NCBI GenBank assembly: GCA_024763365.1
Contig: JANTFO010000003.1
Coordinates: 1-51,665, forward strand
Source of the DNA: Flavobacteriaceae bacterium
GTDB lineage: Bacteria > Bacteroidota > Bacteroidia > Flavobacteriales > Flavobacteriaceae
DNA length: 51,665 nt
Direction: 5' to 3'
Shown: one piece after another, positions 1 through 51,665 of the stretch
How the letters are laid out: the number at the start of each line of letters is the position of its first letter
How positions within the stretch are numbered: the first letter of the stretch is position 1
Made by a program: the position numbers and the translations under genes
Notes under the pieces: model-generated
What the model was told of the DNA's origin: nothing
What the model saw: only the letters and a program-made list of their open reading frames with translations
Database searches by the model: none

Positions 1-167
1 TTGGAACACTCTTTGTCAAATTATATTAAACATTTTGACGATTAATTACAGGTGGCCGTAGTATATAGTAGAATTACTTCTTTTAATTTACATTTTAATG
101 GTACATTTGCAGCCTTAAAAAAGGTGAAACTTTTGTCTTAATGACAAACTGACATAATAATTTATTC

Positions 168-2105
168 ATGGAACAAAAGAAATTTGACCCCAACAGCCTT
201 ATCGGATTGCTACTCATGGCAGGTATCATGATGTGGATGTTCTACAGCCAATCTCAAAAAGCCGAAGCTGAAAGAGCCAAAAAGGCCAAGATCGAACAAC
301 AAACTGACAGCATTCAAAAACTACGTGAAGCACAACAAATAAAAGATACTATTGCGCTTGAAAATGTAAATGAATCAACTTTGGCCGCTTCAAATGTGGA
401 CTCCTTGAAACTAACAGAAGCCAAAACGGCGCTTGGAGCTTTTGCCTACTCAGCCACTTTGTCTTCTGCAACAGATGCCACTACTACCATAGAAAATGAA
501 CTTTTAAAGATCACAGTGGCTAACAAGGGAGGGATGATACAGGAATTATTACTGAAAGACCATCTCACGTACGACAAGGAACCACTTTACCTTGTGAAAG
601 ATCATAATGCCGCGCTATATATTGATTTTTCTACCCGTGATAACAGGGTGTTGAACACGGCAGATATGTATTTTGAACCGGAACTCATTAAAAATGATGG
701 TTTTACCACTTTGTCTATGAAGTTGAAAGTAGATCAAAACCGCTACTTGGAATACATATATACTTTAAAACCGGATGATTATTTGATTGATTTTAGTATT
801 AAGTCTCAAGGGCTTGAGCAGGTTTTGGATGTGTCTAAACCCATTGGCCTGACCTGGGATATGAAAACTTTTCATACCGAAAAGAGTATCAAATACGAGA
901 ATCAATATTCTGCCCTTAAATACCACTACGACGGTGATGAATTTGATAATATCAGTCCCATGGGTGATGGTAAAGAAAAAGAAATTGAAAATATCCATTG
1001 GCTGGCCTATAAACAGCAATTCTTTATTTCCATACTCTCTGCTGACCAGCCTATCAAACAAGCTTTGGTCAGTTCACAAAATTTAGTGAAAGATGAGGAT
1101 AAAGACACTATTTACACGAAGCATTTTAACACTAAAATACCTTTAGAAGCTACTGCAGGTAACCTGAATTACAACTGGAATTATTATTTTGGTCCTGCTG
1201 ACTATAATATTTTAAAGACATATGATGGGCATCATTATGAACGTGCCATCAATATGGGTTGGGGTATTTTCCGCTGGATCAATACATATATCATCATTCC
1301 GGTATTCAATTCTTTGGAATCTGTGATCGGCAGTATTGGTCTGATCATCATCCTGATGACGATTGTGGTGAGGATCATCATGTCGCCACTGGTATACAAG
1401 TCATACCTCTCCAGTGCCAAAATGAAGGTCTTACGCCCTGAAATGGAGGAGATCAACAAGAAATATCCGGATAAGAAAGATGCGATGAAACGCCAGCAAG
1501 AAACTATGGCTTTACAAAGTAAGGCGGGGGTGAGTATGCTCTCGGGTTGTATTCCGGCACTATTGCAAATGCCGGTATTCTTTGCCTTGTTCCGCTTTTT
1601 CCCGTCCTGGTTTGACTTGCGTCAAAAAGGCTTCTTATGGGCAGACGACCTATCGGCTTATGATGAAGTATTGAAATTGCCATTCAAAATACCGGTTTAT
1701 GGAGATCATGTGAGTTTGTTCCCCTTATTGGCATCTATCGCTATATTCTTCTATATGCAGATGAGCCAAAGTCAGCAAGCCAATATGCAACCCCCACAAC
1801 AGGAAGGTATGCCCGATATGCAAAAAATGATGAAAGTGATGTTGTATATTTCCCCGGTGATGATGTTGGTGTTCTTTAATATGTATGGTAGTGGCTTGAG
1901 TTTGTATTACTTTGTGTCCAACTTGTTGACCATCGCGATCATGTATGTGATTAAAACATGGGTGATAGACGAGAAAAAGGTACATGCTTTGGTTCAAAAG
2001 AAAAAAGCAGAAGCGCCAAATCGCAAGAAAAGTGCCTTTAGGCAGCGCTTGGATGATGCCATGAAACAAGCTCAGGAACAGCAGGAATTAAGAAAAAAGA
2101 AATAA
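168..2105 (+). CDS. yidC: Membrane protein insertase YidC
   Basis: 645 aa; N-terminal TM, large periplasmic domain, C-terminal YidC/Oxa1 core (GIFRWINTYIIIPVFNSLES, GCIPALLQMPVFFALFRFFP), basic C-tail. Confidence 0.97.
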   Translation: MEQKKFDPNSLIGLLLMAGIMMWMFYSQSQKAEAERAKKAKIEQQTDSIQKLREAQQIKDTIALENVNESTLAASNVDSLKLTEAKTALGAFAYSATLSSATDATTTIENELLKITVANKGGMIQELLLKDHLTYDKEPLYLVKDHNAALYIDFSTRDNRVLNTADMYFEPELIKNDGFTTLSMKLKVDQNRYLEYIYTLKPDDYLIDFSIKSQGLEQVLDVSKPIGLTWDMKTFHTEKSIKYENQYSALKYHYDGDEFDNISPMGDGKEKEIENIHWLAYKQQFFISILSADQPIKQALVSSQNLVKDEDKDTIYTKHFNTKIPLEATAGNLNYNWNYYFGPADYNILKTYDGHHYERAINMGWGIFRWINTYIIIPVFNSLESVIGSIGLIIILMTIVVRIIMSPLVYKSYLSSAKMKVLRPEMEEINKKYPDKKDAMKRQQETMALQSKAGVSMLSGCIPALLQMPVFFALFRFFPSWFDLRQKGFLWADDLSAYDEVLKLPFKIPVYGDHVSLFPLLASIAIFFYMQMSQSQQANMQPPQQEGMPDMQKMMKVMLYISPVMMLVFFNMYGSGLSLYYFVSNLLTIAIMYVIKTWVIDEKKVHALVQKKKAEAPNRKKSAFRQRLDDAMKQAQEQQELRKKK

Positions 2106-2128
2106 TTTTTTATTAATAAATATTCAAT

Positions 2129-2157
2129 CCCTCATTGGCAACAGTGAGGGTTTTATT
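2129..2157 (+). terminator. Rho-independent terminator after yidC
   Basis: Stem CCCTCA(2129-2134)/TGAGGG(2145-2150) followed by TTTTATTT. Confidence 0.7.
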
Positions 2158-2182
2158 TATCAATAAAACAAATTAAAGTATA

Positions 2183-2209
2183 AACAATATCGTTTTATAA
2201 CGATTTGTT
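2183..2209. promoter_or_regulatory. Palindrome AACAA(T)ATCGTT-TTAT-AACGATTTGTT overlapping the nhaA -33 box
   Basis: Inverted repeat read directly; overlaps TTG at 2205-2207. Confidence 0.55.
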
Positions 2210-2234
2210 ATCCAAGCTTTAAATAGTATTTTTG
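2205..2234 (+). promoter_or_regulatory. Bacteroidetes-type promoter for nhaA (TTG-N19-TATTTTTG)
   Basis: TTG 2205-2207, 19 nt spacer, TATTTTTG 2227-2234; fits -33/-7 TTTG/TAnnTTTG consensus. Confidence 0.65.
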
Positions 2235-2263
2235 TTAAAATTTCAACAATTAATTGATTTACC

Positions 2264-3562
2264 ATGTTAAAACCTTTACTATCACCTATTCAAAGATTTA
2301 TCAAAGCTGAAAGTGCCGGAGGTTTCTTATTGTTTTTTGCTACGATCTCAGCATTGTTGTTGTCCAATTGGGCTGCTACTAGTGACCTCTACCTAGGGGT
2401 TTTACAATATAAAATAGGTTTTAGTATCGGTGATTTTCATTTGATCAAACCTTTGATATTATGGATTAATGACGGTTTGATGGCTATATTCTTTTTTCTA
2501 ATCGGCTTAGAGATTAAACGTGAGATCACATTGGGGGAATTAAACAGCTTAAAGAAAGCTTCACTGCCCATTTTTGCAGCTGTGGGGGGTATGGTAGTTC
2601 CTTTTTTATTTTATGTGTTTTTGAATGAAAATCCTGCCACAAAAGATGGTTGGGGTATAGTCATGGCAACTGATATTGCATTTACCTTAGCCATTCTACA
2701 ATTGCTGGGAAAAAGGGTGCCTTTGAGCCTTAAGATATTTTTAATGGCATTTGCCATCATAGATGATATAGGTGCAGTGCTGGTCATTGCTTTGTTTTAT
2801 ACGAGTAATGTATCGTGGATGCTGTTGTTGTATGCAGGTATTTTATTAGCCCTGCTATACGTGTTGTCTTATTTCAAATATTTCAACAAGATGCTCTTAT
2901 TGGTTTTTGGTATCGTTATCTGGGTTTTATTTCTCAAATCCGGTATTCACCCAACAGTTGCCGGTATTTTGTTGGCCTTTGCTGTGCCTGTGAGCCAGCG
3001 TTTGTGTATTGACGATTATTCAAGTCAGGTACATGAAGTTTTAGATGTTTTGGGCGACCATAATGACCGTGAAAAACCCATATTGTCACACAAACAGATT
3101 AATGAATTAGACAGGTTGGATGATTTGACAAGAAAATTTCAATCACCGGTTCAGGAACTTGAGCACCGTTTACACCTTTGGGTGGCTTACTTTGTGATGC
3201 CCGTTTTTGCGTTGGCAAATGCTGGGATTAGTTTTTCGACGGATGCTACTATAGATTACAATTTGGTTTGGACTATCGTCCTGTCACTCGTGTTAGGAAA
3301 AGCACTTGGGGTAAGTTTATTTTCATTTATAAGTATTAAAATAAAATTAGCTTTTCTACCTGAAAACATGCAGTTAAAACAACTCATAGGGGTAGCCATA
3401 CTTTCCGGTGTTGGCTTTACCATGTCATTATTTATAGCCGGATTGGCATTTAGCGATATACCGGATTATTTGAATTCAGCAAAAGTAGGAATCATCATTG
3501 CTTCCTTTATAGCAGGCTTGATAGGTTATATGATTATAAGGATTAGTTTGGTGAAAAAGTAA
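2264..3562 (+). CDS. nhaA: Na+/H+ antiporter NhaA
   Basis: 432 aa; FFLIGLEIKRE, ATDIAFTLA, AIIDDIGAV, ANAGI motifs. Confidence 0.96.
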   Translation: MLKPLLSPIQRFIKAESAGGFLLFFATISALLLSNWAATSDLYLGVLQYKIGFSIGDFHLIKPLILWINDGLMAIFFFLIGLEIKREITLGELNSLKKASLPIFAAVGGMVVPFLFYVFLNENPATKDGWGIVMATDIAFTLAILQLLGKRVPLSLKIFLMAFAIIDDIGAVLVIALFYTSNVSWMLLLYAGILLALLYVLSYFKYFNKMLLLVFGIVIWVLFLKSGIHPTVAGILLAFAVPVSQRLCIDDYSSQVHEVLDVLGDHNDREKPILSHKQINELDRLDDLTRKFQSPVQELEHRLHLWVAYFVMPVFALANAGISFSTDATIDYNLVWTIVLSLVLGKALGVSLFSFISIKIKLAFLPENMQLKQLIGVAILSGVGFTMSLFIAGLAFSDIPDYLNSAKVGIIIASFIAGLIGYMIIRISLVKK

Positions 3563-3604
3563 AAAAGTTTTCATCTAAATATGATGGGACTGTATGTTTG
3601 AAGT

Positions 3605-4606
3605 TTAAATTTTTTTCTTTCCTCTTATAAAATAATCCCAAACGATACTGTTGCGTTTGAAATAATCACTTTTCTTGGGAGTAACTTTCTTTCTTTTTTT
3701 TAGCATTTTTCCACAATACTTGTAAAAAGAAAAATGTGCCAAAATAATAGCCCAGGTATGGATGAACTTTCCTTCAAAGAGAAATTTAAGCCCTGCCACG
3801 CCATCGAGTAATAACCTGAAAAAGACTAAAATAGGGTAGTGAGGGGCATTTTTAACGAGATTAAAAAGACTGTTTCGGAAGTTTAAAAATGTTTTTTTCC
3901 AATGAGCATTGTGTAAGGTGGCACCACCTACATGATATACTGTGGAAGTACCGATATATTGAATGTCATAACCGCGATTTCTTGCACGCCAACACAAATC
4001 TACTTCCTCTTGATGGGCAAAATAAAGATCATCAAATCCTTCTAATTCCTTGAAAACATTCGCCCGAACAAAAAAACAGGCACCCGAAGCCCATGTGATC
4101 TTTTTGGTATCGTTATATTGGCCTTCGTCTGTTTCCAAAGTGTTGAAAACCCGACCTCTACAGTAGGGATAACCCAGACGGTCTAAAAGCCCTCCTCCTG
4201 CACCGGCATACTCAAATTTTTGTTTGTTTTTATAATCGAGAATTTTGGGTTGGACTACTATAGTATTTGGATTATTATGAAAATGGTCAATTATAGGTAA
4301 CAGCCAGTCTTGGGTCGCTTCAATATCAGAATTGACCAAAGCAAAGATGTCGGCATCTACCTGTTCCAAAGCCTTGTTATAGCCTTGAGCATAGCCGTAG
4401 TTTCTGTCATTCTTGATGATCTTGACTTCAGAGAAATTGTGTTTGACAAACTCAATACTATCATCGGTGGAAGCATTGTCTGCCAAATAAATAGTAGTAT
4501 AAACCGGATCACTGTACCGAATGATATTTGGAAGGAATTGTCTTAATAAGTCTTTTCCGTTCCAATTTAAGATTACAATGGCTATGCTGAGATTTTGTTT
4601 GCTCAA
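3605..4606 (-). CDS. Glycosyltransferase family 2
   Basis: 333 aa; IAIVILNWNGKDLL, ADNASTDDS, VNSDIEA, GACFFVRANVF motifs. Confidence 0.92.
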   Translation of the reverse strand: MSKQNLSIAIVILNWNGKDLLRQFLPNIIRYSDPVYTTIYLADNASTDDSIEFVKHNFSEVKIIKNDRNYGYAQGYNKALEQVDADIFALVNSDIEATQDWLLPIIDHFHNNPNTIVVQPKILDYKNKQKFEYAGAGGGLLDRLGYPYCRGRVFNTLETDEGQYNDTKKITWASGACFFVRANVFKELEGFDDLYFAHQEEVDLCWRARNRGYDIQYIGTSTVYHVGGATLHNAHWKKTFLNFRNSLFNLVKNAPHYPILVFFRLLLDGVAGLKFLFEGKFIHTWAIILAHFSFYKYCGKMLKKRKKVTPKKSDYFKRNSIVWDYFIRGKKKI

Positions 4607-4612
4607 AGAAGG

Positions 4613-5392
4613 TTATTTTTTCAAAAAATCAAAAGTACTGGTTTTTGGGTTAAAGCGAATGCTTTCGGTGTTAAAAATTTTTTCGATGATCTGAGGTGTT
4701 TCTTTATCCTGCGGTTTGATATCCCTAATATTTCCCTCATCAAAAAGCCAAATCCGATCTGCTAATTGCATGGCAAAACTTATCTCATGTGTACTTAGAA
4801 GAATACTTTTTTGGTTTTGTCGTGCCATTTTTTGTAGTAAGAGAAATGTGTCCATCTTGTACTGTATATCCAGGTGGTTGGTGGGTTCGTCCAAAAAAAT
4901 ATTAGCAGTATCCTGTGCCAAGGCACGTGCGAGCTGTACGCGCTGCTTTTGACCGTCAGAGAGTTTGTAGAATTCTTTGTTTAGAAGCTCCCCGGTTTGT
5001 GTGACGCTAATCGCATGATGAATCATATTTTTATCTACTTCACTGAGGTGGTGCTTCCAATCGGTATAGACTTGCCTTCCTAAAGCAATGAGGTCAAATA
5101 CTCTGATATAAGGGTCTTGTAGGCTTTCAGTAAGTACTAAAGCTATTCTCCGGGCTATTTTTTTGAGTGACAAATGACCCATATCGGTTTCGTTCAAAAA
5201 TATCTGACCCGAAACCGGTTTTTGTATACCTGCTAAAGTACGTAACAAAGTAGATTTTCCGGTGCCATTTTTACCGATGATACAGATAAATTCACCAGTA
5301 TTCACCTTTGAGCTAAAAGCCTCGTGTAATGCTTGCATATTATAGCCAACCTGTAATTTGTCAAGCGTGATATTTGTTTGTGAATTATTCAT
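4613..5392 (-). CDS. ABC transporter ATP-binding protein (FecE/iron-siderophore/cobalamin type)
   Basis: Walker A GKNGTGKST, signature LSDGQKQRVQLARAL, Walker B NIFLDEPTNHLD. Confidence 0.92.
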   Translation of the reverse strand: MNNSQTNITLDKLQVGYNMQALHEAFSSKVNTGEFICIIGKNGTGKSTLLRTLAGIQKPVSGQIFLNETDMGHLSLKKIARRIALVLTESLQDPYIRVFDLIALGRQVYTDWKHHLSEVDKNMIHHAISVTQTGELLNKEFYKLSDGQKQRVQLARALAQDTANIFLDEPTNHLDIQYKMDTFLLLQKMARQNQKSILLSTHEISFAMQLADRIWLFDEGNIRDIKPQDKETPQIIEKIFNTESIRFNPKTSTFDFLKK

Positions 5393-6429
5393 AGCCTGAC
5401 AATATTTTTCTTTTTAAGAATCAACCAAATAACCAAAGGTGCACCAATAAGGGAGGTAATAGCATTTACAGGGATCACCATTTCGTTAAAAGGTAATTGA
5501 GAAACACTGTCACAGACTAATAGAAAACTGCTACCTATTAATATAATAGCCGGATAAAGTATAAAATGATTGGAAGTTTTCAGTAACAGGCGAGCAATAT
5601 GTGGAACAGTCAATCCAATAAAAGCAATAGGCCCTGTCCAAGCTGTGATGACACCGATAAGTATACCACTGGCTAGCAAAATAATTTGTTTGACCCTTTG
5701 TACAGACACTCCCATGCTTCGAGCATAATTTTCTCCAAGGAGTAATGCATTTAAGTTTTTTAAAAAGGGAATAATACTTAATAAAACTACTAAAACGATA
5801 CTTCCCAAAATTCTCAATTCCTGGTATGTCAGATGTCCCAAACTGCCAAAACTCCAAAACATAAACTGTTGTAATTGAGTAGCTTTGCTAAAATAGGTCA
5901 GGATGCTGATGATAGCGGTAGTCAAGGCACCCAGCATCAATCCGATGATGAGAAGTGTCACACTACTTTTGACCCGAAAACTGATCCCAATGATAAGTAA
6001 TAAAACCAAGACAGCTCCTATAATAGCTGAGATAATAATAGGAAAACTGGCGCCACTTTCTGCAAGCAATGGCCAACCGACTAACTGGCTTCCTAAGATT
6101 AAAAGGGCTACCCCCAAACCGGCGCCACTCGATATACCTAATACGGATGGACCTGCCATTGGGTTTCTAAAAAGTGTTTGTAATAAAAGTCCGGAAACAC
6201 TTAATGCTGCGCCGGTAATGATAGCTGTAATTGATTTAGGTAAGCGATACTCTACGATAATTTGGTAGGAGGTGGTATCAGCATAATCAGGCTTAAAAAG
6301 AACGTTTAAAATATCCTGAAAAGAAATATAAACCGAACCTAAACTTATATTTAGTAACCAAACAACCAATAAGAATAAGAGTAAGCCAACTAAGATTAAC
6401 CTTTCTGAATATTTATTTGCGGTGCTCAT
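5389..6429 (-). CDS. FecCD/BtuC-family ABC transporter permease
   Basis: 346 aa multi-[46 protein letters not shown]; 4-nt overlap with the ATPase gene. Confidence 0.93.
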
Positions 6430-7003
6430 TTTTGTTTAAAAACTCAATTAGTTTACGTACAGCTTGACCCCGATGACTGATGACTCCTTTTTCAACTTGC
6501 GACATTTCAGCAAAAGTTTTCTCATATCCAACGGGTTGAAAAACAGGATCGTAGCCAAAGCCTTTTTGCCCTTTCGCTTTAGTGGTAATTCTACCTTGAC
6601 AAATTCCCTCAAAAGTATAATTTTTTCCATTTAAAATTAGTGCGATCACTGTTTTAAAGTGTGCTTGACGATTAGTTTTCCCCCGTAGTTTTTGCATCAA
6701 TTTGTTGAGGTTCTTTTGCGCATTGGCAGGTTCTCCGGCATAGCGGGCTGAATAAACCCCCGGAGCGCCATCTAAAGCGTCCACTAGTAAACCCGTATCA
6801 TCAGCAAAACAATTTAGGCCATATTTATCATATACATATTGCGCTTTTTGTAAGGCGTTCCCCTCAATAGTATTTTGCGTTTCGGGAATATCCGTTCTAC
6901 ATCCGATATCTTGGAGGCTTAGAATATTCCAATCGGGTAGAAGGCTTTTGACCTCACGTAATTTATGAATATTATTAGTGGCAAAGACGAGTTTTCGCAT
7001 CAT
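6413..7003 (-). CDS. rdgB: Non-canonical purine NTP pyrophosphatase (RdgB/HAM1)
   Basis: [48 protein letters not shown] motifs. Confidence 0.95.
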
Positions 7004-7122
7004 AAAAATTGAATAGGTGCAAAGGTAGAGAAAAAGAAAGTTTTTATTTTAATGCTTAGTTTTTCTAAATTTTGTCACTTAAAAAATTCTATCTTTGAAG
7101 TTCTAATGAAAGACTTAAAAGA

Positions 7123-7563
7123 ATGAAAAAAGTTTTGTGGATACTCTTAGCTGTTCTTGTATTAATGCAAGTCATCAGGCCTACTAAAAATTTGGATAGC
7201 AATGTCTCTCCTGAGGCACTTAGCCAAGTTACGGAAGTGCCGGCAGATATCGAAGTTATTTTGGAACGTTCTTGTTATGATTGTCATTCAAACAATACGC
7301 AATATGAGTGGTATCATGAGGTAGCACCTATATCATGGTTGGTGAGTTCACATGTTAAAGAAGGTAAAGAACATCTCAATTTTGATGAATGGGGTGCTTA
7401 TAACGAGAACCAAAAATCACATATTTTAAGTGATTTAGACGAAACCATACGTAAAAGAGAAATGCCTTTGGCATTGTATATAGTTTTCCATCCCGAAGCA
7501 CGAATATCTGAAATAGATAACCAAAAGTTAATAGATTGGTTTGACAGCTTTTCAACAGATTAA
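7123..7563 (+). CDS. Haem-binding-domain (Haem_bd) exported protein
   Basis: N-terminal signal/TM; RSCYDCHSNNTQYEWYHEVAPISW with CxxCH. Confidence 0.85.
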   Translation: MKKVLWILLAVLVLMQVIRPTKNLDSNVSPEALSQVTEVPADIEVILERSCYDCHSNNTQYEWYHEVAPISWLVSSHVKEGKEHLNFDEWGAYNENQKSHILSDLDETIRKREMPLALYIVFHPEARISEIDNQKLIDWFDSFSTD

Positions 7564-7572
7564 TGAGGTAAA

Positions 7573-9243
7573 TTGAAACATTCCAAGCATTTTCAAGCAC
7601 AGCAAGTTATAGGCACCTTAGATGCTTATAGATACAAGCATGTGGTGGTTTCTCCCGGATCGCGCAATGCCCCTTTGATCATTGAATTAGCCGCCTATCC
7701 TGAGATCAAAAAATATAGTGTTGTAGATGAACGATCAGCTGCTTTTTTTGCTTTGGGTTTAGCAAAACAGTTACAAGAACCGGTTGCAGTAGTATGCACT
7801 TCGGGCTCGGCGCTACTCAATTACTATCCTGCTGTGGCTGAAGCATTTTATAGTCAAATTCCAATTACCGTAATTTCGGCAGACCGCCCAAAAGAATTGA
7901 TAGATATTGGTGACGGTCAAACCATTCGACAAGAACATGTCTACGCCAATCATATTTTGGCAGAGGCTAATCTGACTGAAACGGATTTTGATTTTAATAT
8001 AGAAGTCTTACTAAAAGCCTTGAAAATGCAACAAGAAAAATCCGGACCTATACATATCAATGTGCCTTTATCAGAACCATTATATGAAAAAGTTGAGGTT
8101 TCAACCTCTGTTTTTCAACCATTAAAAGACAATAATGACAGTTTACTAAATGAAAAACCCATTCCTGTTAACGAGTTAGAGAAATTTGCCGAAATTTGGA
8201 ATCGATCTACTCGAAAAATGCTTGTTGTGGGGGCACACCCGCCGGACGAAATGTTGCAAACTCAATTGGGGCATTTAACTAAAGATCCTTCTGTGGTTAT
8301 TTTAACGGAAGCAACATCGAATGTACATCACACGGAATTTATCGCCTGCATTGACAAGATGGTTTTTCCGATACGAGAGGAGGATTTTGAAAACTACCGG
8401 CCTGAAGTTTTATTGACATTAGGTGGTATGGTGGTATCCAAGAAAATAAAATATTTAATGAGAAAATACCCGCCAAAACATCACTGGCATATAGATAGAG
8501 CTTGGCCCTTAGATACTTTTCATGTGATGGAGAAACATTTTGAAGTAAGTCCTCAATTATTCTTTAGTCAGTTTTTCTTTTTAACCAAAACTAAAGAACG
8601 TGGTTTTAAACAAAAATGGTTGCAACTGAGATTACAGCGTCAGAAAAGGCACCGGGCTTTTTTTCAAGAGATTACTTTTTCTGATTTTTCTGTCTTTCAA
8701 TTTCTTAATCAAAAGCTTCCGGATGATTTAGTGATTCATTTCTCAAATTCGACAGCCATTCGCTATGCTCAATTATTTAGTTGGTCTGAAAAACAAAATA
8801 TTTATGCCAATCGTGGTACCAGTGGTATTGATGGAAGTGTATCTACGGCAGTAGGTGCAGCAGTTGGTAGTGACAAGCCTGTAGTATTGGTTACGGGTGA
8901 TTTGAGTTTTTTCTATGACAGCAATGCCCTGTGGAACCAATATATTCCAAAGAACTTTAAGATCGTACTCCTCAATAATGGGGGGGGAGGGATCTTCAGA
9001 TTTATTCCTGGCCCGGAGGATTCTGAGCAATTAGATTATTTTGAATCGCCTCATAAGCTAAATGCAGAACAGATTTGTAAAATGCACAATGTGCGTTATT
9101 TAAATGTTAAAACAGTAGAAGATTTGCGTGAAGTATGGAGGGATTTTATAGAGATTAATAATCAAGTTCAACTATTAGAAATACACACCCCTCAAACAAT
9201 TAATGCCGTTATACTGAAAGATTATTTTCAATATCTGAATTAG
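7573..9243 (+). CDS. menD: SEPHCHC synthase MenD (TTG start)
   Basis: 556 aa ThDP enzyme; HVVVSPGSRNAPL, VCTSGSALLNYYPAVAEAF, ISADRPKELIDIGDGQTIRQ, GDLSFFYDSNALW; in-frame TGA at 7564 makes TTG 7573 the first usable start. Confidence 0.95.
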   Translation: MKHSKHFQAQQVIGTLDAYRYKHVVVSPGSRNAPLIIELAAYPEIKKYSVVDERSAAFFALGLAKQLQEPVAVVCTSGSALLNYYPAVAEAFYSQIPITVISADRPKELIDIGDGQTIRQEHVYANHILAEANLTETDFDFNIEVLLKALKMQQEKSGPIHINVPLSEPLYEKVEVSTSVFQPLKDNNDSLLNEKPIPVNELEKFAEIWNRSTRKMLVVGAHPPDEMLQTQLGHLTKDPSVVILTEATSNVHHTEFIACIDKMVFPIREEDFENYRPEVLLTLGGMVVSKKIKYLMRKYPPKHHWHIDRAWPLDTFHVMEKHFEVSPQLFFSQFFFLTKTKERGFKQKWLQLRLQRQKRHRAFFQEITFSDFSVFQFLNQKLPDDLVIHFSNSTAIRYAQLFSWSEKQNIYANRGTSGIDGSVSTAVGAAVGSDKPVVLVTGDLSFFYDSNALWNQYIPKNFKIVLLNNGGGGIFRFIPGPEDSEQLDYFESPHKLNAEQICKMHNVRYLNVKTVEDLREVWRDFIEINNQVQLLEIHTPQTINAVILKDYFQYLN

Positions 9244-9322
9244 TTTTTCATAGTTTTTAAACTTTTTCTATAAATATTATACCTACTTTTGCTAATCTAT
9301 TAAACTAAAGATGCTAATTTAA

Positions 9323-9985
9323 ATGCCACAAACCAAAGACGAAATAGGAAATGATCATATAAGTAAAAGTGTAGAAACGCCTTTGCGTAAAGATGCTTTT
9401 GAGATGAGTGATGAGGAAAAAATGACTCGTATAGAAAAAAATGTTAGAGATACTTTAATCACTCTAGGCTTAGATCTAACAGATGATAGTCTACAAGGTA
9501 CCCCTCGCAGGGTAGCCAAGATGTTGGTGCAAGAGATTTTTGATGGGCTTCATCCGGATAAGCGACCACGCATGAGCACTTTTGAGAATAAATTTAAATA
9601 TGGTGAAATGTTGGTTGAAAAGAATATTGGGGTATCCTCAACTTGTGAGCACCATTTATTGCCTATTCTTGGAAAAGCCCATGTAGCATACATTTCCAAT
9701 GGAACTGTGATTGGCTTGTCAAAGATCAATAGAATTGTCAACTATTACGCCAAACGCCCTCAGGTACAGGAACGTTTGACACGCCAAATCGTTGCGGATT
9801 TGAAAAAAGTATTGGATACTGAGGATGTAGCTTGTGTCATAGATGCGCAGCATATGTGTGTGATTACCCGGGGTATTAAAGATGTAGGCAGTTCAACCAT
9901 CACTTCAGAATATAGCGGCCGTTTTAAGGACTCTGAAGTCAAAAAGGAGTTTTTGGCTTATATTAATTTGGATGGTGAGGAATAA
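9323..9985 (+). CDS. folE: GTP cyclohydrolase I FolE
   Basis: [50 protein letters not shown] -7 box at 9284-9291. Confidence 0.97.
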
Positions 9986-10065
9986 ATTAATATAAAAAAA
10001 CAATACCCCCACTTTTTAAAGAACTAAAGCAGGAGTATTGCCTAACTAACCAAATATTATTTACA

Positions 10066-10180
10066 ATGAAAAAAAGTACAATTGTTTACTACCATTGTAC
10101 TTATCTTAACGCAAAGCCTATGCCATTATTTGGTAAGTTTAGTTAAGGGGATGTTAAATACTATTGACAAGGTTTTTTGT
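10066..10180 (+). pseudogene. Possible remnant of a small exported-protein gene (frameshifted signal peptide)
   Basis: ATG at 10066 gives MKKSTIV; a single frame shift continues as FTTIVLILTQSLCHYL. Confidence 0.3.
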
Positions 10181-10211
10181 TTAAATTTTATAAATGACTG
10201 AGTGCCCTGAA

Positions 10212-10226
10212 CCTGCCTGGGGCAGG
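10212..10226. repeat. Short REP-like palindrome CCTGCC-TGG-GGCAGG
   Basis: Perfect 6-bp arms in intergenic DNA. Confidence 0.55.
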
Positions 10227-10243
10227 CAAGTATGTTTCAGTAT

Positions 10244-10346
10244 CTTACTAATGATATTCTTGTTTTTTTACAAGAATTTTGGTGTTTAAAAATATTGAAA
10301 TTTGGAATTTATTTGGGATTTGGAAATTGAGATTTATGGTTTGTCC
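10244..10346. repeat. Dispersed intergenic repeat, copy A
   Basis: Near-identical to the reverse complement of 22761-22883 apart from a 19-nt indel and a few substitutions. Confidence 0.85.
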
Positions 10347-10376
10347 ACGTTAGGGTGTATCGAAGTCACCTAAAAA

Positions 10377-11228
10377 TTACTTCAGATGCTTATGTGCCCT
10401 GTAGGATGAGCGAACCAATGCCCCACTTTCTACATGCCTAAAGCCCATCTCCAAGCCAATTTTCTTATATTCCTCAAAAGTATCGGGTGTGATAAAGTCT
10501 TTTACGGGTAAGTGTTTTTTAGAAGGTGATAGATACTGTCCAATGGTAACAACATCCACTTTATGTTTGGCCAGATCTTCTAAACTTTGGATGACTTCTT
10601 CTTTGGTTTCACCTAAGCCCAACATCAAACCTGATTTAGTTCGTGGTAAACCGGATTCTTTTAAATATTGCAGTACTTTCAGGCTTCTTTGATACTTGGC
10701 TTGTATACGAACAGATCTGGTTAATCTTTCAACAGTTTCCAGATTGTGAGAGACTACTTCCGGCTGTACTTTCACAATACGGTCTATATGTTTATGAATA
10801 CCTTGAAAGTCCGGAATGAGTGTTTCCAAGGTTGTATTTGGATTTTCCCTACGGATTGCTTTGACGGTTTCTGCCCAGATGATAGATCCCATGTCTTCCA
10901 AATCGTCCCTGTCTACTGAAGTGATAACAGCATGTTTGATACCCATTAACTTGATGGAATGTGCTACTTTATCAGGTTCTGACCAATCCACTTCATTGGG
11001 TCTGCCGGTTTGTACGCCACAAAATCCACAAGAGCGAGTACAAATATTCCCCAAGATCATGAAAGTAGCGGTGCCTTCTGTCCAGCATTCCCCCATGTTT
11101 GGACAACTACCACTGGTACATATAGTGTGTAGCTTGTAATCTTTTACAATATTTCGCAGCGAAGTATATTTTTTTCCGGTTGGTAGTTTAACTTTCAGCC
11201 AATCAGGTTTTCTAGTTTTTGTTGTCAT
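10377..11228 (-). CDS. lipA: Lipoyl synthase LipA
   Basis: Radical [40 protein letters not shown]. Confidence 0.97.
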
Positions 11229-11333
11229 TAGTCGTTAGTCTTTAGTCTTTGGTCTTTGGTCGTTGGTTGTTGGTCGGTGGTGGTTAGTCTTTGGCCTTTG
11301 GTTGTTGCTCATTGGTCGCTAGTCTTTGGTCTT
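11229..11333. repeat. 15-unit degenerate heptanucleotide tandem array (TGGTCTT-like)
   Basis: In strict 7-nt phase: tagtcgt tagtctt tagtctt tggtctt tggtcgt tggttgt tggtcgg tggtggt tagtctt tggcctt tggttgt tgctcat tggtcgc tagtctt tggtctt. Confidence 0.85.
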
Positions 11334-12490
11334 TGTAATTTGGAGATTTTTTTACTTCCTTTATAAATATCATAACAAACCAACTTGCTGTCCAAATGCG
11401 CATTCTTAAGGGCAATTTTACGGCTGGTGTGTAATCCCACATTTTTAATAGCTTCCATATTTGAGGTTATTAGCCAGGCTTGCGTTTGAGGGTAATGTTG
11501 CTTTAATCTATCTCCAATATTTTTATAAAAGCTGCTTAAATCTATCTTAAGTCTTTCTCCATAAGGTGGATTAAACAGAATGGTCATGGGACCTTCAACT
11601 TGTTTTTCGGTGTGGAAAAAATTAGTTCGTTTAATTTGAATGAATTCACTCAAATTGGCATTTTTCACGTTTTCTTTAGCCTTTTCTACTGCTGAAGGTG
11701 CTTTGTCATAGCCGGTTATACTAAGGCGCGGTCCTTTAATACGTTTTAACATCGCATCATGGATGCGTTCAAATAGCGCATTGTCATAATCAGGCCATTT
11801 TTCAAAACCGAATTCAGGCCTGTTTATATTGGCCGGTATATTACAGGCTACCATAGCTGCTTCTATCAAGAGTGTACCACTGCCACACATCGGGTCTAAG
11901 AAATGTGTGCTACCGTCATAACTACTTAAGAGTACTAGACCTGCTGCCAACACTTCATTGATAGGCGCGATGTTGGTGCGTTCACGGTATCCTCTTTTAT
12001 GTAATGAATCTCCTGAGCTGTCAAGGGAAATGGTACAACTATTTTGATGAATGTATACATGAATGCTTAAGTCGGGATGCTTTATGTCTATTGATGGCCG
12101 TTCTCCGGTTTTTTCTCTAAAATAATCTACGATAGCATCTTTTGATTTTAAGGCTATGTAATAGGAGTTGTCTGTAAAATCTTTGGAATGTACTACAGCA
12201 TGAATGGCTAAAGTATGCTTTGGGGTTAAATATTGTTCCCAAGGTATTATTTTAATATTTTGGTATAATTCTTCCTCATTGCCAACTTTAAATTTTTGAA
12301 TTGGCTTTAAAATACGGATGGCAGTACGCAAACTGAGATTGGCTTTGTACATAAAGCCTTTATCTCCCACAAAGCTGACACTTCTATTGCCAGGTTTGAC
12401 CTTTTGGCCACCTAATTGTAAAATTTCTCTAGCTAAAACCTCTTCTAAACCAAAGAGGGTGGTAGCTGTCATTTGAAAATTATCTTGCAT
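11309..12490 (-). CDS. THUMP-domain class I SAM-dependent RNA methyltransferase (RlmL-N/YcbY-like)
   Basis: FLDPMCGSGTLLIEAA, TILFNPPYGERL motifs; THUMP-like N-terminus. Confidence 0.9.
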   Translation of the reverse strand: MQDNFQMTATTLFGLEEVLAREILQLGGQKVKPGNRSVSFVGDKGFMYKANLSLRTAIRILKPIQKFKVGNEEELYQNIKIIPWEQYLTPKHTLAIHAVVHSKDFTDNSYYIALKSKDAIVDYFREKTGERPSIDIKHPDLSIHVYIHQNSCTISLDSSGDSLHKRGYRERTNIAPINEVLAAGLVLLSSYDGSTHFLDPMCGSGTLLIEAAMVACNIPANINRPEFGFEKWPDYDNALFERIHDAMLKRIKGPRLSITGYDKAPSAVEKAKENVKNANLSEFIQIKRTNFFHTEKQVEGPMTILFNPPYGERLKIDLSSFYKNIGDRLKQHYPQTQAWLITSNMEAIKNVGLHTSRKIALKNAHLDSKLVCYDIYKGSKKISKLQRPKTSDQ

Positions 12491-12515
12491 GGGGCAAAGA
12501 TACGTTTTAGATATT

Positions 12516-13694
12516 CTAATCCAATTGCTGTTTTAGTAAACTTCTGAGCTTTGAAGGACCTATGCCTTTGGCAATGATTCCACCTTCCGAATCTACTAAA
12601 AGTGTGTGTGGAATAGTTCGTACACCATAAGATTGTGCAATAGATTTCGAATCATCAAAGACGTGTTGCCAATTCATACCGTCTTGGACTATAGCATTTG
12701 TCCATTTTAATTTATCCTTATCTTCAGAAATGGACAAAATTTCAAAACCTTTATGGTGAAAATCATTGTATATATTTCTTAATTCAGGGGTTTGTGCCCT
12801 ACAAGGTTTACACCAGCTAGCCCAAAAGTCTATTAAAGTAACTTTGTTATTATTAAATATATCTTTAGCTGCAATCTCTATGTTATCTGGTGTAAAAGCA
12901 TAGAAATATGGAGCATAGCTGGTTGGTTTATTGACTTTTTTGGGAGGTGAAATATTGGCTGTATTTTTTAAATGCTCTTTACTTATTTCATTTTTTACTT
13001 CAATTGCTGCTTGATTTTTATTGTCATTAGCAGCTTCTTCAATTAATATTTTTTCAATTTGTGCGGCAACATCTAAAGATCCTTCTTGCGTAAATTCATC
13101 CAAAATTTCTTGATGTTCATCAAAAAAATGAGTCATTTGGATACCGAGTTTTGTTTGCTTGATTACTGCGGGAATAGTGTCAAAAAGAATTTTAGTTTGG
13201 TTTAATCGCCAGGGTGTTTCGCCAAGCATATCATTCAATGCCAATAATCCCAGATAATTGGTGCTATTTTCCAGTACAAATCGTTTTTGGTATAAAAATT
13301 TGTTTTGGCTCTGTTTACTCCCTTGTAAAAAATAGGTCCATTTTTGTTGCTGAGCTGAGGTGCCGGATATGCTAGAGTTTCTAATGTCTTCTATATCCAT
13401 TTCAATTAAAAGGTCGCTGTTATCAATATAAAGCGGAAGATAGACTTTTGTAGAATTAAATCTTAAATAATAGAGTCCTTCTTCTAAAGAATCCTTAGAC
13501 ACTATTCGGAAGTTGCCATTTTCTTCTCTAGCTTTTAATAAAGCATGACTCTTAGGGTCAAAATTTTCAACCAGTTCAATTTGTCCCTTGTAATCCTTTA
13601 AATTTCCTGAGATTACAAAAACAGTTTTTTTTGTTTTAGGCTTACAAGAAAAAAGGAAAACTATTAGTGTTAGAATTATTAAAGCTTTATTCAT
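12516..13694 (-). CDS. TlpA-family thiol-disulfide oxidoreductase lipoprotein (DUF4369-like N-terminus)
   Basis: Lipobox LIVFLFSC; thioredoxin motif DFWASWCKPCRAQTPELRNIY. Confidence 0.88.
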   Translation of the reverse strand: MNKALIILTLIVFLFSCKPKTKKTVFVISGNLKDYKGQIELVENFDPKSHALLKAREENGNFRIVSKDSLEEGLYYLRFNSTKVYLPLYIDNSDLLIEMDIEDIRNSSISGTSAQQQKWTYFLQGSKQSQNKFLYQKRFVLENSTNYLGLLALNDMLGETPWRLNQTKILFDTIPAVIKQTKLGIQMTHFFDEHQEILDEFTQEGSLDVAAQIEKILIEEAANDNKNQAAIEVKNEISKEHLKNTANISPPKKVNKPTSYAPYFYAFTPDNIEIAAKDIFNNNKVTLIDFWASWCKPCRAQTPELRNIYNDFHHKGFEILSISEDKDKLKWTNAIVQDGMNWQHVFDDSKSIAQSYGVRTIPHTLLVDSEGGIIAKGIGPSKLRSLLKQQLD

Positions 13695-13704
13695 GGATTA
13701 TATG

Positions 13705-14619
13705 TTATACGATGATATTTGTTCCTTGTCCTACATTGTCAGCCTCATCAAAATAATAATCAATGCGTCCTAAATTAATACCACCCCAACCCACTTGATT
13801 GATCAACATATTTTTTCCGACACTGTTTTTGGTTACAGTTGGTTTTTTTAAGAATGTATGGGTATGACCTCCGATGATCAGGTCTATGTCTTTAGTCAAA
13901 CCTGCTAATTTAAGATCGGAAATTTTATCCGGATTCTTTCGATAATTATAACCCAGATGTGATAAGCAGATTACCAGATCACATTTTTCCTCCTTTTTTA
14001 AGGTGTGACTCATGTCTTGAGCCCTTTCAACTGGGTCTAAATACTTAGTTTCTTTATATAAAGTTTTATTTACCAATCCATCTAGTTCAATACCCAAACC
14101 GAATACACCAATTTTTATTCCGTCTTTAATATAGATTTGATAAGGTTTTACATGACCGTTTAAAACAGTATTTGTAAAATCATAATTAGCTGATATGAAA
14201 TCGAATTGCGCATTTGGCCATTGTTTGAATAAACCATCTATACCCTTGTCAAAATCATGATTGCCGATAGTAGCAGCATCATAGCCCATTTTACTCATTA
14301 GCTTAAACTCCAGTTCCCCATGATAAAAATTAAAATAGGGTGTTCCTTGAAAGATATCTCCTGCATCTAAAAGCAAAGTATTGGGGTTTTCTTTTCTAAT
14401 CTGTTGAATTAGTGTGGCTCTACGAGTTACACCCCCTTTATTGGCATTTCGCTTATCATTAGTGGGAAAGGGGTCTATATGGCTATGCACATCGTTAGTG
14501 TGTAAGATAGTGATATGTTTTGCACTAGTTGATTTTTTAAAAGCTTGTAAACCCAGGCCACCTATACCTATCATGGCTGTTGTAGCTGTTGACTTAAGAA
14601 TAAAATCACGTCTTTTCAT
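13705..14619 (-). CDS. 5'-nucleotidase-type metallophosphatase (N-terminal domain only), Tat-like signal
   Basis: MKRRDFILKSTATTAM; HTNDVHSHIDPF, GDIFQGTPYFNFYHGE, GNHDFDKG, GGHTHTF. Confidence 0.9.
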   Translation of the reverse strand: MKRRDFILKSTATTAMIGIGGLGLQAFKKSTSAKHITILHTNDVHSHIDPFPTNDKRNANKGGVTRRATLIQQIRKENPNTLLLDAGDIFQGTPYFNFYHGELEFKLMSKMGYDAATIGNHDFDKGIDGLFKQWPNAQFDFISANYDFTNTVLNGHVKPYQIYIKDGIKIGVFGLGIELDGLVNKTLYKETKYLDPVERAQDMSHTLKKEEKCDLVICLSHLGYNYRKNPDKISDLKLAGLTKDIDLIIGGHTHTFLKKPTVTKNSVGKNMLINQVGWGGINLGRIDYYFDEADNVGQGTNIIV

Positions 14620-14681
14620 ATTAGTTTATGCTAAATTGATTGTTTTATTAACTGTATTCTATCAAAAAAATTATCCAATCC

Positions 14682-14737
14682 CCATTAACTATTATCCATT
14701 AACCATTCTCCATTAACCATTATTAATTCTCAATTCT
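14682..14737. repeat. Heptanucleotide tandem array (CCATTAA/CCATTNT-like, 8 units)
   Basis: ccattaa ctattat ccattaa ccattct ccattaa ccattat taattct caattct. Confidence 0.75.
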
Positions 14738-15481
14738 CACAATCCTTCCGTCCAAGTTTGCCTGAATTGTATCAATAAGGCTCAGTTCATCTAAAATAGC
14801 ATCACGTATTTTGTAGTTCAGTGCATACAATTCTAAGGGGTCTTGAAAAAAGGTCATGTGGTCACCACCATTTTGCAGATAATCTGATGTGAGTACATAG
14901 TAGGGCCTATTTTCAAGTGTTTTGCCATTGATTTTAACAGTGGAAATCTGGTCACCTTTTATTTCGAGCCTTAGTGAATAAGAAACGGGGTGTGCTTTAT
15001 CATTGCTGGCCAGATATTGCAGTAAGTCTTGCATTTTATCATAACTCAATTTGACGACGACCATTTCATTCTCAAAAGGCATCACTTCAAAAGCGTTTCT
15101 CACTTTGACATCGCCTCTTGGAATAGATGCTCGAATACCCCCAAAGTTGAATAACACAAAATCTAAATTTTGATGACTAATTTCGTTAAATTTTTGATTT
15201 CCAATTTTATAACACAGATCAGCCATAAAATTACCGATATTAGTTTCCGGTAAATCACTAAGCTTGCTTAATTCTTGCGGGTTGTATGCCAGTATCTCGT
15301 TCATTTGAATTTGTAAAGAATCTCGATAAGGACTGATAAATTTGTCAATATTTTTTTCATCGGACAATTTTTCATCAATCGTTATTTGTTTTCCCTCTAT
15401 ACGTTGAATGTCTAATTTTTGTTGGCGCTGGCAACCGCTAAAAATCAATGCCGGTATTAGCAAGTAATAAAAGAACTTCAT
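14723..15481 (-). CDS. 5'-nucleotidase C-terminal-domain lipoprotein
   Basis: Likely start MKFFYYLLIPALIFSGC (lipobox) at 15481 rather than 15538; NFMADLCYKIG, FNFGGIRASIPRGDVKVRNAFEVMPFEN, YVLTSDYLQNGGDHM. Confidence 0.88.
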   Translation of the reverse strand: MKFFYYLLIPALIFSGCQRQQKLDIQRIEGKQITIDEKLSDEKNIDKFISPYRDSLQIQMNEILAYNPQELSKLSDLPETNIGNFMADLCYKIGNQKFNEISHQNLDFVLFNFGGIRASIPRGDVKVRNAFEVMPFENEMVVVKLSYDKMQDLLQYLASNDKAHPVSYSLRLEIKGDQISTVKINGKTLENRPYYVLTSDYLQNGGDHMTFFQDPLELYALNYKIRDAILDELSLIDTIQANLDGRIVRIEN

Positions 15482-15582
15482 TAGATGGTTTAAGATATTT
15501 TTAAATATTATTAGTGATATTTTGTATAAATTTGTCAAACTTCAATAACAGAAGTAGAGACTCGGTAAATATATAATTTTTC

Positions 15583-16092
15583 ATGGTAATTCAAAGTTAC
15601 TTTATAGACAAAAAAAGAAAGAAATTCAATAAGAATGACATTCAAAATGGTGATTTGCAGAAAATTAAATATTTAGCAGTTTTTACTGATGATGAATCAA
15701 AATTTAATAAGCAACATCTTAAAAAGTTAAAAAAAAAGCTACAACTGGAAGATGACCAGATCAATATGTTAACTTTCAAAAAAAAGAATTCAGCCGTCAA
15801 TGAGTTTGGGGGAACCTTTATTGAAAAAAAGGATTTTAATTGGTTTGCTAAAATTAAAAAACAGGAAATTAAAAAGTATTTTGACAAAAAATATGACTTA
15901 TTTATAGATTGCAGTTCTTCAGAAGAAGAGATCAAGCAATTTATTGTGCAAAAAATAAATGCCAACCTTAAAGTTAGTCATTCTTTTAAAGAATCAAACC
16001 TTTATAATCTTAGTATTGATGTTGATGAGGAAGATTATGATACCTATATTGACGAACTATTGAAATATTTAAAAATATTAAACCTGATATAG
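15583..16092 (+). CDS. DUF6913-like conserved hypothetical protein
   Basis: 169 aa Lys-rich; next to dapA (adjacent stop/start). Confidence 0.65.
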   Translation: MVIQSYFIDKKRKKFNKNDIQNGDLQKIKYLAVFTDDESKFNKQHLKKLKKKLQLEDDQINMLTFKKKNSAVNEFGGTFIEKKDFNWFAKIKKQEIKKYFDKKYDLFIDCSSSEEEIKQFIVQKINANLKVSHSFKESNLYNLSIDVDEEDYDTYIDELLKYLKILNLI

Positions 16093-16968
16093 ATGAAGGA
16101 TTTTAAAGGAACCGGCGTAGCATTGGTAACCCCTTTTTTTGAAGATAAAAGCATAGATTTTGTTAGCTTGACAAGAATTGTCAATTTTCAAATTGAAAAT
16201 GGGGTAAACTATCTGGTTTGTTTGGGTTCTACTGCCGAAGCGGCTACCCTAACAAATAATGAAAAAAGAGCTGTAAGAAGACATATAGTTGATGTAGTTG
16301 ACAGCAGAGTTCCATTAGTGGTTGGTGTAGGGGGAAATGACACGGCTGCTATTATAAAAGAACTTAAGGAAACTGATTTTAACGGGTTTAAAGCCATTCT
16401 TTCGGTGTCTCCCGCCTATAATAAACCTTCGCAAGAAGGTGTTTATCAACATTTTAAGGCTATTTTAGAAAATAGCCCGCTACCTGTTATTCTTTATAAT
16501 GTTCCTTCTCGAACCGGGAGTAATATATTGCCTGAAACAGTTATGAGGTTGGCAAATGATTTTGACAATATTATCGGAATTAAAGAAGCAGCCGGTAGTA
16601 TGCCTCAAATATTAGAATTGATCCAAGATAAACCTGAAGATTTCCTCATTATTTCCGGTGATGATTTGTTGGCATTACCCTTGACTTTGGCCGGTGGCGC
16701 AGGGGTGATTTCCGTGATGGCACAAGCACTGCCCAAAGATTTTTCAGAGATGATCCAATTAGGCTTAAAAGGAAAACCTTATGAAGCTTTTGCCTTACAT
16801 TACAAAATGATGGATGCGATAGACCTGATATTTAGAGAGGGTAATCCTACCGGAATTAAAGCCATGTTACATTTATTAGGTTATGGGCAAGATTATGTGA
16901 GATTACCTTTGGTAGCAGCATCCGAAAAATTGAAACGAGACTTGAATGAATTTATCAATAACTACTAA
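16093..16968 (+). CDS. dapA: 4-hydroxy-tetrahydrodipicolinate synthase DapA
   Basis: [46 protein letters not shown]. Confidence 0.96.
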
Positions 16969-16980
16969 ATTTTAAAATAC

Positions 16981-17487
16981 ATGTTAAGTACAACATTAGA
17001 AAAAGCATTGAACAAACAGGTGCGTATTGAAGCAGAATCTTCACAAATCTATTTATCCATGGCATCTTGGTGTGAGGTAAAAGGCTACGGTGGCATGGCC
17101 GAATTCTTATACGGCCACGCTGATGAAGAACGTATGCATATGCTCAAATTAGTTAAGTTCATCAATGAACGTGGTGGGCATGCAATCGTATCTGACCTTA
17201 TGGAACCTCCTGTTGATTTTAAAGATCCAAAGACTATGTTTCAACAAGTCTTAGATCATGAAGTTTTTGTGTCAAAATCTATTAACGATTTGGTTAGCAT
17301 TACTTTAGAAGAAAAAGATTATGCAACGCATAATTTTCTACAATGGTATGTATCAGAACAAATAGAAGAGGAGGCCTTGGCAAGAAATATTATTGATAAA
17401 CTCAACTTGATCAGTGATACCAAAAACGGATATTATTTATTTGATAATGATATTAACAGTTTATTTTCGCAAAATCAGATTCAATAA
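16981..17487 (+). CDS. Non-haem ferritin
   Basis: EAESSQIYLSMASWCEVKGYGGMAEFLYGHADEERMHMLKLVKFINERGG. Confidence 0.95.
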   Translation: MLSTTLEKALNKQVRIEAESSQIYLSMASWCEVKGYGGMAEFLYGHADEERMHMLKLVKFINERGGHAIVSDLMEPPVDFKDPKTMFQQVLDHEVFVSKSINDLVSITLEEKDYATHNFLQWYVSEQIEEEALARNIIDKLNLISDTKNGYYLFDNDINSLFSQNQIQ

Positions 17488-17647
17488 GTGGGTATTGAGA
17501 ATTTGACTGAATATTAATTAACAAACATTTAGTAAGCCTTATAACTTTATCAATACTAGCAGTACTACATTTGCGCTTAATTAAATCAGGGCTGGTATGC
17601 CTTTATTTATTTTTTAATATTATAAACAAAATAAGTACTTTTGCAAA

Positions 17648-18463
17648 ATGCTAAAATATAAATTTATTATAGTGACTTTGGTACTGGCAATGACCAGTAT
17701 TTCATGTAGTGACTTTACCAAAGTATTAAACAAAGGAACGTCCGAGGAACAATACAGCTTAGCGACACAACTTTATGAAAATGAAAAGTATTATAAAGCC
17801 ATTCAACTTTTTGAAAAAATAATTCCGGCTTATCGTGGTAAGCCTCAGATGGAGCGAATACAATTTATGTTGTCGAATGCCTATTACCATACTAAATCAT
17901 ATCTATTGGCCGCCTATCATTTTGATAGGTTTACTAAAAATTACCCCAAAAGTACTAAAAAAGAGGAGGCTGCTTACCTATCAGCACACGCATACTACTT
18001 GTCTATTCCACGTTCCAGCCTGGACCAATCAGATACATTAAAGGCAATAGAATCTTTTCAGAAATATATAGACAACTATCCGGAATCTGAAAAAGTAGCG
18101 GAAGCCAATAAATATATAAAGGATATGCAATCCAGATTAGAAAAGAAAGCCTTTGACATTGCTTATCTCTACTATCACACAGAAAATTATAAGGCAGCTG
18201 TAGTAGCATTTGATAATTTTTTATCCCAAAACTTGGGTTCTTCCTATAAAGAAGAAACTTTGTACTTCAAATCAAAAGCGGCCTATGAACTGGCGATGAA
18301 AAGTGTCTATTCCAAAAAAGAAATTCGAATTAAAGAGGCTTTTAAAACAATGGATAGATTGGAATACAATTTTAAAGATTCACCATATTTGGATGAAATT
18401 AATAAACTAAGAAATAAGTTAAAAGATGAATTAGTACTGCTTACCAGTACCTCAAATAATTAG
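17648..18463 (+). CDS. bamD: Outer membrane protein assembly factor BamD
   Basis: Lipobox SISC; CSDFTKVLNKGTSEEQYSLATQLYENEKYYKAIQLFEKIIPAYRG; TPR-like; TACTTTTG at 17636-17643. Confidence 0.92.
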   Translation: MLKYKFIIVTLVLAMTSISCSDFTKVLNKGTSEEQYSLATQLYENEKYYKAIQLFEKIIPAYRGKPQMERIQFMLSNAYYHTKSYLLAAYHFDRFTKNYPKSTKKEEAAYLSAHAYYLSIPRSSLDQSDTLKAIESFQKYIDNYPESEKVAEANKYIKDMQSRLEKKAFDIAYLYYHTENYKAAVVAFDNFLSQNLGSSYKEETLYFKSKAAYELAMKSVYSKKEIRIKEAFKTMDRLEYNFKDSPYLDEINKLRNKLKDELVLLTSTSNN

Positions 18464-18468
18464 GAAAA

Positions 18469-18795
18469 ATGGATTATAAGGAATCAAAGGCACCCAAAAC
18501 GACTATTACTTATGATAGAGATATCATCGCAGAACAAACAGGTAATATTTTTGAATCCATCAGTATCATTGCGAAAAGAGCTGAACAGATAGGTGTAGAT
18601 TTAAAAGAAGAATTGGTCAATAAACTCAAAGAATTTGATACTTACAATGAAGGTTTGGAAGAAATCTTTGAAAACAAAGAACAAATAGAGATTTCAAAAT
18701 TCTATGAACGTTTGCCAAAACCTACTGCTTTAGCTATTGAAGAGTGGTTAAAAAAACAGGTTTATTTTAGAGACCCTAACGAAAGTCAGGAATAA
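18469..18795 (+). CDS. rpoZ: RNA polymerase omega subunit (RpoZ/Rpb6-like)
   Basis: Bacteroidetes-type sequence (GNIFESISIIAKRAEQI) between bamD and coaBC. Confidence 0.85.
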   Translation: MDYKESKAPKTTITYDRDIIAEQTGNIFESISIIAKRAEQIGVDLKEELVNKLKEFDTYNEGLEEIFENKEQIEISKFYERLPKPTALAIEEWLKKQVYFRDPNESQE

Positions 18796-20003
18796 TGTCT
18801 ATACTGAGCGGTAAAAATATCCTCTTGGGCGTTACCGCGGGAATAGCTGCTTATAAAACGGCTTTTCTTACACGCTTATTAGTCAAAGCCGGTGCTGAAG
18901 TAAAAGTAGTGATGACCCCTGCTGCTACTGAATTCATAACACCTTTGACGCTTTCAGTGTTAGCAAAGAATCCGGTTTATGTAAATTTTACTAACGAACA
19001 CGAAAGTGAAGAACGTTGGCACAGCCATGTAGATTTAGGGCTGTGGGCAGACTATATGTTGATAGCTCCAGCTACAGCCAATACCCTTGCTAAGATGCGA
19101 AATGGAATGGCAGACAATCTTTTAGTAGCCACCTATTTATCAGCAAAATGTCCGGTTTTTGTAGCACCTACTATGGACTTGGATATGTACTTACATCCTA
19201 GCACACAAAACAATATTGATGTATTAAAATCCTATGATAATATCATTATTCCACCGGAGGTAGGGGAATTAGCAAGTGGACTGGAAGGACCCGGACGTAT
19301 GGCAGAACCTGAAGCCATTATTGCTTATATGGAAAAGCATATTAGCCAAGATTTACCTTTAAATGATAAAAAAGTACTCATTACAGCCGGCCCTACATAC
19401 GAAGCCATTGACCCGGTACGTTATATTGGAAATCATTCCTCAGGTAAGATGGGATTTGAACTAGCCAGACAGGCAGTAAATATGGGTGCGCAGGTTACTT
19501 TGATAACCGGGCCAACGAATCAAGATTGCAGTTTTACCAGTATTAATAGGATTGATGTAGTGAGTGCTGAGGAGATGTACAAAGCTGTTTTTGCCCATTA
19601 TGATAATGCGGATATAGTTATTGCAGCTGCTGCTGTTGCGGATTACAAACCTGTTGAGAAAGCAACTCAAAAGATTAAAAAAAAATCTTTAGAAATGCAG
19701 TTGAAATTAACTAAAACTAGAGATATCCTTAAGGAGATGGGGAAAGAAAAGAGAAATCAGTTTTTGATGGGATTTGCTCTGGAAACACAAGATGAAATAA
19801 AAAATGCCCAAAAGAAAATAGCAGCTAAAAACCTGGATGCTATTGTGCTAAATTCATTAAATGACGAAGGGGCAGGATTTCAATATGATACAAATAAGAT
19901 TAAAATTATTGATAGTGATGATCAGATCACTGCTTTTTCTTTGAGAAGTAAAAAGGAAGTAGCTAAGGATATTTTTGATTTTATTTTGAATAAAATACCT
20001 TAA
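18795..20003 (+). CDS. coaBC: Bifunctional phosphopantothenoylcysteine decarboxylase/synthetase CoaBC
   Basis: GVTAGIAAYKTAFLTRLLVKAGAEV, TAGPTYEAIDPVRYIGNHSSGKMGFELA. Confidence 0.97.
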   Translation: MSILSGKNILLGVTAGIAAYKTAFLTRLLVKAGAEVKVVMTPAATEFITPLTLSVLAKNPVYVNFTNEHESEERWHSHVDLGLWADYMLIAPATANTLAKMRNGMADNLLVATYLSAKCPVFVAPTMDLDMYLHPSTQNNIDVLKSYDNIIIPPEVGELASGLEGPGRMAEPEAIIAYMEKHISQDLPLNDKKVLITAGPTYEAIDPVRYIGNHSSGKMGFELARQAVNMGAQVTLITGPTNQDCSFTSINRIDVVSAEEMYKAVFAHYDNADIVIAAAAVADYKPVEKATQKIKKKSLEMQLKLTKTRDILKEMGKEKRNQFLMGFALETQDEIKNAQKKIAAKNLDAIVLNSLNDEGAGFQYDTNKIKIIDSDDQITAFSLRSKKEVAKDIFDFILNKIP

Positions 20004-20013
20004 ATTTGAAACT

Positions 20014-20907
20014 ATGTATAAGATTTTAACATTCATCGGTATATTTTTTATTACAGTAACGCTAACAGGACAGGAGTTAAATTGCAAGATTATTGTCAAT
20101 GCCGATAGGTTGACCGGATCCAGCACACAAGTTTTTAAAACTTTGGAAAATTCTTTAAACGAATTCGTCAATCAAAGTACATGGACAGATAAAACCTACC
20201 TTCCTCATGAGCGTATAGAGTGTTCTATGGTTTTTAACATAGCAGAAGAAATTGGAGATGCTACCTATAAAGGAACCCTACAAGTTCAATCTTCCAGACC
20301 AGTATATAACAGCATTTATACAAGCCCTGTTTTCAACCACCAGGATAAATACCTTACTTTTTCCTACCGTGAGTTTGAACCACTTCGCTATGACGAAACA
20401 AGTTACCAGTCTGAATTGATATCAATTGTATCTTATTATGCTTACGTGATTTTAGGTATGGATGCTGATACTTTTGAGTTATTTGGTGGAGATCCCTATT
20501 ACGAAATAGCTCAAAGAATTACCAATATGGTTGAAGATCCAACCAACAAACCCGGTTGGGATACCGACCTTAGCAAAAAAAACCGTTATAGGCTTATCAC
20601 AGAGCTATTGTCTAGAGACAACAGAATTTACAGACAAAGCATGTATAAGTATCATAGAAAGGGCTTAGACCTTATGGAGTCTGATCTTAAAGAAGGAAAA
20701 AACGAGATTTATGCTGCTATTAAAGATATGAAAGGAATTTATAACAGGAATATGACCAGTTATATTTTAAGAGTTTTTACTGACGCTAAAGAAGATGAGA
20801 TCGTAAAGATTTTTACCGGAGGACCAAAGGTAAATACGGTAGATTTAGTTGAAGTCCTTAATAAAATAGCACCTACTAAAAGTAACAAATGGTCTCAAAT
20901 CAAGTAG
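20014..20907 (+). CDS. DUF4835 family protein
   Basis: Signal peptide; ELNCKIIVNADRLTGSSTQVFKTLENSLNEFVNQ; sits between coaBC and recN. Confidence 0.88.
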   Translation: MYKILTFIGIFFITVTLTGQELNCKIIVNADRLTGSSTQVFKTLENSLNEFVNQSTWTDKTYLPHERIECSMVFNIAEEIGDATYKGTLQVQSSRPVYNSIYTSPVFNHQDKYLTFSYREFEPLRYDETSYQSELISIVSYYAYVILGMDADTFELFGGDPYYEIAQRITNMVEDPTNKPGWDTDLSKKNRYRLITELLSRDNRIYRQSMYKYHRKGLDLMESDLKEGKNEIYAAIKDMKGIYNRNMTSYILRVFTDAKEDEIVKIFTGGPKVNTVDLVEVLNKIAPTKSNKWSQIK

Positions 20908-20920
20908 CCACAACTAAGCC

Positions 20921-22594
20921 TTGCTCACCAATTTAAGCATACAGAACTACGCTTTAATTCAAAACCTAAGTATAGATTTTACCAAGGGTTTTACTACTAT
21001 TTCCGGTGAAACAGGAGCCGGAAAATCTATTTTACTAGGAGGTTTAGGGCTTATTTTAGGACAAAGAGCCGATTTGAAATCTTTGATGAACCCCGATGAA
21101 AAATGTATCCTGGAAGGACAGTTTTATATTGCTGATTACACTCTAAAAAGTTTTTTTAAAACGCATGATCTGGACTATGAGGAAGAGAGTTATTTTAGAC
21201 GTGAATTGCTCCCATCGGGGAAATCACGTGCTTTTATCAATGATACTCCGGTTTCTTTACAAGTGCTTAACGAATTACAATCTCATCTGATTGATATACA
21301 TTCCCAGCACCAAACCCATAGATTAAATGACTCCGATTTTCAGTTTAGTGTATTAGATGCCCTGGCTAAGAACCAGAAATTACTGCGGGAATACAGCCAA
21401 TTGAGGATGGTATATGTAATGGCAGAGCAAGATTTAGAGCAATTAAAGAATAAGATTCAACAGGAACAAGTACAACACGATTTTAATAGTTTTTTATTAG
21501 AAGAACTCCAAAAGGCTAATTTTAAATTAGGTGAGCAAGAGAATCTGGAAGAAGAAATGGAGAGATTGCAACATTACGAATTGATCCAACAGTCGCTGGG
21601 AGAACTTAGTTTTAATTTGGGAGAAAAAGAAGCAGCCATCAATGATGAATTGCACCGCTTACAAAATATCCTTTTAGAGATCAAGGAGTATAGTTCTGCT
21701 TATGCAAGCCTCCACGAGCGTTTGATGAGTACTTATGTTGAGTTAAAAGATATTTATTCGGAAGTAGCCGATTTGATAGATTCAGAAGGATTAGATCAAA
21801 AACGTTTAGATTTTGTAAATACCAGATTGGATGTGCTTTATAGCTTACAAAAGAAGCATCAAGTTGAGAATATAGCTGGGCTTCTTGAGAAACAAGCAAT
21901 TTTAAAGAAAAGTGTTTACACCGCTGAAGATGCAGAAAACATACTTCAAGATAAAGAAAATGAACTAAAAGAAATCAAACAAAAATTAGTTAGCAATGCC
22001 GCCACTATACATAAAGAACGTACAAAATACATATCCTCTTTAGAAAAAGAAGTCACCCAAGTCTTACATTCATTGGGTATGCCGGCGGCTCTTTTTAAAG
22101 TGGTTTTGGAAGAAACGGATGTTTTTTATACGAATGGTAGAGATCGAATTCAATATTATTTTTCGGCCAATAAAGGTAGTGCGCTACAAAGTATCCAGAA
22201 AGTGGCATCAGGTGGAGAGCTGTCTCGTATTATGCTGGCTGTCAAATCAGTATTGGCGTCTTATAAAAAGCTTCCTACCTTAATTTTCGATGAGATTGAC
22301 GCGGGTATTTCCGGTGAAGTGGCTCTAAAAATGGGAGATTTACTCTATCAAATGTCCCAAAATATGCAAGTTATAGTCATAACACACTTACCACAGATCG
22401 CAGCCAAGGGCAACCGCCAGTTAAAAGTATTTAAATCTGAAAGAAAAGCCAAAACCGGAGTTAACACCTATACGGATATTAAAGCCTTGAATGAGGAAGA
22501 AAGAATCGTCGAAATTGCAGAATTACTCGGTGGAAAAAACCTTAGCCAAACAGCTATTGACCATGCAAAGCAATTGTTGGGAGTGGAAAGCTAG
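20921..22594 (+). CDS. recN: DNA repair protein RecN (TTG start)
   Basis: ISGETGAGKSILLGGLGLILGQRAD, ASGGELSRIMLAVKS, LIFDEIDAGISG. Confidence 0.97.
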   Translation: MLTNLSIQNYALIQNLSIDFTKGFTTISGETGAGKSILLGGLGLILGQRADLKSLMNPDEKCILEGQFYIADYTLKSFFKTHDLDYEEESYFRRELLPSGKSRAFINDTPVSLQVLNELQSHLIDIHSQHQTHRLNDSDFQFSVLDALAKNQKLLREYSQLRMVYVMAEQDLEQLKNKIQQEQVQHDFNSFLLEELQKANFKLGEQENLEEEMERLQHYELIQQSLGELSFNLGEKEAAINDELHRLQNILLEIKEYSSAYASLHERLMSTYVELKDIYSEVADLIDSEGLDQKRLDFVNTRLDVLYSLQKKHQVENIAGLLEKQAILKKSVYTAEDAENILQDKENELKEIKQKLVSNAATIHKERTKYISSLEKEVTQVLHSLGMPAALFKVVLEETDVFYTNGRDRIQYYFSANKGSALQSIQKVASGGELSRIMLAVKSVLASYKKLPTLIFDEIDAGISGEVALKMGDLLYQMSQNMQVIVITHLPQIAAKGNRQLKVFKSERKAKTGVNTYTDIKALNEEERIVEIAELLGGKNLSQTAIDHAKQLLGVES

Positions 22595-22760
22595 AAATGA
22601 ATAGTTAATAGTTATTGGTTTATAGAACTGCGAACTTTTAAATGTGACTTCCAAATGCAAATGTCTTACTTTTTTGAAATTGATATTGGACAATTGATAA
22701 TGGATAGTTAGTATATATGTTAAGAAGGATTATCTATAAAAAATGACTAAAACCTAATCT

Positions 22761-22883
22761 GGACAAGCCACAAATCTCAATTTCTATCCCGAAACATCGG
22801 GACCAAATCTCAAATAAATTCCAAATTTCAATATTTTTAAACACCAAAATTCTTGCAAAAAAAACAAGAATATCATTAGTAAG
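22761..22883. repeat. Dispersed intergenic repeat, copy B (inverted relative to copy A)
   Basis: Reverse complement aligns with 10244-10346; carries an extra 19 nt with palindrome TCCCGA-AACA-TCGGGA (22787-22802). Confidence 0.85.
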
Positions 22884-23023
22884 AGCCTAACACATAGACA
22901 AATTAGTCATCTGTAAAATCGGTAAACTCTTTGTGAAGTTATAAAAACACTTCGAATAAAAAAATAATGTATTTTTGCCCTCAACCAATATAAAATAAAA
23001 CCTAATCTTTAAAAACCTAACCT

Positions 23024-23863
23024 ATGTACAACTTACTAAAAGGAAAAAGAGGAATCATTTTTGGCGCATTGGATGATATGTCTATTGCCTGGAAAGTAGC
23101 CGAAAAAGCTTATGATGAAGGCGCCATATTCACTTTGAGTAATACGCCTACAGCCATTCGTTTTGGCCAGATAGACGAGTTGGGTAAAAAAACAAAAGCT
23201 GAAGTAATAGCAGCAGATGCTACAAGTGTAAAAGATCTGGAAAATGTATTTAAGCGCTCCATGGAAGTACTAGGCGGTAAGATCGACTTTGTATTACATT
23301 CTATCGGGATGTCCTTAAATGTACGTAAAAAACGTGTCTATAGTGATCTTGATTATAATTTTCTGGATAAAACATTGGATATTTCTGCTATTTCATTCCA
23401 CAAAATGTTGCAGGTAGCCTACAAATTAGATGCCATAAGTGAATGGGGTTCAGTAGTGGCACTTTCTTATGTGGCTGCTCAACGCACATTATACGGTTAT
23501 AACGATATGGCCGATGCCAAAGCCCTGTTGGAATCTATAGCCCGTAGCTTTGGTTATATTTATGGTAGAGAGAAAAAAATACGCGTCAATACCATATCAC
23601 AATCACCTACTATGACCACAGCCGGCTCCGGTATCAAAGACCTTACAGGTTTGATGGACTTCACCGAGCGCATGTCACCATTGGGTAATGCTGATGCAGA
23701 GGAATGTGCAAACTATTGTATGGTGATGTTCTCCGACTTGACGAAAAAAGTGACCATGCAAAACCTTTTCCATGATGGCGGTTTCTCTAATATGGGTATG
23801 AGTATGAAAGCCATGAGCCAATATAACAAAAGTCTGGAAAGTGACGCATCCCTTGGGGATTAA
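23024..23863 (+). CDS. fabI: Enoyl-ACP reductase FabI
   Basis: LLKGKRGIIFGALDDMSIAWKVA, LHSIGMS, ARSFGYIYGREKKIRVNTISQSPTMT; TATTTTTG at 22970-22977. Confidence 0.95.
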   Translation: MYNLLKGKRGIIFGALDDMSIAWKVAEKAYDEGAIFTLSNTPTAIRFGQIDELGKKTKAEVIAADATSVKDLENVFKRSMEVLGGKIDFVLHSIGMSLNVRKKRVYSDLDYNFLDKTLDISAISFHKMLQVAYKLDAISEWGSVVALSYVAAQRTLYGYNDMADAKALLESIARSFGYIYGREKKIRVNTISQSPTMTTAGSGIKDLTGLMDFTERMSPLGNADAEECANYCMVMFSDLTKKVTMQNLFHDGGFSNMGMSMKAMSQYNKSLESDASLGD

Positions 23864-24081
23864 TTAGCATTACAAAGACTTAATAGCTAAACCACCTTAT
23901 TATATAGAGTCATAATTTTAATGAGTTATTTATACATCCCCTTTGGGATTGTTGCTTAAAAAAATATCAAATCTCCTGAATGCCCTGCATATTGTTAAGC
24001 TAGGTAGATGGCATTAGGTTCTCCAGATATCGCTACAATCTTAAACAAAGCATCAAATTACTATTCAAAGGATAACCACAA

Positions 24082-25032
24082 CTACCCATTTTTGATCATG
24101 ATTATTTTTGCTGCGATGCTTACCGCAATTTCTGCAGGTGTTTTACTATGGATATCAATACCTATTGGGGCATCTGCTTTTTGAAGTAGGTTTTTATCAC
24201 AGCCATTTTCAAGCATTTTTTTAAACATGGCTTTAATTTTAGCTTTGCTGCCTAAAAGCCCAATATATTTATAATCTTTATCTAATAATTTACTGAATAT
24301 CAAACTATCTGTTTCAAAAGCATGGGTAAGGATTACGATATAAGTATTGTCATTTGAGGGTATATGTTGGTCTATTTCCTTATAGTCAATAATTCTTTTA
24401 GTAGCGGAAAAACTATTGGCTTCAAAGGTGTTGAGGTTTGCTCTTTCGTCAAACATAGTCACTTCAAAGTCTAGGGTGTCTAGAAGTTTGGCAGTGGCTA
24501 GACCCACATGCCCACCACCTATCAGATATACATAAGATTTACGGTTTACTTTTTCTCGGTATACCCAGCGAAGGCTGTCGGTTTGCTTGAAGCTAATGTC
24601 TTTGTCCGGTGATGAAATTTTTTCTAAGTCAAACTTATCCTCGGATATGGAGAGTATAGCATTGTTGTCTTTGATTATCCTTTTTAGGGTAGGGATATGT
24701 TTTGAAAGCATAGGGTAAAACAGGACAAGTTGTTCCCCTGCACAGATCATTCCGGAGCTATCACTGTCATTTTCTCTATGTACCTGCTTCCTAAAGAAGG
24801 CTTTAAAAGGCTTTTCTTTGAGTAAATTTTTGGCTTCTTCTACCAGATTAAACTCAGTACGCCCGCCTCCAATAGATCCGTATAAAGTTCCATCTTCGGC
24901 AACAATCATTTTAAATCCTTGCTTACCGGGTGAACTTCCATGGTGAGTTACTACCAGTAGTAAGATCACTTTTTGTCCTCGCTCAAGATGTGTTACTATA
25001 TTTTTCCAGATTTCCATAAAAATGGGACTCAA
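24082..25032 (-). CDS. xdhC: XdhC-family Moco insertion/maturation protein
   Basis: VTHHGSSPGKQGFKMIV, GSIGGGRTEF, VYLIGGGHVGLATAKLLDTLDFEVTMFDERAN. Confidence 0.9.
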   Translation of the reverse strand: MSPIFMEIWKNIVTHLERGQKVILLLVVTHHGSSPGKQGFKMIVAEDGTLYGSIGGGRTEFNLVEEAKNLLKEKPFKAFFRKQVHRENDSDSSGMICAGEQLVLFYPMLSKHIPTLKRIIKDNNAILSISEDKFDLEKISSPDKDISFKQTDSLRWVYREKVNRKSYVYLIGGGHVGLATAKLLDTLDFEVTMFDERANLNTFEANSFSATKRIIDYKEIDQHIPSNDNTYIVILTHAFETDSLIFSKLLDKDYKYIGLLGSKAKIKAMFKKMLENGCDKNLLQKADAPIGIDIHSKTPAEIAVSIAAKIIMIKNG

Positions 25033-25036
25033 ATAT

Positions 25037-27307
25037 TTAAGAGTAGTTTTCGTATAAGCCCATTAAGACTTTTTCCGGTGTCATAGGTGCATCAAATGCT
25101 AAGCTGTAGTTAGGATTGAAAGCAGTAATGGCATTTTGTATGGCAAAATAAGTACCTATACCATACATAAGTGGTGGTTCCCCAACGGCCTTTGACTTTA
25201 AAATTGCCATATCAACTCCTTTTGTTTCAAGGGCTTCTACTTTAATTTCTTTAGGTACGGAAAAAATATCCGGGACTTTGTAACCTGATAATGAATTTGA
25301 CAATAGCCTACCTTGTTCATCATAAGATATTTCCTCCATGGTCATCCAGCCTATACCTTGTACTAAGCCTCCTTCTACCTGTCCCATATCGATACCTTTG
25401 TTCATGGATTTACCAAAATCATGGACGATCTCTACGGAATCAATTTCATAAGTTCCCCGAATACAATCTACAGTCACAGTAGTCAATGCTGTACCATACA
25501 CATGATAAGCAAACGGATGTCCTTTTTCTATAGCTTTGTCAAAATGAATTTTTGGTGTAGCATAATGCGCATGCTCTGAAAGGCTGATCCGTTTTATAAA
25601 TGCCGATTTGATCAAGTCTTCCCATGCCAAAGAAGTTCGTTTTCCGTTAACTAAAACAAAATTGTTCTGAAAATTAATGTCATCTGACCCATTTATGGGT
25701 AGTTTTTCTGCAACTACTTTTATCAATCTTTCTTTAATTTGGTTACATGCTTTAAGCAATGCTTTTCCGTTAAGATCTGCGGTTGCACTGGCAGCTGAGG
25801 GCGACATATTCGCTATTCTCGTTGTATTAGTGGTTTCAATTTTAACTTTACTTTCGTTTAAACCAAAGAATTGAGCAGCTATTTGAAGCATTTTAGTATT
25901 GACACTTTGTCCCATTTCAACAGCTCCGGTACTAACTCCAATACTACCATCATGATAAACGTGTATCAAGGCTCTAGCATGATTCATAGGGGTATTGGTA
26001 AAGGATATACCAAATGTGATCGGCATTAGTGAAATACCTTTTTTGTAGTTTTGGTTTTTACTATTAAATAAGGTTAATTCCTTTTCTTTCTTTGCTAAAT
26101 CATAGGTTTCTTTTACTTGATGCCAGGTGTTGGAAATTTCAACCTGTTTGGCTATCTGACCATAAGGAAATTCATCATTTTCTTGTAGTAAGTTGGCTTC
26201 TTGTATTTTTCTAACGGGGATATTTAACTCTTTAGCGGCCTTTGCTATGGCAGCTTCTATTACAAACATACCCTGAGGGCCTCCAAATCCTCTAAAAGCG
26301 GTATTTGGTGGCAGGTTTGTTTTGCAAGAGTACACGGTAAATTTAGCACTCTTGACATAGTAACTATTGGTCGCATGAAACAAAGTGCGTTCAGCAATAG
26401 CCGGTGATAAATCAGCAGCAGCTCCCGAATTTTGATAAAAATCTACTTCATAGGCTTTAATCTTTAGGTTTTTATCCAAACCAATTTTAAAGCTGGATTC
26501 ATAAGGATGACGTTTACCGGTCATACGCATATCGTCATGGCGTTCTAAAACCATTTTAACAGGCTTGTTTAAAATCTGCGCTGCTAATGCTGTCATCACG
26601 GCCCAAGGTGTAGCCTGATCTTCTTTCCCACCAAAAGCCCCACCCAGACGGTTTACCTCGACTTCTATTTTATGCATTGGAATATTAAGAACTCTAGCCG
26701 CGGTAGCTTGAACTGAAGTAGGCCCTTGTGTAGATGAAAATATTTTTAGATTTCCGTTTTCTAGGGGTATTGTATAAGAAGCTTGTGTCTCCAAATATAG
26801 ATGTTCCTGTCCGTTTGTAAAGGTTTCTCCTGTAAAAATATACACACTTTCTTCAAAACCTTTTGAGGTGTCATTTAATGTAAATGTCCTGGGAGCATTG
26901 ATAAACGAAGCCTTTTCAAAGGCTTCTTTTGTAGAAGTTACTGCAGGCATTTCCTCCAGGTCAATTTTGATCAGTTGCCTGGCTTTTTTGGCAATGGCCA
27001 AGGTTTCAGCTATGATAAGCGCAATAGGTTGCCCCATAAAGTGTACTTCATTTTCTGCGAATAAAGTTTCATCAGGAATGATGCCTCCTATTTGATTTTT
27101 ACCGGGAATGTCTTTGTAATCAAGTATTTTGATGACTCCTTTAACACTTTTAGCTTCGGTATAATCTATCTTTTTGATGATGCCGTGAGCAATAGGTGCA
27201 TCAAAAACCAGGGCATGTAGAGTGCCTTCTCGGAGGTTTATATCGTCTACAAAAATAGACTCACCTCGTACATGGCCAATCGAATCTTTATTTTTCATAC
27301 TACTCAT
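25037..27307 (-). CDS. xdhB: Xanthine dehydrogenase molybdopterin-binding subunit
   Basis: GQEHLYLETQ, GGAFGGKEDQATPWA, TAFRGFGGPQGMFVIE, SKAVGEPPLMYGIG. Confidence 0.93.
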   Translation of the reverse strand: MSSMKNKDSIGHVRGESIFVDDINLREGTLHALVFDAPIAHGIIKKIDYTEAKSVKGVIKILDYKDIPGKNQIGGIIPDETLFAENEVHFMGQPIALIIAETLAIAKKARQLIKIDLEEMPAVTSTKEAFEKASFINAPRTFTLNDTSKGFEESVYIFTGETFTNGQEHLYLETQASYTIPLENGNLKIFSSTQGPTSVQATAARVLNIPMHKIEVEVNRLGGAFGGKEDQATPWAVMTALAAQILNKPVKMVLERHDDMRMTGKRHPYESSFKIGLDKNLKIKAYEVDFYQNSGAAADLSPAIAERTLFHATNSYYVKSAKFTVYSCKTNLPPNTAFRGFGGPQGMFVIEAAIAKAAKELNIPVRKIQEANLLQENDEFPYGQIAKQVEISNTWHQVKETYDLAKKEKELTLFNSKNQNYKKGISLMPITFGISFTNTPMNHARALIHVYHDGSIGVSTGAVEMGQSVNTKMLQIAAQFFGLNESKVKIETTNTTRIANMSPSAASATADLNGKALLKACNQIKERLIKVVAEKLPINGSDDINFQNNFVLVNGKRTSLAWEDLIKSAFIKRISLSEHAHYATPKIHFDKAIEKGHPFAYHVYGTALTTVTVDCIRGTYEIDSVEIVHDFGKSMNKGIDMGQVEGGLVQGIGWMTMEEISYDEQGRLLSNSLSGYKVPDIFSVPKEIKVEALETKGVDMAILKSKAVGEPPLMYGIGTYFAIQNAITAFNPNYSLAFDAPMTPEKVLMGLYENYS

Positions 27308-28707
27308 GCTACTAGATCTTTGAGTTTGAATAAATTCGGAAATAGTTTTAGGAAGTGGGCATAGAACAATTGTCTGGCTAGCAATCTTTTATAAGTCTCC
27401 GTGCCTCTTACATCACTAATGGGTGAAATTTCCTTTTGCATGATATCCTGTGCTGCTATGATGGTGGATACAGTTAACTTTTTTCCTTTGAGATAGGTAT
27501 TGGTTTGGTTTAAATACTTTGGAATAGCAGCCACACCACCCACCGCAATATGCGTTTCTTTAATTATATTATCGTTGAGCTTGATATTTAGGGCAGTATT
27601 TACGGAGGCAATGTCTAAATGCGTGCGCTTACTTACTTTTTCAAAATTGAAGTAGGTGTTTTGATCGGGTATTTCGAATGAAATGTGCTGTATAAACTCA
27701 TGATCTTGCAGATCCATTTTTTTGTAATCCAAAAAGAAGTCTTTGAGTAGGATCTCTCTGATAGCTCCAATCGAACTTTGTATGTATAAGCTGCTATTTA
27801 ATGCTAAAAAGAAAATGCTCATATCCCCGATAGGCGAGGCATTGACAAAATTACCACCTATACTGGCCATATTCCTGATAGGCTCTGATGATACTAATTT
27901 TAAATGGCTCTTTACATAAGGAAAATACCGGGCAAATTCACAATTCTCCATCAAATTAGTCACATTGACGCCAGCTCCTATTTTACATTTTGTGTTAGAA
28001 AAAAGGATTTTATCAGGGACAAAATCAGAGGCTTTTTGGATCTCTTGATCGAGAAGGGCATCAGCATGTTTTACATATAGATCAGTTCCACCGGACACCA
28101 ATACACCTTCAGTAAATGATTGTTCATTCTTTATTTCCCTAAGTCTGGCAGGTATATCTGTAAAATAGTCAGGTATAAATTTGTTTTTAACTAACCAATT
28201 CAGCGAGTCATGATGATTTTTTTTCTGAAGTTTTTCAGTAACTTCTTTGGCTGCTTTTTCAATGGATTTATATCCTGTACAACGACAGATATTGCCACTG
28301 AGGGCATTGAGACTGTCAGTGTAAGTGACAGGTTTTTCCCTTAAACTTAACCCCGTTAATGAAATTACAAAACCAGGAGTACAATATCCACACTGCGTTG
28401 CGAAATTATTATGCATGCTTTGTTGTGCAATGTTGAGTTTGTTTGTAAGATTTATACCTTCAACCGTTACGATATGCTTACCATGTGCGTTAGCCAAAGG
28501 GGTTAAACAGGAAGTAAGGCTAACATAGTGAAGCTTATTGTCCTTATGTAAGCTTCCTGATAAAACAGTGCAAGCACCACAATCACCTTCTTTGCATCCC
28601 GCTTTTGTACCTTTTAAACCTTGTTCCTCTCTGATAAAATGTAACAAACTCATGCCTGATTTGGCTTCTGTTTGCACTTTTTTATCATTTAGAATAAATT
28701 CAATCAT
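27304..28707 (-). CDS. xdhA: Xanthine dehydrogenase small subunit (2x[2Fe-2S] + FAD domains)
   Basis: GTKAGCKEGDCGACTV, TQCGYCTPGFVISL, GNICRCTGYKSIEKA, EPIRNMASIGGNFVNASPIGD; 4-nt overlap with xdhB. Confidence 0.93.
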   Translation of the reverse strand: MIEFILNDKKVQTEAKSGMSLLHFIREEQGLKGTKAGCKEGDCGACTVLSGSLHKDNKLHYVSLTSCLTPLANAHGKHIVTVEGINLTNKLNIAQQSMHNNFATQCGYCTPGFVISLTGLSLREKPVTYTDSLNALSGNICRCTGYKSIEKAAKEVTEKLQKKNHHDSLNWLVKNKFIPDYFTDIPARLREIKNEQSFTEGVLVSGGTDLYVKHADALLDQEIQKASDFVPDKILFSNTKCKIGAGVNVTNLMENCEFARYFPYVKSHLKLVSSEPIRNMASIGGNFVNASPIGDMSIFFLALNSSLYIQSSIGAIREILLKDFFLDYKKMDLQDHEFIQHISFEIPDQNTYFNFEKVSKRTHLDIASVNTALNIKLNDNIIKETHIAVGGVAAIPKYLNQTNTYLKGKKLTVSTIIAAQDIMQKEISPISDVRGTETYKRLLARQLFYAHFLKLFPNLFKLKDLVA

Positions 28708-28713
28708 TTTGTT

Positions 28714-28739
28714 ATTTACAGTTTTTTGTGACTGTAAAT
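28714..28739. promoter_or_regulatory. Inverted repeat ATTTACAGT-N8-ACTGTAAAT just upstream of xdhA
   Basis: Perfect 9-bp arms, 7 nt from the xdhA start codon. Confidence 0.55.
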
Positions 28740-28877
28740 TTAAGGAATTATAAAGACCTGTTAGTTTTAATTAAGATTTTTCTTATCGGAAACTGGGGTT
28801 GTTTTTCAAGTTTATCAAACATCAAGATTTGGTGAAATCACTAGGAACTTTAGAGAGTCATTGAATAAATCCATTAA

Positions 28878-28907
28878 TTGCTTTTTCCCAAACAAAGTAT
28901 ATATTTG
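28878..28907 (+). promoter_or_regulatory. Bacteroidetes-type promoter TTG-N19-TATATTTG
   Basis: TTG 28878-28880, TATATTTG 28900-28907. Confidence 0.6.
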
Positions 28908-28933
28908 TTCCTTACTAACTAAAAATACTTATT

Positions 28934-29581
28934 ATGAATAAAAATTTGCCTTTCGGGGAAAACGTGTCAGGTTATGATATCCCTGTATTGAACGAACGCG
29001 AAATAAGAGCAGCTGCGGGGATCTTATTTCTCATTATGTTTATCGGAATACTGCAAGCAGGCAATGGCGATTTTACCTTGATTAAATATGGCGTGATCGG
29101 TTTTCTATTGGACTTTCTTATCAGGGTTTTTGTAAGTCCAAGGTACGCACCTACATTGATTATGGGCCGTTGGATTGTACGTAACCAAACACCGGAATAT
29201 GTAGGAGCAAGGCAAAAGAAATTTGCCTGGCAAATAGGTATCGTACTGGCTTTAACTATGCTGGTTTTAATGGTTTTAGTCAATTCTTTTAGCCCTATTA
29301 CCGGTCTTATTTGTTTTGTGTGTTTGATTTTTTTATTTTTCGAATCAGCCTTTGGTATTTGTTTAGGTTGTAAGATGTACCCTTGGTTTTTTGGTAAAGA
29401 AAATCTACAATACTGTCCGGGCGAAGTTTGTGATATTAAAGCTCGTCACAAAATTCAAAAACTGGGACGTATTCATGCTATTGTTTTTTTGGGATTTATC
29501 GTGTTTTTTGTAGTGGTATTTTTCCTGTTTCATGACTTTTTAAGTGTACAACCATTCGATTTGTTTGGGATAACAGACTAA
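28934..29581 (+). CDS. DUF4395-domain integral membrane protein
   Basis: DIPVLNEREIRAAAGILF, FGICLGCKMYPWFFG; multiple TM segments. Confidence 0.85.
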   Translation: MNKNLPFGENVSGYDIPVLNEREIRAAAGILFLIMFIGILQAGNGDFTLIKYGVIGFLLDFLIRVFVSPRYAPTLIMGRWIVRNQTPEYVGARQKKFAWQIGIVLALTMLVLMVLVNSFSPITGLICFVCLIFLFFESAFGICLGCKMYPWFFGKENLQYCPGEVCDIKARHKIQKLGRIHAIVFLGFIVFFVVVFFLFHDFLSVQPFDLFGITD

Positions 29582-29640
29582 ACAAATAATCCTACATTCA
29601 AAACATACACAAACATTTCCAAAAACAAATTTTCAAAACC

Positions 29641-29652
29641 TGACATTTGTCA
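29641..29652. promoter_or_regulatory. Palindrome TGACA-TT-TGTCA upstream of acyl-CoA dehydrogenase
   Basis: Perfect 5-bp arms; TATTTTTG at 29675-29682 downstream. Confidence 0.4.
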
Positions 29653-29719
29653 AAATCAATCTTTTGTTTTTCCCTATTTTTGAGGCTTAAAACTAAATAT
29701 TAACCGATATTAAAATTTT

Positions 29720-31516
29720 ATGGCAGCAAAAGAACTCGTAAAAGGGGGTGAATTTTTACTAAAAGATCCCGATATAGATAATTCCTTTATTCCCGAAGAA
29801 TTTGACGAAGAACAAAAGATGATTGTACAGACCTGTGAGGATTTCCTGGAAACAGAAGTCTATCCCAATCTCGATAGGATAGATGCTCAGGAAGTTGGTC
29901 TCATGCCCAGCCTGCTTGACAAAGCTGGTGAACTAGGCCTTTTGGGTATTTCTGTGCCGGAAAAATATGAGGGTTTTAACCAGGACTTTTTAACTAATAT
30001 GCGCGCTAATGAGTCTATTGGTGCAGCCAACTCTTTCTCCGTTGCTTTTATGTGTCATACCGGTATCGGGACATTACCAATTTTATACTATGGTAATGAC
30101 GAACAAAAACAAAAATATGTACCGAAATTGGCAACGGGTGAATTGAAAGCTTCCTATTGTTTGACAGAACCCGGTTCTGGTTCAGATGCCAATTCGGGTA
30201 CAACCAGTGCCACTTTATCTGAAGATGGGAAATATTATATCCTTAACGGTCAAAAAATGTGGATTACCAACGGTGGTTTTTCAAATGTTCATACCGTATT
30301 TGCAAAGGTAGATAAAGACCGTGTCTTTAGTGCATTTATCGTGGAAGCAGATTGGGAAGGCGTGGAAATTAATACCGAAGAAAAGAAAATGGGTATTAAA
30401 GGCTCCTCGACCGTTCAAATATTTTACAACAATGTAAAAGTACCCGTGGAAAACATGTTGGGTAGGAGAGGGGAAGGCTTCCGTATAGCGCTGAACATCT
30501 TGCATATAGGCCGTATCAAACTAGGTGCTACAGTATTAGGTGGTGCCAAAAGAAATATTACGCATTCTGTTAATTATGCAAACGAAAGGATACAATTTGG
30601 CCAACCTATTTCAAATTTTGGTCTGATCCGTTACAAACTGGCAGAACAGCTTATCCAGACTTTTGTCGCTGAATCGGCTGTTTATAAAGCTAGTAAAGAA
30701 ATCAATGATATGATCAATGCCATGATGGAAGAAGGCGTACCCCATGGTAAAGCCAATATTGAGGGTTCTGCAGAATTTGCCATAGAATGTGCCTTGCTCA
30801 AAGTCTTGGGTTCTGAGTCATTGGACTATGTGGTGGATGAAGCGGTTCAGATATATGGTGGACTTGGTTTCTCTGCAGATGCGCCGGTAGACCGTGCGTA
30901 TCGAGATTCCCGTATCAACCGTATCTTTGAAGGAACTAATGAGATCAATAGGCTTTTAGTGGTAGATACCACCTTAAAACGTGCCATGAAAGGTATCATT
31001 GATTTATTTGACAAAGAAGAAGAAGTTTTAAAACATATTGGTGAAATACATAAAAATGTTCAATCAGAAGATTATTATGGTGAAAAACTAGCTTATTTAC
31101 AAAACTTCAAAGACCTCTTGATGTTGGTGCTCAAAAAAGCTGCTGATACTTTTGGTCGTCAATTTGTACAAGAACAGCAGATATGGCAAAACCTATCTAA
31201 TATGATCATAGCCTTATATGCAGCAGAAGCAACTTACGTAAGAGTAAATAAATTAGAAAAACTGCAAAAAGAAGGGCGTACTGACTTGAAAGATATGCGT
31301 TTGTACAAGCATATTTTGGATGTGTATATGTATGATGCCGCTGCCGAAATCCGTAAAGAAGCTACTGACGCAGTCAATTCATTCGCAGAAGTTGACGAAC
31401 AAAAATTACTTTTGGATGCTGTGGAAGCCTATACTAAAGTAAATTCTGTTAATGTCAAAGTAGCACGTCAGGAATTAGCCCAGGAGTTGATAGAGGATAA
31501 CAGATACAAATTCTAA
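29720..31516 (+). CDS. Acyl-CoA dehydrogenase
   Basis: 598 aa; YCLTEPGSGSDANS, KMWITNGGFSNVHTVFAK, RINRIFEGTNEINRLL. Confidence 0.95.
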   Translation: MAAKELVKGGEFLLKDPDIDNSFIPEEFDEEQKMIVQTCEDFLETEVYPNLDRIDAQEVGLMPSLLDKAGELGLLGISVPEKYEGFNQDFLTNMRANESIGAANSFSVAFMCHTGIGTLPILYYGNDEQKQKYVPKLATGELKASYCLTEPGSGSDANSGTTSATLSEDGKYYILNGQKMWITNGGFSNVHTVFAKVDKDRVFSAFIVEADWEGVEINTEEKKMGIKGSSTVQIFYNNVKVPVENMLGRRGEGFRIALNILHIGRIKLGATVLGGAKRNITHSVNYANERIQFGQPISNFGLIRYKLAEQLIQTFVAESAVYKASKEINDMINAMMEEGVPHGKANIEGSAEFAIECALLKVLGSESLDYVVDEAVQIYGGLGFSADAPVDRAYRDSRINRIFEGTNEINRLLVVDTTLKRAMKGIIDLFDKEEEVLKHIGEIHKNVQSEDYYGEKLAYLQNFKDLLMLVLKKAADTFGRQFVQEQQIWQNLSNMIIALYAAEATYVRVNKLEKLQKEGRTDLKDMRLYKHILDVYMYDAAAEIRKEATDAVNSFAEVDEQKLLLDAVEAYTKVNSVNVKVARQELAQELIEDNRYKF

Positions 31517-31609
31517 CAAATTTTTTAACAGTTTTTAAACGCTGCTCAAATATATTTACTTGGGTAGCGTTTTCTTTATTTATACCTTTACCTTTTTAAA
31601 ACAATTTAG

Positions 31610-32740
31610 ATGAAACCGGTAACTCAAATTGTAGAAGTTACAACACATAATCAACTCAAAGCCTTTGTGAAATTCCCTTTTAGGTTGTATAAAAACAATC
31701 CTTACTGGGTGCCTCCTTTGATACAAGATGAAATGGATTTTTTTAACTCGGAGAAGAATCCATCCTACAAAGAAGCTGAAGTTCAGTTATTTATGGCTGT
31801 TAGGGGTAAAAAGGTAGTTGGAAGGATAGCCCTTATTATCAATAAAAAAGAAGTGGAACAACTACAATTAAAGAAATTACGTTTTGGCTGGTTTGATTTT
31901 ATTGATGACCAGGAAGTATCTAAAATGTTATTGGACAAAGCTTTTGAAATTGGCAAAGAAAAAGGCATGGATCATCTGGAAGGTCCTATGGGTTTTACCA
32001 ATATGGACAAAGTAGGGGTATTGACTGAGGGTTACGAGGAACTGAGTACGATGATCACCTGGTATAACTTTCCTTATTATGTTCAGCATTTTGAAAAAAT
32101 GCACTTTGAAAAAGCTAAAGAGTGGTTGGAGTTCTATTTTTACACTAAGGATATTGCGTACGACCAATACGAAAATATGTCAGAACGAATCCAAAAAAGG
32201 TATCAACTAAAATTGGTTTCGTTTAAATCCTCCCGGGAAATCATGCCTTATGCAAATAAAATATTTGATTTATTAGACGTAACTTATAGTAAATTAGCTT
32301 CTTATGTGCCACTTACCTCAGAGCAAGTAGAATATTTTAAAAACAAATATATTCCGCTCATTGACCCCGATTTTATAAAGATTGTAGAGAATGAGGATGG
32401 TGAAACCATTGCTTTCGCTATAACGATGCCTTCCTATGCCAAAGCATTGCTAAAAGCCAAAGGTAAAATGTGGCCATTTGGTTTTATACATTTTTTAAAA
32501 GCACGAAAAAATACCAAAGAAGTTTTGTTTTACCTTATAGGTATTCATCCCGATTATCAGAAAAAAGGAGTGATTTTTATGCTTTTCGATGCTTATGCCA
32601 AAGCCTACAATAAGAGAGGGATAGAAAAAGCCATCAGGACCCCCGAATTGGCAGATAACAAAGATATCCAAAGACTGTGGAAAGCATTTAACCCGGTCAA
32701 CCATAAAAAAAGATGCACCTACCGTAAATCGATCACCTAA
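31610..32740 (+). CDS. GNAT-like acyltransferase family conserved protein
   Basis: 376 aa; FRLYKNNPYWVPPLIQDEMDFF, GVLTEGYEELSTM, IGIHPDYQKKGVIFMLFDAYAKAY. Confidence 0.7.
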   Translation: MKPVTQIVEVTTHNQLKAFVKFPFRLYKNNPYWVPPLIQDEMDFFNSEKNPSYKEAEVQLFMAVRGKKVVGRIALIINKKEVEQLQLKKLRFGWFDFIDDQEVSKMLLDKAFEIGKEKGMDHLEGPMGFTNMDKVGVLTEGYEELSTMITWYNFPYYVQHFEKMHFEKAKEWLEFYFYTKDIAYDQYENMSERIQKRYQLKLVSFKSSREIMPYANKIFDLLDVTYSKLASYVPLTSEQVEYFKNKYIPLIDPDFIKIVENEDGETIAFAITMPSYAKALLKAKGKMWPFGFIHFLKARKNTKEVLFYLIGIHPDYQKKGVIFMLFDAYAKAYNKRGIEKAIRTPELADNKDIQRLWKAFNPVNHKKRCTYRKSIT

Positions 32741-32742
32741 AC

Positions 32743-32772
32743 TTGTTCAAACCAAAGAATAGCTTATTTTTG
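32743..32772 (+). promoter_or_regulatory. Bacteroidetes-type promoter TTG-N19-TATTTTTG
   Basis: TTG 32743-32745, TATTTTTG 32765-32772; 6 nt before the ATG at 32779. Confidence 0.65.
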
Positions 32773-32778
32773 AACCGT

Positions 32779-33288
32779 ATGAAAAAACTAACGATTTTTA
32801 TAGTATTTCTTTTTTCCTTTTTCATGGCTTGTGACGATGGTGATTTTGATGAGCCAGTATTTGACTTTGAATCTACGCTAAAGTCTTGTAATGCTTATGT
32901 TTTATACCGTACCAATTCAGAAAATACGGAAGCTTTGATATTATCTATTGACGATTCAGTATTTCCTGATACAGAAGGTGTTAAAGAAGTCAATTTGACT
33001 AGGGATATGGTACGTTACCGTATTTTTGATGAGGCAGTTGGTACGGATTATTTTTGTGCTGATGTGCCTCCTTTAAGCCCTCAGGTAATCAAAGAATGGG
33101 CTTCCATCTCCGGTAGTGGATATGTAGAGATTACAACAAGCTTTGAGTATAATGAACAGCATGAATTATCAGCCTATATTTATGATATGACCTTTAAAAA
33201 TTTGCTTTTGGAAAGTGGGGACAAGCAATTGGTTTTTGATACTTATGAGTTTGGAAGCTTTAAAGTAAGTGTATCTAAATTACAATAA
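32779..33288 (+). CDS. Hypothetical lipoprotein
   Basis: MKKLTIFIVFLFSFFMAC lipoprotein signal; start corrected from TTG at 32743. Confidence 0.75.
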   Translation: MKKLTIFIVFLFSFFMACDDGDFDEPVFDFESTLKSCNAYVLYRTNSENTEALILSIDDSVFPDTEGVKEVNLTRDMVRYRIFDEAVGTDYFCADVPPLSPQVIKEWASISGSGYVEITTSFEYNEQHELSAYIYDMTFKNLLLESGDKQLVFDTYEFGSFKVSVSKLQ

Positions 33289-33329
33289 GTTGCCTTAGTT
33301 ATAGTTATTATTATAGTAAAGAAAAATTT

Positions 33330-34403
33330 ATGAGAATTCAGATAAGTCTTTGTATTTTTTTAATAAGCACAACACTAGTTTTTGGGCAATCCATCCGCAA
33401 GTACTCTAACGAGTTTTTGAGTATCGGGGTTGACGCACAAGCCATGGCTATGGGTAATGCTGTAGTAGGGCAGGTACAGGGAGTAAGTGCCGGATATTGG
33501 AACCCAGCCGGATTAGTGTCAGTTGAGGATAATCAGTTGGGCTTGATGCATGCAGCCTATTTTGCTAATATTGCTCAGTACGATTATGCAGCTTATGCCA
33601 TGCCGGTCAGGAAAAATACGGCTATGGCATTTACCTTGCTTCGTTTTGGTGTAGATGATATTTTAGATACTACCGAACTTATTGATAGTGAGGGAAATAT
33701 AGATTACAATAAGATAAACCTCTTTAATGCAGCCGACTATGCTTTTCAGTTTTCTTTTGCCAAAAAGCAGATCTTTAAAGACATGGATATGGGTTTTTCT
33801 GCTAAACTTATTCATCGAAGAATTGGGAAGTTTGCTACTTCTTATGGCTTTGGTTTGGATGCCGGACTGCAATGGCATAGAAAGAATTGGCACTATGGGG
33901 TAATGGTACGTGATATTACGACTACTTTTAATGTATGGCAAATTAATAATGAGAAATTTGCATCAATCCAGAATGCTATTCCGGGAGAAAATCAAGAATT
34001 GCCGGAAACTACAGAGATCACAATTCCCAAAGCCCAGTTGGGCGTAGCCAAAGATTGGCAAATTACCCATTATATAGGATTGCAAACGGCACTACAAGCC
34101 AATATGCGTTTTGTGCAAACCAATGATATCATCAGTTCCTCTTTTGTGAGTATTGAACCGGCCTTTGGTTTTGAAGCCGATTTTGAAAAAACCATTTTTT
34201 TGCGAGGAGGAATCAATAACTTACAGGAAACTGTCAATTATGACCAAGGCCAATCGATCAGTTTTCAACCGAATGTGGGGGTAGGATTTCGCTATAACGG
34301 TATTCAGGTGGATTATGCTTTGACAAATATTGCCAGTGTGGGTAATGCTTTATACAGCAATATATTCTCCTTAAAAATTGATTTTGAAGCTTTTAGGGAT
34401 TAA
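33330..34403 (+). CDS. PorV/PorQ-like (UPF0164/T9SS-associated) outer membrane protein
   Basis: Signal peptide; NEFLSIGVDAQAMAMGNAVVGQVQGVSAGYWNPAGLV. Confidence 0.78.
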   Translation: MRIQISLCIFLISTTLVFGQSIRKYSNEFLSIGVDAQAMAMGNAVVGQVQGVSAGYWNPAGLVSVEDNQLGLMHAAYFANIAQYDYAAYAMPVRKNTAMAFTLLRFGVDDILDTTELIDSEGNIDYNKINLFNAADYAFQFSFAKKQIFKDMDMGFSAKLIHRRIGKFATSYGFGLDAGLQWHRKNWHYGVMVRDITTTFNVWQINNEKFASIQNAIPGENQELPETTEITIPKAQLGVAKDWQITHYIGLQTALQANMRFVQTNDIISSSFVSIEPAFGFEADFEKTIFLRGGINNLQETVNYDQGQSISFQPNVGVGFRYNGIQVDYALTNIASVGNALYSNIFSLKIDFEAFRD

Positions 34404-34957
34404 ATATTTTTAATACTGAGAGTTGTTAATTTTTCAAATGATTTGATCTTTGTATTAAGCATCTAAAATACACCAAATTTTCAACAACAAGCGTTAGAAT
34501 CACAACATTAACTGGTGTTTAAATTATTATTAGTTTGTTTTTCAGATTGCAAAACATCAATATTTATTCTTTTAAAGGTGTTTTACCTTTTATCATTTTT
34601 AATTCCTTTATACGCTTTGAAAACTTGATTGTATATGAAGAAAAATTTTAACCAAATTACCTGTTAAACAACAAGATCGTTGGTCAAAATATACCTAAAA
34701 TCAAACCCTTGTTGGATATGTCTATGCTTTAGTAAATTGTGCTTATCACTCTATATTTTTACTGTAATCAAAATGTTCTATCCTTTATGCATATATTCAT
34801 CGAAAAAGTACGATTAGAATTGTAAAACTATACTTAGGCATAATGAAACAGAATATATTTTGTACTATTGGTAATTAAGATAGGGAAAAATGTAATTGAA
34901 TTTTTGGTAAGTTGGGCTTTCTGTATGCCGCACAATATTAAAATACTTTCCTTCCCA

Positions 34958-36418
34958 TTACTTATAGACAACCTCTTGCAATAAGTTCTTTTCCACATAC
35001 ATTTCTTGTTCAAATTTTGCAGCATGAGGCAGGCTTTTATTTTTATGGGTGATACCATCGATTTGTTTGGTCGTGCCATAAAGTATATATTCTACAGCAG
35101 CTGCTGTAAAAGGCTCTGTAATTTCGCCCAAAGTACCCATACTACCGGGATATTCATTAAATGGAGCATCCGGGGCAAAGCCTGTAGTGGAGTAGTTCCC
35201 ATCGCGGTTGGCTTCTATCAATATGATGGGTTGTATCGCCCAATTGTGGGCTGTATTAACATTATTTCTTGAAAAATTTGCTGAATCGTAAAGGGTAGCA
35301 GAAGCTACATATTTTCCAACGGTAGTTTCACCAATTGTATATACATTAATATATGGTTTTAACGCATTGATTACCAACTCACTGGCAGAGGCCGTGTCGT
35401 CTGTCGTAAGTACATAGAGGCTGTTTAGATTTAAGTGGTTAATAGCTGTACCATTGTTCATTTCACTTACAAAAGAATTGACCAGGCTTTCTGGGTCGTT
35501 TTCTTCAATGTAACTTTGATTTTTATCATTCCATATCTCCTTGGTCACAACATTGCCTGTAAACTGCCCTGTGATCATGCTGCATAGATAAACGGCTGTT
35601 CGCACGGAACCGCCGCCATTGTAACGTAGATCCAATATCAAATTATCAATTCCTTCACTTTGGAAAACGCCAAAAGCATCATTGAGGTCTTCATCATAAT
35701 CCGAAGTGAAGGAATTGTACATCAGATAACCGATTTTTTGTCCGTCAACTTCAAATACGGATTGCTCATGAACCGGGTTTTCTGCATAATCGGCATTGAC
35801 TAGATTAACCGTTTCTCCGGTAGGTGTAATGACAGCATTATCATTACTATCTTGACTAAAAGTTCCTAAATCAACTGAAAAACTATCTGATCGGAATATT
35901 AGATCTACATAGTTATCTACATTTAAGAGCGTCCCATTTACAGTGTCAAAAACATCACCTCTTTCAATTCCTTTTACATCTGCATCACTACCCGGTAATA
36001 CATATTTGACTAAGGCAAAAATTTGATTACTTACGTTATTCGAATCTTTATAATACAGTATTATTCTGGCACCGGATGTTTTTCTAAGTCCACTAAAATA
36101 AGCTTCAAGAGCCACGTAATCATCTGTAATCCAAGACCATTTGTCAATATTGTCCGGATCAAAAACTAAACTATTGAAAAATTCATTAGGATCAGGATAA
36201 TCATCAAGGTAGCTATACAATTCACGCTGAGTAGTAAAACGCTCGTCATCTAACACAGGAATTTCTTGCTGCCATAGATAATAGGCGTTCATACCTTTCC
36301 AGATAAAATCATCAATTTCTGTAGATAGGTTTACATTATCTCTTTCTGTTCTAGTACAACTAATTCCGAAAAGAATGAAAACTAAACTAATAATAGAAAG
36401 CCATTTGATTTGTGTCAT
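34958..36418 (-). CDS. S41-family (C-terminal processing) peptidase lipoprotein
   Basis: MTQIKWLSIISLVFILFGISC lipobox, start at 36418; PDZ-like region, LILDLRYNGGGSV, TDDTASASELVINAL. Confidence 0.88.
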   Translation of the reverse strand: MTQIKWLSIISLVFILFGISCTRTERDNVNLSTEIDDFIWKGMNAYYLWQQEIPVLDDERFTTQRELYSYLDDYPDPNEFFNSLVFDPDNIDKWSWITDDYVALEAYFSGLRKTSGARIILYYKDSNNVSNQIFALVKYVLPGSDADVKGIERGDVFDTVNGTLLNVDNYVDLIFRSDSFSVDLGTFSQDSNDNAVITPTGETVNLVNADYAENPVHEQSVFEVDGQKIGYLMYNSFTSDYDEDLNDAFGVFQSEGIDNLILDLRYNGGGSVRTAVYLCSMITGQFTGNVVTKEIWNDKNQSYIEENDPESLVNSFVSEMNNGTAINHLNLNSLYVLTTDDTASASELVINALKPYINVYTIGETTVGKYVASATLYDSANFSRNNVNTAHNWAIQPIILIEANRDGNYSTTGFAPDAPFNEYPGSMGTLGEITEPFTAAAVEYILYGTTKQIDGITHKNKSLPHAAKFEQEMYVEKNLLQEVVYK

Positions 36419-36431
36419 AATTATTTTGTTT

Positions 36432-36923
36432 TTAATGGGCAATTCCTTTAATGTGTAATTTGAGATGTTCCAAATCACCGGATTCTTGGATCCAGCCAAA
36501 GTTAGCATCTTTTATGGCATCTAATTCATCAATATAGGGTTTGATATCTAATACTGGTGTTCTGTTAAAAGCATCAACGCCGGAAATGTATAATTTGTTG
36601 CCTTCAATTTTTTTAAGCTCCACAATACTTAAACCAATGGGATTAGGTCTATTGGGACTACGACTGGCAAAAACACCTACTTCTTTGTTTTGCGCCCATG
36701 GAGGTCTAACTTTCATTTTAGTGTCTCTAATCACTTTGTGAAGGTAGAATAAGACATATATATACTTAAAAGTCGATAGTTCTTTAAGTCCTCCCATATA
36801 TTTTTCATCTAATATGATGTAAAATTCTCCGGTAGTTTTTTTTTGAGATTGAAAAGGTGCTTGCTCCCGGTAAGGGGTATAAATATGACCTATGCTTTGC
36901 AAGCTGAAGTATTCCGGGCGCAT
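36432..36923 (-). CDS. trmO: TrmO/TsaA-family tRNA (m6t6A37) methyltransferase-like protein
   Basis: VRPPWAQNKEVGVFASRSPNRPNPIGLSIVEL, GVDAFNRTPVLDIKPYI; directly downstream of hypC. Confidence 0.88.
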   Translation of the reverse strand: MRPEYFSLQSIGHIYTPYREQAPFQSQKKTTGEFYIILDEKYMGGLKELSTFKYIYVLFYLHKVIRDTKMKVRPPWAQNKEVGVFASRSPNRPNPIGLSIVELKKIEGNKLYISGVDAFNRTPVLDIKPYIDELDAIKDANFGWIQESGDLEHLKLHIKGIAH

Positions 36924-36925
36924 GA

Positions 36926-37180
36926 TTAGGTATCTAAATCCAAATCGTCCAATTCATCCATTTGCATCAAAATATCCATCGTCTTTTTGGCTTCTTCTTC
37001 ATCTACAATGCTGATGGCACTACCAACATGAACCAATACATAATCTCCAATCTTTGCTTCAGAAAGCATGGCCAGATTCACTTCTTTAATAATACCGTTA
37101 AAGTCTACTTTAGCAAAACGGAATACCTCGTCAATTTGATTGTCAATGGAAATAATTTTTCCCGGGATGGCTAAACACAT
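36926..37180 (-). CDS. hypC: Hydrogenase maturation chaperone HypC
   Basis: MCLAIPGKIISI; VNLAMLSEAKIGDYVLVHVGSAISIVDEEEA. Confidence 0.95.
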   Translation of the reverse strand: MCLAIPGKIISIDNQIDEVFRFAKVDFNGIIKEVNLAMLSEAKIGDYVLVHVGSAISIVDEEEAKKTMDILMQMDELDDLDLDT

Positions 37181-37187
37181 ATATGAT

Positions 37188-37236
37188 AGTTAAAAGTTAA
37201 AAGTTGAAAGTTGAAAGTTGAAAGTTGAAAGTTCTG
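37188..37236. repeat. Heptanucleotide tandem array (AGTTGAA-like, 7 units)
   Basis: agttaaa x2, agttgaa x4, agttctg. Confidence 0.85.
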
Positions 37237-37251
37237 CCTACTGACGACTGG

Positions 37252-38052
37252 CTACTGACGATTGCTTACTGTTTTAAGCCACTTATACCAATCATTCATG
37301 CCCTCACCTTTGGTAGCAGATACTTCAAAAAACTCCAACTTAGGATTTACCCTGCGAGCATATTCTTTACATTTTTCGATATCAAAATCTACATAGGGGA
37401 GTAGGTCTGTCTTATTGATAATACATACTTGCGAACCGGCAAACATATCCGGATATTTGATAGGTTTATCCTCACCCTCAGTAACACTGATAATCACAAT
37501 TCGCTTATTTTCTCCCAAATCAAAAAGTGAAGGGCAAACAAGATTACCCACATTTTCTATCATCAGGATACTATTGTCATTAGGTGCTAATTTTTTAACG
37601 GCCGAGTATACCATATCACTTTCCAAATGACAGCCTTGTCCAGTATTTACCTGAACGACAGGCACTTTAAGTGCATCTATCCTATTGGCATCATTAAGCG
37701 TTTGCTGGTCTCCTTCAATCACGTAGAAATCCATTTCACTTTTGAGGTCAGCTAAAGTTTTCTCCAGAAAGGAAGTTTTACCCGATCCGGGAGAACTCAC
37801 CAAATTGAGTGTAAAAATATTTTTAGCTTCAAAATAACCACGATTACGGGCAGCTTCTACATCATTGAATTGTAAGATATCCTGCTCTAAATGTATATGA
37901 TCATGTGAATGCTCATGGCTATGGTCGTGATGATGATCATGATCGTGCATATGATCGTGGTGATCGTGTCCGTGAAGGTGTGTATGTTCTTTTTCACCCG
38001 GGCTTTGTATGGTGACTTCATTGTCATTACCACATCCGCAAGTTCCGCACAT
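37252..38052 (-). CDS. hypB: Hydrogenase nickel-incorporation GTPase HypB with N-terminal His-rich nickel-storage region
   Basis: MCGTCGCGND; His-rich tract; GTPase motifs SSPGSGKTSFLEKT, IENVGNLVCPS, INKTDLLPY. Confidence 0.96.
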   Translation of the reverse strand: MCGTCGCGNDNEVTIQSPGEKEHTHLHGHDHHDHMHDHDHHHDHSHEHSHDHIHLEQDILQFNDVEAARNRGYFEAKNIFTLNLVSSPGSGKTSFLEKTLADLKSEMDFYVIEGDQQTLNDANRIDALKVPVVQVNTGQGCHLESDMVYSAVKKLAPNDNSILMIENVGNLVCPSLFDLGENKRIVIISVTEGEDKPIKYPDMFAGSQVCIINKTDLLPYVDFDIEKCKEYARRVNPKLEFFEVSATKGEGMNDWYKWLKTVSNRQ

Positions 38053-38181
38053 ATCTACTGTCTTTAAAATGAATCATCAAATATATAAAAAATGTAAAAG
38101 TATGAGGTAATCTAAACCCTTTTTTAAATGATAATCTTGTTACAAAAAGATATAAGGAAAACCAAACTAAGTTTAGACTAA

Positions 38182-38616
38182 TTATTCAAAAATATTCTTG
38201 ATGTTTTTTAAAAGATGAGCCAAATTTTCTTTTGCTTTTTCCGTCATGCCAATAGCTAATTCAAAAGAATAACCGGATATACTCACGTTGTAACATTTTG
38301 GATAAGCATGATATATGGTTTGGCAAAGGCTTACAATACTTTCGGCACTCAATTCATGAGAGGTATAACTACCTTGGTCTATAGCCTTGGTTTTTTCAAA
38401 ATGGTAACCTTGTTCAAAATTCCTGATATCGGCGTCTATAAAATATACTTCTTGGTAATTGGCAATAAGCTCGGCATCTTCTACTTGTAGCTGATAGCGA
38501 TATTCTATATCATAATCATATTCGATGGATGGAGGCAATTGATCTAAAAAAGCCCAACCCAGACCGTCGTCTTGCCTGCCTTCATTGCCAATGCCGATAA
38601 GTAATTTTTTTTTCAT
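38182..38616 (-). CDS. [NiFe]-hydrogenase maturation protease (M52) for HoxH
   Basis: LLIGIGNEGRQDDGLGWAFLD, IDADI; next to hoxH. Confidence 0.87.
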   Translation of the reverse strand: MKKKLLIGIGNEGRQDDGLGWAFLDQLPPSIEYDYDIEYRYQLQVEDAELIANYQEVYFIDADIRNFEQGYHFEKTKAIDQGSYTSHELSAESIVSLCQTIYHAYPKCYNVSISGYSFELAIGMTEKAKENLAHLLKNIKNIFE

Positions 38617-38712
38617 TTCAAATCATGAATTTAAACTGCCTGAAAAGTAACTATTTCTTAAAATTTATAACTTTCCAAGCAGTTTTTAAATCCAAACTAA
38701 AACACAATTTTA

Positions 38713-40167
38713 CTATTCTTTATACTTTCTGTCTATGACTATACCTTGATTATCAACAATAGAAACTTCTAAGGGCATTTGTCCCATAGCGTGCGTAGCA
38801 CAACTCAAGCAAGGGTCATAAGCACGTATAGCTATTTCAACCTGATTGAGCATACCTTCTGTGATCTTTGCTTTGCCACTGATTTCATTTTGGGCTACCC
38901 ATTTTACTGCTTGATTCATCGGTTCATTATTATGGGTAGTTGAAACGATCAAATTACAGCGGGTGATACGATCTTTATCATCTACTTCATAATGATGAAT
39001 TAAAGTGCCACGAGGAGCTTCTATTACACCGACACCTTCTTTTCTACGTTCTCCTTTTCTGATAAGGTCCTTACTTAATATGTCATCATCATTGAGTAGA
39101 TGTTTCATCTCTTCGGCAGCATACAATATCTCTATCAATCTTGCCCAATGTGAATACATGGTCATATTATTTGTTTTACCACCAGTCATTTCCATAAATT
39201 CTTTACGCTCTTTTTCGGCCAAAGGTGTCGCAATTCCGTCACAAACATTGATACGGGCTAACGGACCTACACGGTTCCAACCTTTTTCTTTCCCGATGTG
39301 TTTTAGGTATGGGAATTTGAGGTAAGTCCATTTCTCTGTAGATTCATAGAAATAGTCATTGTAATCTTCACTTTCAATATCATTAAGTGTGATATTTCCC
39401 TGAGCATCAGTGGCTCTTAAATAACCATCATATAATTCCAGGAAGCCGGTTTCTTTGTTTACTAACCCCAAATGTCCCGATGGATAAGAGGCAAAGGTAT
39501 CTAAAAATACCCGATGTTGTTGGTGGTATTTTTTGATGAAATCTATGATCTCAACAGACCATTCGATCATAGTATCTACATTGGGCATATTTTTGCCATC
39601 CAAAAAGAATTGTCTTTCTTTATCTTCTACAGTTTTGTGAACACCTCCCGGAATTGTGGCAATGCCATGGATTTTCTTGCCTGCAACCATTTTGATGATC
39701 TCTTGACCGAACTTTCGCATCAAGATTCCTTTTTTAGCCAATTCAGGATAGGCTGTAGCTACACCCACTACATTTCTTTTTTCAGGTGCTGCATCCGCAC
39801 CAAATAAAAGATCGGGGGAAGCCAGGTAAAAGAAATGTAAAGCATGAGATTGAAATACTTGCCCAAAGTGGAGTAATTTTCTCAATTTTTGAGCAGGGAT
39901 TGACAAATCTTTTGGGTCTATCCCTACAATCTGGTCAATAGCTTTAGCTGCAGCCAAATGATGGCTTACCGGACAAATGCCACATAATCGTTGCACCATA
40001 ACAGGTGCTTCCCAGTAAGGGTGTCCTTGAATAAATCGTTCAAATCCTCTAAACTCCACTATGTGAAATTTAGCGTCGGTTACTTTATTGTTGTCGTCCA
40101 CTTGTATGGTTACTTTTCCATGTCCTTCTACTCGGGTAACCGGATCTATGACTATTTTTTGACTCAT
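38713..40167 (-). CDS. hoxH: Group-3-type [NiFe]-hydrogenase large subunit HoxH
   Basis: RVEGHGKVTIQVDD, RLCGICPVSHHLA, AYDPCLSCATHAMGQMPLEVSIVDNQG. Confidence 0.95.
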   Translation of the reverse strand: MSQKIVIDPVTRVEGHGKVTIQVDDNNKVTDAKFHIVEFRGFERFIQGHPYWEAPVMVQRLCGICPVSHHLAAAKAIDQIVGIDPKDLSIPAQKLRKLLHFGQVFQSHALHFFYLASPDLLFGADAAPEKRNVVGVATAYPELAKKGILMRKFGQEIIKMVAGKKIHGIATIPGGVHKTVEDKERQFFLDGKNMPNVDTMIEWSVEIIDFIKKYHQQHRVFLDTFASYPSGHLGLVNKETGFLELYDGYLRATDAQGNITLNDIESEDYNDYFYESTEKWTYLKFPYLKHIGKEKGWNRVGPLARINVCDGIATPLAEKERKEFMEMTGGKTNNMTMYSHWARLIEILYAAEEMKHLLNDDDILSKDLIRKGERRKEGVGVIEAPRGTLIHHYEVDDKDRITRCNLIVSTTHNNEPMNQAVKWVAQNEISGKAKITEGMLNQVEIAIRAYDPCLSCATHAMGQMPLEVSIVDNQGIVIDRKYKE

Positions 40168-40213
40168 TTTTTGTTTTATTAGTTAATGGCTTTAAGGTAA
40201 GTGTCTATACCTC

Positions 40214-41482
40214 TTAATCATATTTAAATTCATTATATGAAATAGGAATTTCTTCACCTAATAAAATGCTTTTTACGACTTTCCAGATATGTTGTGCATT
40301 AGGGGGACATCCTGGGATATAGTAATCTATATCAACCACTTCATTACAGGGATATACTTTGTCTAATAGTTTTGGTATATCTTCGGAATGAGGAATGATA
40401 TCTGCACCCAATTCACTAGTGTGTCCATTTAGATAAGATTCTTCCAAACATTCTTGCAAGGGGACAAAATTCCTCATTGCAGGAATACCACCCATAATGG
40501 CGCACTCTCCAAAACTAACCAGAATATCACAGTTTTCACGAAATTTTCTGAGTACATGTACGTTTTCTGAATTGGCACAACCACCTTCAATGAGGCCTAT
40601 ATGACAGCGTTTTGAAAAATTCTTGATATCTGTTAATGGGGACTTGTTGAATTCTACAATCTCTACCATGTCTAATAAATCTGTGTCAATATCGAGTAAT
40701 GACATGTGACAACCAAAACAGCCTGCCAAAGAAGTAGTACCTACGACAAATTTTTCTCCGTCTTTGAGTTTGATCTGTTCGTGTTTCAGTTTGGTTTGAA
40801 CTTGTTGGTTAAGAAAATCGTATTTGCGTTCACCAAAAGGTTTTTCGTTGGCAATTCCTTTCACTAAGATTGCACCTACCGGACAAATCTCCATGGCGTG
40901 TAAAGCTTCCTCATCTGAAAGTTTACTTTCTTCTTTATAATCAATCTGTATGCGGGTTTGTACGCCACGTTTTACAAAAGAAAAGACACTTTTGCCGTCT
41001 TTGGTTTTTATCTCCTCTACACATCGTTTACACAAAATACATCTGTTAGATTCCATGATCATACGATGTGGTGTAAAATCTACCGCTTTGTGTGTAAATG
41101 CGTGTGGATACCGGGTTACCGTCAATCCCATATTATATGCGTGATTCTGTAGCTCACAATCCCCACTTTTTTCACAACTTGGACAGAAATGATTGCCTTC
41201 TGCATAAAGCATTTCTACAATGGCAGCACGATTGTCCAATAGTTCGGGTGTATTGATCTCAACTTCCATGCCTTCTTGGACTGTCGCTGTACAGCCGGTG
41301 GTATGTCTGCCATTTATCTTTACAGTACAAATGCGACAAGTACCCAATGTCGGATGAATTTCTTTAAAATAGCAAAGTGTGGGAATGACAATTCCAAAAT
41401 CTTTAGCTACATCAACCAAATTTCTTCCGGTTTCAGACTGGTATTTATTACCATCTATGATTATATCTACTTTTTTATTCAT
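40214..41482 (-). CDS. HoxU-HoxY fusion: diaphorase FeS subunit fused to hydrogenase small subunit
   Basis: N-part: GTCRICTVKINGRHTTGC, EGNHFCPSCEKSGDC, RCILCKRC...CPVGAI; C-part: TSLAGCFGCHMSLLDID, SKRCHIGLIEGG, FRENCDILVSFGECAIMGGIPAMRN, DYYIPGCPPNAQHIWK; start MNKKVDIIIDG at 41482. Confidence 0.93.
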   Translation of the reverse strand: MNKKVDIIIDGNKYQSETGRNLVDVAKDFGIVIPTLCYFKEIHPTLGTCRICTVKINGRHTTGCTATVQEGMEVEINTPELLDNRAAIVEMLYAEGNHFCPSCEKSGDCELQNHAYNMGLTVTRYPHAFTHKAVDFTPHRMIMESNRCILCKRCVEEIKTKDGKSVFSFVKRGVQTRIQIDYKEESKLSDEEALHAMEICPVGAILVKGIANEKPFGERKYDFLNQQVQTKLKHEQIKLKDGEKFVVGTTSLAGCFGCHMSLLDIDTDLLDMVEIVEFNKSPLTDIKNFSKRCHIGLIEGGCANSENVHVLRKFRENCDILVSFGECAIMGGIPAMRNFVPLQECLEESYLNGHTSELGADIIPHSEDIPKLLDKVYPCNEVVDIDYYIPGCPPNAQHIWKVVKSILLGEEIPISYNEFKYD

Positions 41483-43223
41483 AATCAGTAGTGATTTCTT
41501 TAATAATATGTTCATATTCCGAGACAGATTTTTCAAGATTAAACTTATTGCCTAAATCAGAATCATCTGTCATATATTTTCTAAAAGCTTCAGGAAACTT
41601 TTTGATAGCGTCGTTTAATGAGTTTGAGGACATTTGTCCCAAACCACAACGGCTGGTCGTTTGAATGATCTTACTCCACTCTTTAACGTCGTTCATATCT
41701 TTATGTGTGGCTTTCCCAGAAATCATCTTATCGATTTTTTTATTGAGCAAGAAATTACCGGTTCTACAAGGCACACAAATACCACAGGATTCTGAAACGA
41801 AGAAGTCAGAAAAATGCTTGAGGATTTGAAAAATGTCTCTACTTTCATCAAATACCATTACAGAGCCCCCGCAGATTAGGTCCTCTCCAGAAATATTTCT
41901 ATCAAAATCTTCTTCGGCTAGTGCATTACCGGACGGCCCGCTCCATTGAATCATCTTAGGCTCTTTTGCTCCAATTAGTTTTAAGAATTCTCTAAAATTC
42001 ATGCCCCATTCAATTTCGTAAATACCAGGATTTTTACAGTCGCCTGATACACTGAGTACTTTGGTGCCGGGTGTTTTTTCTGTGCCAATCTTTAACCAAT
42101 TGTCAACACCCATTTCTACAATACGGGTTACTGCACATAGTGTTTCTACATTATTAACTACAGTAGGTTTTCCTTTAAATCCACTCTGAACAGGATATAC
42201 TACTTTGGTACTGGGCTCACCACGGAATCCTTCTGCCGAATGTATGAGTGCTGTTTCTTCACCACATACATAGGCACCTGCACCTAATTCAATATAGATG
42301 TCAAAATTTAAAGGCTCCTTTGCAGGAATATTATTTCCTAAGAAGTTATAAGTCTTGTATGACTCAATCAAATCCTCTAGCGCTTCTTTTAAATAGCGAT
42401 ATTCACCTCTCAGGTAGATAATACCTTGTGATGCGCCAATGGCATAAGCAGCCAGAATCATCCCTTCAATAAGTAACTCCGGATGAGTTTGTAAAAGTAC
42501 ACGGTCTTTAAAAGTGCCGGGTTCTCCCTCATCGGCATTACAGATCAGGTATTTTATATCTGCTTTGTTTTGTCGGGCAAATTGCCATTTTAAACCAGTG
42601 GGGAAGAAGGCGCCCCCCATACCAGAAAGCTTGGATTTTTTGATTATTTCCAAAATTTCTTCCGGTTTATGTTCTCTGATGTAATTTAGTACAGAAAATT
42701 TATTGTACGATTTAAAGAAAACTGTTTTTTCCGGTGGTGGGGTGTAATGTATTTTACTATTGGGTTTATCACATATTTCGCTGGGTTTAGCTCCATTCCT
42801 CAATTGGTGAATAATGTCTCTTGCTTTCTCAGGGGTAAGGTTTGTAAAGGGTTTAAAATTAATCAAACAAGCAGGTTCTTGATCACTTAGGCCAATACAT
42901 GCTGTTTCGTATAATCCAAACAATCCGTCAAATGACAAATGCCCTAAGGGCACACCGATTTCCTTTTCAAAGGCTTCTCGGATTTTGTCCATACCTGCAT
43001 GTTCTGAAGTAATGGAATTGTTTAGGTAAATAGTGTATTTCCCACAGTCCTGACGATGAAAAAAATGATAAAAAGTAAGCACTCCCTCTACTTCCATTCT
43101 GGAAAGTTCAAACTCTTTGGCAATTTTGGTAATATCGTCGTGTGCAATGTGTCTTTTTTTTCTTTGTATTTCCCATAATACAGAGAGTAATTTGCTACGA
43201 TCTATTTTTTTCTTTGTTGCCAT
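41475..43223 (-). CDS. hoxF: HoxF-type NAD(H)/FMN diaphorase subunit with N-terminal HoxE/NuoE-like domain
   Basis: N-terminal VEGVLTFYHFF...CIGLSDQEPACLI; FPTGLKW, CNADEGEPGTFKDR, GAYVCGEETALIHSAEG, SCGICVPCRTG. Confidence 0.94.
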   Translation of the reverse strand: MATKKKIDRSKLLSVLWEIQRKKRHIAHDDITKIAKEFELSRMEVEGVLTFYHFFHRQDCGKYTIYLNNSITSEHAGMDKIREAFEKEIGVPLGHLSFDGLFGLYETACIGLSDQEPACLINFKPFTNLTPEKARDIIHQLRNGAKPSEICDKPNSKIHYTPPPEKTVFFKSYNKFSVLNYIREHKPEEILEIIKKSKLSGMGGAFFPTGLKWQFARQNKADIKYLICNADEGEPGTFKDRVLLQTHPELLIEGMILAAYAIGASQGIIYLRGEYRYLKEALEDLIESYKTYNFLGNNIPAKEPLNFDIYIELGAGAYVCGEETALIHSAEGFRGEPSTKVVYPVQSGFKGKPTVVNNVETLCAVTRIVEMGVDNWLKIGTEKTPGTKVLSVSGDCKNPGIYEIEWGMNFREFLKLIGAKEPKMIQWSGPSGNALAEEDFDRNISGEDLICGGSVMVFDESRDIFQILKHFSDFFVSESCGICVPCRTGNFLLNKKIDKMISGKATHKDMNDVKEWSKIIQTTSRCGLGQMSSNSLNDAIKKFPEAFRKYMTDDSDLGNKFNLEKSVSEYEHIIKEITTDYE

Positions 43224-43252
43224 GTAAACACAAGTTTCGCGTTATTATGTAA

Positions 43253-43260
43253 CAAAGGTA
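43253..43260 (-). promoter_or_regulatory. Putative hox operon -7 box (TACCTTTG on minus strand)
   Basis: CAAAGGTA on plus strand, about 30 nt upstream of the hoxF start. Confidence 0.5.
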
Positions 43261-43284
43261 ACAATGTGTTAAGGGGTAATTACA

Positions 43285-43296
43285 TGATATTTATCA
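43285..43296. promoter_or_regulatory. FNR/CRP-like palindrome TGAT-ATTT-ATCA upstream of hox operon
   Basis: Palindrome centred 30 bp upstream of the TACCTTTG box. Confidence 0.5.
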
Positions 43297-43311
43297 TATT
43301 ATTAAAAATTA

Positions 43312-43369
43312 TAAGAATATGATAAAATTGACATTGATATTGACTTGTTTATTAAGAATATGATAAAAT
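43312..43369. repeat. 17-bp direct repeat TAAGAATATGATAAAAT (43312-43328 and 43353-43369)
   Basis: Two exact copies 41 bp apart. Confidence 0.8.
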
Positions 43370-43401
43370 ATTGCCAAAAAACTAAATAAGATAATTTATA
43401 C

Positions 43402-43743
43402 TTAATAAGTATCTAAACTTTTAACACGGAGTTCTTTTCCTTTTGTGATATTTTTCAAAAAACTTCCGCATTTGGGACATGAATCATGGATGTGATTAAT
43501 CATAAAATGATGCTCACAATCTCCACAAATTGCTTCAGCTTGAATTTTATGAATACGTTTTTCTGCATTTTTTAAAACTGTATTGTCAGTAGCCACTTCC
43601 CATGCAAAGTCTAAAGCTTCAAATTCAATTCCGGATAATGTGCCAATTTCAAGATCAATGGCTTTAAATTGATCAACACCAGCTTTTTTGGCTTCAGCTT
43701 CAGCAATTTTTATGATACCCATGACAATTGACATTTCGTGCAT
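43402..43743 (-). CDS. hypA: Hydrogenase nickel-insertion protein HypA
   Basis: MHEMSIVMGIIKIAEAEAKKAG; zinc site CGDCEHHF...CPKCGS. Confidence 0.95.
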   Translation of the reverse strand: MHEMSIVMGIIKIAEAEAKKAGVDQFKAIDLEIGTLSGIEFEALDFAWEVATDNTVLKNAEKRIHKIQAEAICGDCEHHFMINHIHDSCPKCGSFLKNITKGKELRVKSLDTY

Positions 43744-43770
43744 AATACGCTATTTATAAAATAAGATTTA

Positions 43771-43799
43771 CAAAAATAAAGATTCTTTTTAATTGGCAA
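43771..43799 (-). promoter_or_regulatory. Putative hypA promoter (TTG-N18-TATTTTTG on minus strand)
   Basis: Plus-strand CAAAAATA 43771-43778 and CAA 43797-43799. Confidence 0.45.
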
Positions 43800-43907
43800 G
43801 TAATTAAGAATAGTTATAAATAAGTATATAAATAGTAAATAATCAATACATTAAGTGAATTATCTCTAATAAATATTAATAATTTTTGACAATCTTTCTT
43901 AGTTATA

Positions 43908-43919
43908 TGATTTATATCA
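43908..43919. promoter_or_regulatory. FNR/CRP-like palindrome TGAT-TTAT-ATCA upstream of hya operon
   Basis: Centred about 29.5 bp upstream of TATTTTTG at 43943-43950; no TTG at -33. Confidence 0.5.
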
Positions 43920-43942
43920 CATTTTTTCTAATAGTAAAACTC

Positions 43943-43950
43943 TATTTTTG
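43943..43950 (+). promoter_or_regulatory. Putative hya operon -7 box TATTTTTG
   Basis: TAnnTTTG match 57 nt before hyaA ATG. Confidence 0.5.
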
Positions 43951-44006
43951 GTTTTAATTAATATTAATCACTGATTATCAGTGTGTTAAAACTAAACTAA
44001 TTACAC

Positions 44007-45137
44007 ATGGGAAAATTACAAAAAAACACCAAAAAGACCTACTATGAAGATATTTCTGCAAAGGGATATTCTCGTAGAGATTTCGTGAAGTTTGCCACCT
44101 ATATGACGGCTTTCATGGGATTAGAACACAGTATGGTAGGTCAAGTAGTGAAAGCCATGGAGACCAAAAAACGTCTACCTGTTATTTGGGAACATTTTCA
44201 AGAATGTACAGGGTGCTCCGAGTCTTTCATTCGTTCTGACCACCCGCTAGTCGCTGATGTGGTATTAGACCACATTTCTTTGGATTACACGGATACTTTG
44301 ATGGCTGCAGCAGGCCACAATGCAGAGGAAGCGAAGCATAAATCCATGAAAGAGAATTACGGTAATTATATTTTAGTAGTGGAAGGAGCTATTCCTACTA
44401 AAGATGATGGCGTATACTGTACAATAGCCGGAAGAACTGCAGTGGATATTTTGAAAGAAAGTGCTGCAGGTGCCGCTGCGATCTTAACTTTTGGTAGTTG
44501 CGCAGCATGGGGTGGCGTGCAAGCTGCACATCCCAATCCAACAGGGTCTGTTCCTGTCAGTGATATCATCAAAAACAAACCTATTATTAACATCCCCGGC
44601 TGTCCTCCGATTTCTGAAGTCATGACCGGAGTTGTTTTACATTATTTGACTTTCGGAACACTGCCTGAAGTTGATGATATGGGAAGGCCAAAACAATTTT
44701 ACGGAAAACGTATCCATGATTCTTGTTACAGACGTCCCCATTTTGATGCCGGACAATTTGCAGAATCTTACGATAGTGAAGAGGCCAAAAAAGGATATTG
44801 CTTATACAAATTAGGTTGTAGAGGACCTGTATCATACAATGCCTGTAGTACTACCGGATGGAATAATGGCGTTAGTTTCCCAATTCAATCAGGATATCCT
44901 TGTATAGGATGTAGTGAACCTGATTTTTGGGATAATGGGCCATTTGTTAAGAGGCTTACTAATATACCTGAATTAGGTATTGAAGCTACAGCAGACGATA
45001 TTGGTAAAGTGGTGCTTGGTGCCACAGTAGCAGGAGCTGCCGTTCATGCAGTTGCTACCAATATAGCTAAACGTAGAGAATTGAAAGATACCTCGAAGCA
45101 TGGAAAATCAAATTTAGAACACCTTAAAGAAGAATAA
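44007..45137 (+). CDS. hyaA: Group-1-type [NiFe]-hydrogenase small subunit with Tat signal
   Basis: YSRRDFVKFATYMTAFMG; ECTGCSESFIR, GSCAAWGGVQAAHPNPTG, IPGCPP; C-terminal hydrophobic segment. Confidence 0.95.
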   Translation: MGKLQKNTKKTYYEDISAKGYSRRDFVKFATYMTAFMGLEHSMVGQVVKAMETKKRLPVIWEHFQECTGCSESFIRSDHPLVADVVLDHISLDYTDTLMAAAGHNAEEAKHKSMKENYGNYILVVEGAIPTKDDGVYCTIAGRTAVDILKESAAGAAAILTFGSCAAWGGVQAAHPNPTGSVPVSDIIKNKPIINIPGCPPISEVMTGVVLHYLTFGTLPEVDDMGRPKQFYGKRIHDSCYRRPHFDAGQFAESYDSEEAKKGYCLYKLGCRGPVSYNACSTTGWNNGVSFPIQSGYPCIGCSEPDFWDNGPFVKRLTNIPELGIEATADDIGKVVLGATVAGAAVHAVATNIAKRRELKDTSKHGKSNLEHLKEE

Positions 45138-45139
45138 TT

Positions 45140-46879
45140 ATGGCAAATAGAATAGTAGTAGATCCAATTACAAGGATAGAAGGACATTTACGTATAGAAG
45201 CCGAAATCAAAGACGGTAAAATTGTAGATGCCTATAGTTCCTCAACCATGGTTCGAGGATTAGAAAAGATCGTACAAGGAAGAGACCCGCGTGATGTTTG
45301 GGCATTTGTGCAACGTGCATGTGGTGTTTGTACAACAGTACATGCCATTGCTTCTATACGTTCAGTTGAAAGTGCCTTAGGTATTAATATTCCTAAAAAT
45401 GCAGAATTGGTTAGAAATATTGTGACAATTACACAGTCTATCCAAGACCACGTGATTCATTTCTATCACTTACATGCTTTAGATTGGGTAGATGTGACTC
45501 AAGTGTTAAATGCTGATCCAAAAGCTACTTCAGAACTAGCACAAAGTATTTCTAAATGGCCTAAGTCTTCAGTTGGATATTTTACGGATGTAAAAAACCG
45601 AATTAAAAAATTTGTTGAAAGTGGGCAATTAGGAATTTTTGCTAATGGTTATTGGGGACATCCGGCCATGAAACTACCTGCAGAGGTGAATTTATTGGCT
45701 GTAGCTCACTATTTGGAAGCTCTAGAATGGCAAAAAGAAGTTATCAAAATCCATACTATATTAGGTGGTAAAAACCCGCATCCGCATTTCTTGGTAGGTG
45801 GTTCTGCTGCCGCGATGAATTTAGAGGATGCCGGTAGCTTGAATATGGAGCGTTTGGCTTATGTGGGCCAATTGTTGAAAGATGCACACCGCTTTGTTAA
45901 TGAAGTGTATGTGCCTGATCTGTTGGCTATTGCATCTTTCTATAAAGATTGGGGTGCTATCGGAGAGTCTAAATTTAAAAACTATTTGGCTTATGGTGAC
46001 CTTCCGACAGATAGTATTAACAATCCGGAATCTTTCAAATGGCCACGTGGTATTATCTTAGATGGTGATTTGAGTAAAGTTCATCCTGTTGACCTCGATA
46101 ATGCCAGTGAAATTAAAGAGTTTATCAATAAATCATGGTACGATTATCAAGCCGGTAATGGGGAAGGTCTACATCCTTATGATGGGGAAACTAACATTAA
46201 TTATACCGGTCCAAAACCACCTTACGATTATCTGGATGTTGAGAAAAAATACAGTTTTATAAAAACACCTAGATGGCAAGGTAAACCTATGGAAGTAGGG
46301 CCATTGGCTCGTCTACTTATAGGATTTGCTTCAGGTAAAGAAGAATATAAAGAGATCGTCAATTTTGCATTGACTACCTTGGATATTCCGGTAAGTGCTT
46401 TATTCTCAACATTGGGTAGAACTGCCGCACGCGGCTTAGAAACTAAAATGGTGGCCGATTGGGGCTTAGAATTCTACAACGAGTTGTTAGCTAACTTCAA
46501 AAATGGTAATACCAAGATGGCTAATATGGACAAATGGGACCCTAAAACTTGGCCAAAAGAAGCTGCTAAAGGTGTAGGATTTATGGAAGCGCCCAGAGGT
46601 GGCTTAGCACATTGGATTGTGATTGATGAGGAAAAAACCAAAAATTATCAAATGGTAGTTCCATCAACTTGGAATGCATCACCGCGTGATCCAAACAATC
46701 AATTGTCAGCCTATGAGTCTGCATTAATAGGTACTCCTATTGCAGATCCAAATAATCCGGTTGAAATATTGAGAACTATTCACTCCTTTGATCCATGCCT
46801 GGCTTGTGCCGTGCATTTGTATGATGAGGAAGGTAAGAATATAAGTCAGATACAAGTGAATTCTGCTTGTGCTATATAG
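45140..46879 (+). CDS. hyaB: Group-1-type [NiFe]-hydrogenase large subunit
   Basis: DPITRIEGHLRIE, RGLEKIVQGRDPRDVWAFVQRACGVCTTVHA, SFDPCLACAVHLYDEEG plus cleavable tail. Confidence 0.96.
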   Translation: MANRIVVDPITRIEGHLRIEAEIKDGKIVDAYSSSTMVRGLEKIVQGRDPRDVWAFVQRACGVCTTVHAIASIRSVESALGINIPKNAELVRNIVTITQSIQDHVIHFYHLHALDWVDVTQVLNADPKATSELAQSISKWPKSSVGYFTDVKNRIKKFVESGQLGIFANGYWGHPAMKLPAEVNLLAVAHYLEALEWQKEVIKIHTILGGKNPHPHFLVGGSAAAMNLEDAGSLNMERLAYVGQLLKDAHRFVNEVYVPDLLAIASFYKDWGAIGESKFKNYLAYGDLPTDSINNPESFKWPRGIILDGDLSKVHPVDLDNASEIKEFINKSWYDYQAGNGEGLHPYDGETNINYTGPKPPYDYLDVEKKYSFIKTPRWQGKPMEVGPLARLLIGFASGKEEYKEIVNFALTTLDIPVSALFSTLGRTAARGLETKMVADWGLEFYNELLANFKNGNTKMANMDKWDPKTWPKEAAKGVGFMEAPRGGLAHWIVIDEEKTKNYQMVVPSTWNASPRDPNNQLSAYESALIGTPIADPNNPVEILRTIHSFDPCLACAVHLYDEEGKNISQIQVNSACAI

Positions 46880-46943
46880 CTGGTTTTTCATAATCATTAA
46901 ATGATGATCATGGAATTTTTTAATACTTTAATATGATACAAAT

Positions 46944-47669
46944 ATGATTAAAACATATAATTATAAAAGAGTTTATGTTTGGCAGTTACCGGTAAGGTTA
47001 TTCCACTGGGCTACTGTTATATCTATGATAACCCTAATCATTACAGGTTTTATCATAGCGAATCCACCAGCTATAAATCAAAATGTTGAAGCTACAAATT
47101 CCTATTGGTTCGGCATGGTAAGATTGATTCATTTTTCTGCAGCTTTTATCGCGATTGCTGTTGCTTTATTAAGGCTATACTGGATGTTTGCGGGTAATAA
47201 ATTTGCCGATTGGAAGAATTTTATTCCTTATAGCAAAAAAGGTTGGAAAAATATCTTCTATGTCTTAAAAGTGGATGTTTTGTTAAGGCCAGATAAAGAG
47301 CATAAATTATCAAACATAAGCATAGGACACAATCACTTGGCTGCGACCAGTTATTTTGTGATGGCATTTATATTTGTGCTTCAAGCTATGAGCGGCCTGG
47401 CTTTAATGTCTGAAACTTCTGATTTTTGGTTTACCAAAATGTTTGCTTGGGTATTGCCATTCTTTGGTGGAGATATTACCGTACGTTACATACATCACAT
47501 CCTTACTTGGGTATTTATGGCATTTATTGTCATTCACGTGTATTTAGTACTGTATCATGATTATATCGAAGCAAGGGGTGAGACATCAGCCATGTTAAGC
47601 GGCTATAAATTTGTTCGTTCAGAACGTATAATAGATGATGAAGATTATGAACCTGCTGCGAGCAAATAA
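46944..47669 (+). CDS. hyaC: Ni/Fe-hydrogenase b-type cytochrome subunit
   Basis: VYVWQLPVRLFHWATVISMITLIITGF; four TM-like segments with conserved His; IHHILTWVFMAFIVIHVYLV. Confidence 0.93.
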   Translation: MIKTYNYKRVYVWQLPVRLFHWATVISMITLIITGFIIANPPAINQNVEATNSYWFGMVRLIHFSAAFIAIAVALLRLYWMFAGNKFADWKNFIPYSKKGWKNIFYVLKVDVLLRPDKEHKLSNISIGHNHLAATSYFVMAFIFVLQAMSGLALMSETSDFWFTKMFAWVLPFFGGDITVRYIHHILTWVFMAFIVIHVYLVLYHDYIEARGETSAMLSGYKFVRSERIIDDEDYEPAASK

Positions 47670-47695
47670 TAAGAGAATAATTTCTTAATTGTTTG

Positions 47696-47769
47696 AATGT
47701 AGTTTGTTGGGCTTTATCTTTTTAGGTTTAGTTTTAATATAAGATCTCCGACAAACTACATTTTTTTTT
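47696..47769 (+). terminator. Long-loop hairpin plus T-run between hyaC and the protease gene
   Basis: 12-bp perfect inverted repeat AATGTAGTTTGT (47696-47707)/ACAAACTACATT (47751-47762), then T-run to 47769. Confidence 0.6.
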
Positions 47770-47850
47770 ACCTTTTACATTACTAAATTTTTTAATTTTG
47801 AGAGCTGTTCATAAGAGCAAGTGTCTTAATTATGTTTAAATTTTAATAAA

Positions 47851-48387
47851 ATGATCTCGGATGAAGTAATCAAATTACAAAAACTTTTTTATCAAACGCA
47901 TGATTATGCTGCAGATGAATATCAGAAACGTATTTTGGTATTAGGAATTGGGAATTATCTGATGGGTGATGAAGGTATTGGAGTACATAGCATTCAAGCA
48001 TTAAGCAAAGAAAAGTTGCCGAAACATGTTGATATCATTGATGGTGGAACGGGCAGCTTTGACTTGATGCCTATTATTGCTAAATACCCCTTAGTTATAT
48101 TTATTGATGCAACTATGGATGGCAAACCTTTAGGCAGCATTGATGTATTATATCCCAAATTTGCTAAAGATTTTCCAAAAGTGCTAAGTGCACATGATGT
48201 AGGTTTAAAAGATATGTTGGATGCATTGGAAATCAAAGGAGAATTACCTAGAATTATTCTTGTAACTGTTACCATTAATGATATGAGGCCTATGACCATT
48301 ACTTTAAGTGATCATGTCCAAGCAGCGGTGCCAAAAGTTGTTGATCAAGTTAAAGAAATAATAAAGGCCATCCAATTAAATAATTAA
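47851..48387 (+). CDS. hyaD: HyaD/HybD-family hydrogenase maturation protease
   Basis: RILVLGIGNYLMGDEGIGVH, IDGGTGSFDLM, SAHDVGLKDML. Confidence 0.92.
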   Translation: MISDEVIKLQKLFYQTHDYAADEYQKRILVLGIGNYLMGDEGIGVHSIQALSKEKLPKHVDIIDGGTGSFDLMPIIAKYPLVIFIDATMDGKPLGSIDVLYPKFAKDFPKVLSAHDVGLKDMLDALEIKGELPRIILVTVTINDMRPMTITLSDHVQAAVPKVVDQVKEIIKAIQLNN

Positions 48388-48389
48388 AA

Positions 48390-49421
48390 ATGAGATGTAT
48401 AAATTTTTGGTTAATTCTAGTTTTCTTAATTTCAGCTGTAGGTTGTAAAAAATCAAAAACAAAACCAGAAAATTCTGTAGACAAAAAGTTTGCTATCGTC
48501 CTGCATGGAGGTGCAGGTTATATTACCTCTGATAACTTAAATGATTCTTTACAAGCAGTTTATAAGGATGTTTTAATGACAGCCATTAACAAAGGTTATA
48601 CTGTATTGGAAAACAATGGAAGTAGTATAGAGGCCATCCGTCAAACTATCAACATTCTTGAGGATTCTCCCTTATTCAATGCCGGTAGAGGCTCCGTATT
48701 CACTCATAATGAAACCAACGAAATGGATGCATCAGTTATGATCGGGAATACAAAAGATGCCGGAGCTGTTGCAGGTGTTATGCGAGTTAAGAATCCAATT
48801 GACCTGGCCATCCAAATCATGCAAAACTCCCCTCATGTGATGCTTTCCGGAAAAGGAGCAGAGGAATTTGCAAGTCAACAAGGCGTAAAGATGGTAGACC
48901 CTTCCTATTTTTATACGGAAAAAAGATTTCAATCACTTCAAGATGTGAAAGAAAAAGAATCTAAAAAAACAGCTTATATAAATCCTACTATATTGGATGA
49001 GAAATTTGGCACGGTAGGTTGTGTTGCATTGGACAAACAAGGAAACATTGTCGCCGGGACTTCTACAGGTGGTATGACCAACAAACGTTGGAATCGCATA
49101 GGTGATTCTCCCATAATTGGTGCAGGAACCTACGCCAACAATGCTACCTGTGGTGTGTCATGTACCGGTTGGGGTGAATATTTTATTAGAGGGGTAGTGG
49201 CTTATGATATTTCCGCTTTGATGGAGTATAGAGGGCTTTCACTTCATGAAGCCGCTCAAGAAGTGATCCATAATAAGTTGCCTGCGATGGGTGGAGATGG
49301 TGGTATTATTGCTATTGATAAGGCTGGTAATATTGTATGGGAGTTTAATACACCCGGAATGTTTAGAGCTTCACAAAAAGAAGGGGAGGAAATAAGGGTC
49401 GAAATGTTTTCCAAAAATTAA
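48390..49421 (+). CDS. Isoaspartyl peptidase/L-asparaginase-family Ntn-hydrolase, predicted lipoprotein
   Basis: Lipobox ISAVGC; IVLHGGAGYI, FNAGRGSVFTHNETNEMDASVM, FGTVGCVALDKQGNIVAGTSTGGMTNKRWNRIGDSPIIGAGTYAN. Confidence 0.92.
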   Translation: MRCINFWLILVFLISAVGCKKSKTKPENSVDKKFAIVLHGGAGYITSDNLNDSLQAVYKDVLMTAINKGYTVLENNGSSIEAIRQTINILEDSPLFNAGRGSVFTHNETNEMDASVMIGNTKDAGAVAGVMRVKNPIDLAIQIMQNSPHVMLSGKGAEEFASQQGVKMVDPSYFYTEKRFQSLQDVKEKESKKTAYINPTILDEKFGTVGCVALDKQGNIVAGTSTGGMTNKRWNRIGDSPIIGAGTYANNATCGVSCTGWGEYFIRGVVAYDISALMEYRGLSLHEAAQEVIHNKLPAMGGDGGIIAIDKAGNIVWEFNTPGMFRASQKEGEEIRVEMFSKN

Positions 49422-49473
49422 TAAAGTAAGCCTTAAAATATTTACTTTTGAATTCTTAATTCTTAATTTTTAA

Positions 49474-51665
49474 ATTCTGAATTCATTCCACATACATATT
49501 CAAGGCATCGTTCAGGGCGTAGGTTTTCGCCCTTTTGTTTATAAAATGGCATTGCAAAATGATTTAAAAGGCTGGGTCAACAATACCTCTGATGGGGTAC
49601 ATATTCATTTGACTGATACTGAGCAAAATGCAAAGCATTTTCTGGATGCACTCTTAAAAAATTTACCACCCCTCGCTGTAGTGACACATTATCATATTGA
49701 AGAAATTGAATCTGATGAAAAATTTGAGCGTTTTGACATTGTAGAAAGTACAGAGCAATCCAAAACCAACCTGCTGTTAACACCCGATGTCGCTATATGC
49801 GAAGATTGTCGAAAAGAGTTGCATGATATTAAAAACAGGCGTTATCAATACCCTTTCATTACTTGTACAAACTGTGGCCCACGTTACTCGATCATTAAGA
49901 AGTTACCTTATGACAGGCCATTTACCACGATGAAAAAGTTTGAAATGTGTCCTACTTGCCAGATAGAATATAATAATCCGTTAGAACGAAGACATTATTC
50001 TCAAACCAATTCTTGTCCGGATTGTGCCATTGAAATGCAACTTTTTAAGGTGTCATCTCAAGAACAAGCATTGAGCGAAGTCACAGTAACCTCAAAAAAA
50101 ATCATTAATAATTTTACCGACTTATCATTAATTACAGATTATTGGCATAAAGGAAAGATTATTGCTATCAAAGGAATAGGAGGATATTTATTGACTTGTG
50201 ACGCTACTAATCCTCAAGCAATTGAAAAGCTTAGAAAACAAAAGCACCGGCCCACAAAACCTTTTGCTTTGATGTATCCTTCTTTGGAGATTCTTAAAAA
50301 TGATGCCTACGTGAGTGAGTTGGAGCAAAAAGAACTCTTAAGTATATCAGCACCCATCGTCCTATTACAACCTAAAGGTAAATTGAATTCAAAACTGGCT
50401 TTGGATAAGATCAATAAAGGTTTATCAAAAATAGGGGTTATGCTGCCTTATACACCTTTGATGGATTTGCTATTAACAGATTTTGAAAACCCCATTATTG
50501 CTACATCCGGAAATATTTCTAATTCTACAATAATTCATCAGGATGAAACGGCCATCAAAGAACTCAGCCCTATTGCGGATTTGATATTGATGAACAACCG
50601 GGATATATTAATGCCTCAAGATGATGGGGTAGTTCAATTTTCCCCTGTTTATAAACAAAGGATCACCTTACGTCGTTCTCGCGGAAAAGCTCCGGTATAT
50701 ATCAATTCGGCCATAAAAGTGCCTCAAACCCCATACTTTGCACCGGGCTCTATGTTGAAAAGTGTTTTTGGCTTTACCCATGAGCAGAATTTTTATATCT
50801 CTCAGTATTTAGGTAATACGGAAAGTTATGATGCGCAAAAGAATTATGAAAATACTTTTAAACACCTAAACGGCATTTTCGCAACCAAATTTGATAAAAT
50901 CATAGTCGATAAACACCCGGATTATTTTGCGACACGTTTTGGTAAAAATTTAGCTGAAAAACATCATGCAGAAGTTGTAGAAATACAACATCATAAAGCT
51001 CATTTTTGGTCGGTTTTGGGTGAACATAATTTGATGGAAACCGACGAGTCAGTTTTGGGTGTAATTTGGGATGGTACAGGCTTGGGTGATGATGGTAACA
51101 TTTGGGGAGCTGAGTTTTTCAAATATGAAAACAGGAAAATGGATCGCGTAGCACATCTGGAGGAATTCCCTTTTATGTTGGGCGATAAAATGGTTTTGGA
51201 ACCACGTATTTCGGCATTTGTGCTTTTTCATGATAAACCTGATGCAGAAAATTGGTTAAAACCTAAATTTTCAAAAACAGAATGGAATGTTTATCACAAA
51301 CTTGTTAAGAATACAAAGCTGAAAAGCACCAGCATGGGCCGTTTGTTTGATGCAGTATCGTCACTTTTATTTGGTTTTGACAAACATACTTTTGAAGCTG
51401 AAGCCAGTATGCAATTGGAGAACCAAGCGCTTAAATTCCAATCCCAACTGTCACCTCGAGCTGAGTCGAGAGGTCTTTTGGGCTCACACTCATATTTAAA
51501 GAAAGAAAATCCTTCAAGTTTTCTAAAGTTTCTTTTAAATAATATTCTTAAAGATCTAAATGACGAAAAACCCAAAGACGAAATAGCCTATAAATTCCAT
51601 GTTACTTTGGTTGATTATATCGGTAGGATAGCACAAAAGTTTGATATCAGATCTTTAGCATTTAG
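49474..51665 (+). CDS. hypF: Carbamoyltransferase HypF (3'-truncated by window; no ATG/GTG/TTG start before the acylphosphatase domain)
   Basis: Manual translation, open from 49474 to the end: FHIHIQGIVQGVGFRPFVYK, zinc fingers CEDC/CTNC/CPTC/CPDC, IKGIGGYLLTCDATN, TLRRSRGKAPV, QHHKAHFWSVL, VIWDGTGLGDDGNIWGAEFF. Confidence 0.93.
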   Translation, partial: MLNSFHIHIQGIVQGVGFRPFVYKMALQNDLKGWVNNTSDGVHIHLTDTEQNAKHFLDALLKNLPPLAVVTHYHIEEIESDEKFERFDIVESTEQSKTNLLLTPDVAICEDCRKELHDIKNRRYQYPFITCTNCGPRYSIIKKLPYDRPFTTMKKFEMCPTCQIEYNNPLERRHYSQTNSCPDCAIEMQLFKVSSQEQALSEVTVTSKKIINNFTDLSLITDYWHKGKIIAIKGIGGYLLTCDATNPQAIEKLRKQKHRPTKPFALMYPSLEILKNDAYVSELEQKELLSISAPIVLLQPKGKLNSKLALDKINKGLSKIGVMLPYTPLMDLLLTDFENPIIATSGNISNSTIIHQDETAIKELSPIADLILMNNRDILMPQDDGVVQFSPVYKQRITLRRSRGKAPVYINSAIKVPQTPYFAPGSMLKSVFGFTHEQNFYISQYLGNTESYDAQKNYENTFKHLNGIFATKFDKIIVDKHPDYFATRFGKNLAEKHHAEVVEIQHHKAHFWSVLGEHNLMETDESVLGVIWDGTGLGDDGNIWGAEFFKYENRKMDRVAHLEEFPFMLGDKMVLEPRISAFVLFHDKPDAENWLKPKFSKTEWNVYHKLVKNTKLKSTSMGRLFDAVSSLLFGFDKHTFEAEASMQLENQALKFQSQLSPRAESRGLLGSHSYLKKENPSSFLKFLLNNILKDLNDEKPKDEIAYKFHVTLVDYIGRIAQKFDIRSLAF
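51453..51474. repeat. Palindromic repeat element in frame inside hypF
   Basis: ACCTCGA-GCTGAG-TCGAGAGGT (arms pair with a 2-nt bulge); encodes SPRAESRGL. Confidence 0.6.

Follow-up and report, generated by a model that had tools for sequence, protein, structure and literature searches.

The window analysed here is a stretch of 51,665 nucleotides from a Flavobacteriaceae bacterium (contig JANTFO010000003.1). It carries a hydrogenase operon in the order hypA-hoxF-hoxUY-hoxH-hoxW-hypB-hypC, all on the minus strand, which encodes the modules F, U, Y and H, with U and Y fused. The features and the evidence used to assign them are as follows.

43402..43743, minus strand: hypA (TIGR00100)
41475..43223, minus strand: hoxF, a HoxE-like N-terminal domain without cluster ligands followed by the FMN/NAD and [4Fe-4S] part (Pfam, PDB match, Cys positions)
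40214..41482, minus strand: fused hoxUY gene, running from the ATG at 41482 to the stop at 40214 and encoding 422 aa (ORF, Pfam, PDB matches)
40817..41482, minus strand: HoxU part, residues 1-222, with ligands C37 C49 C52 C64 ([2Fe-2S]), H98 C100 C103 C109 (His/Cys cluster) and C148 C151 C154 C200 ([4Fe-4S]) (Pfam, PDB matches, ligand positions)
40754..40816, minus strand: linker, residues 223-243, 21 residues (ligand and start-codon inspection, alignment of 60 fusions)
40217..40753, minus strand: HoxY part, residues 244-422, with proximal cluster ligands C255 C258 C327 C392 (Pfam, PDB matches)
38713..40167, minus strand: hoxH, the NiFe large subunit, which has C62/C65 and C453/C456 and is extended at the C-terminus beyond DPCLSCATH (Pfam, PDB match)
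38182..38616, minus strand: hoxW-like hydrogenase maturation protease (TIGR00072)
37252..38052, minus strand: hypB, His-rich at its N-terminus (TIGR00073)
36926..37180, minus strand: hypC (TIGR00074)

The sequence-only reading had described hoxUY as a single uninterrupted ORF that joins a HoxU-like and a HoxY-like half, each with its cluster motifs, and both points are borne out. The minus-strand translation contains no internal stop across its 422 residues, and one chain holds HoxU-type domains together with Oxidored_q6, the architecture that had been proposed as a check: Fer2_4 (3-78), NADH-G_4Fe-4S_3 (85-122), Fer4_Nqo3 (143-205) and Oxidored_q6 (255-404). In a search against solved structures, residues 18-224 match chain 5xf9_B (HoxU) and residues 244-422 match 5xf9_C (HoxY). 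The protein has a complete ligand set for one [2Fe-2S] and three [4Fe-4S] clusters, and the 16 His/Cys ligands, 12 in the HoxU part and the four proximal-cluster cysteines of HoxY, do not vary in any of the 60 fusions aligned. The linker, first placed at about 40751-40816 with a length of ~20 residues, is 21 residues long by our computation. It contains no in-frame ATG, GTG or TTG, so that a separate HoxY is not expected from this gene, and none was seen among the four Oxidored_q6 matches of the genome (assembly ~84% complete), which comprise two hydrogenase-sized small subunits, one NuoB-sized protein and the HoxUY fusion. Outside the window, this genome has a hydrogenase-sized small-subunit match within an open frame of 378 aa on a different contig (G000:C112:3630-4067, L153).

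The start of hoxUY lies inside the end of hoxF, with an overlap of 8 nt, which suggests translational coupling of the two genes. A divergent group-1-type [NiFe] hydrogenase operon adjoins the hox operon (44007-47669, plus strand; protease at 47851-48387) and consists of a small subunit, a large subunit, a b-type cytochrome and a HyaD/HybD-type protease; it is followed by a hypF-like gene from 49546, inside which the contig ends. The same contig carries a xanthine-dehydrogenase-type gene set at 24082-28707 (minus strand), with a small subunit, a molybdopterin subunit and an XdhC-like gene.

The best structure matches of the hox products all come from one enzyme, with HoxF matching 5xf9_A, HoxU 5xf9_B, HoxY 5xf9_C and HoxH 5xf9_D (518 bits for HoxH, versus 480 for 7t2r_D and 393 for 5odc_F). 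HoxH has its N- and C-terminal CxxC pairs, and its C-terminal extension would, as in known enzymes, be cut off by the HoxW-like protease. HoxF carries NADH/FMN-binding and iron-sulfur domains (Complex1_51K and NADH_4Fe-4S in Pfam) and, as had been noted under the name "HoxE-F", a HoxE-like domain, recognised as PF01257. The name itself does not hold, in that the protein is an ordinary HoxF and the cluster ligands of this domain are lost: judged against the NuoE ligand pattern, the first Cys pair is missing and the second is reduced to Cys109. A HoxE [2Fe-2S] cluster with four Cys ligands, as in the cyanobacterial-type HoxEFUYH, was thus not found in the HoxF of the window. The cluster of the HoxE-like domain is also absent from HoxF of the Hydrogenophilus thermoluteolus enzyme (PMC8880783).

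The product of the operon is very probably a HoxFUYH-type (group 3d) [NiFe] hydrogenase, soluble and NAD-reducing, whose HoxU and HoxY became one polypeptide through a single fusion, so that the two modules are tethered. Separate U and Y chains are usual in group 3d, yet they are not a defining trait. As the sequence-only reading proposed, the enzyme most likely consists of three polypeptides, HoxF, HoxUY and HoxH, coupled to NAD. By homology, electrons are predicted to leave the NiFe site of HoxH by way of the HoxY cluster, to cross the clusters of HoxU and then, in HoxF, the [4Fe-4S] cluster and FMN, and to reduce NAD+; the same route could run in reverse.

Among enzymes of solved structure, the crystallised HoxFUYH of H. 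thermoluteolus (PDB 5XF9) matches every structural protein of the hox operon best in sequence, and its HoxF likewise has a HoxE-like domain without a cluster, with no separate HoxE or HoxI (PMC7363133); its HoxU and HoxY, however, are separate chains. Cupriavidus necator H16 HoxFUYHI2 is encoded in the order hoxF-hoxU-hoxY-hoxH-protease, then hypA-hypB, and shares 48% identity over HoxU and HoxY, but there hoxU and hoxY are separate genes that overlap by 4 nt, and HoxI, missing from the operon of the window, is present. The HoxF, HoxU, HoxY and HoxH of the cyanobacterial bidirectional HoxEFUYH are homologous to those of the window, whereas HoxE is separate in that enzyme, as are HoxU and HoxY; for HoxU and HoxY, identity to an Acaryochloris copy is no higher than about 31-35%. 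Bacteroidales, Aminicenantes and Spirochaetes have unfused HoxFUYH enzymes, ~43-64% identical in each domain and with an unchanged gene order, in which a stop codon separates hoxU from hoxY and HoxY has its own start.

The fusion is not peculiar to this genome, as it is common across a large Bacteroidota/Balneolota clade. Of 301 genomes from the family to which the window belongs, 14 (its own included) have a full-length, stop-free fusion (58-100% identity), and one of these has a second fused copy. In genome G049, from the same family, two distinct fusions are 68% and 61% identical to that of the window (G049:C262:5978-7243, L011, and G049:C311:11-1141). No closely similar split hoxU/hoxY pair was found in the 301 genomes, whose other matches have at most 33% identity and mostly lie within long frames sized like other proteins. 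When 396 genomes of the phylum were searched, other families showed further fusions and also split enzymes. In named genomes, 80 loci were picked up by a scan, of which 47 are uninterrupted in frame and 33 are broken by one or two stops where hoxU and hoxY meet; over all searches, after removal of near-copies, we count 61 fused and 51 split loci. The fused loci are labelled Flavobacteriaceae, Chitinophagaceae, Cytophagales, Saprospiraceae, Hymenobacteraceae and Balneolaceae, with two assemblies labelled Chlorobiota and one Acidobacteria; the split loci are mostly from Bacteroidales, Aminicenantes and Spirochaetes. Cultured carriers of the fusion include Lutibacter citreus, L. agarilyticus, Winogradskyella alexanderae, Lutimonas halocynthiae, Ginsengibacter hankyongi, Pontibacter ruber and Botryobacter ruber. 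The order hoxF-hoxUY-hoxH is retained in fused loci with readable flanks. On the Acidobacteria-labelled contig (isolate SZAS-13, L063:6001-7266), the fusion is 71% identical to that of the window and nests among Flavobacteriaceae in the tree; it represents either a horizontal transfer or a mis-assigned assembly.

Because 14 of the 301 family genomes and 47 of the 80 named-genome loci have the uninterrupted frame, chance and sequencing error are excluded and the fusion is real; it also looks functional. The sequence-only reading had allowed that the fusion might already be documented as common in this clade. It is indeed common; in our search, confined to open-licence full text, no paper on a natural HoxU–HoxY fusion was found, and it is possible that a description exists elsewhere. 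The fusion is a modest architectural variant of a well-known enzyme.

When the tree is built from HoxH, the fused operons all group in a single clade (SH-aLRT 97). In a tree of HoxU and HoxY with the linker left out, the fused loci lie on one side of a branch and the labels need one change; that branch has a support of no more than 48, which is due to the long C. necator branch joining at this point. A single fusion event would be the simplest reading of both trees. A stop or an overlap marks the junction in the unfused relatives, which come from Bacteroidales, Aminicenantes, Spirochaetes and Cupriavidus, and in split relatives the hoxU stop usually lies 1-11 codons ahead of the hoxY start. 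Seven Chitinophagaceae-type fusions (L070, L072, L074, L076, L079, L087 and L125) carry an ATG that is in frame, lies 12 codons ahead of GCFGC and coincides exactly with the start position of split HoxY; this ATG may be a relic of a former HoxY start. We propose that the short spacer between hoxU and hoxY turned coding once in the Bacteroidota/Balneolota enzyme lineage and so gave rise to the fusion. The in-frame spacing of split relatives carries no weight in this, since the scan favours in-frame junctions (all split junctions it gave were in frame) and, by their coordinates, the junctions of G827, G917 and G976, unfused genomes from the same class, are out of frame. Taking this spacing as a sign of readthrough was rejected, both for that bias of the scan and because some split relatives, for example L127, L133 and L136, have double stops.

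Constraint is unevenly distributed along the fused chain. Mean pairwise identity over the 60 fusions is 62% in the HoxU part and 71% in the HoxY part versus 13% in the linker, whose length is nevertheless confined to 20-27 aa, with 43 of the 60 fusions having 21 or 22. This pattern fits a tether of free sequence and limited length, although shared ancestry with few indels would give a similar one. An AlphaFold2 model of the fused chain from an 88-row alignment is of moderate quality (mean pLDDT 79.7, pTM 0.71, lower in the linker region) and does not establish the relative placement of the two halves. In Foldseek, the HoxU half matched 5xf9 chains B/F, with a TM-score by target of 0.77-0.79, and the HoxY half gave a separate match to chain C (0.67).

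The covalent diaphorase–hydrogenase interface put forward in the sequence-only reading would follow directly from the fused frame. Such a link would fix HoxU and HoxY at 1:1 and would prevent HoxFU, the diaphorase module, and HoxYH, the hydrogenase module, from separating at the HoxU–HoxY interface. In cyanobacteria, HoxEFU comes away easily from HoxYH (PMC7363133), and a bacterial soluble hydrogenase is suspected to lose some of its integrity during purification (PMC12809855); a covalent HoxU–HoxY link would block dissociation of the HoxEFU/HoxYH type at this interface.

That the tether has no effect of its own has almost an even chance of being true. The same working enzyme would then result from the neutral loss of a stop in an operon whose genes lie close together, and little change would be needed, with hoxU and hoxY a few codons apart in unfused relatives and overlapping by 4 nt in C. 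necator. The poor conservation of the linker sequence (13%) and the homologues with separate subunits in the same phylum are consistent with this, whereas the narrow linker length and the complete lack of reversals among 61 non-redundant fused loci from several families speak against it; neither goes so far as to prove selection, and sequence alone cannot tell selection for a tether from neutrality. Considerably less probable is a stronger proposal, in which the fusion was selected to lock the diaphorase to the hydrogenase, abolishing a diaphorase activity of its own, which may serve cyanobacterial enzymes in the cell, while the internal start in Chitinophagaceae restores some free HoxY to give a mixture of tethered and untethered enzyme.

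We regard as distinctly unlikely that the fused frame yields free HoxY in addition to full-length HoxUY, by internal starts or cleavage. The seven Chitinophagaceae fusions with an ATG at the ancestral HoxY start would permit it and the exposed linker could conceivably be open to cleavage, but the linker of the window offers no in-frame start, and near the HoxY core such a start is missing from most of the other fusions. Still less credible is that the operon encodes a HydABCSL-type, electron-bifurcating enzyme with both ferredoxin and NAD as acceptors, a reading that we rejected on domain content. HoxH and HoxY also match the 7t2r chains well, and in Acetomicrobium mobile HydABCSL (PDB 7T2R) the N-terminal part of HydA and the small and large subunits are homologous to those of the window; that enzyme, however, has extra cluster-bearing domains in HydA, HydB and HydC that are missing from the operon. 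Clusters B2-B5 are unique to bifurcating enzymes (PMC8880783). In Pfam searches, structure matches and Cys positions, neither the additional HydB/HydC cluster domains nor a long HydA was found in HoxF and HoxUY of the window: HoxF has no extra ferredoxin-type domains in Pfam, has lost the HoxE/HydC-type cluster ligands and has its full-length best match in 5xf9_A, other structures matching only from about residue 160-190, and the HoxU part is short compared with the 692-aa HydA. An assembly or sequencing error that erased a stop or frameshift between two ordinary genes, conceivable for a draft of 149 contigs, has a negligible probability and was rejected, as the same open frame recurs in dozens of independent assemblies and several cultured isolates.

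Returning to the tethered HoxFUYH enzyme, the fused forms would be natural versions unable to part at the HoxU–HoxY interface, and their comparison with unfused sisters would test whether the ready dissociation of the modules in cyanobacteria is an artefact or a function (PMC7363133). With one subunit fewer to assemble, they may also help H2-driven cofactor recycling, where subunit loss during purification has been suspected (PMC12809855).
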